Shown in pieces: positions 1-64,000 of a DNA stretch of 64,000 nt. Both the position numbers and the translations under genes were made by a program. Numbering within the stretch: position 1 is the first letter of the stretch; the number at the start of each line of letters is the position of its first letter. The notes beneath the pieces are model-generated. The model worked only from the letters and a program-made list of their open reading frames with translations, searched no databases and was not told the origin of the DNA. This DNA comes from Cyanobacteria bacterium FACHB-DQ100 (GTDB taxonomy: Bacteria; Cyanobacteriota; Cyanobacteriia; Leptolyngbyales; Leptolyngbyaceae), in assembly GCA_014695195.1 (NCBI GenBank), contig JACJNW010000035.1:1-64000 (forward strand), read 5' to 3'.

Positions 1-98
1 GTGGCCCCACGCTCATCCATCCCGAACTGAGTGGTGAAACGCATTTGCGGCGACGATAGTGAGAGGGTAGCCTCTTGTCAAAATAGCTAGCTGCCAGG
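1..98 (+). rRNA. rrf: 5S ribosomal RNA, 3' part (cut by window start)
   Basis: The first 98 bases match the cyanobacterial 5S rRNA pattern from loop B onward. The conserved stretches catcccgaactgagtggtgaaac and gcggcgacgatag are present (read here as adjacent blocks), followed by the gggtagcc block, caaaatagct, and a gccagg end that would pair with a cctggc-type 5' end lying outside the window. About 20 bases of the 5' end are missing. This is the last gene of an rRNA operon that runs into the window from the left on the plus strand. Confidence 0.93.
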
Positions 99-112
99 GT
101 ATTAATTAGAAG

Positions 113-150
113 AGCCGAATGCATTTACAGAAGTGAGTGTGTTCGGCTTT
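113..150 (+). terminator. Probable rRNA operon terminator
   Basis: A perfect 7-bp stem, agccgaa at 113-119 and ttcggct at 142-148, closes a 22-base loop and runs into ttttcactttctt. It lies 15 bases after the end of 5S rRNA, where an rRNA operon should stop. The same bases form the 3' end of the transposase remnant on the other strand, so the hairpin may have come with that element. The loop is long for a classical terminator. Confidence 0.5.
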
Positions 151-274
151 TCACTTTCTTCACTGCATGAGGCTTACGGTCGTCGGTGTTCGCAGGGGTG
201 AGCTTGAAGGCAAGCAATTCGCCACGCTTGTTGATGATCAGGTGCAGCTTGAAGCCAAACTTCCACAGCTGAGA
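125..274 (-). pseudogene. Transposase remnant, IS982-like
   Basis: The minus strand reads 49 sense codons with no start codon and an upstream in-frame stop at 287-289. The peptide contains KFGFKLHLIINKRGELLAF followed by LTPANTDDRKPH. This is the central catalytic-region signature of IS982-family DDE transposases (family form GFKLHLxxNxxGELLxFxLTPGNxDDRKP). The N-terminal and C-terminal parts are absent and no terminal repeats are evident, so it is a dead fragment directly behind the rRNA operon. The family is assigned from memory of the motif; a related DDE family is possible. Confidence 0.7.
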
Positions 275-315
275 CTCGAAAGAACGTTACAGCTCTTTCA
301 AACGTAGTCTCAGCT
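267..315. repeat. 10-bp inverted repeat at the edge of the transposase remnant
   Basis: agctgagact at 267-276 is the exact inverse complement of agtctcagct at 306-315, with 29 bases between. It overlaps the broken 5' edge of the transposase fragment, so it may be a rearrangement scar. The rest of 275-414 holds nothing I can recognise. Confidence 0.4.
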
Positions 316-414
316 TTCTTTTCGCGCTACCTCCCCGTCGAACTCACGTTAAAGTAGTAATGCCAGCCGCTTCGTGAACGACTGACATTGTGAACCCTAT
401 TCGCTTCAAATAGA

Positions 415-1164
415 CTACTGATCTGCTTGACTCTCAGCAAAATACTGCATCCGAATCGCCTTTTTCACGATCGGCGTTAGCTTTTCGCGCCAGTACCGAA
501 TATCCGGATACTTGATCGCAATTTTAAGTACATCATTCCAGCGGCTCTGCTTCTCAGCATTGACCGCCTTTTGGTATTGAACTTTAGCTTGATCCCAAGC
601 TTGCGGCATTATCTTCAAAGCAGTTTGAGCATGAGGATAAGCTGCGCTGTCCGCCGAGATCATTTGAGCAAGTTTGATCGCACCCGGCAAATTTCCTGCT
701 TGAAACTGAGACACCGCCTCGCGGTAAAGCCGGGTTCCTGATTCATCCGGCAGCACCTCTAAAGCCGGATCAACTACACGCCTGCTAGATAGCCTTGCAG
801 CTGGTGGATCGCCCTCACATTTCTGACGAGTCAAATTCTGATAAACCCAGCCAGTCGTAGGAGCGCTTATTTTAAGCCAACCGTCCTGCTCTCCAACCAC
901 GGTCACAGTCTCGCCATTATTAAGCGATGCCACAATATTTCCGGGTTGAACAGCGGGAGTCGCTCGAACATTCAGCGGCGGTTTATCGTCGAAAACCACC
1001 GTTTTACAACTCGTAGCTTGCCCGGATGGACTCGAATCGGCGAGTTTCACCATCGATCGCGGATGAGTCAGTGCGTACATAGTGCCAACTAAAGTGACGG
1101 TGGCGGTGAGACAAGCCCCAACCATCAGCGGAGATTTGAGAATGGTTTTTAGGTTAACCGACAT
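415..1164 (-). CDS. Membrane-anchored SH3b-domain protein
   Basis: This 249-residue protein starts with a short basic segment and one hydrophobic helix at about residues 13-32, which is a signal anchor or uncleaved signal peptide. Residues about 60-117 form a bacterial SH3 domain: the NVRATP start, a run of short beta-strands, and the GWVYQNLT end typical of SH3_3 domains. These domains usually bind cell-wall peptides or act as targeting modules. The remaining C-terminal half (about 130-249) is helical and rich in Ala, Gln and Lys, without a recognised catalytic domain. It is likely a periplasmic wall-associated protein. The gene is monocistronic, and its start region faces the spacer before the DUF2862 gene. 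Substrate and role are unknown. Confidence 0.75.
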   Translation of the reverse strand: MSVNLKTILKSPLMVGACLTATVTLVGTMYALTHPRSMVKLADSSPSGQATSCKTVVFDDKPPLNVRATPAVQPGNIVASLNNGETVTVVGEQDGWLKISAPTTGWVYQNLTRQKCEGDPPAARLSSRRVVDPALEVLPDESGTRLYREAVSQFQAGNLPGAIKLAQMISADSAAYPHAQTALKIMPQAWDQAKVQYQKAVNAEKQSRWNDVLKIAIKYPDIRYWREKLTPIVKKAIRMQYFAESQADQ

Positions 1165-1461
1165 GGTGATGCATCAAGCTGATCAAGTTCAGAGCGGATT
1201 CAGAATTGACAATGAGCCAGGAGGAGCGAGACGAAGATTTTATGCTCTCTTTGTAGATTGCCTTAACTAACCCTAAATTGCATTCAGAACTTTTATCAGT
1301 CGTGTCGAGTTCGAGCTTCAAATTCACAGTGTTCTTACACTTGACAATCTCTGGGCATCCTGAGTGGAAGCCTGATTCTTCTTCCGTCGCTGGTTTCTTC
1401 GCGCTGAGCTTAATATGTTGCAACATTCTGGTAAACTTCATGACATGGTTAAGCATCAATA
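1165..1461. other. Spacer between divergent genes
   Basis: About 300 bases lie between the divergently transcribed SH3 gene and the DUF2862 gene. Open frames here are short, unlike any family I know, and overlap each other. The spacer probably holds the two promoters, but I see no convincing -35/-10 pair and no strong hairpin. Confidence 0.4.
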
Positions 1462-1467
1462 GTGGTA

Positions 1468-1662
1468 ATGGAAATCGGTCAAAAAGTTCGCGTTCGTCGG
1501 TTGCGCGATCGCGTCTCTCAAGAAGTGATCAAAAAGCTCGGAGCGGTTGGAATTGTCCGGCAATTCAAAGTTGTGGACGGCAAAGGAGTTGGAATGTTGG
1601 TTCAGTTTGACGATAAATATTCGACCTGGTTTTTTGAGGACGAATTAGAGCAATACGACTAA
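1468..1662 (+). CDS. DUF2862 family protein
   Basis: This is a small basic protein of 64 residues from the ATG at 1468; a GTG two codons earlier at 1462 is the alternative start. The pattern MEIGQKVRVRRLRDRV, a middle GAVGIVRQFKVVDGKG, and the end VGMLVQFDDKYSTWFFEDEL matches the DUF2862 family, which I know mainly from cyanobacteria and plastids. It looks like a small beta-barrel of SH3 or KOW type, suggesting nucleic-acid or protein binding, but no function is established. It lies 114 bases upstream of the Get3d gene on the same strand and could share its transcript. Confidence 0.8.
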   Translation: MEIGQKVRVRRLRDRVSQEVIKKLGAVGIVRQFKVVDGKGVGMLVQFDDKYSTWFFEDELEQYD

Positions 1663-1776
1663 TTGATCTGAAGAAGCATTCAGGCAGTCGATACCATAAG
1701 AGAGTTGGGAGTCGAAAACTGGGAATGTATTCTCGGTTTTTGAAGTCCAACTCTCTGTTTGTTCAAAATACTGGAT

Positions 1777-2874
1777 ATGGCTTTTATATTGACGTTTTTG
1801 GGTAAGGGCGGGACTGGACGCACGACGATCGCTATCGCGGCGGCGAAAAAGCTTGCCAGCCAAGGAAAGCGCGTTCTTTTGGTTGGACAGGATTCCAGTC
1901 CAGCGTTTGGGTTAGCGTTAGGAACCCCGATCGGATCTGATCCACAAGAAATTGCACCGAATTTGAGCGCAGTTCAGCTTCAGACGACTACACTCCTAGA
2001 GCGCAGTTGGGACGAAGTGAAAAAGCTCGAAGCTCAGTACCTGCGGACTCCGTTCTTTACAAATGTGTTTGGTCAGGAATTAGGCGTTTTTCCAGGATTG
2101 GATGAACTCTTGGCGTTAAACGCGCTGCGGGAATTCAATCAAAGCAATCGTTACGATACGATCGTCTATGACGGCACAGGTGACCAAAATACCTTGCGAA
2201 TGATCGGAACGGCTGAGGTAGCAAGCTGGTATATTCGGCGATTCCGGCAGGTCTTCGTCGATTCAGATTTGGGTAGAACGCTATCGCCGTTTATTCAACC
2301 TGTTGCCAGTGCTATTCTGACCAATGCAAATTTTGCAGGCGATAACTTTGCTCAACCCACGGGACAAGTGAATGACTTGTTAGAGCAGGGCAAGCAAGCG
2401 GTCAACGATCCAAAACGGATGGCGGCGTATTTGGTGACAACTGAGGATGAAGGCGCGATCGCAGCCGCAAAATACCTTTGGGGTAGCGCTCAGCAAGTTG
2501 GATTAACGGTCGGCGGCGTTTTACTCAATCGCTCGACCGATGCCTCTGCATTAGACGAAGCGTTTCAGCCGCTTCCAGTTTCCACCATTCCAGTTCAGCC
2601 TGTGAATGATTGGCAACCCTTGATCGACGCGCTGCCAGAGTTTAATCGCGCTTCAGAAGCGCCCCGCCCGATCGCAGTGAATGTAGCGGAAAGGAAAGTA
2701 AGCTTATTCTTACCAGGGTTTGACAAGAAACAAGTCAAACTCACGCAGTACGGGACAGAGATCACGATCGAAGCCGGCGACCAGCGACGAAATATTGATT
2801 TACCACCAGCTTTACGGGGACAGCCTGTGAGCGGTGCAAAATTCCAAGACGGCTACCTCATTATTTCCTTCTAA
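1777..2874 (+). CDS. Get3d-type ArsA/Get3 family ATPase
   Basis: A 365-residue P-loop ATPase of the Get3/ArsA/MinD (SIMIBI) class. The ATG at 1777 is preferred over an upstream TTG because the product then begins MAFILTFLGKGGTGRTT, with the deviant Walker A motif at residues 9-17. Other class features are the switch-like region YDTIVYDGTGD (about residues 126-137) and the Ala-rich nucleotide-binding core. The last 60 residues (about 305-365, ERKVSLFLPGF to GYLIISF) form an alpha-crystallin/HSP20-like beta-sandwich. That fusion defines Get3d, the Get3 paralogue kept in photosynthetic organisms. I see no CxxC zinc motif of eukaryotic Get3. The stop is 4 bases before the chlG start, so the two genes are almost surely cotranscribed, which hints at thylakoid membrane-protein or pigment biogenesis. 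That link is inference. Confidence 0.85.
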   Translation: MAFILTFLGKGGTGRTTIAIAAAKKLASQGKRVLLVGQDSSPAFGLALGTPIGSDPQEIAPNLSAVQLQTTTLLERSWDEVKKLEAQYLRTPFFTNVFGQELGVFPGLDELLALNALREFNQSNRYDTIVYDGTGDQNTLRMIGTAEVASWYIRRFRQVFVDSDLGRTLSPFIQPVASAILTNANFAGDNFAQPTGQVNDLLEQGKQAVNDPKRMAAYLVTTEDEGAIAAAKYLWGSAQQVGLTVGGVLLNRSTDASALDEAFQPLPVSTIPVQPVNDWQPLIDALPEFNRASEAPRPIAVNVAERKVSLFLPGFDKKQVKLTQYGTEITIEAGDQRRNIDLPPALRGQPVSGAKFQDGYLIISF

Positions 2875-2878
2875 CCTT

Positions 2879-3883
2879 ATGACTGATTCTCCTGACCTGA
2901 CTACGGACACTCAAGAGAGCGGTTCCCCGGAGAACCGCTCTGCAAAAACTCGCCAGCTTCTCGGCATGAAGGGAGCTGACGTGAAAGGATCTTCGATCTG
3001 GAAGATTCGACTGCAGCTAATGAAGCCGATTACCTGGATTCCGCTAATGTGGGGAATTCTTTGCGGTGCGGCTTCATCGGGCAACTACCACTGGGTTCTC
3101 GAAGACGTGCTGAAATCAGCGACCTGTATGCTGCTAGCCGGCCCCTTGCTGACAGGCTACACCCAGATCTTGAATGATTACTACGATCGCGAAATTGACG
3201 CGATTAACGAACCATATCGCCCGATTCCATCCGGTGCGATTCCATTGGGACAAGTCATCATCCAAATTTGGGTGCTCCTGCTGAGTGGAGTCGGGTTGGC
3301 GTATGTGCTCGATCGCTGGGCGGGTCATGGGTTCCCAACCATTACGGTGTTGGCGGTTGTCGGATCATTCTTGTCCTACATCTACTCAGCACCCCCGCTC
3401 AAGCTGAAGCAAAACGGCTGGCTCGGCTGCTATGCGCTCGGTGCAAGCTATATTGCGATTCCTTGGTGGACAGGTCATGCGCTGTTTGGTGATTTAAATC
3501 CAACGATTATCGCGTTGACGCTGTTCTATAGTTTTGCAGGGTTGGGAATTGCGATCGTCAACGACTTTAAAAGCGTTGAGGGCGATCGGGCTTTGGGACT
3601 GAAATCCCTGCCTGTGACGTTTGGGGTTCCGACTGCCGCTTGGATTTGTGTGCTGATGATCGATGTATTTCAGAGCGGAGTTGCGGCGTACTTGATGGCA
3701 ATTCATCAGAATCTGTACGCGACGTTATTGATTTTTCTGATCATTCCCCAGATCACGTTTCAAGACATGTATTTCCTTCGCAATCCTGTGGAAAACGACG
3801 TGAAATATCAAGCCAGCGCCCAACCTTTCCTAGTGTTTGGAATGCTGGTGACGGCATTGGCGCTAGGTCATGCGGCTATTTAA
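2879..3883 (+). CDS. chlG: Chlorophyll synthase ChlG
   Basis: A 334-residue membrane prenyltransferase of the UbiA superfamily that joins geranylgeranyl or phytyl diphosphate to chlorophyllide, the last step of chlorophyll a synthesis, in the thylakoid membrane. The first Asp-rich motif NDYYDREIDAINEPYRPIPSG region (about residues 100-120) is the chlorophyll-synthase signature; a second Asp motif NDFKSVEGDR lies near residue 230. Eight or nine hydrophobic helices follow a hydrophilic N-terminal tail of about 45 residues. The start at 2879 was chosen because it follows the Get3d stop directly and gives the family N-terminus; an upstream in-frame ATG at 2834 would lie inside the Get3d gene. Confidence 0.95.
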   Translation: MTDSPDLTTDTQESGSPENRSAKTRQLLGMKGADVKGSSIWKIRLQLMKPITWIPLMWGILCGAASSGNYHWVLEDVLKSATCMLLAGPLLTGYTQILNDYYDREIDAINEPYRPIPSGAIPLGQVIIQIWVLLLSGVGLAYVLDRWAGHGFPTITVLAVVGSFLSYIYSAPPLKLKQNGWLGCYALGASYIAIPWWTGHALFGDLNPTIIALTLFYSFAGLGIAIVNDFKSVEGDRALGLKSLPVTFGVPTAAWICVLMIDVFQSGVAAYLMAIHQNLYATLLIFLIIPQITFQDMYFLRNPVENDVKYQASAQPFLVFGMLVTALALGHAAI

Positions 3884-4132
3884 GGTTGGCTTCCGGACAA
3901 GCAAATTCGCGCTTCTGATGACAATCCGCAAGCCGGAAAATTTGGAGGCGCGATTGCAAAATCTCTAAAGTCTTGTAAACTAAGCGTGAGTATTTGTACA
4001 AATTTTGAAGCGTCTTCTGATACAGGGTTGGGAGATGACCGGCTTGTCTGAAATCCAATTGATACAGTCGCGTGCCATTGATCGAACGAAGGCTGATTTC
4101 CGCAAGACTAGCAGTGTGTGTGAGGTACGAAT

Positions 4133-6490
4133 GTGGCAAAGAGTAGCTCGAAGCGCAACGGGAAACCCACTCAACCTGATTATTCCCCAACAGGGCTAGA
4201 CTCTATGACAGACGGAACTGACGGAAAAAAACGCACCCCGAAAGCGCGATCAGAGCGCAAGCGGACACGGCGGGGTGCGCGCAAGCTGACGGAAAGTTCT
4301 CGCTTGGCAGGAGTTCGGGATTGGATCACTGGAGTCACAGCTCGGCTCAAACCTTTAGGAGAAAAAATCCCCGCACCGCTGAAAGAAGCGAAAACTTGGA
4401 GATGGATCGTTGGCGGCGTGGTGGTGGTCGGTGGAATTGGTGCACTTCGAGTCGCTGCGATCGAGATTGACAGCAGCCTGCCCAATCCTGCTGAAATTAA
4501 AACGTTTGCTCGTCCTGGAACGCTGACGATTCGGGCATCAGATGGTACGGTGCTGCATCAGCTAGGCCCTGCAACCCGACAGAAATTGGCGATCGATAAA
4601 ATTCCCCAACGCCTCGTGCAAGCGTTTGTCGCTTCAGAAGATCGGCGGTTTTACGATCACGGTGGACTTGATTTTCAGGGCATTGGACGAGCGGTTTTTC
4701 GGAACCTAACCTCTCGCGATGTCGTTGAAGGCGGCAGTACGATCACGCAGCAGCTTTCTCGAATTGTGTTTCTCGATCAAGACGATCGCAGCATTGGACG
4801 AAAAGTGCGGGAAGCCCTGATCGCGCAGAAACTTGAGCGCGACATCGACAAGCAGAAGATTCTAGAGAAATATCTCAATTTTGTTTATCTTGGCTCTAAC
4901 GCCTACGGAGTTGCAGATGCCGCTTGGATTTATTTCAGTAAGTCCGTCGAGCAGTTAACGCTGGGAGAAATGGCAACGATCGCCGGACTACCCCCCGCTC
5001 CGAGCTTGTATTCGCCACTGGTCAGCCTAGAAAAAGCACAAGAGCGGCGCAATGTAGTGCTCGATAAAATGGTCGTCGCGGGCTACATTACCGAAGCAGA
5101 ATCACAAGCAGCACAGGCTGAAAAACTGGTGGTAAAACCGAGTACGCCGAGAAATATTCAGAGTTCTTCACCGTATTTCACCTACTATGTGCAGCAGCAG
5201 CTTGAAAAATTGGTGCCGAAAGAGGCGCTATTTGCAGGCGGGGTCACGGTTGAAACGACGCTGAATGCAAAATGGCAAAAAGCAGCAGAAAAAGCGTTGA
5301 AAACCGCTATTCGTGAAGATGGCAGCGCAGAAGGCTTCAAACAAGGCGCGCTCGTGTCGATCGATCCGCGGAACGGTGAGATTCGCGCGATGGTGGGCGG
5401 CTACGATTTTTACAAAGATAGCCAGTTCAACCGAGCGACTCAAGCACAGCGACAGCCTGGATCAACCTTTAAGCCGTTTGTTTATGCGACCGCGATCGGC
5501 GCTGGGTTTTCTCCGAATCAGTCTTATCTTGATGAACGCTTCTCGATCGATGGCTACCAGCCGAAAAACTATGGCAACAAGTATTCTGGCTGGATGAGTA
5601 TGAAATCGGCGCTGACGAAATCGATTAATACGATCGCCGTGAAAGTGCTGATGGATGTGGGATATAAGCCCACGATTGATTTAGTTCGCAGCGTAGGTAT
5701 TGCCTCTAAGGTGGAACCAACGCTAGCGCTAGCGCTGGGTGCTTATGAAGTCAATCCGCTAGAGCTAACTAGCGCTTATGGCGTGTTTGCGGCGCAAGGA
5801 AATTTTGTTCAGCCTCACGCCATTCGGCGCGTGCTCGATCGCAACGGCAAAGTTTTGTTCGATTCTAACTTCAAGTCCAAGCGAGTTTTAGATGCAGAAA
5901 CGGCTGCAATCACCAACTGGATGATGCGCGAGGTCGTGACCGAGGGAACCGGACGCGCCGCGCAACTCGGTCGTCCCGTAGCTGGAAAAACTGGAACCTC
6001 TGAGGAAGCGCGAGACTTATGGTTTATTGGCTATATCCCGCAGCTTGTTACAGGCGTTTGGCTGGGCAACGATGATAGCTCGCCGACCGGGGGAACGAGC
6101 GGAACGGCAGCCTATACCTGGCAAGAGTTTATGAAAGAAGTCGTGCAGGGAATGCCTGTGCAGAAATTTGCGGAAATTCCAGCGAATCTCGAAGACCGCA
6201 AAGGCACGATTAAACCGCAACCGATTCGAGCAGCGCGAACACGATCGCTCGGTCAAGAGCCTGACCCGGCAGAAGAGCAACCCAGACAGCGCTATTACGA
6301 AGAACCTGCACCGGAACCGACCTATTCAGAACCCCGTCGCTCTGAGCCAGCGTATTCTGAGCCTGCGCCCAGTCAAGCGGAGCCAGCCCCAGAACCTGCT
6401 GCGGCTCCAGAACCCCCTGCTGCGGCTCCAGAACCTCCCGCTCCGGAGCCCCCCGCCGCGACTGATCCCGCTCCTCCCCCTGGGAATTAG
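4133..6490 (+). CDS. Class A penicillin-binding protein (PBP1A family)
   Basis: A 785-residue bifunctional peptidoglycan synthase starting at GTG 4133. A basic cytoplasmic tail of about 85 residues is followed by one membrane helix (about 88-110). The GT51 glycosyltransferase domain (about 125-300) shows the catalytic ASEDRRFYDHGG motif, EGGSTITQQLSR and the GEMATIAGLPPAPS end. The transpeptidase domain (about 355-660) shows the nucleophile box GSTFKPF (near residue 444), KSINT, and KTGTS (near residue 618). The last 90 residues or so are a low-complexity tail of Pro, Ala and Glu with repeated EP and SEP units, presumably spanning the periplasm. Cyanobacteria carry several such genes, so I give no symbol. 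It is preceded by a 249-base spacer after chlG with no recognised gene. Confidence 0.93.
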   Translation: MAKSSSKRNGKPTQPDYSPTGLDSMTDGTDGKKRTPKARSERKRTRRGARKLTESSRLAGVRDWITGVTARLKPLGEKIPAPLKEAKTWRWIVGGVVVVGGIGALRVAAIEIDSSLPNPAEIKTFARPGTLTIRASDGTVLHQLGPATRQKLAIDKIPQRLVQAFVASEDRRFYDHGGLDFQGIGRAVFRNLTSRDVVEGGSTITQQLSRIVFLDQDDRSIGRKVREALIAQKLERDIDKQKILEKYLNFVYLGSNAYGVADAAWIYFSKSVEQLTLGEMATIAGLPPAPSLYSPLVSLEKAQERRNVVLDKMVVAGYITEAESQAAQAEKLVVKPSTPRNIQSSSPYFTYYVQQQLEKLVPKEALFAGGVTVETTLNAKWQKAAEKALKTAIREDGSAEGFKQGALVSIDPRNGEIRAMVGGYDFYKDSQFNRATQAQRQPGSTFKPFVYATAIGAGFSPNQSYLDERFSIDGYQPKNYGNKYSGWMSMKSALTKSINTIAVKVLMDVGYKPTIDLVRSVGIASKVEPTLALALGAYEVNPLELTSAYGVFAAQGNFVQPHAIRRVLDRNGKVLFDSNFKSKRVLDAETAAITNWMMREVVTEGTGRAAQLGRPVAGKTGTSEEARDLWFIGYIPQLVTGVWLGNDDSSPTGGTSGTAAYTWQEFMKEVVQGMPVQKFAEIPANLEDRKGTIKPQPIRAARTRSLGQEPDPAEEQPRQRYYEEPAPEPTYSEPRRSEPAYSEPAPSQAEPAPEPAAAPEPPAAAPEPPAPEPPAATDPAPPPGN

Positions 6491-6593
6491 GGAAAATTAC
6501 CTGATTCGTCATTGCGAATCGAACCGTTGAAAGATGCCCTGATATGATGGCTTTGATAACTTATCTCTAGTAGAAAATTACAGGAGTATTTAC

Positions 6594-6797
6594 ATGAACC
6601 TTCTATTAGAAGTCGCAACGAAGCCTGGAATGCAGTTTCCGGTGTCATTCACGGCTGTTTATGTGGTTGGCTTTATTGCAGCAGTGACCTTCGGCTCGAT
6701 CACCTGGTACAACTCAAAACGCCCGGTGGGTTGGGAAGATAAAGAGCGCCCAGATATTGTTCCTGAAGTGAAGAAAGAAGAAACTCCCGGTCTCTAA
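6594..6797 (+). CDS. psb35: Photosystem II protein Psb35
   Basis: A 67-residue protein with one membrane helix (about residues 17-39, VSFTAVYVVGFIAAVTFGSI). A conserved juxtamembrane motif WYNSKRPVGWEDKERPD follows, then a charged tail. This layout matches Ssl2148/Psb35 of Synechocystis, a small PSII-associated protein reported to stabilise the CP47 module during assembly and under light stress. A ribosome site, aggag, lies 8 bases before the ATG. The gene stands alone: a bidirectional terminator follows at 6805-6830. The name rests on recalled similarity of the WYNSKRP motif. Confidence 0.75.
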   Translation: MNLLLEVATKPGMQFPVSFTAVYVVGFIAAVTFGSITWYNSKRPVGWEDKERPDIVPEVKKEETPGL

Positions 6798-6804
6798 TTT
6801 TTAT

Positions 6805-6830
6805 AAGCTCTGGACGATCGTTCAGAGCTT
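6805..6830. terminator. Bidirectional terminator after psb35
   Basis: A perfect 8-bp stem, aagctctg at 6805-6812 and cagagctt at 6823-6830, has a 10-base loop. It is followed on the plus strand by ttcaattttt and on the minus strand by ataaaaatt. It sits between convergent genes and overlaps the stop codon of the TerB-like gene. Confidence 0.75.
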
Positions 6831-7235
6831 TTCAATTTTTGCAATGCCGTGTTGATAAAGCTTGCAAATCGCAGCAATGATTTTTGTGTGCAAACTGGGT
6901 GCAGGTTCGGATTCAAGAATCTGGAGTCGAGTTAGAAGTTTTGCTTCTTCATGGGCGATCGTTCCGTCTGCATAAATTAATTGACTAATCGCTTCGAGCA
7001 GTTGATGGCACCGTTCAGCCGTGGGATGCTCACCGAGATAGTCTTGCACCCATTGATAACATTCTTCAGGTTTGACCGATCGCAGTTCGTAGAGAATTGG
7101 CTGAATTTCGCGATCCTGGTCTACTCCTTTATCTTTGGCGATGCGCTGGATATGCAGTCGTTCTTCGGGCTGAATGCATCCATCAAGCCAAGCGACCCCG
7201 ATCAGAATTTTAACGAGCGTTTTTGCGTCATCCAT
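6822..7235 (-). CDS. TerB-family (tellurite-resistance-like) helical protein
   Basis: A 137-residue soluble, mostly helical protein. The segment LIGVAWLDGCIQPEERLHIQRIA near the N-terminus and ISQLIYADGTIAHEEAKLL near residue 95 are two D-G-x-I/T-x-x-E-E repeats of the TerB/DjlA-N fold, which bind metals in some members. The role in cyanobacteria is unknown. The start codon overlaps the end of rsmB by 8 bases, so the two are translated from one message. No transmembrane segment is seen. Confidence 0.75.
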   Translation of the reverse strand: MDDAKTLVKILIGVAWLDGCIQPEERLHIQRIAKDKGVDQDREIQPILYELRSVKPEECYQWVQDYLGEHPTAERCHQLLEAISQLIYADGTIAHEEAKLLTRLQILESEPAPSLHTKIIAAICKLYQHGIAKIEKL

Positions 7236-8553
7236 GTCTTAGTCTGACCATAAAGAATCCGTCCATATTATGGCGGTGCGGTAGAACTTTAATCCAGCCT
7301 TCCGGTGTCGTAAATTCTGCAAGTGAATCAGAGCTTTCGATTGACCATTGAGGATGGTGCGCTAGGAACTGTCTAATCATGGCTTCGTTTTCGATCGGGT
7401 TTAATGTGCAAGTTGCATAAACTAAGACTCCTCGCGGTTTGACCCAGGTTGCCGCTTCGGTGAGAATTTCTTGCTGAAGTTGTGCCAGTTGTGTGGCACT
7501 CTCGGGAGTTTGTCGCCAACGAGCATCGGCATGACGATTGAGCGTTCCCAATCCAGAACAAGGCGCATCGACTAGAACCCGATCGCACACCCCTTTCAAC
7601 TGCGGCACATTGCGACTATCACCGATGAGGGTTTGAATCGACTGGAAGGATAAGCGATCGAGGTTCTGCTGTAGCTTCTTCAGGCGAGATGCGGTTTTAT
7701 CGATCGCCCAAACCGTGCCGCGATCGCGCATGAGTTCTGCAAGGTGCAATGTTTTACCACCGGGAGCCGCGCAAGCATCAGCAACAATCTCTCCAGGTTG
7801 AGGATCGACGAGATAGCTCACCAACTGAGCGCTACTATCTTGCACAATCCACCAGCCCTCGGTGTATCCCGGTAGGTTATAGATTGCACCCACCGCAGGC
7901 AACCGCAGTGCATTCGGTACGTTCGGAATGCGATCGGCGTGGATATCCTGCGCCTGCATTGCGGCTTCAACTTGATCGATATTCGTTCTGAGTGTGTTAA
8001 TTCGCAAATCAATCTGGGGCGATCGATTCATCCATTCGCAAAGCTTTTCGGTGTCTTCAATTCCGAACTGATCACACCACACTTGCGCAATCCAATCAGG
8101 ATAGCTGTGTAGCGTTCCGATTCGAGCGATTGCATTTTCGGGTAATTGCAGTGGATCAGCGTGCAGAATCATTTGCGATCGGAGATACTGCCGCAATAAT
8201 CCATTCACAACCCCAGTTAATCCGCTTAGCTTATTCTGCTTTGCAAGTTCGACGCTTGTATCTACGGCAGCAGAGGCTGGAATTTGGTCAAGATAGCGCA
8301 GTTGATACAGTCCCAATTGCAGAATCAGACGTAAATCAGGAGGCTGGTCTTTCTTTTTGGCAAACTGATCAATCAGCGCATTGAGAGTGCGCTGGCGGCG
8401 AATGGTTCCGTAAACTAATTCGGTGAACAAACGGCGATCGAGCACATTCACATCGGCTTGATGCAGCGCTTGATCAACGGCAACATCCGCAAAGGCTCCT
8501 TTCTGGATGGCTCGGAGTGCGAGAAACGCGAGTTGGCGGGGATTTTGAGACAA
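7228..8553 (-). CDS. rsmB: 16S rRNA (cytosine-C5) methyltransferase RsmB
   Basis: A 441-residue protein. The N-terminal ~140 residues form a NusB-like RNA-binding domain (RQLAFLALRAIQKGAFADVAVDQAL, then FTELVYGTIRRQRTLN). The C-terminal part is a Rossmann SAM methyltransferase with motif ADACAAPGGKTLHLAEL and the two catalytic cysteines in DAPCSGLGTL and YATCTLNPIENE. It makes m5C967 in 16S rRNA. The start is TTG at 8551-8553: the upstream frame meets a stop after six codons with no ATG or GTG between, so TTG is the only start that keeps the conserved N-terminus. It is first in a two-gene unit with the TerB-like gene. Confidence 0.93.
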   Translation of the reverse strand: MSQNPRQLAFLALRAIQKGAFADVAVDQALHQADVNVLDRRLFTELVYGTIRRQRTLNALIDQFAKKKDQPPDLRLILQLGLYQLRYLDQIPASAAVDTSVELAKQNKLSGLTGVVNGLLRQYLRSQMILHADPLQLPENAIARIGTLHSYPDWIAQVWCDQFGIEDTEKLCEWMNRSPQIDLRINTLRTNIDQVEAAMQAQDIHADRIPNVPNALRLPAVGAIYNLPGYTEGWWIVQDSSAQLVSYLVDPQPGEIVADACAAPGGKTLHLAELMRDRGTVWAIDKTASRLKKLQQNLDRLSFQSIQTLIGDSRNVPQLKGVCDRVLVDAPCSGLGTLNRHADARWRQTPESATQLAQLQQEILTEAATWVKPRGVLVYATCTLNPIENEAMIRQFLAHHPQWSIESSDSLAEFTTPEGWIKVLPHRHNMDGFFMVRLRHG

Positions 8554-8609
8554 CGATCGGCAAGGGCTAAGATTGGCTTATCTAGAATAACAATCGATCG
8601 AGTGCGTTG

Positions 8610-8945
8610 ATGAAGTTGCCAAATGTTGAGAATGCTCAACTTGGAGATAAAGTTGAGCGATACTGTCTGAATCTTGCGCACTCTAGAGGCAGAAATAAAG
8701 CAATCCTCTTCAGAAGTCGGCTTGGAATCACACTCGACAACAAAGAAATTTTAGAGATTGCGTTATTGGAAGCAGCAGTGACTGGTGACGCTATGATTTA
8801 CAAAGAAGACCGATACGGGATTCACTATGACATTAAACTCTCGCTTGAAACCGAAGTTGGTTCGTCTTTGATTCTTAGCTGTTGAATCATCCGCAACGAC
8901 GAAGACTTTCCAGGGTTGACGAACGCCTATCCTGTCGATCGCTAG
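8610..8945 (+). pseudogene. DUF6883 protein gene with an in-frame TGA near its 3' end
   Basis: From ATG 8610 (a TTG at 8607 is possible) the frame reads MKLPNVENAQLGDKVERYCLN, then HSRGRNKAILFRSRLGI, the DUF6883 pattern. It stops at TGA 8883-8885. The same frame continues for 19 codons as IIRNDEDFPGLTNAYPVDR to TAG at 8943. Family members, as I recall them, end with a W-IIR-x-x-EDFPRLT motif, so the TGA stands exactly where TGG (Trp) is expected. The simplest reading is a recent nonsense mutation removing the last 20 residues. DUF6883 domains also occur at the C-terminus of polymorphic toxins, so this may be a toxin-like small protein. Its partner genes are the two DUF4926 genes that follow. 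A base-call error is possible. Confidence 0.72.
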
Positions 8946-8954
8946 GGGATTTCC

Positions 8955-9233
8955 ATGACAATCATTCAAGAATATGACGTGGTTGCACTCATTGAAGATA
9001 CTCCAGCAATTCATAAAACAACGCACCAACCGATTCTATTGAGGCGCGGACAGGTTGGAACCGTACTAATGACATTTGAGGATCAAGCCTGTCTAATTGA
9101 TTTTGCCGATTCTCAAGGAATGACTTACGCTATGGAAACAATCCCAGTGAGTCGATTACTCCTGTTGCTGCAAGAACCGGAGGTTGTTCCTGCTTGGCGA
9201 AACCTGACTTATTTGACGGAATTGAACTCCTAG
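8955..9233 (+). CDS. DUF4926 family protein
   Basis: A 92-residue protein with the DUF4926 pattern: an EYDVVALIEDTPA start, LRRGQVGTVL, an IDFADSQGMTYA middle and an IPVSRLLLL end. This suggests a small SH3-like beta-barrel. No function is established. It starts 9 bases after the extended end of the DUF6883 frame and overlaps the next DUF4926 gene by 40 bases, so the three form one compact unit. In cyanobacteria I recall these two families occurring side by side, which suggests a two-component module such as toxin and antidote; this is inference. It is the only member of the trio that appears intact. Confidence 0.7.
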   Translation: MTIIQEYDVVALIEDTPAIHKTTHQPILLRRGQVGTVLMTFEDQACLIDFADSQGMTYAMETIPVSRLLLLLQEPEVVPAWRNLTYLTELNS

Positions 9234-9520
9234 TTGATCTGCCAGAGGTTGGAATCCAGGCTGGAGAACAAGGGGCAATCGTAGAAGACTACGGAGATGC
9301 TTACGAAATAGAATTCTTTGTGCCAAACTCCAATGGAGAAACGTTAGCGCTTTGTAGGCTTACATTGGATCAATTTGTAGTGGTTTGGCGATCGGCAACG
9401 AAATCTGATGTTTCAATCTCTGGGCAAGTGGCAGCGATCGTCGAATAATTACCGGACGATCGCCGCAAGCAGGTGTTTGGATTTGCGCGATCGCTAGTGC
9501 TGAAGGAGCATTTCGTTTAA
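9194..9520 (+). pseudogene. Second DUF4926-type gene, interrupted by an in-frame TAA
   Basis: Starting at TTG 9194, inside the previous gene, the frame encodes 84 residues: LFDGIELLVDLPEVGIQAGEQGAI region, IEFFVPNSNGETLAL, and TLDQFVVVW, the DUF4926 pattern. It stops at TAA 9446-9448. The frame then continues for 23 codons (LPDDRRKQVFGFARSLVLKE and so on) to TAA at 9518. Longer family members carry a C-terminal helix of the type LSEERQQEVFDFARFL, which this tail matches, so the TAA probably replaced a sense codon (CAA or similar). Together with the DUF6883 gene this makes two late nonsense changes in one three-gene cassette. Confidence 0.62.
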
Positions 9521-9632
9521 TCAGAAACATCCGTCGTCAGATCAATTCTGGGAATTAGATAAAGGGGCAACAGAAATCCAAACGAAACCCACTAGAATGA
9601 GTTGGATTTAGAGAAGAAAGCGGAAAGACACT

Positions 9633-12600
9633 ATGCCCCGTCGCCAAGACATCCATAAGATTTTATTAATCGGTTCTGGTCCGATTGTGATCGGGCAAGC
9701 CAGCGAGTTTGATTACTCCGGGACTCAAGCCTGTAAAGCGCTACGGGATGAAGGATTCGAGGTCGTTTTGGTTAACTCGAATCCGGCGACGATCATGACT
9801 GATCCCGAAACCGCCGATCGCACCTACATTGAGCCACTCACGCCGGAACTGGTGGAGCAAATCATTATTAAAGAGCGTCCGGATGCGCTGCTGCCGACAA
9901 TGGGCGGACAGACGGCGCTCAATTTGGCGGTGGCGTTGGCGAAAAATGGCGTTCTGGATAAATACAACGTCGAATTGATTGGCGCAAAACTGCCCGCGAT
10001 CGAGATGGCAGAAGATCGCAAGCTATTCAAAGAAGCGATGGAGCGAATCGGGGTCGGAGTCTGCCCGTCAGGATTAGCAAACACGCTCGAAGACGCGAAA
10101 GCGATCGGTCAGCAAATTGGGTCTTATCCGTTGATTATTCGTCCGGCCTTTACGCTTGGTGGAACGGGCGGCGGCATTGCCTACAATCAGCAGGAGTTTG
10201 AAGAAATCGCGCAGTCCGGTTTGGATGCAAGTCCGGTATCGCAGATTTTGATTGAGAAATCGCTGCTCGGCTGGAAAGAGTATGAACTCGAAGTCATGCG
10301 GGACTTGGCGGATAACGTCGTGATTATTTGCTCGATCGAGAACCTCGATCCGATGGGCATTCATACCGGAGACTCGATCACGGTTGCTCCGGCTCAAACC
10401 CTCACGGATAAAGAATATCAACGGCTTCGGGATGCTTCGATCAAAATTATTCGTGAGATTGGAGTCGAAACGGGCGGATCGAATATTCAGTTTGCAGTGA
10501 ATCCGGTCACCGGTGAAGTGGTCGTGATTGAAATGAACCCGCGTGTGTCTCGGAGTTCGGCGCTGGCTTCTAAAGCGACTGGATTCCCGATCGCGAAGAT
10601 GGCGGCAAAACTCGCAGTCGGTTACACGCTCGATGAAATTCCCAATGACATCACGAAGAAAACACCTGCGAGTTTTGAACCGACGATCGATTATGTCGTC
10701 ACCAAAATTCCCCGGTTTGCGTTTGAGAAATTCCCTGGATCGCAGCCGTATCTCACCACGCAGATGAAATCGGTTGGTGAAGCTATGGCGATCGGGCGGA
10801 CGTTTCAAGAATCGTTTCAGAAAGCCTTGCGATCGCTCGAAACCGGACGGGCAGGCTGGGGTTGTGATAAGCAAGAAGTTCTCCCAAGCCTAGAGCAGAT
10901 TCGTGCAGGTTTGAGAACGCCGAATCCCGATCGCATTTTCACCGTGCGCCACGCGATGCTGATGGGAATGTCCGTAGATGAGATTTTTGAGCTAACCAGT
11001 ATTGATCCTTGGTTTCTCGATAAGATGCTCGATTTGCTTGAAACCGAAAAAGCGCTGAAACGATCGAGCCTTAAAGATCTAACGGTTGAGAAACTGCGTG
11101 AAATTAAGCGGAAGGGCTTTAGCGATCGTCAAATTGCTTTCGCCACCAAGACGACTGAAGATGAAGTTCGCGCTCACCGCAAAGCGATCGGCGTGATCCC
11201 GGTTTATAAAACAGTGGATACTTGTGCGGCTGAGTTTGAAGCCTTGACCCCGTACTATTATTCGACTTATGAAGAAGAGACCGAAGTTCTACCATCGAGC
11301 AGGCCGAAAGTAATGATTCTCGGTGGAGGCCCAAATCGCATCGGGCAAGGGATTGAATTTGATTACTGTTGCTGTCATGCGTCGTTTGCGCTGCGTGAAG
11401 ACGGCTACGAAACGATCATGGTAAACTCAAACCCCGAAACCGTTTCAACCGACTACGACACCAGCGATCGCCTCTATTTCGAGCCACTGACGAAAGAGGA
11501 TGTTCTCAACATTATCGAAGCGGAACAGCCCGAAGGCGTGATCATTCAATTTGGGGGACAAACGCCCTTAAAGTTAGCGGTTCCGCTCGCTGCGTTTCTC
11601 AAGCAAGGCACCGTGCCGACGAAAATTTGGGGAACTTCGCCAGATTCGATCGACACTGCCGAAGATCGCGAACGGTTTGAAAAGATTCTGCGCGAGTTAA
11701 ACATTCAACAACCTGCAAACGGAATTGCACGAGACTATGCAGACGCGAAAAAGGTCGCACGGCAAATCGGGTATCCGGTAGTCGTGCGCCCCAGTTATGT
11801 CCTCGGTGGACGGGCAATGGAGATTGTTTACTCGGACGCAGAACTCGAACGATATATGGTTTATGCCGTTCAGGTTGAACCGGATCACCCAATTTTGATC
11901 GATCGCTTCCTCGAAAACGCGATCGAAGTCGATGTCGATGCGATCGCCGACCAAACCGGAAACGTCGTGATCGGCGGCATTATGGAACACATCGAACAAG
12001 CGGGCATTCATTCCGGCGACTCTGCTTGCTCGATTCCGACCGTCACGCTGAAGCCCGAAATCGTCGATCGCATCCGCACCTGGACAATTCAACTGGCAAA
12101 AGCGCTCAAGGTGGTAGGCTTGATGAACATCCAGTTTGCCGTGCAGGGCGATCAGGTTTACATTATCGAAGCGAATCCGCGGGCTTCTCGAACCGTTCCG
12201 TTTGTGTCAAAAGCAATCGGCTATCCGCTTGCAAAGATGGCAGCCCGGATTATGTCTGGTAAAACGCTTGCCGATCTCAATTTCACGCAAGAAGTGATCC
12301 CGAAGCATATTTCCGTCAAAGAAGCCGTTCTGCCGTTTGAGAAGTTCCCTGGAACCGATACGATTTTAGGACCCGAAATGCGATCGACCGGAGAAGTGAT
12401 GGGGATCGATACTGATTTTGGCAAGTCTTATGCAAAAGCAGAACTTGCCGCGAGTCAACGTCTGCCGCGTCAGGGAACGGTTTTTGTCTCGATGAACGAT
12501 CGAGAAAAAGCGGCGGTCGTTCCTGCCGTTCAAGAGTTAATGGAACTCGGTTTCAAAGTTGTCGCAACGGCTGGAACTCGTAAAACCCTGAAAGAACAGG

Positions 12601-12869
12601 GTCTCGACGTGGAACTCGTCCTGAAGCTGCATGAAGGTAGACCGCACGTTCTCGACTCGATCAAAAATGAGCAGATTCAATTAATCATCAACACTCCCAC
12701 TGGACAAGAGGCACACGAAGACGATCGCCTGATTCGCCGTACCGCTTTGACGTACAAAATTCCTATGATTACAACGATCGCGGGGGCCAAAGCGACAGCG
12801 GCAGCAATTCGATCGTTACAATCTGAGGCACTAACGGTTCGGGCTTTGCAAGATTACATCGCTCACTAA
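9633..12869 (+). CDS. carB: Carbamoyl-phosphate synthase large subunit
   Basis: A 1078-residue protein of normal length. It uses ammonia delivered by CarA, bicarbonate and two ATP to make carbamoyl phosphate for arginine and pyrimidines. Two homologous halves are evident: the first begins [22 protein letters not shown], the second (near residue 560) [20 protein letters not shown]. Each holds an ATP-grasp domain ([12 protein letters not shown] and [12 protein letters not shown]). The last ~140 residues are the MGS-like allosteric domain. carA is not adjacent, which is usual in cyanobacteria. A hairpin terminator follows at 12876. Confidence 0.97.
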
Positions 12870-12875
12870 TCTGCC

Positions 12876-12905
12876 GAAAGCGGAGCCTAGCCCCGCTCCG
12901 CTTTC
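12876..12905 (+). terminator. carB terminator hairpin
   Basis: A perfect 11-bp stem, gaaagcggagc at 12876-12886 and gctccgctttc at 12895-12905, has an 8-base loop, 7 bases after the carB stop. A second perfect 7-bp hairpin (accctct / agagggt, 12906-12922) follows at once. There is no long T run, so termination may depend on the double structure. Confidence 0.6.
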
Positions 12906-12922
12906 ACCCTCTGTCAGAGGGT

Positions 12923-13472
12923 AGATGACATTTACAGAACGAAACCTGTATGCCTATAGAACAATTACGGAAATTCAAGCACTAAATTTAACTACGATCG
13001 TGCCAGCACTTTTAGACTAAATCTTAAAGTTTTACAAAACGTTCTCATAATTAAGCCATTTCACTATCAATGACATCTCGTTTAAATGACCAGGCTTTGA
13101 TTAAATTTATAATTCCGTTGCCTAAGAAACAAACGGAATCTGTAGTTTTGGTAATGTGTTGCATAGGCTATAGATCAAGAATTAGACTCGCACGATTAGA
13201 ATGGACTTTGTTAAATCTTCTCTCATAATCTTTACAAAGCTTAACTCACTAAGGGATAATCCTTAATACAACTGCTTAGTGCCACGGTTGAAACAATGTT
13301 AGAAGCAGCACATCCGTTTACGCTCATCAATTTACGCCCATTGACCGAGTTGTAGTCGCCTTACTTTTGCTTCTATAGGCAATTTCGCTCTAAGCTGCAC
13401 AAGCTTCACAAATGTTTCACTGCTTCAGCATTCCCAATTTCTCTTTGTTCCCTCACACTCGTTGAAGTCGCT
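12923..13472 (+). other. Long AT-rich leader upstream of the sigma factor gene
   Basis: About 550 bases without a credible gene. The region is more AT-rich than its surroundings. It contains one clear stem, attccgtt at 13112-13119 with aacggaat at 13132-13139, not followed by a T run. Short frames here (for example a 19-codon one near 13296) resemble nothing I know. The length suggests a long 5' untranslated region or distant promoters for the group 2 sigma gene. Confidence 0.4.
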
Positions 13473-14429
13473 ATGAAAACTGCTCAGACCCCCACTGATT
13501 CCGTTCGGGCTTACCTGCGTGAAATTGGTCGTGTGCCGCTTCTGACGCACGAGCAAGAAGTGCTGTATGGCAAACAGGTACAGCGACTCGCGATCGCCAA
13601 CGCTGTCCGGGCAAAGCTGGTTGAGAAACTGGGTGCAGCGCCAGATGATCCAACCTGGGCGCAGGCGGCAGGACTCTCAGAAACAGAACTTCGGCAGGTG
13701 TTAGCGGAAGGTGAGCTTGCCAAGCGGCGAATGGTCGAGGCGAATTTACGTCTAGTCGTTTCGGTGGCAAAGAAGTACACCAAGCGCAATGTTGAATTAA
13801 TGGACTTAATTCAAGAAGGCACGATCGGAATGCAGCGCGGAGTCGAGAAGTTTGATCCCACGAAGGGATACCGTTTTTCGACCTACGCTTACTGGTGGAT
13901 TCGTCAGGCGATCACAAGAGCGATCGCAGAGAAAGGTCGCACGATTCGCCTACCGATTCACATCACCGAGAAGTTGAATAAGATTAAGAAAGCGCAGCGA
14001 AGTTTGTCCCAGCAGTTAGGACGCGCCGCTACACTGTCAGAATTAGCGAACGAATTAGACATTCCCATCTCGCAGGTGCGGGATTATCTCGAGCGGGCGA
14101 GAGTTCCCTTATCGTTAGATTTGCGGGTCGGAGATAACCAGGATACTGAGCTAGGCGAACTGCTTGAAGACACGGGAATGTCGCCCGAAGAATTCACCAC
14201 CCAGACTTCACTCAAGCTCGATCTTGATGCGCTGATGGCAGATTTAACCCAGCAGCAGAGGGAAGTTTTAATTCTGCGGTTTGGGCTAGATGACGGCAAA
14301 GCGCTGACGCTGGCGAAGATTGGCGATCGGCTCAATATCAGCCGTGAACGAGTGCGCCAGATCGAACGTGAAGCGCTGACGAAATTGCGGAAGCGCAAAG
14401 GTGATATGGGTGAATATCTCGCAAGCTGA
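13473..14429 (+). CDS. Group 2 RNA polymerase sigma factor (RpoD/SigA family)
   Basis: A 318-residue sigma-70 protein without the long region 1.1 and spacer of the principal factor. Region 1.2 ([17 protein letters not shown]) is at residues 9-26. Region 2 runs about 85-155, with [12 protein letters not shown], the core-binding LMDLIQEG, and the -10 recognition helix [15 protein letters not shown]. Region 3 covers about 165-235, and region 4 about 250-313 with the helix-turn-helix [17 protein letters not shown]. Cyanobacterial group 2 factors (SigB, SigC, SigD, SigE) are nonessential and handle light, carbon, nitrogen and stress responses. The short N-terminus resembles SigB/SigD, but I cannot separate them by eye. 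Confidence 0.92.
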
Positions 14430-14495
14430 TTGATTTCCATCAATTTCTGCGTAGCTGAGACGATCGGAGTCACCTATTTAACTCTCAAGATAGTC

Positions 14496-15338
14496 ATGCA
14501 AATTCTCAAGGCTTGTTACAGTCGAAGAATTGTTCTGGCTCTGGAGAAAGGGTGGGTGAATACTCGATTGGTCAGTCGCAGCATAAATCTCAGTGAGTGT
14601 CAGCTTCACTATGAGCAAGGTGGGCAGGAATTACGATCGCTGCCTATCCTGTTTCTGCACGGTTGGGGAATCTCGGCTGAGCCTTATCAGGAAGTTTTAG
14701 AACGGCTGTCAGAGCAGCATCCGGTGTTTGCACCAGATTTACCGAGCTTTGCGAGATCGTCCTACGACAAGATGATCCCGGACTACAAGACTTATGCAGC
14801 GTTTCTGGTGGAGTTTTTAGATGCGTTGAATTTGGAGCAAGTGCATATCATGGGGCATTCGTTTGGCGGAGGAGTGGCACTGACGATCGCAGCCCTGTTC
14901 CCGGAGCGAGTGAAGAGTCTTGCCCTGCTTGGTAGTACCGGAATTCCAACCGTTTCGGTTGCCGAAATTATTCCGAGACGCGCAGCAGAAATGACGGCAC
15001 AGTTGTTTCTACCTAAACTGGAATTAAAGTTAACCACAATTCCGAAGGTCTTTACGCATAATTTGCTATTCAACACAGCGAACGTCCTGCAAGCGTTGCT
15101 GCTTTCGTTGTACGGGGATTTGAGGCATTTATTACCCACGATTCAAGCCCCCGCATTATTGCTTTGGTCAGAAGAGGATTTAACAGAGCCGTTAGCGATC
15201 GCGCGTGAAATGGCAGCCACTTTACCGGATGCCAAACTGGTGACTGTGCCAGAAGGCTTTCACGAATGGGGGCTTTGGTATCCAGAGAAATTTACTTCAA
15301 TGGTGCTTGAATTTACCAGGCAAATTGAAATGGCATAA
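14496..15338 (+). CDS. Alpha/beta-fold hydrolase
   Basis: About 280 residues from ATG 14496; an in-frame start at 14430 directly after the sigma gene stop is less likely. An HGWGISAEPY oxyanion-hole motif lies near residue 50, the nucleophile elbow GHSFGGG near residue 120, an acidic residue in SEEDLTEP and the catalytic His in EGFHEWGLW near the end, so the Ser-Asp-His triad is complete. It is of the esterase/lipase/haloperoxidase type; the substrate is unknown. Its stop codon directly abuts the stop codon of pxcA on the other strand, with no base between. Confidence 0.85.
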   Translation: MQILKACYSRRIVLALEKGWVNTRLVSRSINLSECQLHYEQGGQELRSLPILFLHGWGISAEPYQEVLERLSEQHPVFAPDLPSFARSSYDKMIPDYKTYAAFLVEFLDALNLEQVHIMGHSFGGGVALTIAALFPERVKSLALLGSTGIPTVSVAEIIPRRAAEMTAQLFLPKLELKLTTIPKVFTHNLLFNTANVLQALLLSLYGDLRHLLPTIQAPALLLWSEEDLTEPLAIAREMAATLPDAKLVTVPEGFHEWGLWYPEKFTSMVLEFTRQIEMA

Positions 15339-16787
15339 CTACTCGTTCATTTCGCGATACGTTGCCACAGCAGACGGTGAAACTCGATTGAGGTAACGGA
15401 AAATCCAATACTTAAAAATGGTGTCTAGAATCACCGGGAAGGTTGCAATAAACAAGAAGATAAAATCGCGACTCGTCGGTAAACCGAAGTGTCTTGAAAT
15501 CCCTTCGAGAATGATTTCCCAACCGTGGGGCGAGTGGAATCCCACGAAGACATCTGTAAACAAAATGATGATAAATGCCTTAGCACTATCGCTAAGACCA
15601 TAAACCGTTTCATCCATAAAAGACTTGAGAATTTCGATTTCGCGTTTGCCGTTCAGCAGCACGAACGTAAACGCGATCGTAGCCAAAATATCAGCAATCC
15701 AGTTGCGAATCACGTTTGCGCTTTGACTTGAAAATTGTTCTGCAATTTCGGTGGCTTTCTCGCGGACTTGGACTTCGACTTGTTGCGATCGCACTTTCGC
15801 TCTCGCTTCGACTTCCTCAGAACTGAGAATATTCCGTTCTAAGGTTTCTTTGATAATATTTTCAAACTTCAAGCGCTCCTCAAATCCCTGCATCTCTCTC
15901 AGCGCTTCTTCTGCCATTTCGCCATTGATAAAGATTCGGTCTGGATTTTCGATCGTGAACTGTTGCGAAATCCAAGCACCAACAGGTAATCGATCGCTCA
16001 GCACAAAATTACGAGTTACTTGCTGCACCAATAACGGTACAAGAATTAAGACCAAAACAAATCGGACTGCTAATAGCGTTTTGACCTTAGAAATGCGATA
16101 GTTTTGAACGACTTCGTCTTCAGATTTAGGATCAAGATCACGTCTTAATCGTCTCAGTGTTGCCAGGATCGATCGGGGAAGCAGCCCTGTTTTATCAGAA
16201 ATGCTTTCAAAATCTTCGGAAGTTTGCACATCGTTTGTTGGGACTTTTTGAGCTTCAGGTACGGTTAGATCCTGATCGGAATTCTTTTTAGCAAGACCGC
16301 CATTGCGCTCGACCGAAAGCATTGCCGTTGAAACGGCTTCAAGTGTTAATTGTTCATCTGCATATCGAGCTAGAATTTCGTCGATAAATCGAAGTTTTTC
16401 TAGCGTAATTGAAGACTTATCGCGCAGGGTGGGCACAAACCGGGATGAGCCAACTTCCGTCGTTTCGATCGTGCGAACTTCCTGCGTTGTTTTATTCGGA
16501 TTCGTAATTGCCAATGCAGCACGACTCCGACGAAATTCGGTTAATCGCATCCGCATCATGCGGAGATATTTCTGTAAATCGGCTGAGAAATACTCAAACG
16601 CACTACCGCGCAGTTGAGTCGAATGAGGCGCGATCTTCTTACCGCCAAAATGCTCATTTTCGATCGCTTTGATTTTGAGAGCAGCATCATATGCCTGATC
16701 GAGAGCGCGATCGGGCGTTTCGAGGTACCATCGCTCAGCCCGACGCACATAGGCTCTGAACTGCGAAAGTAGCGAATTATTGTTCAT
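15339..16787 (-). CDS. pxcA: Proton extrusion protein PxcA (CotA/CemA family)
   Basis: A 482-residue protein. The first ~230 residues are a hydrophilic cytoplasmic region starting with an aromatic/charged motif (RRAERWYLETPDRALDQAYDAA). Four membrane helices lie in the C-terminal half: RFVLVLILVPLLV near 240, WIADILATIAFTFVLL near 370, AFIIILFTDVFVGFHS near 405, and FIFLFIATFPVILDTIFKYWIFRYLNR near 455. The HSPHGWE loop and the final FRYLNR are characteristic of the CemA/PxcA family. PxcA drives light-induced Na+-dependent proton extrusion and supports CO2 uptake and thylakoid pH control. It is transcribed away from the helicase-like gene across a 160-base spacer. Confidence 0.92.
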   Translation of the reverse strand: MNNNSLLSQFRAYVRRAERWYLETPDRALDQAYDAALKIKAIENEHFGGKKIAPHSTQLRGSAFEYFSADLQKYLRMMRMRLTEFRRSRAALAITNPNKTTQEVRTIETTEVGSSRFVPTLRDKSSITLEKLRFIDEILARYADEQLTLEAVSTAMLSVERNGGLAKKNSDQDLTVPEAQKVPTNDVQTSEDFESISDKTGLLPRSILATLRRLRRDLDPKSEDEVVQNYRISKVKTLLAVRFVLVLILVPLLVQQVTRNFVLSDRLPVGAWISQQFTIENPDRIFINGEMAEEALREMQGFEERLKFENIIKETLERNILSSEEVEARAKVRSQQVEVQVREKATEIAEQFSSQSANVIRNWIADILATIAFTFVLLNGKREIEILKSFMDETVYGLSDSAKAFIIILFTDVFVGFHSPHGWEIILEGISRHFGLPTSRDFIFLFIATFPVILDTIFKYWIFRYLNRVSPSAVATYREMNE

Positions 16788-16964
16788 GGCTTGTGTAGCA
16801 GAAATCGTCGATCGAAGAATGTGGCATGACAGTGTAACGAATCGGTCAGGTTGTTGGCGATCGCTCTATTCTAAAACTGCTTTTGGCTAAAGGTTTAGGA
16901 TGGAAAGAGCATCTTAAGCAAGTGCTAAGTATCCTAACAAATCCGGTTGAGAGGGTTCGGGCAA

Positions 16965-19019
16965 ATGCAAACATTTCCGTCAGTCTGGATTACAGGCGCA
17001 ACTCGCACTGGTAAAACTGCCCGATTGGTAGCGCAGGCGTGCGAGTGGATGCGGGTGCGAAAATCTGGAATTTTGGTGTTGGCGGCGATCGGGGATAATC
17101 GATTGGAGTTGAGCGATCGGCTGACTGATGCGACTCAGGGCAAGTTTCCGTTTCGAGCGACAACTCCGCTCGGATTCTTTGAAGATGAAGTGACGCTGTT
17201 TTGGTCGCTGTTAGTGCAGCAGTTGGATCTGAAGGCTCAGTTTCCGGTGCGGTTGCGTCCTGAGAATGAGCAGGAGTTAGCGACAAAATTATGGCGGGTT
17301 GAGTTGGATCAAGCGATCTCACGATCGGGAATTGCAGAAGCGCGTTTAGTGCGGCGGGTACTGGATTTGATGCAGCTTGGTGCGTTAGGTGGGGTTGCGA
17401 TCGAGGACATTCCCGCGATGCTCGATCAAGGTTTACCGGAATTTGAGGAAGGATTTTCCGAATTGCCGCTCTCATCAGAAACGATCGGCGAAATGATGCA
17501 GCGCTGGCGATCGTGGTGTTTGCGACGGGGATTGCTCACTTATAGTTTGATTACCGATTTATACGGGCGTTATTTGCTGCATAACCCGACGTATCAAGAG
17601 CATTTACTTGAACGGTATCAAGCAGTAATTGCAGATGATGTCGATGAGTATCCCGCGATCGTGCGATCGTTGTTTGAGTTTTTGATCGATCGACGCATCC
17701 CTTGTGCGTTTAGTTTTAATCCAGATGGAGCGGTACGCTTGGGGCTGGGAGCCGATCCGGTGTATTTAGCCGAACTGAGCGATCGATGTTCGGTGGTGGA
17801 ATTGAGCGATCGGGTTTCACCCTGTCTGATGGACGAACTCGGCGAAGCCATTTTAGATCTTGTGACTGATCCCGTTTTCTTTGCCAGTTTGCCGGATACG
17901 ATTCAAACGATTCAAACCACAACGCAGGCGCAACTCATTCGCCAAACCGCAGAAATCATTATCAAAGCCGTGCAATCGGGAACGGCTGAGCCGCGTGACA
18001 TTGCACTGATTGGGCCTGGGATCGATCCAATTTCTCGGTATGCACTGCGGGAAATCCTGATGCGCCAAAATATTCCAGTTGAGTTTCTCAACGATCAGCG
18101 ACCGTTAGCGAGTAGCCCGATCGTGCGCGCTCTGTTAACGTTATTGACACTGATTTATCCGGGACTCGGACGAGCGACCAATCGGGACACGATCGCAGAA
18201 ATGCTGGTAATTCTCAGTCAGAAATCCGAATCGCCTACGACTTATGCGATCGATCCAGTTCGGGCGGGGTTGCTTGCCGATCATTGTTTTGAGCCGCATC
18301 CGGAGCAGCCGCGCTTACTCCCTGCGAATACGTTTCCACGCTGGGATCGTTTGGGGTATCAAGCTTCAGAAGCCTATGAAGGCTTAGTGCGCTGGATCGA
18401 ATTGCAGCGATCGCAGTTAGAAACCCGAATGATTGCCAGTCCGGTTGTGATGCTCGATCGAGCGATTCAGCGATTCTTTCTCGGTGGCAGTCATTTACCG
18501 TTTGATCAACTTGCAGGACTGCGGGAACTGATGGAAACGGCGCAGCATTATTGGGAAGTAGACGATCGCCTCCGACGCAGCGATCTAAGCGATGCACCGC
18601 AATCGCTCACCGTGCGAAACTTTATCCAACTCCTAAGAAGTGGTACGGTGACGGCGAATCCTTATCCGGTGCGGTTAGTGCAACCCAATTCCGTGACGTT
18701 AGCTACGGTATTTCAGTATCGTTCCATGCGACGATCGCATCGCTGGCAATTTTGGTTAGATGCGGGATCATCGCGCTGGTTGAGCGGGGTGGATTCGCTG
18801 TTTGCGGCTCCGTTATTTTTGCAGGATTGGTCGGGGCAGGTGTGGGATGTGGAAGACACGCAACGGATGAACGAGCAGCGATTACGCCGCATTTTGCTCG
18901 ATTTGTTAGGACGGACAGAAGCGCGATTGTTCTTGTGCTACAGCGATCTTTCGACAAGCGGACAGGAACAGACAGGAATTCTGACCTCGCTTGTGAATGC
19001 CGCAATTCCGTTGAGTTAG
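16965..19019 (+). CDS. UvrD/AddB-like P-loop protein (degenerate helicase)
   Basis: A 684-residue protein from ATG 16965; an upstream TTG at 16947 is less likely. Walker A is GATRTGKT at residues 11-18. A motif II-like segment, IADDVDEYPAI near residue 225, resembles the DEFQD box of SF1 helicases. A motif IV-like segment follows near residue 350: DIALIGPGIDP, then ILMRQNIPVEFLNDQRPLASSPIVRAL. Beyond that the usual motifs V and VI of UvrD/RecB are not visible. It therefore looks like an AddB-type or inactivated SF1 helicase conserved in cyanobacteria and often loosely labelled recombinase. A DNA repair role is inference. Its 3' end overlaps the stop of the convergent membrane-protein gene by 4 bases. 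Confidence 0.65.
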   Translation: MQTFPSVWITGATRTGKTARLVAQACEWMRVRKSGILVLAAIGDNRLELSDRLTDATQGKFPFRATTPLGFFEDEVTLFWSLLVQQLDLKAQFPVRLRPENEQELATKLWRVELDQAISRSGIAEARLVRRVLDLMQLGALGGVAIEDIPAMLDQGLPEFEEGFSELPLSSETIGEMMQRWRSWCLRRGLLTYSLITDLYGRYLLHNPTYQEHLLERYQAVIADDVDEYPAIVRSLFEFLIDRRIPCAFSFNPDGAVRLGLGADPVYLAELSDRCSVVELSDRVSPCLMDELGEAILDLVTDPVFFASLPDTIQTIQTTTQAQLIRQTAEIIIKAVQSGTAEPRDIALIGPGIDPISRYALREILMRQNIPVEFLNDQRPLASSPIVRALLTLLTLIYPGLGRATNRDTIAEMLVILSQKSESPTTYAIDPVRAGLLADHCFEPHPEQPRLLPANTFPRWDRLGYQASEAYEGLVRWIELQRSQLETRMIASPVVMLDRAIQRFFLGGSHLPFDQLAGLRELMETAQHYWEVDDRLRRSDLSDAPQSLTVRNFIQLLRSGTVTANPYPVRLVQPNSVTLATVFQYRSMRRSHRWQFWLDAGSSRWLSGVDSLFAAPLFLQDWSGQVWDVEDTQRMNEQRLRRILLDLLGRTEARLFLCYSDLSTSGQEQTGILTSLVNAAIPLS

Positions 19020-20119
19020 ATGAAGATTTTCTGCTTCGGTTTGAGCGGTTGTTTGCCCCCTAAATCCCCCAGAATGGGGGACTTTGAGAGTAGACAATAA
19101 CGTTCAAACCAAAGACCGGAGACGATCGCGCCCATTCCACACAATCCAAAAATTAACGGCTTCACGGGTAGGTCGTACTCTAGTGCGCGGCTTGAAATCT
19201 GCAAAATTAGAAACGTTACCCCACACCAAAACGTCGATCGCTCTCCGGCTCGTAAACTGCTTCGTATTGTCGTAATCGATAATACAACCAGCATCAGATT
19301 AAACACGATCGCCGCAAAGATTGGAATCGGTTGCACTCGGAGATGCCAAACCTGAACGATTCCATACAGTGCAATCATCGAGGCGATCATAATCGTCTGC
19401 CAATTGCACTTCCGCATTGAAATAAACAAGTACAGCCATTGCCCGATCGTGATCGCCGCCAAGAACACCACACTGGGAAGCGATCGCCACCCTGAAAGAA
19501 TGCTGTACCAGGCATGATTCGCCCAAGTCCACTGAAACGACTGGCAAAAAAATAGCCCGCTCAAATACAGCACTGCCAATCGACGTGCGATCGGTTGAAA
19601 CTGCTTTTCTTGCCGTCCCAGCGTCCAGATTGCATCGTCATACGACCACAACAATGCAGCAGGAAGACCCAGCACCAAAGGCGGTAACACGCTTCCTTTA
19701 GTCACAATCTCAGCCAAGCTGCTGATTAACGCCGAACAAACCGCGATCGCGCTCAACCCAAACAGCACTCCAGATCGACACCAATATGCCAACGGCAAAA
19801 ACAAAATTGCAGCGACGATCGGCATTTGCAGCGCGATTGAGTGAGATTCAGCATTGAGGTAAATGTTATTCCAGTCTCCCCAATACCCCAGCCCGATGAG
19901 TAAAATCGCTCCAATTCCCCAGATAGTAGAGCGGAATCCGTAGGCAATCGCTAGCGCCCCAATTCCCCAGACCAATAAGCTAGAACTCACAGAGGTGCTG
20001 TGACTGAACAGTGGGATGATTTGCAGAATGACCCTGCTAAAGAGGAGTCCCGCGATCGATACCGCGATCAATAAGAGTAAGGCGCTGAGAGGATACTGAC
20101 GAAACTTCTCACGGAGCAT
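19016..20119 (-). CDS. Polytopic membrane protein, function unknown
   Basis: A 367-residue protein with about ten hydrophobic helices starting at residue 12, separated by short loops, and no recognised catalytic motif. The overall look resembles DUF2157/DUF4401-like membrane proteins, but I cannot assign a family. The last ~20 residues (KSPILGDLGGKQPLKPKQK) differ in character from the rest because they are translated from a copy of the dispersed foldback repeat (19055-19088). The original C-terminus was therefore probably replaced or extended by a repeat insertion. Convergent with the helicase-like gene. Confidence 0.65.
   Translation of the reverse strand: MLREKFRQYPLSALLLLIAVSIAGLLFSRVILQIIPLFSHSTSVSSSLLVWGIGALAIAYGFRSTIWGIGAILLIGLGYWGDWNNIYLNAESHSIALQMPIVAAILFLPLAYWCRSGVLFGLSAIAVCSALISSLAEIVTKGSVLPPLVLGLPAALLWSYDDAIWTLGRQEKQFQPIARRLAVLYLSGLFFCQSFQWTWANHAWYSILSGWRSLPSVVFLAAITIGQWLYLFISMRKCNWQTIMIASMIALYGIVQVWHLRVQPIPIFAAIVFNLMLVVLSITTIRSSLRAGERSTFWCGVTFLILQISSRALEYDLPVKPLIFGLCGMGAIVSGLWFERYCLLSKSPILGDLGGKQPLKPKQKIFI
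19055..19088. repeat. Foldback repeat core, copy A (inside a coding end)
   Basis: This copy consists of gccccctaaatccccc followed by agaatgggggactttga. It is the minimal core of the dispersed inverted-repeat family seen again at 29145, 42412, 42465, 42681, 43724 and 43801. Here it lacks the outer ataccgaatt/aatttggtat ends and lies inside the last codons of the minus-strand membrane protein. Confidence 0.8.
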
Positions 20120-20320
20120 AAAAGCGAGTGCGAACAGATGGAAAACACTGAAATATTTTAATTCGCACCCCAGATTTTAATATCTACCTTCAGTATTTAT
20201 ATCGAAAAACGTCACCTTGATTTGATCTACGCGACCACGCATTCCTACGATCTCGCTGAAAAAAGTTGTGCCTGCCTCACCAATGTTCGGTATAAACAAA
20301 CAGAGAGTTTTGGGTAAACT

Positions 20321-22486
20321 GTGCGCCCGTTTTTTGCAGTTTTATTAACGATTTTGGTGTGGTTTTACGCGCTTCCTGCTGAAGCCGCAGAACTAGAACG
20401 AGTGCCACTGACTTTAGAATTGTTGCAGGAGCGATTGCGCTCCCCGATGCCCAGTGAAGGAACGCGAATGGTCGATCTCAGACGGATGACGATCGATCTG
20501 CGTCCTGAAAATGCGGCGTTTCGAGATCAGTTTTACGGTTTGGTGCAGGCGCAACTTCAGCGTCCGGGTGTGCCAGTCGGGTTAGATCTGAGCAATTCGC
20601 AGATCGAAGGCGACTTTACCACGAGCAAGTTAGGGTTACGTGCGCCGATCTACGACGGAGAAGCCTTATCAAAATTATTTACACCCACGGAACAAGAGCA
20701 GCTAAGGCGCGATCGCAGACGTTTATACAGATTAAGCACCCTCTCGCAATCACTTTTGGTCGCGCCAAAAGAAACCGGAATTACAACTTCTCTGCAACTC
20801 ACGGTATTTCGTGCCCCGATCAAATTAGTACAAACTAGAATCACAGGATTTGCAGACCTAACAAATACATTTTTCCTGAATCGGGTTGAAGCTCAGGGCG
20901 CACTGTTTCCGGCAGGAGCAGACTTTTCTCAGTCACGATTTAGCTTGCCGATGAATTTTGCGGGTGCGAACTTTGGTCGAGAAGTTCAGTTTCGCAACAT
21001 AATCTTCTTTGCGAAAGCTGAATTCAATCAAGTCCAATTTCGCGGCGAGGCGAATTTTCAGGGCGCAGAATTCCAAGCCACAGCAAACTTCAATCAAGCC
21101 GTTTTCTATCAACCGACTAACTTTACGCGGGTGCAATGGCAAGGCAATGCAGATTTTGCTCAGACCCGATGGCGGGAGCAAGCCACCTTTAGTAAAGCAA
21201 AATTTAGCCGATCGCTCTTTCTCACCGATGCCACCTTCGAGAAAGCCGCCGTCTTTCGCGAAGCACAGTTCAATTCACTGGCAAATCTGCGCGGAGCCAC
21301 CATTCTCGATCGTGCCGATTTTAGCTATTGCAGTTTTGCAAAAAGCGCCTATCTGAATGTGGCAGGATTACGATTCGATTCGGATAAAGCCAAAATCCTA
21401 GGCGATCCGGGGCAAATTGGGCGGGTGATTTCAGTACCAACACTCCAAGGCAACGAGAATTTATTGCGCGAACTGGTGCGAAACTTTCGCCGATTGGAGC
21501 AAATTTCTGATGCCAATCAGATCGATTACACCACTCAGTTATTACGATCGCGCCAACTTAACCGCCAGTTTTTCGGAACCGATCTCAACTCTGCAAGCGT
21601 CACCCAATTAAAGCAAATTGGATTTAGTGAAACCCAGGCTAATGCCATTATTCGACACCGAATAGAACAACCCTTCCGCAATCTCACCGAACTGCTCACG
21701 CTCGATCAAATCGGCATCGCGACTTATATTAACGTCCGCGATCGCGTGATTGCGGCTGATCCATTACCGCCTGCATTTAATCTCTGGTGGCGCTTTTCGA
21801 TCGGGTTTCGCTGGATTTGTTTAAGTCTGCTTTTATTACTCAGTCGAGACGGAACGAGCTTTTGGCTGAGTTTTGGCATTGGCATCGTCACGGTCGCCTA
21901 TTTTAGTGTGTTGTTTTGGCTGGTCGATCGAGCGCGGCGGCGTTATCCTAAACCGATTTTGCCGACGGCTTCTGAGACGATTTCGACCCTTAGTTTCGCG
22001 ATCGTGCTGTTTTTACTCGGCTTAACCGCCGTGATTCAAACCGCAGATCGCCCCTTCATCACGCTGCTGTGCTGGGCGATCGTCGTGATCCCTGTGCCCT
22101 TAAGCTTGACCGTCTGGTTATACCTGCGAGGGCGATACCACGGGTTAATGGAGGTGAGCTACTTCCTGGAAGAAGGCACGTTGCGACAATTGAGAATCCT
22201 AGTTGGAAGACTGCCAACCATTCCGAGATATCCCCTATTTCGAGAGCGCTACTTGCCAATCTTGTGGAACAAGCAATGGAGTTGGCTAAACTATTTTGAT
22301 TTCAGCCTCAATAATTTTTTGCGCTTTGGCTTTAATGATATTCGGCTCAGGGACGAGCATCTACCGGGACTTGTTTCAATCCTCGTATGGTATCAGTGGA
22401 CATTGGGTACGCTATATATCGCATTACTCTTGTGGACGCTTTCCCGGACGATCCCGGGACTCAATCTCTTGATCTACTTTAAGTAA
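20321..22486 (+). CDS. Pentapeptide-repeat membrane protein with an HhH segment
   Basis: A 721-residue protein starting at GTG 20321. A cleavable signal peptide ends near residue 22 (LPAEAAE). Residues about 170-345 are pentapeptide repeats of the A(D/N)FxxAxF type (FAGANFGREVQF, AEFNQVQFRGEANFQGAEF and so on) that would form a right-handed beta-helix. Residues about 425-470 hold a ComEA-like helix-hairpin-helix segment (LNSASVTQLKQIGFSETQANAIIRHR). Five or six membrane helices fill the C-terminal 220 residues. The N-terminal region is thus outside the cytoplasm. The combination of periplasmic beta-helix, HhH and membrane module is unusual; function unknown. The upstream spacer of 200 bases is divergent with the membrane protein gene. 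Confidence 0.8.
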   Translation: MRPFFAVLLTILVWFYALPAEAAELERVPLTLELLQERLRSPMPSEGTRMVDLRRMTIDLRPENAAFRDQFYGLVQAQLQRPGVPVGLDLSNSQIEGDFTTSKLGLRAPIYDGEALSKLFTPTEQEQLRRDRRRLYRLSTLSQSLLVAPKETGITTSLQLTVFRAPIKLVQTRITGFADLTNTFFLNRVEAQGALFPAGADFSQSRFSLPMNFAGANFGREVQFRNIIFFAKAEFNQVQFRGEANFQGAEFQATANFNQAVFYQPTNFTRVQWQGNADFAQTRWREQATFSKAKFSRSLFLTDATFEKAAVFREAQFNSLANLRGATILDRADFSYCSFAKSAYLNVAGLRFDSDKAKILGDPGQIGRVISVPTLQGNENLLRELVRNFRRLEQISDANQIDYTTQLLRSRQLNRQFFGTDLNSASVTQLKQIGFSETQANAIIRHRIEQPFRNLTELLTLDQIGIATYINVRDRVIAADPLPPAFNLWWRFSIGFRWICLSLLLLLSRDGTSFWLSFGIGIVTVAYFSVLFWLVDRARRRYPKPILPTASETISTLSFAIVLFLLGLTAVIQTADRPFITLLCWAIVVIPVPLSLTVWLYLRGRYHGLMEVSYFLEEGTLRQLRILVGRLPTIPRYPLFRERYLPILWNKQWSWLNYFDFSLNNFLRFGFNDIRLRDEHLPGLVSILVWYQWTLGTLYIALLLWTLSRTIPGLNLLIYFK

Positions 22487-22738
22487 TGAAAGTAATGAGG
22501 TTCAGCCCAGAGGTATATTTCAAAAAAGTGATTTATTTCAATCTTTGCTTCTAAAATCAATTCAGTCGTCGATCGGATTGCCCCAAATCAATCCTGCGAT
22601 CGATGCAGCCGCTGCTGATTTTGTCCGGTTAATTCAGACAAATTAGAAGAAACTGATTCATGCTCTGCTTTTAGTCTTCCCCTAAAAGGAGGAGTGACGT
22701 TAAAAAATCGCGCATTCGGCGCTAGTTGAATACAATTA

Positions 22739-22777
22739 AAGTCCGAAATTATAAAGTCCGAAATAGAGTCCGAAATT
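22739..22777. repeat. Triple direct repeat upstream of the LCP gene
   Basis: The word agtccgaaat occurs three times in about 38 bases, spaced about 14 and 13 bases apart, some 40-80 bases before the LCP start. Closely spaced direct repeats in a promoter region can be regulator sites, but I cannot name a regulator. The rest of 22487-22817 has no gene; an aaaaggaggag ribosome-site-like word at 22686-22696 is followed by no long frame. Confidence 0.4.
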
Positions 22778-22817
22778 GCAAGTGTGATCTGTTCAGCCCG
22801 ACTTTAAAGATGGTGTG

Positions 22818-24371
22818 ATGAGGGAACCCGTGAAAAGCGACAATCAACGTTCTGTGAAGCAGAAGGTACAGCCAGTTAAACCCACGCAAAAATCGACCTT
22901 GAAAAAGGTCGCAACGCAAAAAGTGGGACAGCCACAAAAAACCAAACCGTTATCCCCATCGGGACAGCTCCGCAGAAAGCAGCCTGTCCAGCGATCGAAA
23001 GGAATGCGGCTGTTATTTATGGCGCTTTCTCTCAGCGGAATTGCGATGATCTCAGCCACCGCAGGCGCACTTTTGGCGGTTTCTCTTGCCAGTACCCCCT
23101 TGATGCAGCGACAACTTTCCGCCTCTGAAGCCTCGATTTTTAAAAAGGGCGATCGCTTTTCGACCCGGATGAGTCTGCAACTGCCTGCCTTAACTCGTCC
23201 GGTGAACATCTTGGTTCTCGGCACAAAAGTTCTCACCACCGATGTCAGTAACGCTCCCGAAAACCTGAAGAAGCTGCCTTATCAAGCCCTAGTCAACTCC
23301 TTTGAGGGCTTAACGGATACAATGCTGCTGCTCCGGTTTGATCCGGAGAATAAAAAAGTTGTGGTGATGTCGATCCCGCGTGATACGCGCACCTACATTG
23401 CAAATCACGGCATGACCAAGATCAACGAAGCGAACGCCTATGGCGGCCCGGCGCTGAGCGCCAAATCGGTGAGTGAACTGCTTGGGGGAGTGGGGATCGA
23501 TCGCTACATGACGATCAACGTCCAAGGCGTTCAGGCTTTAGTCGATGCCCTTGGGGGTGTCACCGTTCACGTCCCCAAAGATATGAAATATCAGGACGAT
23601 AGCCAACGGTTGTACATCAACCTCAAAGCGGGACGACAACAGCTAGACGGCAGCAAAGTGTTGCAACTTCTGCGCTATCGTCAAGACGAGAACGGCGATA
23701 TCGGACGAATTCAGCGCCAACAAATGGTGATGCGGGCATTGATGGAACAATCGCTGAATCCCGGCACAGTTGCCCGTTTTCCCAGTGTTCTGGGCGTGGT
23801 GCAATCGCACATTGATACCAATCTGACCGTTGAGGAGTTAGTTGCCTTGGTTGGATTTGCTTCGCAGGTGAATCGATCGAACACCAAAATGCTGATGGTT
23901 CCTGGCGAATTTAGCTCCCCCGGCGAGTACAAAGCAAGCTATTGGTTGCCCGATCCGAAGCGAATTAACGGGATGATGGCACAGTATTTTAATTATGGAA
24001 CCTCAAGTCTAGAAGCTCCAGATCCTGCCGCGTTGAGAGTTGCAATTCAAGATAGTACGAAGCAAGCCAAGAGCATCCAGACGGCCATGACCGCCTTGAA
24101 TAATGCGGGTTATCGCAATGTTTATGAAGGGCAAGACTGGAACGAGCCGTTGAGCGTGACGCGGATTGTGGCGGAATGGGGAGATGTCAGTAGCGCTGAG
24201 GCGATTCGGGAAGCGTTGGGGTTTGGAGAAGTCCGGATCGAGAATACAGGAGATTTGCGATCGGATGTGACGGTTCAGCTTGGTCGAGATGCGTTGCAGC
24301 CGAAGCGATCGGTTAAGCGTCCGACTGCTGAACAGCCTTCAGACAAGTCAACCAGTAAGCTATCGAATTAA
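22818..24371 (+). CDS. LytR-CpsA-Psr (LCP) family protein
   Basis: About 517 residues from ATG 22818 (GTG 22815 precedes it). A basic cytoplasmic tail of about 55 residues rich in Lys, Gln and Pro is followed by one membrane helix (about 58-85). The LCP catalytic domain (about 130-310) has NILVLGTK, TDTMLLLRFDPENKKVVVMSIPRDTR, KINEANAYGG, and DGSKVLQLLRYRQDENGDIGRIQRQQ, with the Arg and Asp residues that bind the polyprenyl-pyrophosphate substrate. A LytR_C domain covers about 400-490. LCP enzymes transfer lipid-linked glycopolymers to peptidoglycan or other acceptors on the outer face of the membrane. The gene appears monocistronic. Confidence 0.9.
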   Translation: MREPVKSDNQRSVKQKVQPVKPTQKSTLKKVATQKVGQPQKTKPLSPSGQLRRKQPVQRSKGMRLLFMALSLSGIAMISATAGALLAVSLASTPLMQRQLSASEASIFKKGDRFSTRMSLQLPALTRPVNILVLGTKVLTTDVSNAPENLKKLPYQALVNSFEGLTDTMLLLRFDPENKKVVVMSIPRDTRTYIANHGMTKINEANAYGGPALSAKSVSELLGGVGIDRYMTINVQGVQALVDALGGVTVHVPKDMKYQDDSQRLYINLKAGRQQLDGSKVLQLLRYRQDENGDIGRIQRQQMVMRALMEQSLNPGTVARFPSVLGVVQSHIDTNLTVEELVALVGFASQVNRSNTKMLMVPGEFSSPGEYKASYWLPDPKRINGMMAQYFNYGTSSLEAPDPAALRVAIQDSTKQAKSIQTAMTALNNAGYRNVYEGQDWNEPLSVTRIVAEWGDVSSAEAIREALGFGEVRIENTGDLRSDVTVQLGRDALQPKRSVKRPTAEQPSDKSTSKLSN

Positions 24372-24408
24372 ATTGAGGGCTGGGTGCTGCGATCGATAAA
24401 CACAAACT

Positions 24409-24428
24409 TTAACGATCGCGAAACAACC
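24409..24428 (+). repeat. 20-bp direct repeat, left copy
   Basis: ttaacgatcgcg followed by aaacaacc is identical, all 20 bases, to the copy at 25309-25328. The two copies enclose the PIN-toxin gene pair, 900 bases apart. The repeat contains a cgatcg HIP1-like core. Confidence 0.75.
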
Positions 24429-24546
24429 TTAGAATTTTTTGGAGGAGCGAAAGCTTCGCTGCACTTCGTGTACGGATTTGCCGCAGCGATCGTAGTTCTC
24501 GAAATATCCTGCTATGGTAAGCAACGTTTGATGCTGTGATTGCTGC

Positions 24547-25008
24547 ATGAGCTTTCTCATTTATCTTGATGTTTGTTGTTTGAATCGTCCATTTGATGAT
24601 CAACGGCAGGAACGGGTTCGGTTGGAAGCAGAGGCGGTACTGTTGATTCTGGAACGTTGTCAGAGCAAAGAATGGACATTGCTCGGAAGTGAGGCAATTG
24701 AGGCAGAAATTGGGCAGATTCGCGATCCGGATCGCTTGGCGCAAGTTCAGACATTGGCAAGGGCGGCAACGCAACAGGTATTGATCGATGAATTTGTGGA
24801 GCGGCGGGTAGAAGAATGGGTTGGGCAAGGATTTGGGGTGTTTGATGCGTTCCATTTAGCCTGTGCCGAAGTGGCAGATGTGACCGCTTTGTTAACGACT
24901 GACGATCGCTTTTTGCGGCGCGCAGTACGGTTGGGAGAAATGTTAAAAGTAAGGGTAGCGAATCCCTTGCAATGGCTTTTGGAGGTGACGAGTGATGAAC
25001 GCGAATGA
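24547..25008 (+). CDS. PIN-domain protein, probable VapC-type toxin
   Basis: A 153-residue PIN-domain ribonuclease. The first catalytic Asp is in IYLDVCCLNRPFDD (residues 5-18). A conserved Glu lies in LEAEAVLLIL and SEAIEAEI, and two further acidic sites are in FGVFDAFHLACAE (about 100-112) and LLTTDDRFLRRA (about 118-129). PIN toxins cleave tRNA or mRNA and are neutralised by a small partner. Here the partner gene overlaps the 3' end by 14 bases, so the toxin comes first, the reverse of classical vapBC. Both genes lie between identical 20-bp repeats, suggesting arrival or movement as a cassette. Confidence 0.85.
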   Translation: MSFLIYLDVCCLNRPFDDQRQERVRLEAEAVLLILERCQSKEWTLLGSEAIEAEIGQIRDPDRLAQVQTLARAATQQVLIDEFVERRVEEWVGQGFGVFDAFHLACAEVADVTALLTTDDRFLRRAVRLGEMLKVRVANPLQWLLEVTSDERE

Positions 25009-25207
25009 GTTGACTCCGCTACAACTTCGACGAAAAGGGCTGGAAGCGTTGCGGGAGGCACTAGGAGTTGTGGGAATGGTGCGGTTTTTGCAGCAGTTTG
25101 ATCAAGGCAGTGGGAACTATACTCGCGATCGTGATCAGTGGCTCAAAGATGTGACGGTTGCGGATGTGATCGAGCAAATTCGCAGAGAGCGCGATCGTGC
25201 TGCCTAA
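24995..25207 (+). CDS. Probable antitoxin partner of the PIN protein
   Basis: A 70-residue protein from ATG 24995; GTG 24992 is in frame just before, but ggaggt at 24981-24986 is spaced best for 24995. The sequence is helical and highly charged (LRRKGLEALREALG, then DQWLKDVTVADVIEQIRRER) with no recognised DNA-binding fold such as AbrB or RHH. I recall similar short proteins paired with PIN genes in cyanobacteria. The antitoxin role is inferred from the 14-base overlap and the size. Confidence 0.7.
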   Translation: MNANELTPLQLRRKGLEALREALGVVGMVRFLQQFDQGSGNYTRDRDQWLKDVTVADVIEQIRRERDRAA

Positions 25208-25308
25208 TTTTTTGACGGGGCTTTGATTTCTGATTCGGGTGAGTTATGCGATCAACCTGACCTCTCCCGCAACTTCCACGATCGCAGCTTCGATCAACCA
25301 ATCAGAGG

Positions 25309-25328
25309 TTAACGATCGCGAAACAACC
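25309..25328 (+). repeat. 20-bp direct repeat, right copy
   Basis: Identical to 24409-24428 across 20 bases; it ends the PIN module. The bases outside the repeat differ (ctt/ggt on the left; tta/caa on the right), so the identity is bounded. Confidence 0.75.
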
Positions 25329-25367
25329 CAACATTTCTGTAAAAAGCCTGAATGTTGGAGTTAAAAG

Positions 25368-25572
25368 CGAGAACAATCGACCTCCAAGCAGGAAACTTGC
25401 CCCTCAAAGCGCCAACAATTTATCTCCAAGATGAAACGATCGTGCTAGAAACCAACAACGATCGATCTCTAAGCAGGAAACTTGCCCCTCAAAGCACCAA
25501 CGATCGACCCCTAAGCGGAAAACCATCGTGCCTGAGCCACGAACGATCGACCTCTAGGCTGGAACGATCGTG
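25368..25572. repeat. Patch of degenerate direct repeats between the toxin module and surE
   Basis: A block of 30 bases, aagcaggaaacttgcccctc plus aaagcgccaa, at 25386-25415 recurs with one mismatch at 25471-25500, 85 bases later. Around them the words cgatcgacctctaagc, gaaac and gatcgtgct recur in degraded form every 40 bases or so up to the surE stop. An 85-codon open frame at 25352-25609 runs through the patch, but its product is only the translated repeat. I judge it noncoding. 25208-25367 has nothing else I recognise apart from the direct repeat. Confidence 0.6.
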
Positions 25573-25573
25573 C

Positions 25574-26362
25574 TTAGAGACTGAGATCTCGATCTTTCAT
25601 CAGCTTTAAGCCCAGTGGAGAGGTGAGATTGTAATGCAGTGGCGTGACGGTGATATATCCATCGCGATTTGCCTCCACATCTGTTGGAATCCCTTCATTG
25701 GGAATGTCTGGATCTTCGACATCTTCGAGCAGTTCACCCGAAAGCCAGTAGTAAATCTTGCCTCGCGGATCAACCCGCTTCTCAAACACATCCGTATAGC
25801 GCCGCACGCCTTGACGAGTCAGAATCGCACCCCGAATTTGATCACGCTCGATCGCCGGAACATTCACATTCAGCAGCATCAATTCAGACAACGGATCTTT
25901 CTCCAACTGTTGCACCAGCGTACAGGCATAATCCGCCGCAGGCTGAAACTCTTGCGACTGAAAACTGGTGAGGCTAAACGCAATACTCGGAATCCCTTCG
26001 ATCACGCCTTCCATTGCCGCCGAAACCGTTCCCGAATACAGCACATCCGTTCCCAAATTCGACCCGTGATTAATTCCGGAAAGCACAAAATCCGGTTTCT
26101 CCTCCAGCAATGCCCAAATCGCTAACTTCACACAATCCGAGGGTGTCCCCGAACACGCCCACGCTCTTACCGCCGGATGAAACACCTGATCCATTTGCAC
26201 CACGCGGATCGGATCATGCAGCGTTAACCCATGTCCGGTTGCCGATCGTTCGCGATCGGGGCACACCACCGTCACCGTATGTCCCGCCTCTGCCAGAGTA
26301 TTCGCCAGCGTCCGAATGCCGAGCGCGTAAACACCATCATCGTTGCTGATCAGGAGTCTCAT
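25574..26362 (-). CDS. surE: 5'/3'-nucleotidase SurE
   Basis: A 262-residue survival protein E. It dephosphorylates nucleoside monophosphates and needs a divalent metal. The metal site is visible: [12 protein letters not shown] at residues 3-14 with the adjacent Asp pair, GTPSDCV near 85, and [26 protein letters not shown] near 100-125. The start was set at 26362 ([10 protein letters not shown]) because the family begins there; an in-frame ATG at 26383 adds seven unrelated residues. It is divergent from pheS, with 68 bases between start codons. Confidence 0.95.
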
Positions 26363-26430
26363 GCTTTCCACTACAATAAACAAGTTCGCAGTTCATTTTG
26401 ACGCGAATTAGGACTTATAAACTACTGATT

Positions 26431-27432
26431 ATGGCGGCTCAACCGAACGAACTTGAATCACAATTAGATGCCATTCGGCAAGAAGCGAAAAGCGCGATCG
26501 CCGAAACCCCATCGCTCGATCAGCTTGAACAATTGCGGGTCAAGTATCTCGGCAAAAAAGGGCCAATTCCGCAAGTTCTTGGCGGCATGGGCAAACTCGA
26601 TCCGGCAGAACGTCCCAGAATCGGGGCACGCGCCAACGAGGTAAAAGAAGCAATCCAAATCGAGATCGACCAGAAAAAAGCGGCTCTGCAAACGGCAGCG
26701 ATCGCGGCGCAACTCGAAGCGGAAACGATCGATGTCACCATGCCCGGAGTGGCGCGATCGCAGGGACGGATGCACCCGTTGAACAGCACGATCGATCAAG
26801 TCCTCGATATCTTTGTAGGACTGGGCTACACCGTCGCAGAAGGCCCCGAAATCGAGACCGATTACTATAACTTCGAGGCGCTGAACTTCTTGCCGGATCA
26901 CCCTGCGCGAGATATGCAAGACACACTTTTTCTGCCAGACGGCAACTTGCTGAGAACACATACGTCTCCGGTGCAGATTCGCTACATGGAAGCCAATGAT
27001 CCGCCCATTCGCGTGGCAGTTCCCGGTCGAACCTATCGCCGCGATACAGTCGATGCAACTCATTCGGCAGTGTTCCACCAAATCGAGATTCTAGCCGTCG
27101 ATGAAGGTCTAACCTTTACTGACCTCAAAGGAACGATCAAAGTCTTCTTACAGGAGTTGTTTGGCGAGGTCGAAATCCGGTTCCGTCCAAGTTTCTTTCC
27201 GTTCACCGAACCCTCCGCAGAAGTGGATGTGAAATGGAAAGGACGCTGGCTCGAAATCCTCGGCTGTGGCATGGTCGATCCGAATGTGCTGAAAGCCGTG
27301 GGCTACGATCCGGAAGTTTACACAGGATTCGCGGCTGGATTTGGAGTGGAGCGGCTGGCAATGGTGCTGCATCAAATCGATGATATTCGCCGTTTGTACA
27401 GCAGTGATTTGAGATTCCTCAAGCAGTTTTAA
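26431..27432 (+). CDS. pheS: Phenylalanine-tRNA ligase alpha subunit
   Basis: A 333-residue class II synthetase subunit that charges tRNA-Phe together with PheT. The N-terminal coiled coil (residues 1-90) carries [13 protein letters not shown]. The catalytic core includes [13 protein letters not shown], the motif around [31 protein letters not shown] (split here into adjacent segments), HTSPVQIR (motif 2 region), [15 protein letters not shown], and the motif 3 end [17 protein letters not shown] 26431 gives the standard N-terminus. pheT is not adjacent. Confidence 0.96.
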
Positions 27433-27986
27433 TCAATGAGCTGTTGTGCCGCTTGAATTACACCGATCGCAATCTGAATGATCGGGAAACAAAGCAGGCA
27501 AATCAAGGCAGCCCGACGAGTGCTAACATCTAACGCTTGACGGACTGCCACAATCACAGCCATCAATGTCCAGACCGCGAGTATTATCTCGATCGCGCTT
27601 CCTAACAATGGAATCAGCGTCAAAAAGTTGAGAATTTGCGGCGAATAGGCAAACCCGATCGGGCTAAGTAGGGCGCGATAACTCGGTGCGTCGGACTTTA
27701 GCCACCGTCCAATTTTCCAAATCGTAAACGTCCAAATATAGTAACTGACAATCACACTCAAAACATTCAGCAGTAAAACCAGGATAAAAGTGAAGGGTGT
27801 AGTTCGCGTCAGCAGCAGGATGGCCGCACTGCCGAGAGCGCGAGACAAAGCAGCGAGAAGAACGATCGTAAAAGCGAGTCGATGCGTTTTGGGCGTATTT
27901 TGAGCCGTTTCATAAAGCTGAGCATTCAAGGTCAGCGCAGCACGAATGGTCTGCCAAATTCCTGCCTGAGTAGCACGTTCATTCAT
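27429..27986 (-). CDS. Yip1-family membrane protein
   Basis: A 185-residue integral membrane protein with five hydrophobic helices: about residues 40-62, 66-90, a segment carrying a conserved [12 protein letters not shown] motif near 110, then 125-150 and 160-180. This resembles the YIP1/DUF1282 family. The N-terminal 30 residues are cytoplasmic. No enzyme motif. It converges with pheS, the stops overlapping by 4 bases. Confidence 0.65.
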
Positions 27987-28065
27987 AATCTATCCTGCGA
28001 AACTTCATTTGCTGACAAGGGGCTGAGATAGTGATCCGTAACAGCACTTTCATAAAAAAGTTCAA

Positions 28066-29100
28066 ATGTGGCAGTGGATCAACCGCACCGTTCAAGAGAT
28101 TGGTCGAGAGCTAAGAGGCTCGACCTTCAAGCTTATCGTCTCAATGGGTGGATTTTTGATCCTGTGGGGAGTGGTTGCGCCCGTGGGTACGATCGTGTGG
28201 TGGCTCAACCAGAATGCTGAAAGTCTAGGTTGGGTCACAGCGCCGGGGTCGAACCCAGTCTCTGATTTACCTCAAAGCGCCTCAGGCGCAAAGATCGATT
28301 GTTACATTGTATTCCTACCCGGAATCGGCAACTTTTCGCCCGATGAAATCACGGCAGGTGAAACATACTTCCTCGATCGACTTGTCGAACAACATCAAAG
28401 TTGTGTTGCAGTAAAAGATGTCTTTCCTTACTCAGTCGCAAATCGAGATTTAGGCAGTGAGCGAGTGTTTCAGCCGCTGTGGAAACTAGCAAGGGATAAC
28501 GACGAATTGCTTGGTAGCGTTCTGATTCCCCTTCGTAACCTCTGGAGGTTTGCAATTTCATCCGACTATCGCTATAGTCCGGTCTACAGTATGGGAATTG
28601 CAGACACGATCGTCGATCGCATGAATGCGGCTCACCCCATTTCCAAGCAGCGGATTAACTTAATTTTGATCAGTACCAGTGGTGGTGCTCAAGTCGCACT
28701 GGGGGTAACTCCTTATCTTGCTGAATGGTTGAATGCTCGATTAACCGTGGTTTCGATCGGAGGAGCATTCGACGGGAAAGCCGGATTTGATCAGGTAGAC
28801 CACATTTATCATTTTCAAGGTCAGCAAGACTTAGTGCCAACGCTGGGCTATGTGCTTTTCCCGTCGCGCTGGAATTGGACAGTGGGTTCTCCGATCAATC
28901 AAGCTTTTCGGCAAGGGCGATTCACGGTATGCAGTAGTGGCTCGCATGAGCATAGCGGGGATAAAGGCTATTTCGGAACTGCGATCGCGCCCAACAATCG
29001 CCCCTATGTTGAACAAACGATCGATCAAGTTGCACAGTTGCCGATTTGGTCGATCAACCAATCTTTAGTATCTCAATGTCCCCAGCGCTCAACTCAGTAG
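28066..29100 (+). CDS. Conserved alpha/beta-hydrolase-like membrane-anchored protein
   Basis: A 344-residue protein with an N-terminal membrane helix (about residues 24-46). The soluble part begins with IDCYIVFLPGIGNFSPDE near residue 75 and carries LILISTSGGAQVALG near residue 205, which looks like a nucleophile elbow (T-S-G-G in place of the usual G-x-S-x-G). A late His-rich motif, SSGSHEHSGDKGYFG near 300, could provide the catalytic His. The fold is thus probably alpha/beta hydrolase, but the departure from G-x-S-x-G makes activity uncertain. No clear neighbour relation; the ilvB gene converges on it. Confidence 0.6.
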   Translation: MWQWINRTVQEIGRELRGSTFKLIVSMGGFLILWGVVAPVGTIVWWLNQNAESLGWVTAPGSNPVSDLPQSASGAKIDCYIVFLPGIGNFSPDEITAGETYFLDRLVEQHQSCVAVKDVFPYSVANRDLGSERVFQPLWKLARDNDELLGSVLIPLRNLWRFAISSDYRYSPVYSMGIADTIVDRMNAAHPISKQRINLILISTSGGAQVALGVTPYLAEWLNARLTVVSIGGAFDGKAGFDQVDHIYHFQGQQDLVPTLGYVLFPSRWNWTVGSPINQAFRQGRFTVCSSGSHEHSGDKGYFGTAIAPNNRPYVEQTIDQVAQLPIWSINQSLVSQCPQRSTQ

Positions 29101-29104
29101 TTTG

Positions 29105-29206
29105 ATACCGAATTCAACATAGAACGCGACAGATTGTACTCAAAGTCCCCCAGAATGGGGGATTTAGGGGGCGAGGATCTGACACATTCACGAATCAATT
29201 TGGTAT
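29105..29206. repeat. Foldback repeat, copy B (full 102-bp element)
   Basis: The element is bounded by ataccgaatt (29105-29114) and aatttggtat (29197-29206), an imperfect terminal inverted repeat. Inside are gcgacagat on the left and a partial counterpart on the right, and the core gtcccccagaatggggga followed by tttagggggcg. It has the same layout and length (102 bp) as copy D at 42642-42743. No coding capacity; it looks like a small non-autonomous element. Confidence 0.8.
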
Positions 29207-29232
29207 GAGAAGCGATCGATCGCTTCTCATAC
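29203..29232. repeat. 30-bp perfect palindrome at the end of copy B
   Basis: gtatgagaagcgatc joins its exact inverse complement to make a 30-bp perfect palindrome centred on cgatcgatcg. Its left 4 bases are the right end of repeat copy B. It could form a cruciform or hairpin. Confidence 0.75.
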
Positions 29233-29235
29233 TAT

Positions 29236-29288
29236 TAAAAAGCGGCGGTTTCATACACAGACTCAATCAGCCTGAAGGAAACCGCCGC
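29236..29288 (-). terminator. ilvB terminator
   Basis: A perfect 11-bp stem, gcggcggtttc at 29242-29252 and gaaaccgccgc at 29278-29288, lies 17 bases after the ilvB stop. On the minus strand it is followed by tttttaatag. A typical intrinsic terminator. Confidence 0.85.
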
Positions 29289-29305
29289 CAAAATCGCTTA
29301 GGTCT

Positions 29306-31144
29306 TTAGATCTTCGTGCCGCAGTTCGGGCAGAACTTGTTGGTCGGAACGTTCTCTGTACTGCAATTCCTACATTCGATCGTTTCTGCTGCCCGCTCTA
29401 AAAGTTTGCGTTCAGGCAATCCCATCATTTGAGCATTGCTCTTACCAGATGGAACCATCGGATAGCAGTTTTCATCCTTCTTCACGCGGACATCCATCAG
29501 CACTGCACCAGGGTGAGCAATCATCTCGGCGATCGCAGCTTGCAACTCTTCCCGCGTCTCCACAATCATGCCTTTGATGCCGAATGCCTCTGCCAATTTG
29601 ACAAAATCTGGTGTCCCCACCTGCATATTGGAATTCGAGTAGCGCTCATCGTAGAACGCTTCTTGCCATTGGCGCACCATGCCCTGCCAACCGTTGTTAA
29701 TAATCACGGTTTTGACGTTGATGCCGTACTGTGCCAGCGTTCCAAGCTCCTGAATATTCATCTGAATGCTGGAATCACCGCTAATACAGATCACTTCTTC
29801 GTCTGGAACTGCCACTTTTGCACCCATCGCCGCAGGCATTCCAAAGCCCATCGTTCCTAGCCCTGCGCTAGAAATCCAGCGGCGGGGGCTATTCTTGAGA
29901 AATTGAGCCGACCACATCTGATGCTGTCCTACATCGGTGGTATAAAAGGCGTTCGGGGCTTGCTGTCCGATTTCAAAAATCACCTCTTGCGGCGACAGCA
30001 CCCCCGGATATTGCGGCACAACGAGCGGATAATCTTCGCGCCAGCGATCGACTCTTGCAAGCCACGCTTCGGTCTGCGTCGGGTTCGCGGGATCACCTTC
30101 TTCGCTGCTACGCTCCAACAAATCCGTTAGAACTTGCTTCACGTCACCCACGATCGGCACATCTGGCAAACGCACTTTACCCACTTCTGCCGGATCGATA
30201 TCGATGTGAATCACTTTGGCGCGAGAGGCGAATTCGTCCAGCTTTCCAGTCACACGATCGTCGAATCGCGCTCCTACGGCAATCAGCAAATCGCACTCAG
30301 TCACCGCAAAGTTTGCGTAAGCCGTGCCGTGCATTCCCAGCATTCCAACCGAGAGCGGGTGATGCTCATCAAAGGCACCCAATCCCATCAGAGTTGTGGT
30401 GACAGGTAGCTTGAAGCGCTCTGCCAGTTCTTTGATTTCTGCGTGTGCGCCTGCTGCGATCGCGCCACCACCGACATACAGCAAAGGACGCTGCGCTTGC
30501 CGAATCAGCTTTAATGCCTGCCCAATTTGGCGCGGATTGCCTTTTACCGTCGGACGATAACCCGTCAAGCGCACCGAACCTGGCTCAACGGGAACATAAT
30601 CAAATTGCTCAACACCGACATCTTTCGGCACATCGATCAGCACAGGCCCCGGTCGTCCACTGCTTGCAATGTAAAACGCTTCGGCAACGATTCGCGCCAT
30701 CTCTCGCGGATCGCGCACAACGTAGGAATGCTTGACGATCGGTAAAGTAATCCCGTAAATATCGGTTTCTTGAAAAGCATCACTGCCGATCGCGGGGCGC
30801 GGAACTTGTCCGGTCACAATCACCATCGGAATCGAGTCCATGTGAGCCGTGGCGATTCCGGTGACAAGATTGGTCGCACCAGGGCCAGAGGTTGCAAAGC
30901 AAACTCCCACTTGTCCGGTTGCACGAGCGTATCCATCGGCTGCATGAGCGGCTCCCTGCTCATGACGCACAAGAATGTGCTTGAGGATTCCAGCTTGTTC
31001 AGCCCGATAAAGCTCGTCGTAAATGGGCAGGATTGCCCCGCCTGGATATCCGAAAATGTGCTTAACACCGTGGCGACTAAGACTATCGATTAAAGCAAAA
31101 GCACCCGTCACCTTTTGGACTGCTGATCGTTGCTGCAACTGCAC
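29306..31144 (-). CDS. ilvB: Acetolactate synthase large subunit with C-terminal zinc ribbon
   Basis: A 612-residue thiamine-diphosphate enzyme that condenses two pyruvates, or pyruvate and 2-ketobutyrate, in branched-chain amino-acid synthesis. Visible motifs: the catalytic Glu in [20 protein letters not shown] (residues about 58-77), the FAD/CoA-binding middle domain ([11 protein letters not shown] near 217), and the ThDP site [14 protein letters not shown] with NNGWQGMV (about 455-490). The last 30 residues carry CRNC and CPNC, a C-x2-C-x10-C-x2-C zinc ribbon beyond the usual end of the enzyme. A regulatory IlvH subunit is encoded elsewhere. Upstream is a 305-base spacer. Confidence 0.95.
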
Positions 31145-31449
31145 TGGAGTAACCTCTTCGAGTACGCGCGATTGGATAAATTGGAAGATTTTTGTATCGT
31201 AGGATGCAAGTAATAGAAATATAGTGTAAAGCTGATCCCTATCTGTGTCGAGAGAAAGACTGAGGAAATCTTTTCAAGAATTCCCGCTGCGTCAGACGTT
31301 TGAAATCTAGCGGACGATCGCTGCGTCAGAAGATCTTGACATCATTTCAAGCTCCGTAACATTGATCGTTACCCATCAGGAGAATCCTAATTAATCCAGC
31401 TTGTGTTGTGGCTGAACTAAGGGAAGAGTCCTGTCTGGAATTCATAACT
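31145..31449 (-). other. Spacer and probable ilvB leader
   Basis: 305 bases upstream of ilvB with no gene. A 12-base word, cgctgcgtcaga, occurs twice at 31285-31296 and 31319-31330, 34 bases apart, which could be a regulator site. I see no run of branched-chain codons that would suggest a leader-peptide attenuator. Confidence 0.4.
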
Positions 31450-31962
31450 TTAATCTAGCTTGTAATGCTCAACGATTTCACTAATGATCTCACTAATGAA
31501 AGTTGCAGCCGTAACTACAGCATTCGAGGGTTTAACAATTCCTTTAACCGTTGTGGGAGATTGCCATAGCATCAGATGTTCAACGGGTGGATCGGCGTAG
31601 AAATGAGTTGCGTTTCCCCCCATCATTAGAGAACTCCAGTGAGTAAAGTGATCATGGCTGACCCGGTGAATCGGGAACTCCCCGAATAAAGGAACGCCCC
31701 AACCATCGATCGCAATCAGCGCTGCAATCCGGATTCCTTGGCGCTGCCATATTCTAGCCGCTGCGATCGCACTCACGACTCCAGCACTAAACGCAATGAT
31801 CAGCACTGCGTCCTGCGGGGAAAAGAAATCGAGAAGATGCCGGGGTGAATAAACGGGGAAGCGGTCAGACGGAAAAACCTGACAGTTTCCCAAAGATAGC
31901 TTTGAGAGAAACGCATCGGTGAGCGCAGGCGGGTGCATTCCTGGACAAATAAGAATTTCCAT
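31450..31962 (-). CDS. Conserved protein, alpha/beta-hydrolase-like
   Basis: A 170-residue protein starting at MEILICPGMHPPALTDAFL (31962); an in-frame start five codons upstream is less natural. The segment DAVLIIAFSAGVVSAIAAARIW near residue 55 resembles a nucleophile elbow with Ser after Phe. Later HFTHWSSLMMGG supplies His residues. It is probably a truncated or small alpha/beta hydrolase-like protein of unknown function. It precedes ilvB by 305 bases on the same strand and is divergent from the ferrochelatase-like gene. Confidence 0.6.
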   Translation of the reverse strand: MEILICPGMHPPALTDAFLSKLSLGNCQVFPSDRFPVYSPRHLLDFFSPQDAVLIIAFSAGVVSAIAAARIWQRQGIRIAALIAIDGWGVPLFGEFPIHRVSHDHFTHWSSLMMGGNATHFYADPPVEHLMLWQSPTTVKGIVKPSNAVVTAATFISEIISEIVEHYKLD

Positions 31963-32065
31963 TACTCTGGGTAACAATATTTCACTAATCCGCTCCGTCC
32001 CCCGGTGGGGGATGTTAGCCTGAAGCTAGACCAAGACATTCTACGAAAGCAAGGGGTTTTACACC

Positions 32066-33226
32066 GTGGTCGCGACTCCAGAAAAGCTCGAACATTCTCA
32101 CTCTCATCATGTATCTTCCAACTCAGAGCGGGTAGCTGTACTGCTGATGGGATATGGCGAGGTCGAAAGCTACGAAGACTTCGCAAATTACAACGAACAA
32201 GCTTTAAATCTCCTGACTGCAAAGTTTGCACCTGTCCCTACCTGGGTTTATCCACCTTTAGCAAAGCTTTTAGCAGTCTTCGATCTGCACGAGTGGGGAC
32301 ATCAGCACGGTCAGTTTGTTTCTCCCCATAATGCGATCTTTGAACAGCAACGTGCAGGAGTCGAAGCCGCACTGCAAGAAAAATGGGGCGATCGCGTCCA
32401 AGTTTTCAAGGCGTTTAACTTCTGTAAGCCATTCTTACCTGAACAAGTATTAGCCGAGATTAAAGATCAGGGATTCACAAAAGTTCTGATTTATCCCTTA
32501 CTGGTCGTTGATTCTATTTTTACCAGTGGGATTGCCGTCGAGCAGGTGAACAAAGCTTTAGAAAATTCAGTCGATGATGGCGAACATTGGCTGAAAGGGA
32601 CTCGCTATATTCCCTCATTTTTCGATCGACCCGAATATATCGACTTGATGGCGCGGTTAGTCGAATCTCAAATTCACTCTGATCTCGCTGGAGCCTATCT
32701 TCCCTCGCAGATCGGCATTGTTTTGATGAATCACGGCTGCCCCCATAAAGCAAAAGGATTCACCTCCGGCATCACCGAGAGCCAAGCGCTTTACGACAAA
32801 GTGCGCGATCGCTTGATTGATCGCTATCCGCTGATTTCAGTAGGCTGGTTGAATCACCAAACGCCGCTGATTGAATGGACGCAACCCAACGCTGATCTTG
32901 CAGCAAGAAACCTGATCAACCTCGGCGCGAAAGCGATCGTCTTTATGCCGATCGGCTTTGCCACCGAAAACCACGAAACGCTGCTAGATGTTGAACACAT
33001 TATCGAGAAGCTGCATCGCAAGCACTCAGATGTGAAATATGTCAGGATGCCTTGCGTGAATGACAATCCTGACTTTCTAAAGATGGTTGCAACATGGGCA
33101 GATCCGCAGATTGAATCGCTTTTGTCTGAGCAAGCGGCAGCGGTTGTTCCCGTTCACGGAGAAATTCACCATCATCATGATCACGGGCATCACCATGCAC
33201 ACGATCATGGATATCACCATCATTAA
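32066..33226 (+). CDS. Ferrochelatase-family protein with His-rich ends
   Basis: A 386-residue protein from GTG 32066. The core (about residues 22-350) has the ferrochelatase fold pattern: VAVLLMGYGEVESYEDF at the start, VLLMNHGCPHKAKG-like motif with His at residue 223, and PIGFATENHETLLDVE with His 303 and Glu 304. These correspond to the metal-insertion His and Glu of HemH. The N-terminus has HSHSHH at 10-15, and the last 23 residues contain 14 His, a likely metal-binding or storage tail. The membrane CAB-like helix found on the usual cyanobacterial HemH is absent, so this may be a second chelatase for iron, nickel or cobalt, or a metal-delivery paralogue. Confidence 0.78.
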   Translation: MVATPEKLEHSHSHHVSSNSERVAVLLMGYGEVESYEDFANYNEQALNLLTAKFAPVPTWVYPPLAKLLAVFDLHEWGHQHGQFVSPHNAIFEQQRAGVEAALQEKWGDRVQVFKAFNFCKPFLPEQVLAEIKDQGFTKVLIYPLLVVDSIFTSGIAVEQVNKALENSVDDGEHWLKGTRYIPSFFDRPEYIDLMARLVESQIHSDLAGAYLPSQIGIVLMNHGCPHKAKGFTSGITESQALYDKVRDRLIDRYPLISVGWLNHQTPLIEWTQPNADLAARNLINLGAKAIVFMPIGFATENHETLLDVEHIIEKLHRKHSDVKYVRMPCVNDNPDFLKMVATWADPQIESLLSEQAAAVVPVHGEIHHHHDHGHHHAHDHGYHHH

Positions 33227-33292
33227 TAATCAGTGAACGTTAAGGGGAGAGGCGGTTCTGCGCTTCTCTCCTGCTCAGTTGAAAGATTTTGA

Positions 33293-33321
33293 TTGTGCAA
33301 TCTTAAACATCGCGTTATAAT
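33293..33321 (+). promoter_or_regulatory. Sigma-70-type promoter of tRNA-Pro
   Basis: ttgtgc at 33293-33298 and a perfect tataat at 33316-33321 with 17 bases between. Initiation would fall near 33328, about 9 bases before the tRNA. Confidence 0.65.
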
Positions 33322-33336
33322 GTCAAAGCTTAGTTA

Positions 33337-33410
33337 CGGGATGTAGCGCAGCTTGGTAGCGCGCCTGCTTTGGGAGCAGGATGCCGCAGGTTCAAATCCT
33401 GTCATCCCGA
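33337..33410 (+). tRNA. trnP: tRNA-Pro (anticodon TGG)
   Basis: A 74-base cloverleaf. The acceptor arm cgggatg pairs with catcccg and has discriminator A; the D arm is gcgcagcttggtagcgc; the anticodon stem cctgc/gcagg encloses loop tttggga with anticodon TGG; the T arm is gcaggttcaaatcctgt. CCA is not encoded. Reads CCA/CCG-type proline codons by wobble. Confidence 0.97.
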
Positions 33411-33619
33411 TTTCTTGTGAAGGAAAATGCAATTTCCCGAAAGAAAGCGTAAGACTGAATCTGTAAGTCTGAGCTGGGAGTTACATCTACTCTATACAAA
33501 AGCAGAGCGATAAGGGGGACACCGATTCGCTAGCTCATTATTATATGTCGGAAACGATCGTAGCCTTTTCTGCACGTTTTCCACTACCCACATCGCACTT
33601 TCAGCGTCCAAATACATCC

Positions 33620-34390
33620 ATGCATCGCTTCTTTATCTTCATTTTGGCGACAGTGGTCAATTTGATTATGTTCAAACCGCCCGCTGCCGCCCAGACTCCT
33701 GGGTCAGAAACCCCAGACCAACTGCGCCAACAGATTCAGCAGCTACAACAGCGTCTGCAAGATTGGGCACAGCTAGACCTTTATAGACAAGCCAACGCTA
33801 GTTTGTTACCTACCACAATGGATGAGAATCGAGCCGTGTTCTTTGGCGATTCTATTACCCAGTTTTGGAATCTCTCTGCCTATTTCCCCAATCGCCCCTA
33901 TATCAACCGAGGCATTTCTGGGCAGACGACTCCTCAGATGCTGATTCGATTTCGTCCGGATGTGATTGCACTGAAGCCGCGTGTAGTCATAATTCTCGCA
34001 GGAACAAATGATATTGCGGGCAATACGGGTGCGATGACCTTGGACCAAATTCAGGATAATTATGCGTCGATCGCAGAGTTAGCAAGAGCGCATCAGATTC
34101 GCGTGGTGTTTGCGTCTGTGCTGCCGATTCATGATTATGCTGCAAACAAGATTTCGCCAGGGCGACCACCCACAAAGATTGAGGCGCTGAATCAATGGCT
34201 TAAAGGATACTGCGCTGCCGTGTATTGCTCTTATTTAGACTATTACAGCGCAATGCTAGATGCCCAAGGCAGGCTGAGAGCCGATTTGTCAGACGATGGA
34301 CTGCATCCCAATTCAAAGGGTTATGCTGTTATGGCTCCGCTTGCAGCGGCGGCAATTCAGCAGGCATTGAGATCCCCTTCTAAGAATTAG
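33620..34390 (+). CDS. Secreted GDSL/SGNH-family esterase
   Basis: About 256 residues from ATG 33620, which begins a signal peptide (MHRFFIFILATVVNLIMF) ending near residue 25 at AAA-Q. An earlier in-frame ATG at 33545 would bury it. A Gln-rich helical stretch follows (residues 30-60). The SGNH catalytic blocks are clear: FFGDSITQFW (Ser, block I), NRGISGQTT (Gly, II), LAGTNDIAGN (Asn, III), and DDGLHPNSKGYAVM (Asp and His, V). It is a periplasmic lipase/acylesterase, possibly acting on acetylated wall polymers; the substrate is unknown. It follows tRNA-Pro by about 200 bases. Confidence 0.88.
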   Translation: MHRFFIFILATVVNLIMFKPPAAAQTPGSETPDQLRQQIQQLQQRLQDWAQLDLYRQANASLLPTTMDENRAVFFGDSITQFWNLSAYFPNRPYINRGISGQTTPQMLIRFRPDVIALKPRVVIILAGTNDIAGNTGAMTLDQIQDNYASIAELARAHQIRVVFASVLPIHDYAANKISPGRPPTKIEALNQWLKGYCAAVYCSYLDYYSAMLDAQGRLRADLSDDGLHPNSKGYAVMAPLAAAAIQQALRSPSKN

Positions 34391-34516
34391 ATGATTCTCA
34401 TGCAGCGAACCGACTGACACGATCGGGCGAATTTCATACCCCATTCGACAAGAAACACCGAACTGAAATTCTCAATCCGGTGACTTGATAGATCGATGGA
34501 AACTAAGGCGTAGGAA

Positions 34517-35299
34517 TTAGGGATCAGTCTGCAACACTTGCGGATGGAGCAATCCCACCATTTGTTGGATGCCGCGATGAATGCGACGAGTCACCGTCAT
34601 CGGACTGACTCCGATTTGTTCCGCCACTTCTTTGCGCGACAAATCATGCAGGAAAACATATTCGATCGCTTGGCGCGTTTTATCTTCAAGCTGGTTGAGC
34701 GCCCTCTGCAACTGTTGGCGATCCTCCTCAAGCACCTGCAAGGCTTGATAGCGGGCATCAGGCAGCGTGTCACCTAGCGTCATCGGCGAATCTAACTGCT
34801 GGCAAACCGTCGCATCTAAACTTAGCGGTAAGCGGTTCTTCGCCGCCAGTTTGCTTTCGCGCCATTCGTTGACGGACACTTTCAGGACATCTGCAATCTC
34901 TTCGTCGCTCGGTTGACGCCCGAACGCCTCCATCAGTTGTTCTCGAACTCTCTGACCTTCTTTGTTTAATTGCTGCCAGCGACGGGGAATTTTTACCGTA
35001 CCGGCTCGATCGCGGAGGAAATGCAGCATTTCACCCCGAATATAAGGAACCGCAAATGAGCTAAAGGCGCAACCCTGGTTTGGGTTAAAGCGTTCGATCG
35101 CTCGAATTAGCCCTAAGTAGCCAATTTGTTCAAGGTCTTCGTAGGGTTCTGCACATTGATGACTTACCCGATGAGCGATTTTACGAACCAAACCTGCGTT
35201 CATTTGTACCAACTGATTGCGGAGTTTCACCGAGGGATTTTGGTGATACGAAACCAGTAATTCCATCCCGCGAGAACGTAAAGAAGATTGAGTTGCCAT
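34517..35299 (-). CDS. sigF: Group 3 RNA polymerase sigma factor SigF
   Basis: A 260-residue alternative sigma factor of the SigF/SigB-SigF-SigG class. ATG 35299 is chosen over 35317. Region 2 shows LVRKIAHRVSHQCAEPYEDLEQIGYLGLIRAI and a -10 helix CAFSSFAVPYIRGEMLHFLRD, split across adjacent segments; region 3 has PRRWQQLNKEGQ; region 4 ends with SRKEVAEQIGVSPMTVTRRIHRGI, the -35 helix-turn-helix. In Synechocystis SigF controls pilus genes, motility and salt responses. No anti-sigma gene is adjacent, as is usual in cyanobacteria. Confidence 0.9.
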   Translation of the reverse strand: MATQSSLRSRGMELLVSYHQNPSVKLRNQLVQMNAGLVRKIAHRVSHQCAEPYEDLEQIGYLGLIRAIERFNPNQGCAFSSFAVPYIRGEMLHFLRDRAGTVKIPRRWQQLNKEGQRVREQLMEAFGRQPSDEEIADVLKVSVNEWRESKLAAKNRLPLSLDATVCQQLDSPMTLGDTLPDARYQALQVLEEDRQQLQRALNQLEDKTRQAIEYVFLHDLSRKEVAEQIGVSPMTVTRRIHRGIQQMVGLLHPQVLQTDP

Positions 35300-35610
35300 C
35301 ATCCACCACAAGATCAAGGTTCACATCAGCGTTGAATCTATTTTCTGTAGAGAGGCATTGTAAAACCATCGTCGATCTACGGTACTGATCGAATTTATGC
35401 TGGTACGAATTCGGCAAAATTACGCAGATATTCAGTCTTTATGTGGACGGCATTTGAATTAGTTTTAGGCTGTGATCTGCGTCATATTCCTAATGTGATT
35501 GCACTCTGTCTAGAGTGTGATCGAGGTCGCTTCTTTTGACAGAGGGAAACCAATGTAACGAATTTTATTGTGATGCTATATCTTACTAAAACTTAGAAGG
35601 AATGGAATTT
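35300..35610. other. Divergent spacer between sigF and the small charged protein
   Basis: 310 bases with no credible gene. A small inverted repeat, cactct at 35502-35507 and agagtg at 35512-35517, lies about 95 bases before the downstream start and could be a regulator site. A ribosome site agaagga at 35595-35601 serves the next gene. Confidence 0.4.
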
Positions 35611-36069
35611 ATGGCAGCTAAAGACGAAAAAACAATGCAACAAGAAGCGCATTCTTCTGAAGTTGAAAAAGAGCCAAAAACTGCAAAAAAATCAGCAAAT
35701 TCTGAGGTGGATAACGCACCAGATATTGAATCTTTGACTGAAATTTTACATGGCGATCCTACTGAAATTGAGTCCGAAGAAGCGATCGACTCGATCGACG
35801 AGTGGGTGGATTTTCTCAAGGGTCACAAGGAAGAAAACATCAAAGAACTGTCAGCATCCCTGAAAGAATTGAAAAAACTTCTGAAGGGTAAAAAGACCGA
35901 AGCAAGCCAAATTGTAGAAGTGCTGGCGAAACTGGGCGAGCAAACCAACGCGATCGGCGACGAAGCGGGTCGTGGTGTGAAAGGCCCGATGCATACGTTG
36001 GGTAAAGCGTTAATCACGTTTAGCCACAAGATCGAGCGAGCTGCGGCAAAAGCAGAGAAGGAAGCATAA
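35611..36069 (+). CDS. Small charged helical protein, unknown
   Basis: A 152-residue soluble protein. ATG 35611 lies 9 bases after agaagga; ATG 35602 is too close to it. The first 60 residues are disordered and rich in Glu, Lys and Ser. From residue 65 it is helical: a WVDFLKGHKEENIKELSASLKELKKLLKGKK segment, then IVEVLAKLGEQTNAIGDEAGRGVKGPMHTLGKAL. I do not recognise the family. The pattern of a charged tail plus helical bundle suits a stress-related or binding protein. It sits alone, followed by a strong bidirectional terminator. Confidence 0.75.
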   Translation: MAAKDEKTMQQEAHSSEVEKEPKTAKKSANSEVDNAPDIESLTEILHGDPTEIESEEAIDSIDEWVDFLKGHKEENIKELSASLKELKKLLKGKKTEASQIVEVLAKLGEQTNAIGDEAGRGVKGPMHTLGKALITFSHKIERAAAKAEKEA

Positions 36070-36092
36070 GCTTAAATTTCGCATCAACAAAG

Positions 36093-36128
36093 AGGGGCGA
36101 TCGAGACTTTTGAATCCCGATCGCCCCT
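36093..36128. terminator. Bidirectional terminator
   Basis: aggggcgatc at 36093-36102 pairs perfectly with gatcgcccct at 36119-36128, 16-base loop, followed by tgctttt on the plus strand. It separates the convergent small-protein gene and ppk2. Confidence 0.7.
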
Positions 36129-36143
36129 TGCTTTTGAACAAAG

Positions 36144-37010
36144 TTAGCCTTCGCTTTCTAAAAGTTTTTTGACTTCGAGTAGTTCTAGTCGATGCTGTTC
36201 GCTGACTTCGGGGTAGGACAAATTCAGGGACTTGAGTTTACTGATGATGATGTTGGAGACAGCCAGACGAGTAAACCATTTATGATCGGCTGGTATGATG
36301 TACCAGGGTGCATGATCTGTACTGGTATGGCTGAACACCTCTTCGTAAGCTTCCATATACTTGTCCCAATGTTGCCGCTCTTTTGCATCCGTGGCGGAAA
36401 ACTTCCAGTTCTTTTCGGGCTGCTCAATTCGATCGAGAAATCTCTTTTTCTGCTGCTCTTTCGAGACATTTAGGAAGAACTTTAGAACAATGACTCCGTT
36501 GTTAACTAAGTATTCTTCAAAGTGATTAATTTGCTTAAATCGCTTCTCCCAAAAATCTTTGCCTAGTGCTTCTTTGGGTAGCTTTTGCTTTGCTAGCAAT
36601 TCTGGGTGAACCCGCACCACTAGAACTTCTTCATAATAAGAGCGATTGAAAATTCCAATGCGCCCGCGTTCGGGTAAAGCTTTCGTCGATCGCCACAAAT
36701 AATCGTGATCTAAGTCTTCTGAAGAAGGGGCTTTGAAGCTGAAGACTTGGCAGCCTTGAGGATTTATCCCTGACATGACGTGCTTAATAGTGCTGTCTTT
36801 TCCGGCCGCATCCATCGCTTGAAATAGAATTAACAAGGCGTAGGAATCGTGAGCATAGAGAATGTCTTGATATTTTGCGAGCTTCTGAACGCCTGTCTGA
36901 AGCTCGGCTTGAGCCGCTACTTTATCTCTTAAGCCATCTGTATGAGCTGGATCGTAGTCCTTTAGCTTAATTTTCTGATTGGGCGGCACTATAAATTGAT
37001 CGTGTTTCAT
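36144..37010 (-). CDS. ppk2: Polyphosphate kinase 2 family protein (PPK2)
   Basis: A 288-residue PPK2 enzyme that moves phosphate between polyphosphate and nucleotides. MKHDQFIVPPNQKIKLKDYDPAHT at 37010 is the usual family start; MRIL at 37022 is possible. Walker A is LFQAMDAAGKDSTIKHVM near residue 65, the Walker B/lid region FNRSYYEEVLVVRVHPE near 125, and the conserved LKFFLNVSKEQQKKRFLDR near 180, followed by NWKFSATDAKERQHWDKYMEAYEE with residues of the nucleotide site. The NMP-or-NDP preference cannot be told by eye. It lies 34 bases after the Ap4A phosphorylase gene in one operon, so polyphosphate and dinucleoside polyphosphate turnover are linked here. Confidence 0.92.
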   Translation of the reverse strand: MKHDQFIVPPNQKIKLKDYDPAHTDGLRDKVAAQAELQTGVQKLAKYQDILYAHDSYALLILFQAMDAAGKDSTIKHVMSGINPQGCQVFSFKAPSSEDLDHDYLWRSTKALPERGRIGIFNRSYYEEVLVVRVHPELLAKQKLPKEALGKDFWEKRFKQINHFEEYLVNNGVIVLKFFLNVSKEQQKKRFLDRIEQPEKNWKFSATDAKERQHWDKYMEAYEEVFSHTSTDHAPWYIIPADHKWFTRLAVSNIIISKLKSLNLSYPEVSEQHRLELLEVKKLLESEG

Positions 37011-37044
37011 AAGGATTCTCATGGAGGCTATTCCCCAATTATGG

Positions 37045-37980
37045 TTAGCCTGCTGAGGATGAGGACGCGATCGCAACGTTCTTTAAAAAATTTAGCGGAC
37101 GCAATTGTTTCAGCGTTTCGAGTTGCTCGGAGTTTCGGACTAAAAGCGCACCTGCAAAGGCAAGAGAGTTCACCGCGATCGCACTATATTCGGCTTGTGA
37201 TCGTGGCACAATCATCATCCATTCTCGCGTTGCTAAAAAGTTATAGGGAGCCGATTGTATAATTTGATTAGAATCAATTCTTACGGCTTCGAGTAACTCC
37301 CAATAGCGTTCTAAAAGTTGCTTAGCGGTATCAATTCGATCAAGTTTTGTGAAGGCATGAATAAAGGGAAATTCGGGAATTGTGGTAATGCGATCGGCAG
37401 AATTTACAGCGTTAATTAAGGGGTCGATCGGTAAACGAATTCCCTCAACAAACGGGAATGGAACCAGTTGTAGATGCTTGTGACGCTGGCTTGCTCCTGC
37501 CACTGAGCCGGCATTATAAAACGCTAATCCATCCACTTCGGCTAAACATGCCCATAGTGCTGCAAAATCGTCCAGCGTTAATAAAGCTTCTTGTTCTTCA
37601 AAGGCACGAGTAATAATTAATAGGTGATGATCGGCAACGTTGAATTTATTCAAAAGACAAACGTGAGTGTCAGAAATATCAACAACAAATAAATCGCGAT
37701 CGTAGGGAAGAAATGGATTAATCGGTTTTCCAGTTGCAATCTCTTCTTGTTTTTGCTTCAGGTCGGAGACTTCTTTGCGAATCAGATTGGTGACAGTGCG
37801 GACGAGAAATTTCGCGCCTGCTTGCTCGATAAATTCGTGAGTGGTTGGAATTGAAAGGAGTGCGCCACAAGAAAGCGCGTGTTGCGTTTGCTCGATCGTG
37901 CGTTGCCACAGAACTCCGGGATTTTCCAGTAACCGAAGATGCACAGAGTCAGACACAAATTCAGACACAAATTCAGACAT
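37045..37980 (-). CDS. ATP adenylyltransferase (Ap4A phosphorylase)
   Basis: A 311-residue HIT-superfamily enzyme of the APA1/2 type that splits Ap4A with phosphate to ATP and ADP. The key segment VAGASQRHKHLQLVPFPF (about residues 155-172) has the H-x-H-x-Q nucleotidyl-transfer motif preceded by the GAS binding loop. NKFNVADHHLLIITRAFEEQE near 100 and the C-terminal PYNFLATREWMMIVPRS are also typical. The N-terminus carries a duplicated EFVSEFVS produced by a tandem 12-base repeat in the DNA at about 37955-37980. ATG 37980 is preferred over 37992. Middle gene of DUF4385-Apa-PPK2. Confidence 0.9.
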   Translation of the reverse strand: MSEFVSEFVSDSVHLRLLENPGVLWQRTIEQTQHALSCGALLSIPTTHEFIEQAGAKFLVRTVTNLIRKEVSDLKQKQEEIATGKPINPFLPYDRDLFVVDISDTHVCLLNKFNVADHHLLIITRAFEEQEALLTLDDFAALWACLAEVDGLAFYNAGSVAGASQRHKHLQLVPFPFVEGIRLPIDPLINAVNSADRITTIPEFPFIHAFTKLDRIDTAKQLLERYWELLEAVRIDSNQIIQSAPYNFLATREWMMIVPRSQAEYSAIAVNSLAFAGALLVRNSEQLETLKQLRPLNFLKNVAIASSSSAG

Positions 37981-38008
37981 AGTAAAGAGCAAGAATTACC
38001 ACTTTCAA

Positions 38009-38464
38009 CTATTTCACATCTTCGTAGCGCTGGCGATGCGCGGTCAGTTGTGTGATGTAGCCGGGATCAAGTTTTGCAAGCTGCCACTTTTCGTAAAAAA
38101 TCTTGGCGGATTCGGCTTTGATCGGGTCTTCTTCACGGGGCAGTACGGTTTTATCGGTGGCGTATTTGCGCCCGGATTTGTGGTTTGCGTAGCGGCGCGA
38201 TCGAGTGTATCCCATCTGCAAAAATTTCCGCGCCATGTCCATGCCGACAAAATCACCTTGCGCTTTATAGTCTTGAAAAAGCTGATAGATCTTATCGGCT
38301 GAAATTCGCGCAATCTCTGGAGTCTTGAATCTCCAGTGTGGCAGAATCTCGCTTTTGTAAGGCTCGACTAACAGAACGCCTTGTTCGCCTTTTCCAACGC
38401 GGTAGAGCTCCGGGTGCTCTCTGAAATTGACCTGAGTGAAATCGATCGAGTAATCAAATGCCAT
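38009..38464 (-). CDS. DUF4385 family protein
   Basis: A 151-residue basic soluble protein matching DUF4385: a DYSIDFTQVNFREHPELYRVGKGEQGVLLVEPYKSEILPHWRFKTPE-type start (seen as adjacent conserved segments), FVGMDMARKFLQMGYTRSRRYANHKSGRKY in the middle, and the KAESAKIFYEKWQ end. The family is widespread, but its function is unknown. The stop is 28 bases before the Apa start, so the three genes form an operon. A role in nucleotide or stress metabolism can be guessed only from the neighbours. Confidence 0.85.
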   Translation of the reverse strand: MAFDYSIDFTQVNFREHPELYRVGKGEQGVLLVEPYKSEILPHWRFKTPEIARISADKIYQLFQDYKAQGDFVGMDMARKFLQMGYTRSRRYANHKSGRKYATDKTVLPREEDPIKAESAKIFYEKWQLAKLDPGYITQLTAHRQRYEDVK

Positions 38465-38513
38465 CGGTGGAAATTCGACTCTAGACTAATTCAAGCAGGT
38501 GCAAGATTTCTAG

Positions 38514-39293
38514 TCATGTCCCACGAGAACGATTTCTAGAAAAGAACAGCAGAACCAACGCGATCGCGCTGCCAATCGCCGTGACTGAAATTGCAAATTG
38601 AGCAAACTGACGAACGGCGATCGCCAACAATGCCCAAATGATCACACCTGTAAATGCAACATCTCGATATCGAATCACGATCGCGGCTGTAATCGCTGCG
38701 GCAATCAAAATCATGATCACTGTCGAGATCGTGCCATCAATCCCCGCTCCAGTCCAGCCCGAAGCATACAAAGCAGACGCAACATTCACGATCGACGCAA
38801 CGCTAATCCAGCCCAAGTAAATACTAATTGGAACCTGAGCTAACCATTTTTCCTCACGCGGAACGCGGCTATTGGGGAATCTAGACCACAAGTAGGCAGC
38901 AATCAGGTTAATCAAAATTCCGAACATCAGTGCAACAGATAACCAAAACTGCTGCAACTGAAAGGCATACACCCAAACAATTTGAAAGAGAGATGCCCAA
39001 ATGATTGGAGCGCGTAACTTCAGCAAATGGGAATTAAAACGCTGAGACGGTAATGCTTGATAAATTCCGAAACCAATCAGCCCAAGATAAATCACGCCCC
39101 AAATCGCAAACGCATAATTTGCTGGCGTAATCCGTACACCGCCTAGAATCGTGTTTGCGACTGCTCCAATGCTCAATCCTCGCAGCGGGAAGAAATTAGA
39201 GAGTGCATTAATGACGATCGCAGCCAAAATTGCGGCAATGGTTCCAAATTGGAGCGCCACTATAACCGAAGAATTTCGCCCAGATTCCTGCAT
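38514..39293 (-). CDS. TspO/MBR-like (tryptophan-rich sensory) membrane protein
   Basis: A 259-residue membrane protein with about seven helices. A conserved TPANYAFAIWGVIYLGLIGFGIYQ stretch (about residues 55-78, seen as consecutive motifs), WASLFQIVWVYAFQ and YLGWISVASIVN are typical of the TspO-like tryptophan-rich sensory family. It is about 100 residues longer than classical TspO (160), with extra helices at the C-terminus. TspO proteins bind porphyrins; whether this one does is open. It is 49 bases upstream of the DUF4385 gene. Confidence 0.8.
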   Translation of the reverse strand: MQESGRNSSVIVALQFGTIAAILAAIVINALSNFFPLRGLSIGAVANTILGGVRITPANYAFAIWGVIYLGLIGFGIYQALPSQRFNSHLLKLRAPIIWASLFQIVWVYAFQLQQFWLSVALMFGILINLIAAYLWSRFPNSRVPREEKWLAQVPISIYLGWISVASIVNVASALYASGWTGAGIDGTISTVIMILIAAAITAAIVIRYRDVAFTGVIIWALLAIAVRQFAQFAISVTAIGSAIALVLLFFSRNRSRGT

Positions 39294-39356
39294 ATCACCT
39301 CTCGGAACTCGCTCTTATACCGTAGCGATATTTTGGGCTGCGATCCTCTTTCTGAT

Positions 39357-39764
39357 TTAAGATTTCTCGCTCGGTTCGATCCACTTCCACATCGGGTGGC
39401 TTTGCCCTTGCTGGCGAATTTTTAAGACGGTTTGTTCGAGCTTTTGCTGCTCCTCGATCGGCAACCCAAATAGAATATTCCGGCTCTGCCAAATCAATAC
39501 GCTCAGCGTCATGCCAATACAGAATCCGAGTCCGACAGTCGCAGGCAAATTCGAGATCAGCCCGTGTCGTAGGGCTGCCCAAGTGAAATAGTCCTGCATG
39601 AGTGAAATCGGGTAGCGCAGCTCCCAGAGGCTCCATGCCCCGATCGTTAGCCACAACCCGATCGCCACAAGCCACCGCCCGATCACCGTCGATCGATGCA
39701 GACGTTGAACTGCCGCTTGAAATTTTGGATCAAGTTCGACTTCGGGTGAGTCAGGAGGTGTCAT
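39357..39764 (-). CDS. Conserved membrane protein behind secF
   Basis: A 135-residue protein starting at ATG 39764; an in-frame TTG at 39773 is less likely. Two or three hydrophobic helices: VIGRWLVAIGLWLTIGAWSLW near 30, and PATVGLGFCIGMTLSVLIW near 75. A charged C-terminal tail holds the phrase LPIEEQQKLEQTVLKIRQQG. Unknown function. It starts 10 bases after the secF stop, so it is third in the secDF operon, suggesting a Sec-related or simply co-expressed membrane role. Confidence 0.75.
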   Translation of the reverse strand: MTPPDSPEVELDPKFQAAVQRLHRSTVIGRWLVAIGLWLTIGAWSLWELRYPISLMQDYFTWAALRHGLISNLPATVGLGFCIGMTLSVLIWQSRNILFGLPIEEQQKLEQTVLKIRQQGQSHPMWKWIEPSEKS

Positions 39765-39774
39765 ATTCTTCAAT

Positions 39775-40737
39775 CTAATCGCTAGTCGCCTCAGCCGTCA
39801 CAGGCGCAAATGCGCGTCCCCGCTTTTCACGCCACAGTGCTAACAATGTACTGGCAATAAAGATGCTTGAATACGCTCCCATCGTAAATCCGATAATCAA
39901 CGCTAGGGCAAAGTTCTTCAGCGTTTCTCCTCCGAAGAAAAAGAGCGCAAACAGCGTTAACAAGACGGTTAATGTCGTATTGAGCGATCGTGTTAACGTC
40001 TGATTTACCGCATCATCCACGATTTCGTTGATATGCCGACCGGGATTAAGTTGGATTGTTTCGCGGACGCGATCGTAAATCACCACCGTATCGTTGACCG
40101 AGAAACCGACGATCGTTAACAGCGCCACGACAAATAAACTATCGATTTCGGTTTTCAACGGGGTGAGTCCGAGAATCGCGAAGAAGCCGACCGTGATCAA
40201 AACGTCGTGGAACAGCGCGATGATGGCGAAGAGCGCGTAATCCAATTCAAAGCGGAACGTCATGTAGAGCGTGATACCTGCAAAGGAAACGATCAGTGCG
40301 ACTAGGGCAGATTGAAACAGTTGTCGCCCGATCGTCGGCCCAACCGTGTCGATCTGCGTTTTTTTCGCATCAAACTTACCGACTTTTGATTCGAGTTCTG
40401 CTTGCAGTTTAGTGCGCTGATCTACGCTGAGCGTATTCGTCCGAATCAAAGCAGCGCGCTGGTCTTGACCGACGAGCTGCAGACTAGCATCTCCTAGATT
40501 CTCATCGCGCAGCACTTCGCGGATCGCGTCGAGGCTAATCGGTTTGTCGCAGTTTCCAGGCTGACTGCAATCGAGTTCTACCTGAAGCCGCGTTCCACCT
40601 TTGAAGTCAAGCCCCGGACGCAACGGCGTACCAATTTGAGTTTGCAGAATCACCATCGCAATGATGCCGGCAAGAATACAGAGGGCAGAAATCGTCCACC
40701 ACAATCCCCGTTGGCGAATGACATTCAGTTTCATCAA
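39775..40737 (-). CDS. secF: Protein translocase subunit SecF
   Basis: A 320-residue RND-family partner of SecD that uses the proton gradient to pull secreted proteins through the SecYEG channel. Six membrane helices with a periplasmic loop (about residues 35-140) including [13 protein letters not shown]. The conserved [16 protein letters not shown] motif follows near 205 and a [22 protein letters not shown] helix near 245. The start overlaps the secD stop by 4 bases, so translation is coupled. Confidence 0.95.
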
Positions 40738-42155
40738 GTGGTCTCCGAGATCGATTGTTTAGCTTTATGCAGATTGGGACAGAACCATGCTGGCTTGCGG
40801 AGTCCCGGAAACGTAATCGCGTACATCATCAGTGTGCGGCTGCAAGTGACTGCGGTGAACATACTGATCGCAACCCCTAACAACAGCGTTACGCCAAATC
40901 CTTTGACCAGTCCTGAACCGAACCAAATCAAGGCAATACAGGCGATCGCAGTCGTCACGTTACTGTCAAGAATGCTGGAGAAGGCGCGGAAAAAGCCGGA
41001 TTCGACCGATCGATACAGCGTCTTTCCAGCAAGTAACTCTTCACGAGTCCGCTCAAAAATCAGAATGTTCGCATCAACCGCCATCCCGATACTGAGAATG
41101 AATCCGGCGATTCCAGGCAGTGTCAAGGTCACGCCTAAGAGCTTGAATCCGGCATAGGTTAAGAGCGCATAGATGATCAGAGAAATTGCGCTGATTACAC
41201 CCGGCAATCGGTAATACACAATCATGAAGCCGAGAACCAACAGCAATCCACCGATTCCTGCGTAAATGCTGCTCTGAATACTATCGCGTCCCAGAGTTGC
41301 GCCGACGGTGCGGTTTTCAACGACTTCGACCGGGAACGGTAACGCACCCCCGCGTAATTGCACCGCTAAGTCGGTTGCTTCTTGAGCGGTAAAGCGTCCG
41401 GTAATCGTGGCTCCTCCGCCTGTAATTCCGGTTTGAGCGAATTCTGCACCCACAGACGGGTAGCTGATTAATCCGTTATCGAGGAAGATGCCCAGCGATC
41501 GACCCGTTCCCGCTAAGCTTTTCGTCAGCTGGGCGAATTTGTCGCCGCCTTCCTGGTCGAATTTCAGTCCGACGCTAAACGCATCTGAGCCAGGGGCGGA
41601 TTCTGCAAAAGCGTTCTGTAAATTTTTACCGACTAGCGCGGGTGGATCAAATAGAGACGCGATCGCTTCGTTGCTGCGTTTGATCGCGGCTTGATTTTCC
41701 TCGATCGCTTTTGCGTCGTCGGATTTACGCAGTTCGGCTTGCTTTCTGAGGAACTCTTGGCGGATCGATTGTTCGATCCGGAGCCTGTCTTCGGTTCCGG
41801 CTTTTTGTGCCCGGAAGTCAAGCTGTGCGGTGCCGCCTAAAACGCGCTCGGCTTGTTCCGGGTCGTTGACTCCGGGCAACTGGACTAAAATTTGATCTTC
41901 GCCCGCCGTTTGAACGAGCGGTTCGGACACGCCCAATCCGTTAATCCGACCTTCGATCACGCGCTGCACGTCTTCTAGCTGCTGCTGCGTGATTCTTTGC
42001 ACATCACCCGTTGGCTTGACCTGGATCGTAATCTGCGATCCGCCGCGCAAATCCAAGCCGAGCAGGGCTGGAAAATGGCGCTGATCGAAGATGATGTAGA
42101 GCGAACCCAGCACCAGCACCAAAATCAGTATTAATAATCCTCGTTGCCGTCCCAT
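40734..42155 (-). CDS. secD: Protein translocase subunit SecD
   Basis: A 473-residue RND-type subunit. The first helix (residues 5-23) is followed by [14 protein letters not shown], the P1 periplasmic head with [10 protein letters not shown]-like [18 protein letters not shown], and [34 protein letters not shown] before five more helices that include the proton-path motif [20 protein letters not shown] (near 365). First gene of the secD-secF-membrane protein unit. Its promoter should lie in 42156-42377. Confidence 0.95.
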
Positions 42156-42377
42156 AGCCAGTCTTTATTATGACAAAGGCTATGATAGCGCTTTCTTTGT
42201 ATGACGTTGCATTCGATACGGTTTCAGCAACAAAAACGCCTGATTGGAAAGATGAGCGATCGCGCTTTGTGTTGGCATCTCTAGAGGTGAATTGATCGAA
42301 GGTCGGCTTTCGTCTTCTGAGTTGTAGGCTGCGATCGCACAAGTATACTGACAGCGCTTCACGATCAAATCAATCTG

Positions 42378-42535
42378 ATACCGAATCAATTTATTAATGC
42401 GACAGATCCTTCGCCCCCTAAATCCCCCATACTGGGGGACTTTGAGAATCCGAAACAGATTTAGGCTTGAAGTCCCCCACTCGTGGGGGATTTAGGGGGC
42501 GAAGGATCTGTCGCACTCAAAAATCAATTTGGTAT
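42378..42535. repeat. Foldback repeat, copy C (158 bp, with 30-bp perfect inverted arms)
   Basis: Bounded by ataccgaatc (42378-42387) and aatttggtat (42526-42535). A perfect 30-bp inverted repeat occupies 42399-42428 and 42485-42514 (starting gcgacagatccttcgccccc, and its complement ending ggatctgtcgc). The 56-base interval contains two further half-palindromes of the ccccc/ggggg type. The transcript or single strand would form a long hairpin. It is the largest member of the family and may be a nested pair of copies. The neighbouring bases 42156-42377 hold no gene. Confidence 0.85.
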
Positions 42536-42641
42536 GAGGCGATGGCGATCAAGGATTGGAAGTGGCACTGCACGATCGATTAGTCGGGGTTGAGGAGCGC
42601 TTGGAATCGATCGTCTTGCCGACGAAATTTCTCTTCAATTT

Positions 42642-42743
42642 ATACCGAATTAGACATAAAATGCGACAGATCATACTCAAAGTCCCCCAGAATGGGGGAT
42701 TTAGGGGGCGAGAATCTGTCGCATCCACAAATCAATCTGGTAT
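42642..42743. repeat. Foldback repeat, copy D (full 102-bp element)
   Basis: ataccgaatt at 42642-42651 and aatctggtat at 42734-42743 bound an element of 102 bp, the same length and layout as copy B at 29105. It has gcgacagat near the left end, atctgtcgc near the right end, and the gtcccccagaatggggga core. It lies 106 bases after copy C. 42744-42929 then leads to the next gene and shows only a 7-bp stem aatcagc/gctgatt near 42844-42874. Confidence 0.85.
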
Positions 42744-42929
42744 TACTCAACCACAGGTAATGGCGTGTTGCAGAATGGCAATTGCTGAGTCAACCTGCTT
42801 TTGGAAGCCATAACAGCAGGCTTTGCCGTAATTCAGTAACGCGGAATCAGCAGAGATCGAGTGCGATCGCTGATTCCATTGGGCATCCTCAGACGGTATA
42901 CCTTTCTATCCCTAAAGCAGCTCTACCCG

Positions 42930-43418
42930 ATGGCATCCCAGAATCTTCCCGCCCAGCTTTCAGACACCGACCTCGAAGAAATCAAAGCCGCCCTTGCGAC
43001 GATCGAAGCCCAGATGCCGTTTCTAGTGCATCTCAGCACCGAAGAACGCCGCAAGCTGTTCAAGATGGGCAACAAAAGCCTCTCGTTTGTCAACAACAGC
43101 CTGATCGCCGCTCAATCCAATCCCGATATTCTCCCTGCCAGCTTCGATCTCGACAAGTTCCGCAGCAACTATGAACTCGCGACCACCCTGACCGAAGTGC
43201 TTCTGAGACTGCAACAACTCACCGAAAAAGTAGACGATACCTTAATCTCGGTGAGCAGCGAAGCGATGACCGATAGCCTCACTGTCTACGACTACATCAA
43301 AACCGCCTCTAAAAAGACTCCGGGACTCAAAGCCGTTGCCGATCAGTTAGGCGAACGCTTCAAAGCCACTCGCTCCAGAGCATCGAAAGAAGCCCCGACT
43401 CCTGCATCCGTTTCTTAA
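42930..43418 (+). CDS. Conserved small helical protein, unknown
   Basis: A 162-residue soluble helical protein. ATG 42930 begins MASQNLPAQLSDTDLEEIKAAL; the open frame upstream is unrelated in character. Features: LVHLSTEERRKLFKMGNKSLSFVNNSL near residue 35, DLDKFRSNYELATTL near 75, and VYDYIKTASKKTPGLKAVADQLGERFK near the end. I recall similar uncharacterised proteins in many Bacteroidetes and cyanobacteria with the same order of motifs (mgdKtvsFv, then a vYxxvKxAAk end), but no function is known. It is followed at once by the 21-bp array. Confidence 0.75.
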   Translation: MASQNLPAQLSDTDLEEIKAALATIEAQMPFLVHLSTEERRKLFKMGNKSLSFVNNSLIAAQSNPDILPASFDLDKFRSNYELATTLTEVLLRLQQLTEKVDDTLISVSSEAMTDSLTVYDYIKTASKKTPGLKAVADQLGERFKATRSRASKEAPTPASVS

Positions 43419-43422
43419 TCAA

Positions 43423-43674
43423 GTTCCAATACTCGCTGATGAATCATTTAATCTCGTTGGCGAGTGTTGATCACTCATTCACGAGTCTTTATGACTCACG
43501 CACGAGTGTTTGATCCTCGCGGGCGAGTGTTGATCACTCATTCACGAGTCTGCGATCGTCGTTGGCGAGTATTGATCACTCATTCACGAGTCTTTGATCG
43601 TCGCCCACGAGTGTTGATCACTCACGCACGAGTCTCGAATCCTCGTCGATGAGTCTTGATCGCTCGTGGATGAG
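43423..43674. repeat. Tandem array of twelve 21-bp units with inverted arms
   Basis: From 43423 to 43674 the sequence is exactly periodic at 21 bp for 12 units, starting 4 bases after the preceding stop codon. The first two and last two units are the most diverged. Most units contain gatc followed by an arm pair of the type ctc-n6-gag (for example actcattcacgagt). The units at 43465-43485 and 43528-43548 are identical and 43570-43590 differs by one base. Because 21 is divisible by 3, the plus strand is open across it (43464-43652) and would encode 7-residue repeats such as VLITHSR. I judge it noncoding. Confidence 0.9.
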
Positions 43675-43723
43675 TGCCAGTTTCTAGAAGGAGTTGTCGA
43701 TCGCTTCGTTTCAGTCGGCTTCA

Positions 43724-43828
43724 GCCCCCTAAATCCCCCAAATTTGGGGGACTTTGAATGTCAAAAATTTCCTGGAATCCCAAAATTACTTATTGTCAAA
43801 GTCCCCCAGAATGGGGGATTTAGGGGGC
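43724..43828. repeat. Foldback repeat, copy E (inverted pair of cores)
   Basis: gccccctaaatccccca at 43724-43740 and its exact inverse complement tgggggatttagggggc at 43812-43828 enclose 71 bases. The left arm continues aatttgggggacttt and the right arm begins caaagtcccccagaa, so two family cores face each other. The outer ataccgaatt/aatttggtat ends are missing. It lies 27 bases beyond the pdhB stop and could act as its transcription terminator. Confidence 0.8.
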
Positions 43829-43854
43829 AGTTTGCCAGTGACTTCAACTCCCTT

Positions 43855-44838
43855 CTAAACCTTCAACGGAACCATGTTGCGAACCGCTTCCACAATCTGC
43901 GGCGGTTGCACGATCGTTAAAGCCTCAAGCGTTCCATTGTAAGGAGTCGGAATATCTTGCGAAGACATCCGCAACACGGGCGCATCGAGTTCATCGAAGA
44001 AGCGATCGTTAATCGAAGCGGTCAGTTCCGCTCCAATTCCCCCAGTTCGCATACATTCTTCCACAATAATCACGCGATGCGTTTTGCAGATTGATTCACC
44101 GATCGTCTCAAAATCCAGTGGCTTGAGCGAAAGCAAATCAATTACTTCGCAGTCATACCCTTCTTTATCTAACGTCTTCATCGCCTGCATCACATGATGC
44201 CGCATTCTCGAATACGTCAGAATCGTGACATCTTTGCCTTTTCGCACGACTTCAGCTTTATCAAGCGGCAGGTAATATTCTTCGCTCGGCAGGTCTTCTT
44301 TCAGGTTGTAAAGCAGAACGTGCTCAAAAAACAGCACGGGATTATCGTCTCGAATCGCCGACTTCAGCAATCCTTTGGCGTTGTAGGGAGTCGAACACGT
44401 AACGATCTTCAATCCGGGAACCGCTTGGAAATAAGCTTCCAGCCGTTGCGAGTGTTCTGCACCTAAGCGGCTACCGACTCCACCAGGGCCGCGAATCACG
44501 ATCGGGATCTTGAAGTTCCCACCCGACGTATAGCGCAACATCCCCGCATTATTCGAGATCTGGTTGAACGCCAGCAGCAAAAAGCCCATGTTCATACCTT
44601 CGATAATCGGGCGCAATCCGGTCATTGCCGCGCCGATCGCCATCCCGGTAAAGCTGTTTTCAGCGATCGGCGTATCGAGCAGCCGCAGATCCCCATACTT
44701 CTTATATAAATCCTTCGTGACTTTGTAGGAGCCGCCGTAATGACCGATATCTTCTCCCATCACCAAAACCGTCGGGTCTTTTGCCATTTCTTCGTCGATC
44801 GCTTCCCGAAGGGCATTAAAGAAGAGTGTCTCTGCCAT
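43855..44838 (-). CDS. pdhB: Pyruvate dehydrogenase E1 component beta subunit
   Basis: A 327-residue subunit that with PdhA decarboxylates pyruvate and passes acetyl to E2. Motifs: [19 protein letters not shown] (residues 22-41, ThDP-contacting Glu), [25 protein letters not shown] (near 57-80), [20 protein letters not shown] (near 117-135), and [15 protein letters not shown] near the C-terminus. The length is normal. pdhA is not adjacent, as usual in cyanobacteria. It is divergent from hom across about 150 bases. Confidence 0.95.
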
Positions 44839-44986
44839 TGCGTCTCAATCTAAATAAAGTACGTGCAAGGTCTCATTTTATAAGGAGCGAGGACATTCCG
44901 TATAGTGATCTCGCAACAAACACGATTTCCCGCGAATGCCAGCCTTCCCATAAAATTGAAGATCTGTCGTGAATGGGTAAAAAGCT

Positions 44987-46285
44987 GTGGCGTTTAAAGT
45001 CGGTTTGTTGGGATTGGGAACGGTCGGGACTGGAACAGTTGAAATTCTCCGTGATCCGGCTCAACGTCACCCGTTACTGCAAGAGATTGTGATTCATAAA
45101 GTCGGAGTGCGATCGATTGACAAACCCCGCATCGTTCCGTCAGAACTGCTCACGACCGATTTAGAGTCGATCGTGACCGACCCAGAAATCGATATTGTGG
45201 TCGAAGTGATGGGCGGTTTAGAACCCGCTCGATCGCTAATGCTGAAAGCGATCGCAAACAAGAAGCACGTCGTCACCGCGAATAAAGCTGCGATCGCCCG
45301 ATTTGGCGCTGAAATTTTTACAGCCGCATCGGAAGCGGGCGTTTACGTCCTGCTAGAAGCAGCAGTCGGCGGCGGAATTCCGGTAATCGAACCGCTCAAA
45401 CAATCGCTCTGCGCGAATCGGATCAACACGGTAACAGGCATCGTCAACGGCACGACAAACTACATCCTCACCCGAATGCAGCTTGAAGGCGGTGACTTTG
45501 CCGAAATTCTTGCCGATGCTCAAAAGCTTGGATATGCCGAAGCTGATCCCACTGCCGATGTCGATGGGTTAGACGCTGGGGATAAAATCGCGATTTTGGC
45601 ATCTCTTGCATTTGGCGGACGAATCAAACTGCCAGAAGTCTATTGCGAAGGCATTCGGAATGTCAGCGCGATCGAGATTGCCTACGCCGAAAAACTCGGA
45701 TTCGTGATCAAATTGCTGGCGATCGCGAAACGCAAATCAAGCGATGAACTTGAAGTCAGAGTCCACCCCACACTGGTTCCGAAAGCGCATCCACTTGCCA
45801 GCGTTAACGATGTCTATAACGCGATTTTGATCGAAGGCGATCCAATCGGACAAGTAATGTTCTTTGGGCGAGGAGCAGGAGCTGGCCCAACCGCCAGCGC
45901 TGTGGTTGCAGATGTCCTCAATATCGCGGCATTGCTGAAAGTTGAGCGTACCACTCAGCGCGGAGAATCCTCTGTGCTTGATCCACTCTTAGCGTGTTCA
46001 CATCAGCATTACTGCACGATCGCGCCCATGAAAGAACTCTCAACCCGCTTTTATGCAAGGTTCTTAACGCGAGATTATCCGGGAGTTATTGGAAAGCTTG
46101 GCACCTGTTTCGGAGATCATGAGGTCAGCTTGGAATCTGTCGTTCAGGCGGGAATTCGAGATGGAGCCGCCGAGATCGTGGTCGTGACCCATGAAGTTCA
46201 GGAAGGAAATTTCCGTGCAGCACTCAGCCAAATTGAGCAGATGGACACGGTTGAAAAAGTAGCGAGCGTTTTACGAGTGCTCTAG
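44987..46285 (+). CDS. hom: Homoserine dehydrogenase
   Basis: A 432-residue enzyme starting at GTG 44987. It reduces aspartate semialdehyde to homoserine for threonine and methionine. An N-terminal NAD(P) Rossmann domain has GLLGLGTVGTGTVEIL at residues 5-20. VTANKAAIARFGAEIF near 97 and LLEAAVGGGIPVIEPLKQSL near 118 lead to NGTTNYILTRM and the catalytic Lys region AEADPTADVDGLDAGDKIAIL near 185-205. The C-terminal ~80 residues form an ACT domain (FYARFLTRDYPGVIGKLG), the threonine feedback site. Normal length. Confidence 0.95.
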   Translation: MAFKVGLLGLGTVGTGTVEILRDPAQRHPLLQEIVIHKVGVRSIDKPRIVPSELLTTDLESIVTDPEIDIVVEVMGGLEPARSLMLKAIANKKHVVTANKAAIARFGAEIFTAASEAGVYVLLEAAVGGGIPVIEPLKQSLCANRINTVTGIVNGTTNYILTRMQLEGGDFAEILADAQKLGYAEADPTADVDGLDAGDKIAILASLAFGGRIKLPEVYCEGIRNVSAIEIAYAEKLGFVIKLLAIAKRKSSDELEVRVHPTLVPKAHPLASVNDVYNAILIEGDPIGQVMFFGRGAGAGPTASAVVADVLNIAALLKVERTTQRGESSVLDPLLACSHQHYCTIAPMKELSTRFYARFLTRDYPGVIGKLGTCFGDHEVSLESVVQAGIRDGAAEIVVVTHEVQEGNFRAALSQIEQMDTVEKVASVLRVL

Positions 46286-46393
46286 ATTAACTTTTGGAAG
46301 CGAATCTTGGGTAAACGCCCCACACCCCTGCTTCTTTCTAAGCCTTCAGAATCAAGCAAAAGTTCGAGGTCGCCCGCAAGATTAGAAACAGAC

Positions 46394-46591
46394 TTAGATT
46401 GTCGACGAATCGGGTTCCAAGCCCCACTGCTGTTTGAGGAAGTGACGATACATCGTCTCACGCATCAGCATCTGCTCGTAGAGTTTCACAAGAAATTCTT
46501 GCGCTTGCTCACGGCTCATTTGCTGAACCTGAGTTTCAAACGATCGAATGCTGAATTGTTGCTCCAAGGAAAGTTCAACAGGTTGACTCAT
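46394..46591 (-). CDS. nblA: Phycobilisome degradation protein NblA
   Basis: A 65-residue helical protein: MSQPVELSLEQQFSIRSFETQV at the start, MSREQAQEFLVKLYEQMLMRETMY and LKQQWGL at the end, the NblA pattern. NblA binds phycobiliproteins and Clp chaperones to trigger phycobilisome breakdown when nitrogen or other nutrients are short. ATG 46591 gives the family start; an upstream start at 46627 does not. The gene stands alone and faces away from a palindrome at 46641-46654 in its upstream region. Confidence 0.95.
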   Translation of the reverse strand: MSQPVELSLEQQFSIRSFETQVQQMSREQAQEFLVKLYEQMLMRETMYRHFLKQQWGLEPDSSTI

Positions 46592-46640
46592 AGCAATTAC
46601 GCTCCAGATAAAAAGAGAGTAGACCAATTACAGGATTCAA

Positions 46641-46654
46641 TGACTTAAAAGTCA
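46641..46654. promoter_or_regulatory. Palindrome upstream of nblA
   Basis: tgactt-aa-aagtca is a perfect 14-base palindrome 50-63 bases before the nblA start. It could be an operator or part of the promoter. A near-NtcA word, gta-n7-tac at 46619-46631, has spacing 7 rather than 8 and is not accepted as a site. Confidence 0.3.
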
Positions 46655-46817
46655 ATGGGGTTTATCCTGAACAAACTCGGTTGATTCTTTTGGGGATTCC
46701 CTAAAATAAATCTAAATTCCGAACTTGATATTAAAAAAGATAACAAGCATTTGACAAAACGACCATCCGCCACTGGGGTAATAACCTGGGGGATACCCGT
46801 ACATCTGAGGGGAGACG

Positions 46818-47015
46818 ATGATTATCTTTTGGGTGACGCTTGCCTGGATTGGCGGTATAGCAGCGATTCTGGGCAGCTTGATGACGATCGCAAGCCTGCT
46901 GCTTTGGACGATCGAGGGAAATTGGCAGGGGCGATTAAAAGTTTTGGGATTTTCGCTCGGCTGTGCGATCGTGGGATTTTTACTGTTGCGGCTGATCCCG
47001 TTCTCTGTGCTGTGA
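46818..47015 (+). CDS. Small two-helix membrane protein
   Basis: A 65-residue hydrophobic protein with two membrane helices, residues 3-31 (FWVTLAWIGGIAAILGSLMTIASLLLW) and 42-62 (VLGFSLGCAIVGFLLLRLI), joined by a basic loop EGNWQGRLK. A good ribosome site, ggggaga, precedes ATG 46818 by 4 bases. I recognise no family, but the hydrophobic pattern and the ribosome site support a real gene. It converges with sufE. Confidence 0.55.
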   Translation: MIIFWVTLAWIGGIAAILGSLMTIASLLLWTIEGNWQGRLKVLGFSLGCAIVGFLLLRLIPFSVL

Positions 47016-47110
47016 CACGATTGCAGCAGAATACGCACAAGCCTGAGCCGAACCAGCTCAAATTCAAGCCGCTCAGGTTGCAAGGTTATCGATCGACTCA
47101 GGGAGATCGC

Positions 47111-47539
47111 TTATTCAATAAATGCCTGCGATTTCTGCTTCATTTTCGCCAGGATGTTATAAAACCCATTTGCCCGCGAAGGAGTTAAGCTCACATCCAG
47201 TCCCGTCGCCTTGATGAATTCCGGCGAGAGATCGACGACTTCTTGCGGGGGCAATCCGCTGAGTCCTTCAACCAATAGCGCCACTAATCCTTTCACCAAC
47301 TGCGAATCCGAATCGCCCTCAAACTGCACTTTTCCGTCTGCCAAATTCGCCACCACAAAGACCTGCGATGCACAGCCTGAAACTTTGTTTTCTGGCATTT
47401 TTTCCGACTCTGGAAACGGCTTAAGACGCTGAGCCAGGGTGATGAGAAGCTCGTACTTGCGTTTGGGTTCGGTCGATCGCGCTAAGCGTTGCACAATGCG
47501 ATCGAGTGCGGGGGGAAGTTGCGTGGATGACAATGACAT
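47111..47539 (-). CDS. sufE: SufE family sulfur-transfer protein
   Basis: A 142-residue protein of normal size. The active Cys lies in ENKVSGCASQVFVVANL (residue near 55). It takes persulfide from the cysteine desulfurase SufS and stimulates Fe-S cluster assembly. Other conserved pieces are PKRKYELLITLAQRLKPFPE and LVEGLSGLPPQEVVDLSPEFIKATGL. No suf genes are adjacent. Confidence 0.93.
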   Translation of the reverse strand: MSLSSTQLPPALDRIVQRLARSTEPKRKYELLITLAQRLKPFPESEKMPENKVSGCASQVFVVANLADGKVQFEGDSDSQLVKGLVALLVEGLSGLPPQEVVDLSPEFIKATGLDVSLTPSRANGFYNILAKMKQKSQAFIE

Positions 47540-47647
47540 GACTCTTAGCTGATCGGGTTAGACGACTCAGTTGAATTTCAACAAGCGCTGCTATTCCATT
47601 GTAGTATGTGCGGCTGAGCCGTTCAGCCTAGATTTTGCAAGGATAAG

Positions 47648-47678
47648 AAAACTCTGACTCATGAAGCATCAGAGTTTT
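47648..47678 (-). terminator. Terminator after the CAP-domain gene
   Basis: A perfect 10-bp stem, aaaactctga at 47648-47657 and tcagagtttt at 47669-47678, 11-base loop, about 33 bases beyond the CAP gene stop. On the minus strand it reads out through ttttcttatcc. Confidence 0.75.
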
Positions 47679-47710
47679 GCCAAAAGAACTAGCGATTCAA
47701 TTTGGATGAA

Positions 47711-48289
47711 TTAAGCTAATTGCATTGCCGTGCCAAAATTTTGCGTCCAGTATCCATTATGGTATCCCACACCAAGCTCCTTTAGATTGGGATTAAGGAT
47801 ATTTTGCCTATGTCCAGGACTATTCATCCAAGCAGTCACAACATCTTGAGGCGTGGGTTGTCCAAATGCAATATTTTCGGCAGCTCTAGAATAGCTGTAG
47901 CCTCCAGTCCGCATTCGATCCCAAGGCTGGGAACCATCGAGTCCTTGATGACTGAAATAGTTGCGCGTTGCCATGTCTTGACTGTGCTTTTCAGCCACGT
48001 CATTCAACGTCAAATTGAGCGTCAGGGGTGGCAGTCCTTGCTGCATCCGCTGCTGATTGGTGAGGTCGAAAACCTGCTGCTCAAATGCACCAAATGCTGG
48101 ATCGGGGGCGGCTTGAACGGGGCTAGGTGGCGGTGCAGTTTCAAGCGGTGCAGGACTGCTAGATTGAGGCTGCACGGGCAGTACGTCGGGCTGGGTTCCG
48201 AAACTGAATCGATCGAGAAAACGCCTCCCTTGAAGGGCTTGTTCGCTTCGCAGAAATGGATTCAATTGGTCAACTGAGCGAAATATCAT
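47711..48289 (-). CDS. CAP-domain (SCP/PR1-like) protein
   Basis: A 192-residue protein. The first 75 residues are Pro/Ser/Ala-rich linker. The CAP domain (about 85-190) shows FEQQVFDLTNQQRMQQGLPPLTLN, VAEKHSQDMATRNYFSHQG, AAENIAFGQPTPQDVVTAWMNSPGHRQNILNP and the end GVGYHNGYWTQNFG, including the His, Glu, Glu and His cleft residues. Bacterial CAP proteins are usually extracellular, but no clear signal peptide is seen here, so an unconventional route or a start site further upstream is possible. Role unknown. Confidence 0.85.
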   Translation of the reverse strand: MIFRSVDQLNPFLRSEQALQGRRFLDRFSFGTQPDVLPVQPQSSSPAPLETAPPPSPVQAAPDPAFGAFEQQVFDLTNQQRMQQGLPPLTLNLTLNDVAEKHSQDMATRNYFSHQGLDGSQPWDRMRTGGYSYSRAAENIAFGQPTPQDVVTAWMNSPGHRQNILNPNLKELGVGYHNGYWTQNFGTAMQLA

Positions 48290-48885
48290 GTTGATTTACC
48301 TTGAATAACAATATGCAGAAATCGCCATGCCAAATTTGACCCCGATTTGGGATCTGATTTGAAGCGGGCATTCTGAACGGTGCGATCGCACACGTTGATC
48401 GCATCTTTGAACGACTAGAACCCTTGGTGAAGTCGTGAGACTAGCTGTGTGAAAACCTGATTGAATCGTGAGTGATCGCAGCCTAATTTGGAATTGCAGC
48501 GATCGCTACCTGAGTCTTGGAGTAGTAATGCGGCGGATGCACGGGGGTTAATGTAAAGGGAAAGTAAACTGACCGTGTTTGCATCTGTGCCACTTCTACT
48601 GCCGTAATAAGTTCGCTCGCGAAGGGAAATTTTTCGCTGTGATGTAGGTTGAGCAATGTTTAATCCTTTCGGTAGCTGCACTAGAGGATGCAATACCCTC
48701 CATCACTAGATAGATGCGGTTAAAGTGAACTGTAATTGTATTGCTGCAAGCTTGTATCCTCAAGCCTTTACTAAAATCAAGTTTTCTTGTGCCGCTTGAT
48801 TGAGTGTCTACCTTAGCTTGAGAAAGTTTAGTGTCGTAGCTGTGAAACTCTGGAGAAGCTCGATCGATTCCCCGGAGAACGAATC
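48290..48885. other. 600-base spacer, nothing recognised
   Basis: Between the CAP gene and the oxidoreductase gene, both minus strand. Short open frames here have no family resemblance. Only cgatcg-type words stand out. It presumably contains the CAP promoter. Confidence 0.35.
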
Positions 48886-48918
48886 GAAAAAAATGAGGGA
48901 CGGTATTTCCATCCCTCA
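48886..48918 (-). terminator. Terminator of the Gfo/Idh/MocA gene
   Basis: tgaggga at 48894-48900 pairs with tccctca at 48912-48918. On the minus strand the stem is followed by tttttttcg. It lies 21 bases beyond the oxidoreductase stop. Classical intrinsic terminator. Confidence 0.85.
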
Positions 48919-48939
48919 AACCTTCAGATTGAAACTGAA

Positions 48940-50022
48940 CTAGACTGCGATCGCTGCCGTTTCCAGTTCAATTACCTTAGAGTCTGGCGCAGAATGCCAG
49001 ACTTTTCCATCTAGCGCCATCTGCTCGATTAAGCTTGCCAGCCTTAGAGCTTTGAGCGCTTGAATGCCTCCAACCGAAGGCGCGATCCCACCCCGAACAC
49101 ATTGCACAAAGTGTTCTAACTCAGCATGAAGCGGCTCAATATTGCTCGTCTTCACCTTTTCGATTAATCCATCCTGGCAATACAACACCTGACCATAATC
49201 GGTCTTGTAGTTGGCGGTCGTTTGACGATGAATCAGAATTTCATTGTTGAGAAAATCTGCTTCAGTCAACGAGCTTCTGCAATGGGCTGAGATCCGCCGA
49301 ATCTTGCGGTGAGTCACTTTGCTAGCGGTCAGTGTTGCCACAATTCCATTCGCAAATCCCAATGTTGCAGTTACATAGTCAAGCTGACCAGAATTCGAGG
49401 CACGACTTCCACTTGCAGTGAGTTTTACCACCTTAGAATTGGCTAATTCCAACAGCAAGTCGATATCGTGAATCATCAAGTCCAAGACAACCGAAACATC
49501 ATTGGCTCGATCGCTATACGGACTCATCCGGTGTGCCTCAAGCGCTAGCACTTCCTCAGTTTTCAGAACCTTGCAAAGCTCTTGGAACGCTGGATTAAAC
49601 CGCTCGATATGACCCACTTGCAGAATTCGTTGGCAATCTGCGGCGGCATTCACTAACGATTCTGCTTCTGCAATACTTGCCGCGATCGGCTTTTCAATCA
49701 GAACATGAACTCCGGCTTTCAGAGCCGCCATTCCTACTGAGTGATGCAAACGAGTTGGTACGGCGATACAAACCGCGTCAACCCGCTCCAGCAAATCATG
49801 ATAATTCTCAAAAAATCGAACCCGATACTTGCTGGCTGTGTCCAATCCACGCTCTACATTAATGTCAGATACGCCAACTAGCTCTACATCCTTCAGCAGA
49901 CTTAAGACCCGTGTATGGTGCTGTCCCATGTTGCCGACACCGATCACGCCAATACGTAGCGGATCTGGCTGACTCCGGAGCATACCAAACTGGGAATACC
50001 CAATTGGGATATTATTTTGCAC
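48940..50022 (-). CDS. Gfo/Idh/MocA family oxidoreductase
   Basis: A 360-residue NAD(P)-dependent sugar or cyclitol oxidoreductase from GTG 50022, well placed after ggaggag. The Rossmann motif GVIGVGNMGQHHTRVL lies near residue 24, the catalytic HVLIEKPIAASIAEAE (EKP motif) near 110, and the C-terminal half-barrel includes LDLMIHDIDLLLELA (H-D pair near 185). Members oxidise UDP-sugars, inositol or related substrates; the present substrate is unknown. The gene is monocistronic, with its own terminator. Confidence 0.88.
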   Translation of the reverse strand: MQNNIPIGYSQFGMLRSQPDPLRIGVIGVGNMGQHHTRVLSLLKDVELVGVSDINVERGLDTASKYRVRFFENYHDLLERVDAVCIAVPTRLHHSVGMAALKAGVHVLIEKPIAASIAEAESLVNAAADCQRILQVGHIERFNPAFQELCKVLKTEEVLALEAHRMSPYSDRANDVSVVLDLMIHDIDLLLELANSKVVKLTASGSRASNSGQLDYVTATLGFANGIVATLTASKVTHRKIRRISAHCRSSLTEADFLNNEILIHRQTTANYKTDYGQVLYCQDGLIEKVKTSNIEPLHAELEHFVQCVRGGIAPSVGGIQALKALRLASLIEQMALDGKVWHSAPDSKVIELETAAIAV

Positions 50023-50467
50023 GCTTACTACTCCTCCACCACCGAACTTGTGCTGATATACAGCCGTAAAATCTCCTCAGACATCCAGATACTATCACAG
50101 CGACATTATTTATGAAGAATTCCAAAGGGCCTAGCAAGTTCCCTCCTACAATAGGAGGTTCGATTTTTGATGTTTTACCTCTGGAGACGGAGTTTTACTA
50201 CGGTCTCTCGATGTAATCTCCTCTCGGTGATTGGATTCAAGCCGTTATTGTGCAATTTCGGCTGCCTATACGATCGTTTTCTCTCGACAGCGGCACGGAT
50301 TTAATTTTCGGAGTGTATCCGTGAAATCACTGTATATTCTCTACAAAATTGCCGGAGGTTTTATGAAGTTTTCGCTAAAATCACGGTGAACAAAGATGAC
50401 TCTATTGCTATAGAGAATTGGAGTGGCTAAGATTTGGGGATCAAGTCATTCTGTTGTCAAAGTTGGC
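50023..50467. other. 445-base divergent spacer with stem-loops
   Basis: cctccta-caa-taggagg (50144-50160) is a perfect 7-bp hairpin followed on the plus strand by ttcgattttt, so it could end a short transcript coming from the left. Another small hairpin, ctctat-tgct-atagag at 50400-50415, lies just before the ArsR gene and may be its operator. No gene seen. Confidence 0.4.
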
Positions 50468-50824
50468 ATGAAATCACCCGCGCAGCCTGTACCCCTCGAA
50501 GTCGTACAACAAGTTTCTGATTATTTCAGTGTGCTAGGCGAACCGATGCGTCTTCGCATCCTCAATTTGTTACGTGATGGGGAGAAGTGTGTTCAAGATC
50601 TAGTGGAGGCGACGGATACGAGTCAAGCGAACGTCTCGAAGCATCTGAAAGTGATGCTCCAGGCGGGAATCCTGACTCGTCGATCGAAAGGAACGCTGGC
50701 ATATTACCGCGTCGAGGATGATTTGATTTTTGAGTTGTGTAATTTAGTGTGCGATCGTTTAGCCAGTCGCATTGAACAACAGGCGCAGCATTTCCGCGCT
50801 TTTAGTTTAGCCAGTCGCCGCTAG
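50468..50824 (+). CDS. ArsR/SmtB-family transcriptional regulator
   Basis: A 118-residue winged-helix protein from ATG 50468; GTG 50423 would add 15 unrelated residues. The helix-turn-helix is VQDLVEATDTSQANVSKHLKVMLQAGILTRRSKGTLAYYRV (about 45-85, seen as consecutive segments), preceded by SVLGEPMRLRILNLLRDGEKC. The metal-site signature ELCVCDL of ArsR/SmtB reads EKCVQDL here, leaving one Cys, so the classical alpha3 metal site is absent. Such members may sense redox, sulfide or other signals. It converges with the GerMN gene, 10 bases apart, so no obvious target operon is adjacent. Confidence 0.85.
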   Translation: MKSPAQPVPLEVVQQVSDYFSVLGEPMRLRILNLLRDGEKCVQDLVEATDTSQANVSKHLKVMLQAGILTRRSKGTLAYYRVEDDLIFELCNLVCDRLASRIEQQAQHFRAFSLASRR

Positions 50825-50834
50825 AAAGGGATGC

Positions 50835-51488
50835 TTATTCTTGTTTGGTGCCTGTTTCCTGCTCAAACTGCGATCGAGTGAGCGGTTGATCGACTATCAG
50901 CCCTTCACCGCCTAATACCGTGAGCGGCTTTCCTTCGACTGAGAGAAAGACTTTGGCATTGGGATTGAGACTGGTTGCGGTGTAGAGAACTTGAGCGAGG
51001 CGACCCGTCATCGATGAACTACCACCGCCAGAGGTGAATGCTTTAGAGAGATCGACATAGATAGAATCTGATTTCACCTTAAGGCTGCGGAGCGTTGTGC
51101 CTTTGGGAACACCACTGCTTAAATCTTGGCTCGGTGCGGCGCTGAACAGAGTATTGAAGGCGGCGGTGAGTCGGGCTTCGTCTCGATCGGCAGATTTGAC
51201 CTTGACCGCAACCGGGGCAAGTTCGAGGTCGGTGGCGCTATCTTTCAGCCAATAAACTTGAGCAGTTTTTTCGGTTGCGGCTACTTGAATCGGGTTTTGT
51301 GAGGCTGCGGGAGCGCTAGGAACTGATGTAGGAGCATTTGCTTGAGGGGACTTGACGGCAACTGGAGTCGATTGGCTGTTGTGAGTGTTTTGCCAAGTAA
51401 AAAAGGCGGTGGCACCCCCCGTTGCGACGACGAGCGTAGAGAGTCCGACTACGATTCCAAGCGGAAAGCGGCGTTTATCCTTTGGCAT
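50835..51488 (-). CDS. GerMN-domain protein
   Basis: A 217-residue membrane-anchored protein: one helix at residues 10-32, a Pro/Ala/Ser linker to about 70, then a GerMN domain (about 75-200) with VYWLKD, EARLTAAFNTLFSA, VPKGTTLRSLKVKSDSIYVDLSKAF and TGRLAQVLYTATSL. GerMN occurs in spore germination and lipoprotein LpqB; in cyanobacteria such single-domain proteins are likely periplasmic, of unknown role. It is divergent from yjbQ. Confidence 0.85.
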   Translation of the reverse strand: MPKDKRRFPLGIVVGLSTLVVATGGATAFFTWQNTHNSQSTPVAVKSPQANAPTSVPSAPAASQNPIQVAATEKTAQVYWLKDSATDLELAPVAVKVKSADRDEARLTAAFNTLFSAAPSQDLSSGVPKGTTLRSLKVKSDSIYVDLSKAFTSGGGSSSMTGRLAQVLYTATSLNPNAKVFLSVEGKPLTVLGGEGLIVDQPLTRSQFEQETGTKQE

Positions 51489-51672
51489 GAGGAAGACCTC
51501 GGCGTAAAACTGATGGATAGAATTTTCGATAAGTGGTAGCGCGACATCCAGATTCTACAAAGCTACAGAGTGTTGTAGCGTCATTTCGGGATTCTTCAGA
51601 AATTGATAAATTTGCGATCGCTTGAAACTGTATGTCGGATTCGCTTGAATGAGGGTAGCTAGGGGATTAGGT

Positions 51673-52089
51673 ATGACGCAGTATCAGAAGATTCTTAGAA
51701 TTGCAACGCAGGGAAAATCGCTGCATAAAATTACTTCGCAGGTGAGCGCGATCGTGGTGGAGTCGGGCATTAAAACGGGCTTGTGTAATCTATTTTTACG
51801 GCACACTTCTGCGAGTCTGATTATCCAGGAGAACGCTGACCCAGATGTGCTGCGGGATTTAGAGAATTTTTTCGCGAAGCTGGTTCCAGAGTGGGAGAGC
51901 TATATTCACAGTACGGAAGGAGCGGATGATATGCCTGCTCATATTCGTACAGTGCTGACTCACTCGTCTGAGCAGATTCCGATCGCTCAGGGACGATTAG
52001 TGTTGGGAACGTGGCAGGGCATTTATCTATGGGAGCATCGCCAACAGCGTCACACACGGGAGTTAGTGGTGCATTTGATGGGTGAGTGA
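51673..52089 (+). CDS. YjbQ family protein (UPF0047, secondary thiamine-phosphate synthase)
   Basis: A 138-residue protein from ATG 51673, 8 bases after agggg. The family signatures GLCNLFLRHTSASLIIQENADPDV (about 40-63, seen as consecutive motifs), HSTEGADDMPAHIRTVLTHSSE (His, Asp and Glu residues) and LGTWQGIYLWEHR are all present. YjbQ proteins can replace ThiE weakly in vivo; the native role is unclear. It forms a small trimeric beta-fold. The gene is alone between divergent and convergent neighbours. Confidence 0.92.
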   Translation: MTQYQKILRIATQGKSLHKITSQVSAIVVESGIKTGLCNLFLRHTSASLIIQENADPDVLRDLENFFAKLVPEWESYIHSTEGADDMPAHIRTVLTHSSEQIPIAQGRLVLGTWQGIYLWEHRQQRHTRELVVHLMGE

Positions 52090-52114
52090 TCGATCGTTGT
52101 TGAGTTGACTTTGT

Positions 52115-53665
52115 TTAGCGGAGTTTTGCGATCGCGCCTTGCTCCAGTAGCACCTTCTGAGTTAGTAAATCTCGAATGGTTGCCGTTAAGATTCGCTGTT
52201 CTGTGACCTGCAATTCCACAGAGATTCGATCGACTCCAAGTTTTCCGGGTGGATCAAGTCGGGCAACACAGATTTGATTGCGATCGTGAGCAAGTGATCG
52301 ATAAGTTTCCTGGGGGCGCAACGGTGTACTGCTCATTCGTCCCTGAGCATCATAGGTTACTTCTGCTTCGGTCACTTGCGCTACTTCACCAATGTCTAAT
52401 CGAATCTCAGTTTGTCCTTCTAACGCAGCTTGCAAGGTCAAAGATTCTTCGCGTTTGCAAGGGTACTTTGTGCCAGGTTCAAACAAAGGAAAGTAGGTAT
52501 ACGATCGAGAATAAGGCTCCCACAATCGAATCGCATAACCATGCCGGAGATAGTCTTCGAGTCTCGCAATCTGTGTCAGGAAGAGCGCTCCATGCGCTAC
52601 CGCTTCAAAGGGTTTATGTACCTGAACTCTTTGCCGCCCGAAATATGACATAAACAATTGCTGAATGGCTCGAATCTGACAGCTTCCCCCGACCAATAAC
52701 ACTTGTTCGATGTCAGATTTCTGAACCCCTTTACGCAGACCTAACTGCAAGGTTTCATCGATCGCTTGTCGCACTTGCTCCAAGAGTTGTCGAGCTTCTA
52801 GCAGATCCTCGAACTGCGATCGCGTCAACATCAAATCGTGATAGATAAAATTCTCCTCATCAAACCAGCTTTCTTTTGCTTCCTCTGCACTGGATAGCCG
52901 AATTTTTAACTGTTCTGCGATCGACAATAAATTCTGCCAACCCATCTCACTGATTGCCTCTCGCGTCGTATTCAATTGTTGTAGATAGTGTTCAACAATC
53001 CAGCGATCAAGGTCTTCACCCCCAATGTAAGCATCTGATTTTGCTAACACTTCAGCCTGTAAAACTTCCTGACCGCTTGACATCGTTGAAGTTCTCACCA
53101 AGCTTAAATCTAATGTTCCGCCGCCAAAATCAGCGACTAGCACTGTTGATCCGGGTTGATCGACTGCATATCCCAATGCTGCGGCAGTTGATTCATCAAC
53201 GAACTTCACAGCAGGAAAACCAAACTTCAGTGCAACATCCTGAAACCAATTGAGATATCTTTCAAATGCTCCGACCGGAACTGTGAAAATTAGCAATGAA
53301 GGTTGAATCTGTGCGGCTTTAATCGCTTGCCAAATCCCACTTAGAAATTGAACCGCGATCGCCTCCGCATCATAAACCTGTCCATCTAATGTTCTGGCTG
53401 GAGGCTGAAAATCTGCCGCTAAATCTCGCTTAAACGAGCGGAAGAATCGCTGAGGCTGCGTTAATCCGAGACGCTGCGATCGCACAGGCTCCCCAACCAC
53501 AAACTCTCCTTGCCCTTGCACAAACACCAAACTGGGTACAACGGCAACATCATTGAACCATCGAGAAATCTCAGGAACTCTCAAAGTCATCGGAGTCTGT
53601 GTATCAGGTTCCAACACACTAACCACCGTGTTACTGGTGCCAAAATCGATCGCAACTGCGGTCAT
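52115..53665 (-). CDS. Hsp70-like protein
   Basis: A 516-residue protein with an actin-like ATPase domain: AIDFGTSNTVVSV (residues 4-16), the KFVDESTAAALGYA hinge near 152, LVADFGGGTLDLSLV near 177, and VLLVGGSCQIRAIQQLF near 320. The C-terminal ~150 residues replace the normal DnaK substrate domain; some beta-rich sequence remains but no EEVD or lid is obvious. It is the last gene of a three-gene operon with a GrpE-like protein, 4-base overlap, so the two probably work together as a small dedicated chaperone or ATPase switch. Client unknown. Confidence 0.88.
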   Translation of the reverse strand: MTAVAIDFGTSNTVVSVLEPDTQTPMTLRVPEISRWFNDVAVVPSLVFVQGQGEFVVGEPVRSQRLGLTQPQRFFRSFKRDLAADFQPPARTLDGQVYDAEAIAVQFLSGIWQAIKAAQIQPSLLIFTVPVGAFERYLNWFQDVALKFGFPAVKFVDESTAAALGYAVDQPGSTVLVADFGGGTLDLSLVRTSTMSSGQEVLQAEVLAKSDAYIGGEDLDRWIVEHYLQQLNTTREAISEMGWQNLLSIAEQLKIRLSSAEEAKESWFDEENFIYHDLMLTRSQFEDLLEARQLLEQVRQAIDETLQLGLRKGVQKSDIEQVLLVGGSCQIRAIQQLFMSYFGRQRVQVHKPFEAVAHGALFLTQIARLEDYLRHGYAIRLWEPYSRSYTYFPLFEPGTKYPCKREESLTLQAALEGQTEIRLDIGEVAQVTEAEVTYDAQGRMSSTPLRPQETYRSLAHDRNQICVARLDPPGKLGVDRISVELQVTEQRILTATIRDLLTQKVLLEQGAIAKLR

Positions 53666-54261
53666 GATGTTGCTCCAGCAGGTAAGGTTCGACTGACTTT
53701 AGCAGGAACTAAGATTTGATTGCTCGATCGATAGCCCACAAATCTCACATACACTAGCTCTCCTGGTGCTAAATCAGCAACATCACCCTGATGCAGTTGT
53801 GGATCAAACTCGACTTGCTCCCAAGGTTTGCCGATCGTTTGATAGCCCCAAAACTGAATTAAGTTATCGAGTGCAGTGAACATTCCAACTAAGTTCCGAG
53901 CAGGTAAATCTGGCTTTGTCTCTGTTATTTGTCGCACACTGGGATATTGTGTTAACAGAGATTGAATTTGCTCAAAAGCTTTCGTTTTAGTATCTAGCTG
54001 TGTTTGAACGGATTGTATTTCTAGCTGCGATCGCAATCTCACACACTGCTGCTTCAATTCCTCGATTTGAGCTTCTAAAGCTGCTTTTTCTCGCTGGCTC
54101 GTTTGCCAATCTGAAATAGCAGTTTCTCGCTTTTGTTCTAAATCAGCTTGTGTTTGCTTCAGAGCATCAATGTCCGATCGCAACTCGGAGGTAGCTTTTC
54201 GCCAATACAGCGCACCCCACCCGATCGCCGCAAACAACAAACCATCCAGCACGAGATCCAT
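53662..54261 (-). CDS. Membrane-anchored coiled-coil GrpE-like protein
   Basis: A 199-residue protein from ATG 54261. A short hydrophobic helix at residues 3-20 (DLVLDGLLFAAIGWGALYW) is followed by a long coiled coil (about 22-105). The C-terminal ~80 residues resemble the GrpE head: NLVGMFTALDNLIQFWGYQ, then FDPQLHQGDVADLAPGE and VRFVGYRSSNQILVPAKV. GrpE exchanges nucleotide on DnaK. Coding between DUF2997 and an Hsp70-like gene supports the same role here, but tethered to the membrane. An in-frame start 12 codons upstream overlaps the DUF2997 gene. Confidence 0.75.
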   Translation of the reverse strand: MDLVLDGLLFAAIGWGALYWRKATSELRSDIDALKQTQADLEQKRETAISDWQTSQREKAALEAQIEELKQQCVRLRSQLEIQSVQTQLDTKTKAFEQIQSLLTQYPSVRQITETKPDLPARNLVGMFTALDNLIQFWGYQTIGKPWEQVEFDPQLHQGDVADLAPGELVYVRFVGYRSSNQILVPAKVSRTLPAGATS

Positions 54262-54265
54262 GCGA

Positions 54266-54496
54266 TTACTCCTGCTGAATGGTTTGGGATTGTTCAACTA
54301 TTAATTGCTCAACCATTAAAAGATTGTCCTCGCTGTCGTGATATTCGGGCAACAACTCCCGCGCCTCGATCGAACCCAGCGATCGTTCTAAATCTTCAGT
54401 TGCCAGGGTACAACTTTCACCTGATCCGTTTAGCACCGTTTCTGTAACTTTGCCATCTTTACCGATGCGATACTCAATCTGCTGATAGTTTGCCAT
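54266..54496 (-). CDS. DUF2997 family protein
   Basis: A 76-residue acidic protein with the DUF2997 start ANYQQIEYRIGKDGKVTETVLNGSGESCTL and a C-terminal half with the helical LERSLGSIEARELLPEYHD. In many cyanobacteria this small protein sits beside DUF1257 (Ycf35) and an AAA ATPase; here it leads the GrpE-like/Hsp70-like operon instead. Function unknown. The stop lies 4 bases before the GrpE-like start. Confidence 0.85.
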   Translation of the reverse strand: MANYQQIEYRIGKDGKVTETVLNGSGESCTLATEDLERSLGSIEARELLPEYHDSEDNLLMVEQLIVEQSQTIQQE

Positions 54497-54570
54497 CGTT
54501 CTAGAAAAAGTAAGCTTGCACCTACATTATGTACAGGAAATTAAATTCAAACTAGAAAAATTGTACTATA

Positions 54571-54609
54571 AAACCCGACCCTGAGTTCGAGTTCTCAAGC
54601 ATCGGGTTT
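54571..54609 (-). terminator. Terminator after the DUF4142 gene
   Basis: aaacccga at 54571-54578 and tcgggttt at 54602-54609 form an 8-bp stem with a 23-base loop. On the minus strand it is followed by tatagt after tttt. It lies 18 bases after the DUF4142 stop. Confidence 0.7.
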
Positions 54610-54627
54610 CAATTGCTTCAATTATGC

Positions 54628-55251
54628 TTATTGAGCGCTGGGTGCTGTGGGCGCTGAAGCTTCGTTGTACCGCCGTGGCACTTGAGCAAAGCGATAGCTT
54701 GTTAGACTGCTCGCGATCGTAAAATGCTGATTGATGATTGGTAATCCTTGATTTGCTACGGTGAGCAAACTCGGATTGCGCCCGAATGCTGCTTCGCGCT
54801 GATAAAGAGATGCCGCCTCTAAGTGAGCATTGATACCACCTTCATCGAGATAAGCAGTATCAAACTGCGTTCCTGACAATTGCGAAAACCGTTGCATAAG
54901 TGCTTGATACTTCGGACCTGGAGCGGTCGGCAGCGTTACCTGGAGCTGAGGAGCAATGCGCGTTAACTGTTGCTTCACATTTTGTTGCTCTGCAATCTCA
55001 GCTTGTGCAAACTTTTGCACTGACGGATTGGTTGATTTCTGCAGCGCCATCTCACCCAACATGATGTTAGCTAGTCCAAATTGCGCGGCTTCGTTAACAA
55101 ATGCAAGATCAACCGCGTTGGCTTGATTGGTGTTGACGGTAGGGATACGCGGCGACTGTTGAGCATTAACCTGCGAAAAGAACGAACCCCCGATCGCGAA
55201 ACACAATCCCACGATCGCAGAAATTGCTACGATGTAATACTTTCTAAACAT
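54628..55251 (-). CDS. Secreted DUF4142 protein
   Basis: A 207-residue protein from ATG 55251, which opens a signal peptide (FRKYYIVAISAIVGLCFAIGGSFFSQVNAQ, seen as consecutive parts) ending near residue 31. The mature part is helical and has the DUF4142 pattern: FVNEAAQFGLANIMLGEMALQKSTNPSVQKFAQAEI, then LYQREAAFG and GLPIINQHFTIA. This is a ferritin-like four-helix bundle of periplasmic proteins, function unknown. An upstream start at 55317 would place the signal peptide internally. Confidence 0.85.
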   Translation of the reverse strand: MFRKYYIVAISAIVGLCFAIGGSFFSQVNAQQSPRIPTVNTNQANAVDLAFVNEAAQFGLANIMLGEMALQKSTNPSVQKFAQAEIAEQQNVKQQLTRIAPQLQVTLPTAPGPKYQALMQRFSQLSGTQFDTAYLDEGGINAHLEAASLYQREAAFGRNPSLLTVANQGLPIINQHFTIASSLTSYRFAQVPRRYNEASAPTAPSAQ

Positions 55252-55385
55252 GAAACCTATCCTATTTCTACAAAAATGAAGAGCATGATTCGGGGAAATT
55301 CCACAGATGCTCTTCATTTATGTTCGTAGCTTGAGAAACAGTTTCCTCTCCCTAGAGGCGTGTTCCTGAAAGTTAAATTCCAGCA

Positions 55386-56144
55386 CTAAATTCCAGCACC
55401 GTCGAGAAACTCATCGATCACCCGATCGCGCAATCGACAGGCTTCTCCTTCATTCACGGGTTCGGGCTTCGGCTCGACCGCAGGCATGGCATAACAAGCG
55501 GCTAATGATTCACGAGTTTGCAGGCTTTGGATCTGCTGCTCTAAAGTCTCAATGCGATCGACCAATGCCCGAATCACTTGCGCTTCGGAGTCCGGTAAGC
55601 GCCCATGTTCAAGGGGTTCAACTCGCTCTCCGGCACGATACACAATCCGCCCCGGAACGCCCACAACCGTGCAATCCGAGGGAACATCCCGCAGCACCAC
55701 TGATCCCGCCCCGATTCGCACATTGTTGCCAAGCTGAATGTTTCCCAGCACTTTTGCGCCTGCACCCACGACCACGTTTTCTCCGAGGGTTGGATGTCGT
55801 TTGCCGCATTCTTTTCCGGTTCCGCCCAGCGTCACCCCTTGATAAATCAGTGCGTAATCTCCGACGATCGCTGTTTCACCGATCACAACACCCATTCCGT
55901 GATCGATAAAGACGCTTTGACCGATCGTGGCTCCAGGGTGAATCTCAATTCCCGTAAAAAATCGTCCAATCTGTGAAATCAATCTCGGCACAAAGGGTAC
56001 GCCCACTTTGTATAGCCAGTGAGCGATCCGATGCAGCATCAAGGCTTGTAACCCCGGATAGCAGAACAGTACCTCTAACCAATTGCGGGCAGCGGGGTCA
56101 CGATCGAAAATAATTTTGAAGTCAGCAATCAGGCTTTTCAGCAC
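55386..56144 (-). CDS. cysE: Serine O-acetyltransferase
   Basis: A 252-residue enzyme from GTG 56144. It makes O-acetylserine for cysteine synthesis. The N-terminal helical domain includes NWLEVLFCYPGLQALMLHRIAHWLY. The left-handed beta-helix (about 70-165) carries IEIHPGATIGQSVFIDHGMGVVIGETAIVGDYALIYQGVTLGG, with His and Asp for catalysis (D-H-G-M-G-V-V-I-G-E motif). It ends RDVPSDCTVVGVPGRIV. The extended C-terminus (about 180-252) is typical of cyanobacterial CysE. Divergent from lysS. Confidence 0.95.
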   Translation of the reverse strand: MLKSLIADFKIIFDRDPAARNWLEVLFCYPGLQALMLHRIAHWLYKVGVPFVPRLISQIGRFFTGIEIHPGATIGQSVFIDHGMGVVIGETAIVGDYALIYQGVTLGGTGKECGKRHPTLGENVVVGAGAKVLGNIQLGNNVRIGAGSVVLRDVPSDCTVVGVPGRIVYRAGERVEPLEHGRLPDSEAQVIRALVDRIETLEQQIQSLQTRESLAACYAMPAVEPKPEPVNEGEACRLRDRVIDEFLDGAGI

Positions 56145-56271
56145 AGTGGCATCCCTATGTGGCGTGATAAGACCAAAAACTATCTTAGCGTGTCGAGTGA
56201 ATCGAGATCATCCGCGTGGTAATTCGGCAAACCCCCTATAATGAGAGACTGCATTCTTTCACGCCCTACTC

Positions 56272-57771
56272 ATGTCAGACGAACTTCGCCAAACTCGAAT
56301 CGAGAAAGTAGAACAACTCAAGCAGTTGGGAATCAATCCCTATGCGTATCGGTGGGAAACAACCCATGCGGCGGCACAGTTGCAGGAAAAGTTTGCTGAG
56401 TTGCCAAGCGGTGAAGAAGATCCGATCGAGGTTGCGATCGCGGGCAGAATTATGGCGCGTCGCGTCTTTGGAAAATTGGCGTTTTTTACGCTGCAAGACG
56501 AGACCGGAACGATTCAGCTTTATCTAGAAAAAAGCCGAATTCAAGAATTCATGCCAGATAATCCAGAGGCGTTTAATCAGCTCAAACAGCTAACGGATGC
56601 AGGTGATTTTCTGGGAGTGCGGGGCACGATTAAGCGCACCGAAAAAGGCGAATTGTCGGTGTATGTGAAAGATTACATGATGCTGACCAAATCGCTGTTG
56701 CCATTGCCAGATAAGTGGCATGGATTGACCGATGTGGCAAAGCGATATCGTCAGCGCTATGTGGATTTGATTGTGAATCCAGAAGTGCGCGATACGTTTC
56801 GTAAGCGGGCATTAATTACCGCAGGCATTCGCCGCTATCTGGATGAGCAAGGCTTTATCGAAATTGAAACACCTGTGTTGATGAGTGAAGCCGGTGGGGC
56901 AGATGCCCGCCCGTTTATCACGTATCACAACACCATGGATATGCAGCTTTATCTGCGGATCGCAACTGAATTGCATCTAAAGCGGCTGATTGTGGGCGGC
57001 TTTGAGAAAGTGTTTGAACTGGGTCGAATTTTCAGAAATGAAGGCATTTCGACACGACACAATCCTGAGTTTACGTCGATCGAGGTTTACCAAGCCTACG
57101 CTGATTACCACGACATGATGAATCTCACCGAGGCGATCATTACCACCGTGGCGCAGAAGGTGATTGGAACGCTCAAAATTAATTATCAAGGCGAAGAAAT
57201 TGATCTCACTCCCCCTTGGCGGCGAATCACCATGCACGAAATTGTGCAGGAAAAAACCGGGATCGATTTTGCTCAATTCACGTCGTTAGAAGACGCGAAA
57301 GCAGCGGCGAAAACAGCAGGAATTCGCGACATTGAGGATTGCTCGTCGATCGGTAAACTCCTCAACGAAGCCTTTGAGCAAACCGTCGAAACCACGCTAA
57401 TTCAACCGACCTTTATTCTTGATTATCCAGTCGAGATTTCACCTCTAGCAAAACCGCATCGATCGCAGCCCGGACTGGTCGAACGCTTTGAATTGTTCAT
57501 CGTCGGGCGCGAAACCGCGAATAGTTTCTCGGAGTTAACTGATCCGTTGGATCAGCGCGATCGCTTGGAAGCGCAAGCAGCGCGAAAAGCAGCCGGAGAC
57601 CTCGAAGCGCATAGTGTCGATGAGGACTTCTTGACCGCCTTAGAGTACGGAATGCCGCCGACCGGAGGCTTGGGAATTGGCATCGATCGCCTGGTAATGC
57701 TGTTAACCGATTCAGCTAGTATCCGCGATGTGATCGCTTTCCCGCTATTGAAACCTGAGAAAGAAGAGTAA
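56272..57771 (+). CDS. lysS: Lysine-tRNA ligase (class II)
   Basis: A 499-residue class IIb synthetase. An OB-fold anticodon-binding domain at about 50-150 ([32 protein letters not shown]) is followed by the catalytic core: motif 1 around [26 protein letters not shown], motif 2 [26 protein letters not shown], and motif 3 [16 protein letters not shown] near the end. Length and start fit. Convergent with the next membrane-protein gene. Confidence 0.97.
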
Positions 57772-57820
57772 TTGCAGCAAATGTTGCTTTACTGAGCGAG
57801 ATCTTGCACGATCGCTGCAA

Positions 57821-57858
57821 AAAGCAGTCAGAAACATCGAATCGCGCCTGACTGCTTT
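57821..57858. terminator. Bidirectional terminator after lysS
   Basis: aaagcagtcag at 57821-57831 and ctgactgcttt at 57848-57858 form a perfect 11-bp stem with a 16-base loop. The minus-strand exit is tttttgcagc, so it mainly serves the membrane-protein gene at 57900, and lysS from the other side. Confidence 0.75.
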
Positions 57859-57899
57859 AGATCCCAGAATTGGATCGATTGCCTGGTGTTGACATAGCG

Positions 57900-58340
57900 C
57901 TATCTAGCCGCCGAAGAAACTCCTCGATCGTGATTGGGAAAATCTTGATTCTCATGCAAATAATGGCTAACCGCTCTCTGGCTTAACAGTCTGCCCAACT
58001 GTAACCATGTCAAATAGCTCAGCAGCAGGATAAACAGCAGAGAGAAAAATAAAGCAGGCAGAACTGGAACTCCAAGCACTTCCAATCCGGAGGCAGTGAG
58101 GATGTAGATTCCACTCATCATGCCGGTCAGCGGCAGGATAATTTGCACCGCTCCTCTGAAGGGTAGGTCACTCGCAGAGAAATGTTTAGACCAATAATCA
58201 ATGCGTTCTCTAACCAAAGCGACAAATGGAATTGCGCTAGTCACAGCGATAAAAAAGCCGACAAATAGCAAAAAATAAGGAGGATCGGGTCGAGCCATTG
58301 CCAGATCTCCAAGTTGTTCAAAAGAAATAAACCAGTTCAT
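57900..58340 (-). CDS. Conserved cyanobacterial membrane protein
   Basis: A 146-residue protein with three or four helices: PYFLLFVGFFIAVTSAIPFVALV near 20-45, GAVQIILPLTGMMSGIYILTASGL near 65-88, and PALFFSLLFILLLSYLTWLQLGRLL near 95-120. A hydrophilic C-terminal tail ends in VSSAAR. No catalytic motif and no family I can name. ATG 58298 (MARPDPPYF) is an alternative start. It stands between convergent lysS and the glycosyltransferase. Confidence 0.65.
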   Translation of the reverse strand: MNWFISFEQLGDLAMARPDPPYFLLFVGFFIAVTSAIPFVALVRERIDYWSKHFSASDLPFRGAVQIILPLTGMMSGIYILTASGLEVLGVPVLPALFFSLLFILLLSYLTWLQLGRLLSQRAVSHYLHENQDFPNHDRGVSSAAR

Positions 58341-58409
58341 CGTTTTTCCCTAATTTCTATTTCTAATTGCTTCAAAAAACGGTTAAATCAAAACTGTTCT
58401 AAGCGTGAA

Positions 58410-58561
58410 TAGCTCCCTATTTGTGAGGAATTTAGGGAGCTACTTCATTGTTGACTGCTTTAAATTTCACCTACAGAGCAATCTGAATAACTCCCTCAAA
58501 AGGTGAAGAACTTCGTGAAAACTCCAATATTGATGAGAAGAAATGTGAAGCTTTTCTTCTC
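58410..58561 (-). other. Two stem-loops beyond the glycosyltransferase gene
   Basis: tagctcccta (58410-58419) / tagggagcta (58433-58442) and gagaagaa (58535-58542) / ttcttctc (58554-58561) are perfect stems in the spacer after the GT4 gene. They may terminate it, though neither has a long T run. Confidence 0.45.
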
Positions 58562-58587
58562 ACTTTACAATCGCTAAACTCCCCAAA

Positions 58588-59829
58588 TTAAATATCAAGC
58601 GGTAGATCGATTACAGTCGGATAACGCCCCTGGGGTAAATCGATCGATCTCCAAATCGACGGAACTTTATTCAAAAATGGCACTGGGCGGCGGTGTCGAT
58701 GTTTCTCTAGCAAGTCTTCGTACAGCGCTTCGACTTGAGAAATATTGTTGCTCAGCGTGTAGCGCTCTTCTACCCGCTGTCTCGCCTTCTGCCCCAGTAT
58801 CGTTGTCCAACTTGCGTGATCTCGCAGTTGAGGAAGTAATGCTCTCAACTGTGACGTGACTCGCTGCGTTTCTAGAACAATTCCCGCCTCGTCTTCTAAG
58901 ACTTCACCATCTGCCCCCGCATCGGTCGCCACACACGCGACTCCACACGCCATTGCTTCTAGAAGAGACAGCGATAAGCCTTCGACGAGCGACGGCAAGA
59001 TAAACACATCCGTATCGCGCAAGATGTTAATACGATCGCGCTCATCTGCCAAAAATCCTAGCCATTTAATCCCGTGTTCCTCGCCGTAAAACGGAATCAG
59101 CGAAGCCGCTAAAGTTCCATGATTACCCACAATCACCAGCTTGCAATCCTCACCCATATTCGCCTGCTTCCAAGCTTTTAAGAGGGATTCAACATTCTTT
59201 TCGGGTGCGATTCGACCTTGATACAAAAACAACCGTTTTGCACCCACCCTGGCTTTAAACGACGATGCTCCCGGTGAGTATTTTTCAATATCCACTCCGT
59301 TTGGAATCACCGCGATCTTTTCTGCTGGAACACCCAGTTTGATGAGTAAATCTCGCTGGATTCTGGAGAAAATAATCACACGATCGTACTTCGCCAAAGA
59401 GGGTGCATAAAGCTGGTACATCAAATGCTGAGTCCCAGAGGTGAGATTGCGAAGTTTGCGATCGAACGCAGGATGAAACGTTGCAACTAAAGGAAGGTTC
59501 AACGTCTGACAAATCTCCGGCAGCATAAAGTCAAGCGGCGATAGTGTCAGCGAGGCGTGAACCAAATCGGGCTTTGGCGATAGATTTTTAAGCGCTTGTT
59601 CGAGAACTTTGGCGGATTTTAGCGTCGGGATCGTGTAGATTTGCGATTTATATAAAAAGGGAATCTGAATTTCTCTGAGATCGGGAAAGTTGTCGGGAAC
59701 TCCTTCTTCCTGAGCAAAGTGGAAGAAGCTAACTTGATGTCCTCGATCTAACAGAGCATTCGTAACTTCTCGACTGTAGGTAACATTGCCGCAAAACGGT
59801 GTTTTCTTGCCAAGCCAAGCGATGTGCAT
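58588..59829 (-). CDS. Glycosyltransferase family 4 protein
   Basis: A 413-residue GT-B fold enzyme. The N-terminal domain starts HIAWLGKKTPFCGNVTYSREVTNALLDRGHQVSFFHF. The C-terminal nucleotide-sugar domain includes VIPNGVDIEKYSP near 180, FLYQGRIAPEKNVESLLKAW near 205, the ADERDRINILRDTDVFILPSLVEGLSLSLLEAMACGVACVATDAG stretch near 260-305 with the E-x7-E type motif, and a C-terminal helix. It is retaining and uses a nucleotide sugar; acceptor unknown, probably an envelope glycolipid or polysaccharide. It lies 77 bases downstream of the MFS gene on the same strand. Confidence 0.9.
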   Translation of the reverse strand: MHIAWLGKKTPFCGNVTYSREVTNALLDRGHQVSFFHFAQEEGVPDNFPDLREIQIPFLYKSQIYTIPTLKSAKVLEQALKNLSPKPDLVHASLTLSPLDFMLPEICQTLNLPLVATFHPAFDRKLRNLTSGTQHLMYQLYAPSLAKYDRVIIFSRIQRDLLIKLGVPAEKIAVIPNGVDIEKYSPGASSFKARVGAKRLFLYQGRIAPEKNVESLLKAWKQANMGEDCKLVIVGNHGTLAASLIPFYGEEHGIKWLGFLADERDRINILRDTDVFILPSLVEGLSLSLLEAMACGVACVATDAGADGEVLEDEAGIVLETQRVTSQLRALLPQLRDHASWTTILGQKARQRVEERYTLSNNISQVEALYEDLLEKHRHRRPVPFLNKVPSIWRSIDLPQGRYPTVIDLPLDI

Positions 59830-59906
59830 TTGAGTTTAGTAATAGAGACTAAGGGTGATGTGAGGCTCAAGGTCGTAGAAACAACACGTCTCTGGTTCCT
59901 AAGCTC

Positions 59907-61430
59907 TTATTCCTGGTTATTATCATTCGTATGTGCAATATACCAGGTTAGCGATCCGCCCGCGATCGTCAAGGCAGCAAGCGCCAGAAACACGATTCTC
60001 AACCCAAAGATCGTTTCAGATACGCCCGCTAAAACCAGCGGCAACGACAACGCGATGTTAACAGCATTGTTTTGCAGACCAAAGACTTTACCTCGCATAT
60101 CTTCGGGTGTTTCTTGCTGAATTGTGGTTTGCATCGGAATTCCAATCAATGCGGCAAAGGCTCCCAGCGCCACCAGCAATCCGAGGGTAATCCAAAGATG
60201 ACTGTAGAAAAAGCCAATTCCAACCAGACAGGATGCCATGCCGATCGACCCGATCGTTCCCAGTCTTGCATGAGCAAAACGCTGTCCAAAACTCCCCAGC
60301 AATGCCGCTCCCGCCGCCATGCCGACGCCGCCTGCTGCCAAGAGAAACCCAAACTGTGAAGACTTAATTTCGGGCATCACTTCCGCGAGTCGCACCGCCA
60401 AAACTGCGAGTGCCGCGAAAATCGAAAACAGAATCACAAGCTGAATCAGTGCGCCCCGGACATGAGCGTGTTTACCGAGAAAGCGCAGTCCGTCTTTGAT
60501 ATCTGCCCAAACGTGCGGTTGATCTTCCGGTGCAACCTCCTGTGGCTTCTCCCCAGTGCGCATCAATAGCAGGAGAACACCTGCAATCACATAACCACCC
60601 CCCACGAGCAATTCTTTACCAAAGTCCGTGCTGCCGCCAAATTGACTGGCGATCGTATCCGCCAGCGCCAACAACGGTTCACCCACCGCGAATCCGATAA
60701 TCACCGAAGCCATTGCAGTCGTGGTGTACAGCGAATTGGCTGAAAGCAGATGTCGTTTCTCCACGACAAGCGGCATGATGGATTGTTCGGCGGGTGCGAA
60801 AAACTGCGTCAGCGTCGAAACCAAGAAGGTCACGACTAAGAGCAGACAGAACCCAACCGGTAAGTCTTTGAATGTTGTCCAGCCTTTAGTCAGCCAAAGC
60901 ATAACCGGCAGCGCAAATACTAGCGCCCCGCGCAGTAGATTGGTCGAGACTAAAACGCCTTTTTTCGACCAGCGATCGACATAGACCCCCGCGATCGAAC
61001 CAAATAAAATCGCCGGAATTGTGAATGCGATCATAATCGAGGACACCCAACCGCTAATCGTCTGCCCCTCCGACTGAAAGCGACTCGCAATCAAAGCAAT
61101 CATCAGCACCAGATAGACCTTATCTGACAACTGCGAGAATACCTGACCCGACCAGAGCGTAAGAAAATTACGGTTTCTCAGGACGGGTGCAAATCCTCGT
61201 TCTGGCTCTTCAGGCGGTTCTGGTACAGGTTGATCTGGCGATACCACCTTCCCATTTTCAGAAACCTCGCCATCGAAATCAGGGAGGGTATTCTCTTTTG
61301 GCATCAATCGCGGCTCGATCGAGCGACTCGGCGGCTGAGAGCGAAACGGCTCAGGATGAGGATTCAGGCGGGCTGAATCGTGATCGAGCGCGGACATTAA
61401 AACGTAGTCGGTTGGGGAGGGTCGCATCAT
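59907..61430 (-). CDS. Major facilitator superfamily transporter
   Basis: A 507-residue transporter. The first ~85 residues are hydrophilic and Pro/Glu-rich (cytoplasmic), then 12 helices start at about FLTLWSGQVFSQLSDKVYLVLMIALIASRF. The motif GSIAGVYVDRWSKKGVLVSTNLLRG between helices 2 and 3 is the MFS loop signature. It resembles the MFS_3/enterobactin-exporter-like group that includes lysophospholipid and drug exporters. Substrate unknown. The start follows the recO stop by 3 bases, so it is third in the deoC-recO-MFS operon. Confidence 0.88.
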   Translation of the reverse strand: MMRPSPTDYVLMSALDHDSARLNPHPEPFRSQPPSRSIEPRLMPKENTLPDFDGEVSENGKVVSPDQPVPEPPEEPERGFAPVLRNRNFLTLWSGQVFSQLSDKVYLVLMIALIASRFQSEGQTISGWVSSIMIAFTIPAILFGSIAGVYVDRWSKKGVLVSTNLLRGALVFALPVMLWLTKGWTTFKDLPVGFCLLLVVTFLVSTLTQFFAPAEQSIMPLVVEKRHLLSANSLYTTTAMASVIIGFAVGEPLLALADTIASQFGGSTDFGKELLVGGGYVIAGVLLLLMRTGEKPQEVAPEDQPHVWADIKDGLRFLGKHAHVRGALIQLVILFSIFAALAVLAVRLAEVMPEIKSSQFGFLLAAGGVGMAAGAALLGSFGQRFAHARLGTIGSIGMASCLVGIGFFYSHLWITLGLLVALGAFAALIGIPMQTTIQQETPEDMRGKVFGLQNNAVNIALSLPLVLAGVSETIFGLRIVFLALAALTIAGGSLTWYIAHTNDNNQE

Positions 61431-61433
61431 GGT

Positions 61434-62315
61434 TTAAGGCATCGAGTCGGTTGCAAAACAGCTTTCAATCAGGGCAGCAGATCGAATCGGTTGATCGAAG
61501 TGATACTGCGCGTACTGACGAAGCAACTTTTCGAGAGTGAGCCAGACGGCGGTGGAATGTTGGTCTGGCGCAGGTGGTTCAGCCTGGGGGAGATGCTGAA
61601 GCGCGGCAAGTTCGGGGGCGTAGAGTGGCACATTCAAAGCAGCGTGGAATTTTCGAGGGGAAGTCGAAACGCTTGATCCTGCCACCCGATATTCTCCCAC
61701 AGGTGACTGGACTCGGTACTGCGGGGACTGTTCTTGGATCAGGCGATCGAGTTCTTCGAGCTTGACCACTCCGCCGATCGCGCTGCTAAATCCAGCTTGC
61801 GGCTCAGAACTGCTCAAATCTGGCTCGATCGTGGCTCCGGTGACGCTGCACTGATGCACTTGAGGCGCGACTCCAGCCACCACCAAAAGCTGAAAAACGG
61901 CGTGAATTAACCGAGGCAGCACTTCATCATCCGTGCATTGCTCGATTCGGGCTAGGTGCTCATTTAATAGATAGAAGAGTTCTTCTTGGGGCTGTTCGCT
62001 GAGGGCTTGCTGAAGGGTGAGTTCGGCTAAATATTGCCCTGCGGTCAGTTTCTTCAGGTTGCGCCCCAAGCCTGGATAAGACTCCAGCGTTTCGGCTTGC
62101 GTGATTTTGTCGAGCGATCGTCCTTTTGCCATCAGCAGTTCGTTCACAACAAACAAGCCACTGCGCCCCCCCAGTTTAGAATTTTGCTTACGCGCCCCCA
62201 TCGCTACGGCTCTAAGCAATCCGAATTCCTTCGTCAAAATCGTGACGATTCGATCTGCCTCTCCCAGGGGCATCGCTTTAAGATTGATTCCGATCGCTTT
62301 GTAAGTTCGGCTCAT
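61434..62315 (-). CDS. recO: DNA repair protein RecO
   Basis: A 293-residue protein. An OB-fold N-terminus, [40 protein letters not shown], is the standard RecO start; a helical middle follows ([30 protein letters not shown]). It loads RecA onto SSB-coated DNA with RecR and anneals strands. The usual four-Cys zinc site in the second domain is not present here; one Cys occurs near 160 (HQCSVTG). Length normal for cyanobacteria. The start overlaps the deoC stop by 4 bases. Confidence 0.93.
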
Positions 62316-63007
62316 GAACCAGATTCATTGGGGGTCTTTTCTAGGGTATCGCGCTGACGCAGTAACTCGACACCCCTGGATGTTCCAAGCCGTGTCGCTC
62401 CCGCCACAATCAAATCTAAAGCCTGTTCAACAGTGCGGATTCCCCCAGAAGCCTTAATTCCGACCCGATCCTGGGCGATTTCTTTCAAAAGGCGGACATC
62501 TGCGACAGTCGCTCCTCCGTTCCAGCCTGTACTGGTTTTGAGAAAGGCGGCTCCGGCATCCATGCACATTTGGGCAGCAGTGCGTTTTTCCGCTTCGGTC
62601 AAAAGTGACATTTCCAAGATGGCTTTAATCGGACAGCCGGTGGATTCCCGAATCTCTGCAATTTCTCGATAAAGGGCATCGAGATTACCAGACTTTAACC
62701 AACCGAGATTAATCACGATATCTAGTTCTGTCGCGCCGTTTTCGACGGCTTCTTCTGCCTCATAGCGCTTGATGATCGAGGTGTTTGCCCCTAAGGGAAA
62801 TCCAATTACCGTCGTGACTTTAGGCTGCTTGGTATGCAGCAGGTTTGTCGCTTGCTTGACGTGAATCGGAAGGACGCACACGGAGGCGAAGTGATAGCGA
62901 TCGGCTTCCTCGCACCACTGCTCGACTTGATTAGGAGTCGCGATCGGTGTGAGCAAGGAATGATCAATAAAAGCCGCAATATCGATATCTGGATAAGACT
63001 GACTCAT
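62312..63007 (-). CDS. deoC: Deoxyribose-phosphate aldolase
   Basis: A 231-residue class I aldolase that splits 2-deoxyribose 5-phosphate to acetaldehyde and glyceraldehyde 3-phosphate. The Schiff-base Lys is in [18 protein letters not shown] (near residue 162) and the proton-relay Lys in [20 protein letters not shown] (near 190); [19 protein letters not shown] and [11 protein letters not shown] mark the N-terminal strands. The start was set at 63007 ([13 protein letters not shown]); upstream residues look unrelated and overlap a terminator hairpin. First gene of the deoC-recO-MFS operon. Confidence 0.95.
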
Positions 63008-63042
63008 TGCGTTCTTTTGGAAACTGCACTCTTCAGAATCGC

Positions 63043-63076
63043 ATAAAAATCCGTAGTCCAACTTTCTGAACTACGG
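63043..63076 (-). terminator. Terminator between the small secreted protein and deoC
   Basis: ccgtagt at 63051-63057 pairs with actacgg at 63070-63076, 12-base loop; the minus-strand exit reads atttttatgc. It ends the 63112 gene before deoC. Confidence 0.7.
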
Positions 63077-63111
63077 ACATCTAGCAAATGGTTATAAATA
63101 AAGAAGCTGAA

Positions 63112-63357
63112 TTAACGAGTACCAGATCCCCCAGTGCTACTGGGCGGAGCATTCGGTTCGGGATCGAAGGTTGAATCTATTAATTTAGTGATAGGCTGAA
63201 AATCATGGTGGAAAGCGGAGTGCAGCGCTTTCCCAGCGGATGGCGCTGCTACACTCCTTGCGATCGTAATAACTTCAGCCTGAGCAAATTTTGCCAGTGA
63301 GAGCGATGCACCTAAAGCCAGAGTTGCTGTCAGTGCCATCCTTGAGAACGTACTCAT
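63112..63357 (-). CDS. Small secreted protein, unknown
   Basis: An 81-residue protein from ATG 63357 with a clear signal peptide (STFSRMALTATLALGASLSLAKFAQA, about residues 2-27, seen as consecutive parts). The mature part is short: VITIARSVAAPSAGKALHSAFHHDFQPITKLIDSTFD, then a Pro/Ser/Gly-rich tail. No family recognised. It is likely a periplasmic or extracellular small protein. An in-frame start at 63384 would add nine residues before the signal peptide. Confidence 0.65.
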   Translation of the reverse strand: MSTFSRMALTATLALGASLSLAKFAQAEVITIARSVAAPSAGKALHSAFHHDFQPITKLIDSTFDPEPNAPPSSTGGSGTR

Positions 63358-63819
63358 TTGCAGCAACCGATGGAGATAAAGCATTTATCTTATTCACTTC
63401 CTTCACAGTATCTTAATTGATCCAGCAAGATAATTCCAGTGTTTATACGGTAGTCTTATCGCGGTTTTATAGAATCGAAATGATACTTAAGTAATTGCAC
63501 AGGAGCATAGAGAGGATTTCTACTTGCGAAAGCTTTAATAACTCAATTCTGCGATTTTTATAAAATATTCATGCCGAGCCGTGATGTTGTCTCAGGTTTT
63601 TAAGTTTGTTGAAGATTTTTCTCCTAAGAAACTTTGCTCGTCTCGCTCCCTTTATCTGTTAACTTTTAGATCTTTTCTAAGAGCTTTTCCAAAACCTAAT
63701 CTTTACTTTATAGTCTCTTCATAAAAGTTGACAGTGTGCACCTAACCTTATTAAACACAACTGTGCAATTACGAAACCTTATAAAACTATAAAACTTTAG
63801 ACTCTGTTCGATCGCGCCC
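63358..63819. other. AT-rich divergent spacer
   Basis: About 460 bases between the small secreted protein and the terminal partial gene, clearly more AT-rich than its surroundings. No gene, no long hairpin; presumably promoters on both sides. Confidence 0.4.
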
Positions 63820-64000
63820 GTGAAAAAATCCAAAGCCAGCAGAAATCGTAGTGTTGAATTAAGCGACCTCGACCGACAACGCCTGAGATCAAGGCTGATT
63901 TCGATCGCTGAGCTTTCTACCAACCCACCAATAGGGACTATTCAAGCAGATAGCTTAGCGATTTCCGCTCTGCTACCCGATAGATTTGTGGATCTTTTAA
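63820..64000 (+). CDS. Partial gene, probable site-specific DNA-methyltransferase N-terminus
   Basis: From GTG 63820 the plus strand is open to the window end for 60 codons; upstream the frame meets TAA after ten codons with no other start. The product begins MKKSKASRNRSVELSDL and ends ISALLPDRFVDLL. Many adenine methyltransferases have just such a segment (LP-x-x-F/S-V/I-D-L-L) immediately before the catalytic DPPY box, which would lie a few codons past the end. The assignment is therefore a guess from the terminal motif. Confidence 0.5.
   Translation, partial: MKKSKASRNRSVELSDLDRQRLRSRLISIAELSTNPPIGTIQADSLAISALLPDRFVDLL

Follow-up and report, generated by a model that had tools for sequence, protein, structure and literature searches.

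The window analysed here, the whole 64,000-nucleotide stretch of DNA from Cyanobacteria bacterium FACHB-DQ100, carries a small gene on the forward strand at 42930..43418 that encodes a protein of 162 residues (the open reading frame is listed from 42861, and the ATG at 42930 was used as the start). Directly 3′ of its stop codon begins a tandem array of twelve 21-bp dyad units of the type GAGT-N7-ACTC-N6 (43423..43674, no strand assigned). Its best-conserved core, in which GAGT and ACTC arms alternate, spans 43462..43665 (again without a strand) according to pattern matches and a TRF row at 43461-43665, and degenerate edge units extend the array to 43420 and 43692. On the far side lies a transketolase-type gene on the opposite strand (43855..44838, minus strand; an open reading frame with Pfam Transket_pyr and Transketolase_C), convergent with the array, which we read as pyruvate dehydrogenase E1 beta. 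This gene is a mere neighbour and lies outside the gene-array element. A scan for promoters and terminators around the array showed nothing clear, and Rfam gave only below-cut-off matches in the window, none of them inside the array. A palindromic repeat whose arms resemble ccccctaaatccccc occurs around the gene and the array at 42400-42513, 42681-42711 and 43721-43831; two of its copies match microRNA families in Rfam below the cut-off.

The first-pass annotation of the array had described twelve 21-bp units without drift, and unit comparison, TRF and the lag-21 segment score agree on this: the period is exactly 21 bases throughout, and the segment score (v) reaches 29.7, whereas none of 200 shuffles exceeded 5.8. 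A GATC and inverted ctc-N6-gag arms had been ascribed to most units and are present in 8/12 and 9/12, respectively, and the two units reported as identical, 43465-43485 and 43528-43548, form the only such pair. Expansion had been proposed to proceed by 42- and 63-bp steps. Because mean unit identity is 69% between alternate units versus 56% between neighbours and 56% between units three apart, the data bear out the 42-bp step but not the 63-bp step. In the arm-based phase each unit holds two dyads, GAGT-N7-ACTC and ACTC-N6-GAGT, which supports the earlier idea of a repeated dyad phased to two helical turns. Elsewhere in the window, another array, weaker and periodic at 21/42/85 bp, lies at 25339-25574, with no relative of the small gene nearby and, upstream of it, a gene for what we have the impression is a small candidate PIN-like protein; a short lag-21 tandem stretch of about 2.5 copies in TRF lies at 6342-6450.

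The 162-residue product belongs to no Pfam or NCBIfam family above the cut-off. Pfam searches with 77 homologs returned weak families only, with no transposase among the matches listed (25 of 39), and PADLOC gave no match for the window protein and weak matches for a few of the 77 members (best E 5.3e-4). A PHROG search with 19 members only found no convincing relative, and the best hit of a PDB sequence search had an E of 0.14. AlphaFold2, given the 77 homologs, produced an all-helical model with a mean pLDDT of 88 and low-confidence ends. Foldseek found nothing for this model in the PDB at E<=0.001, VIA-align on Foldseek's list did not exceed Z 6.5 (60 residues), a level common for helical models, and the predicted fold gave no convincing match to any DNA-binding family. 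The protein is mostly acidic, with a median pI of 5.9 over the 77 homologs, and its clearly basic part is the C-terminal tail, one of the low-confidence regions of the model. F53, P69 and Y120 are invariant across the 77 homolog rows.

Homologs of the small gene occur in Cyanobacteria, Bacteroidota, Pseudomonadota and Acidobacteriota, and they are usually followed by a tandem array with a period of 21 or 42 bp. In the window's own genome family, f1 (which we take to be Leptolyngbyaceae; family names were not used in any count), homologs were found in 24/42 genomes, often several per genome. A lag scan (lags 12-40, 600 bp past the stop codon, threshold 58/105) began with 77 loci, one of them without a gene match; 50 of the 76 gene-bearing loci scored >=58/105 downstream, all 50 at lag 21, and upstream 11 did so, 6 of these at lag 21. 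By segment score, v>=15 was reached downstream in 70/99 homologs with enough DNA and upstream in 5/95, with a maximum of 5.4 in a control of one shuffle per locus for the 100 homologs. An array at v>=7 accompanies 87 of these 100 distinct homologs, seven of whose loci had originally been picked via array matches, and the best lag is 21 in 86 and 23 in one; the other 13 fall below v 7 and are without a detected array. As a control, we scored the 53 window open reading frames of at least 150 residues, and seven had v>=7: two face the window array from either side, two at lag 21 lead to the weak array at about 25.3-25.6 kb, and the remaining three show other lags. In a second cyanobacterial family, f28 (presumably Nostocaceae), 30 loci were collected, one without a gene match, and the best lag is 21 or 42 in 25 of the 29 others, 23 in one and none in three, two of which are gene fragments. 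The 113 distinct gene-linked arrays start a median of 68 nt past the stop codon and run for a median of 10.9 units (41 nt and 11.3 units in an earlier set of 53 arrays). At L259 and L273 the array lies some 500-600 nt past the stop codon, and a few loci carry the array upstream of the gene.

The same arrangement recurs in other phyla. The protein, and not the array, led to the loci of the f1 survey and to nearly all of those in Bacteroidota. The gene is present in 18/198 Bacteroidota genomes, counting a Prevotellaceae MAG; one of the 18 (G440) was selected through its array. At the 28 Bacteroidota loci, some of them fragments and with one gene split in two, the best lag within <=800 bp downstream is 21 in 10, 42 in 8, 43 in one (L266) and none in nine, one of which has a lag-21 array upstream; the threshold was v 8 and single shuffles reached up to 9.8, the level of one lag-21 locus (L274, 9.8). 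A search of 17 genomes, all chosen for array matches, gave family-gene matches (partial ones included) in an Azoarcus MAG (7), the Prevotellaceae MAG (3) and an Acidobacteriota MAG (11), and none in three further genomes behind odd array matches. Binning errors are possible in these three MAGs; their array units are non-cyanobacterial in letters, and those of Azoarcus also in composition. The Azoarcus MAG has a GC-rich array with GAGT/ACTC arms directly past the stop codon, and it was found by the GAGT/ACTC pattern itself, although its position beside the gene was not preselected. Within the phylum to which the Azoarcus MAG belongs, the gene occurs in 2/398 genomes, MAG included, and in that of the Acidobacteriota MAG it occurs in the MAG and in one marginal genome of 297. 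These two phylum searches yielded 22 loci, three with too little downstream DNA; 11 of the other 19 have a lag of 21 or 42 downstream, three have it upstream, one has lag 20 and one lag 22, and the last three comprise one with an upstream lag of 23 and two with none. Best lags of 20 (L347, Acidobacteriota MAG), 22 and 43 (L266) beside the family gene were each seen once, and 23 was seen once each in the 100-homolog, f28 and two-phylum sets. With these counts in hand we regard the linkage of gene and array as practically certain.

What is conserved in these arrays is geometry, as opposed to letters. We compared the dyad symmetry of the circular unit with column shuffles in the 113 arrays and obtained a mean z of 2.35, with p<=.05 in 75 arrays and a positive mean in all 24 protein clusters. 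The mirror-symmetry control on the same arrays gave a z of 0.29, with p<=.05 in 11. Unit similarity declines with protein identity (Mantel r 0.58, 0/500 permutations), lying well above the null mainly at >=60% protein identity and at the null below about 40%. Where the protein is >=64% identical to that of the window, the GAGT/ACTC core has a median of 7.4 of 8 (n=18; four below 5.5), compared with 3.8 in the remaining arrays (n=94), among which Azoarcus (pattern-selected), L297 at 62% and L167 at 60% identity are exceptions with a high core. No motif common to all clusters emerged from 5-mer enrichment. Co-divergence of the gene-linked arrays with the protein may be simple co-inheritance, and the constancy of the period may be partly inherited as well, as a tandem array would have difficulty switching to another period. 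Inheritance through the tandem structure would account for part of this constancy and does not account for persistence beside the gene across phyla.

These observations bear on whether the arrays are functionless minisatellites that are carried along beside the gene. The first-pass annotation had offered a recombination-prone minisatellite as one reading and a comparison of copy number as a check. Several solitary arrays, which are described below, hold their site between species, and related arrays at matching sites differ in unit number (e.g. 7, 16 and 13 units). This variation, together with the likeness of units within an array, suits a minisatellite, so that part of the earlier reading stands. 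A plain minisatellite does not explain the gene linkage: such a repeat should have no lasting link to a gene, and this is contradicted by a linkage that recurs at about 30% protein identity across phyla, where the unit letters are unrelated and the period and dyad are the same. Lag-21 repeats are also scarce, with only three segments at v>=8 in the 64-kb window. We consider passive carriage very unlikely. Since arrays persist by this gene in several phyla with their letters replaced, selection or protein-driven regeneration would be needed.

Related arrays also occur away from the gene. The first-pass annotation missed the partnership with the upstream gene, the same-period arrays in four phyla and the scattered related arrays, although the search of the genome and its relatives that it suggested did reveal arrays scattered in this genome and in other cyanobacteria. 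For genome scans we used the pattern GAGT-N7-ACTC-N6-GAGT-N7-ACTC with <=2 mismatches. In the window's genome (G000, family f1) it matches 38 times per strand, versus once for the reversed control, and the matches make up six arrays and two isolated matches; five of the six arrays (on C11, C22, C31 and two on C23) have no small-gene relative within 6-8 kb. Used as a DNA query, the window array finds matches in 7/58 genomes, its own included. Cyanobacteria bacterium FACHB-63 has this locus as well. A scan of named genomes returned at least 107 stretches, mostly in cyanobacteria with a few in other phyla, and the genera among the matches listed include Nostoc, Scytonema, Brasilonema, Westiellopsis, Fischerella and Tolypothrix. 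An array with GAGT/ACTC arms in an uncultured Aquimarina (L100 3080-3289) has no family gene in its 8-kb stretch.

Solitary arrays accompany the gene at the level of the genome. Among 42 genomes of f28, GAGT arrays that we judged real are present in 11/14 with the gene and 0/28 without it (p 8.5e-8, kinship ignored), and counting any pattern match gives 11/14 vs 3/28 (p 2.3e-5, kinship ignored); one of the 28 genomes counted as gene-free has a gene fragment. G077 and G329, with one match each, and G349, where a simple repeat matched, were put down to chance by eye, and a single match in G381 was taken as real; five matches in G307, a gene-free genome of another family, belong to a repeat without the ACTC arm and were not counted. 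Among the first places listed for each f28 genome, most arrays lie far from the gene. For the 35 f1 genomes covered by both searches, solitary arrays are found in 4/9 with a close gene vs 0/26 others (p 0.0024, kinship ignored), where a close gene means >=190 bits, a cut chosen post hoc.

The position of arrays relative to genes was assessed with a crude home-made gene caller. Of 125 arrays (119 distinct), 43 lie in tandem, 31 in convergent and 9 in divergent contexts, 12 overlap a called ORF and 30 sit at locus edges, as compared with 146 tandem, 72 convergent and 59 divergent among the >=200-bp gaps of these loci, those that hold arrays included (p 0.037 for divergent and p 0.053 for convergent contexts). 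In 29/40 distinct tandem cases the array is closer to the stop of the upstream gene (p 0.006). These counts omit L059, L072, L075, L079, L108 and L122, which were first judged chance, and keep other non-cyanobacterial loci (L100, L143); L059, whose array turned out to adjoin the gene, entered later counts. The position effects are modest.

One solitary array, in a genome of the same genus as the window's (G007, contig C165; L041 3957-4208), lies in frame within a histidine-kinase gene, where it encodes SQILADE-like heptads. The histidine-kinase homologs of G002, G000 and G006 have only a short loop at this position, and those of G001 and G003 (L318, L319) have different stretches there that are 7-residue-periodic by eye.

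An array where relatives show a short loop could have arrived by copying, and a selfish or mobile version would hold that the protein drives the copying and homogenisation of arrays, with solitary arrays as non-autonomous offspring in the manner of REP/RAYT systems. The concentration of solitary arrays in gene-carrying genomes fits this, and so does the presence of several gene matches in one genome, as many as 11 if fragments count. Against it, the model is all-helical, the Pfam families listed include no transposase, several solitary arrays stay at fixed sites between species, and the array that belongs to another paralog (C34) occurs just once in that genome. Nor does the family look mobile in our searches: no viral relative was confirmed, phages gave none, and plasmids gave one homolog, from Thiodictyon, which has no 21-bp array above background. 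A Nostoc array searched against plasmid and phage DNA likewise found no array and one plasmid match to its flank, although BLAST may mask part of such a query. We regard protein-driven copying of this kind as unlikely.

We then asked at which level the array acts. The window array has stop codons in all six frames, and 53 arrays share no common frame (some frame is open in 25, and each of the six is open in 5 to 13). On these grounds a translated 7-residue repeat was rejected, in line with the earlier view that the 7-residue frame is a by-product. At the RNA level, the array might be the 3′ part of the transcript and offer the protein a string of hairpins to bind, somewhat in the manner of type III toxin-antitoxin systems. 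The arrays do lie mostly 3′ of the gene, and that of the window folds strongly as RNA, yet it does so on both strands (z -6.6 for plus, -5.5 for minus). Both strands fold alike over the 113 arrays too, with no strand preference (59 raw; adjusted z 0.20 ± 0.24, negative in 11/24 protein clusters), and a set of 70 arrays divides 38 vs 32. G-U mismatches exceed A-C mismatches slightly on the gene strand (0.548 vs 0.533 at other centres; higher in 68/103 arrays; 72 arrays vs 34 in an uncontrolled count), which hints at an RNA role. In 40 tandem-gap arrays, solitary and gene-linked, the orientation of the spacer to transcription is 22 vs 18, and we see no obvious RNA reason for a fixed 21-nt period. 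An RNA-borne function seems improbable to us. Together, the lack of a shared frame, the absence of a strand preference in folding and the near-even spacer orientation favour a role at the DNA level.

We hypothesize that the small gene and its array form one two-part chromosomal element, in which the array is a putative cis-acting platform of duplex DNA for the protein. This reading is tentative, and we give it somewhat less than an even chance. A unit of 21 bp spans two turns of B-DNA, and because it is dyad-symmetric, a two-fold axis would recur each 10.5 bp, once per turn and on one face of the helix. The small helical protein, or a complex containing it, may assemble on this lattice, a phased protein-binding array having been the other reading offered by the first-pass annotation, and solitary arrays with the same arms would be further sites for the protein, somewhat commoner at the 3′ ends of genes. 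Local expansion and contraction would keep the units alike, and with units homogenised in this way the letters could drift with the protein as period and symmetry are kept. Possible roles are chromosome organisation or the insulation of transcript ends. The main weakness of the mechanism is the protein itself, which, being acidic but for its basic tail, does not resemble a classic DNA-binding protein. More broadly, and more doubtfully, we speculate that this is an undescribed, widespread class of element that pairs a helical protein with a lattice defined by geometry, with an axis per turn over about eleven units, letters rewritten in each lineage, and solitary copies serving as addresses in trans.

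Several known systems resemble this arrangement in part. In plasmid iterons and partition-site arrays, phased sites spanning about two turns adjoin the gene for the protein that binds them. The 21/42-bp direct repeats described here are likewise phased to whole helical turns beside a gene, with protein binding putative, but they lie on chromosomal contigs with several gene copies per genome, and none of the five window proteins scanned has a ParA- or Rep-type domain. In type III toxin-antitoxin systems of the ToxIN type, repeats of about 36 nt lie upstream of a toxin gene whose product is a beta-barrel. Both cases have a small protein gene adjoining tandem repeats of variable sequence; here, by contrast, the repeats are 21 bp and mostly downstream, the protein is all-helical, folding shows no strand preference beside the slight G-U excess on the gene strand, and the window protein has no PADLOC defence or toxin match. 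Filamentous cyanobacteria also carry STRR heptamers and small dispersed repeats in intergenic DNA, the latter reportedly the subject of a study by Elhai et al. 2008. LTRR and TAACTGA heptamer arrays are likewise intergenic in filamentous cyanobacteria, and TAACTGA is also found in Bacteroidetes (PMC2408588, PMC4679880), a distribution that recalls the present one; all of these cyanobacterial repeats differ in unit length and letters, and the accessible portions of the sources name no dedicated neighbour gene. REPs are palindromic repeats beside a RAYT transposase gene (together called REPtrons), with further solitary repeats in the genome (PMC3733652). Here too a dedicated gene adjoins palindromic repeats, with solitary copies in gene-carrying genomes. 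The differences are that our repeats form strict 21-bp tandem arrays whose units differ completely between distant homologs, that they consist of GAGT-N7-ACTC-N6 or other letters in place of GTAG-tagged hairpins that are single or paired, and that the protein is small and helical, with no Y1/HUH transposase among the weak Pfam families listed.

Literature searches by text and by unit letters, with subscription journals and preprints outside their scope, found no description of the gene-array pairing. Membership in the REP/RAYT and type III toxin-antitoxin systems failed where tested. If the hypothesis is correct, a gene family that has no named function acquires a DNA array of its own, and a class of intergenic minisatellites that would otherwise mean nothing is given a protein partner. 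Arrays whose letters vary freely at a fixed 21-bp period would then be a natural experiment in the co-evolution of a protein and its DNA platform, and a test case for helical-phase geometry as an address in chromosome organisation or at transcript ends.

A last observation concerns how single units change. When the window unit at 43528 is set against its counterpart in the G007 array, the 7-bp spacer is inverted between the arms in all but one letter, which is what inversion through a hairpin would produce.
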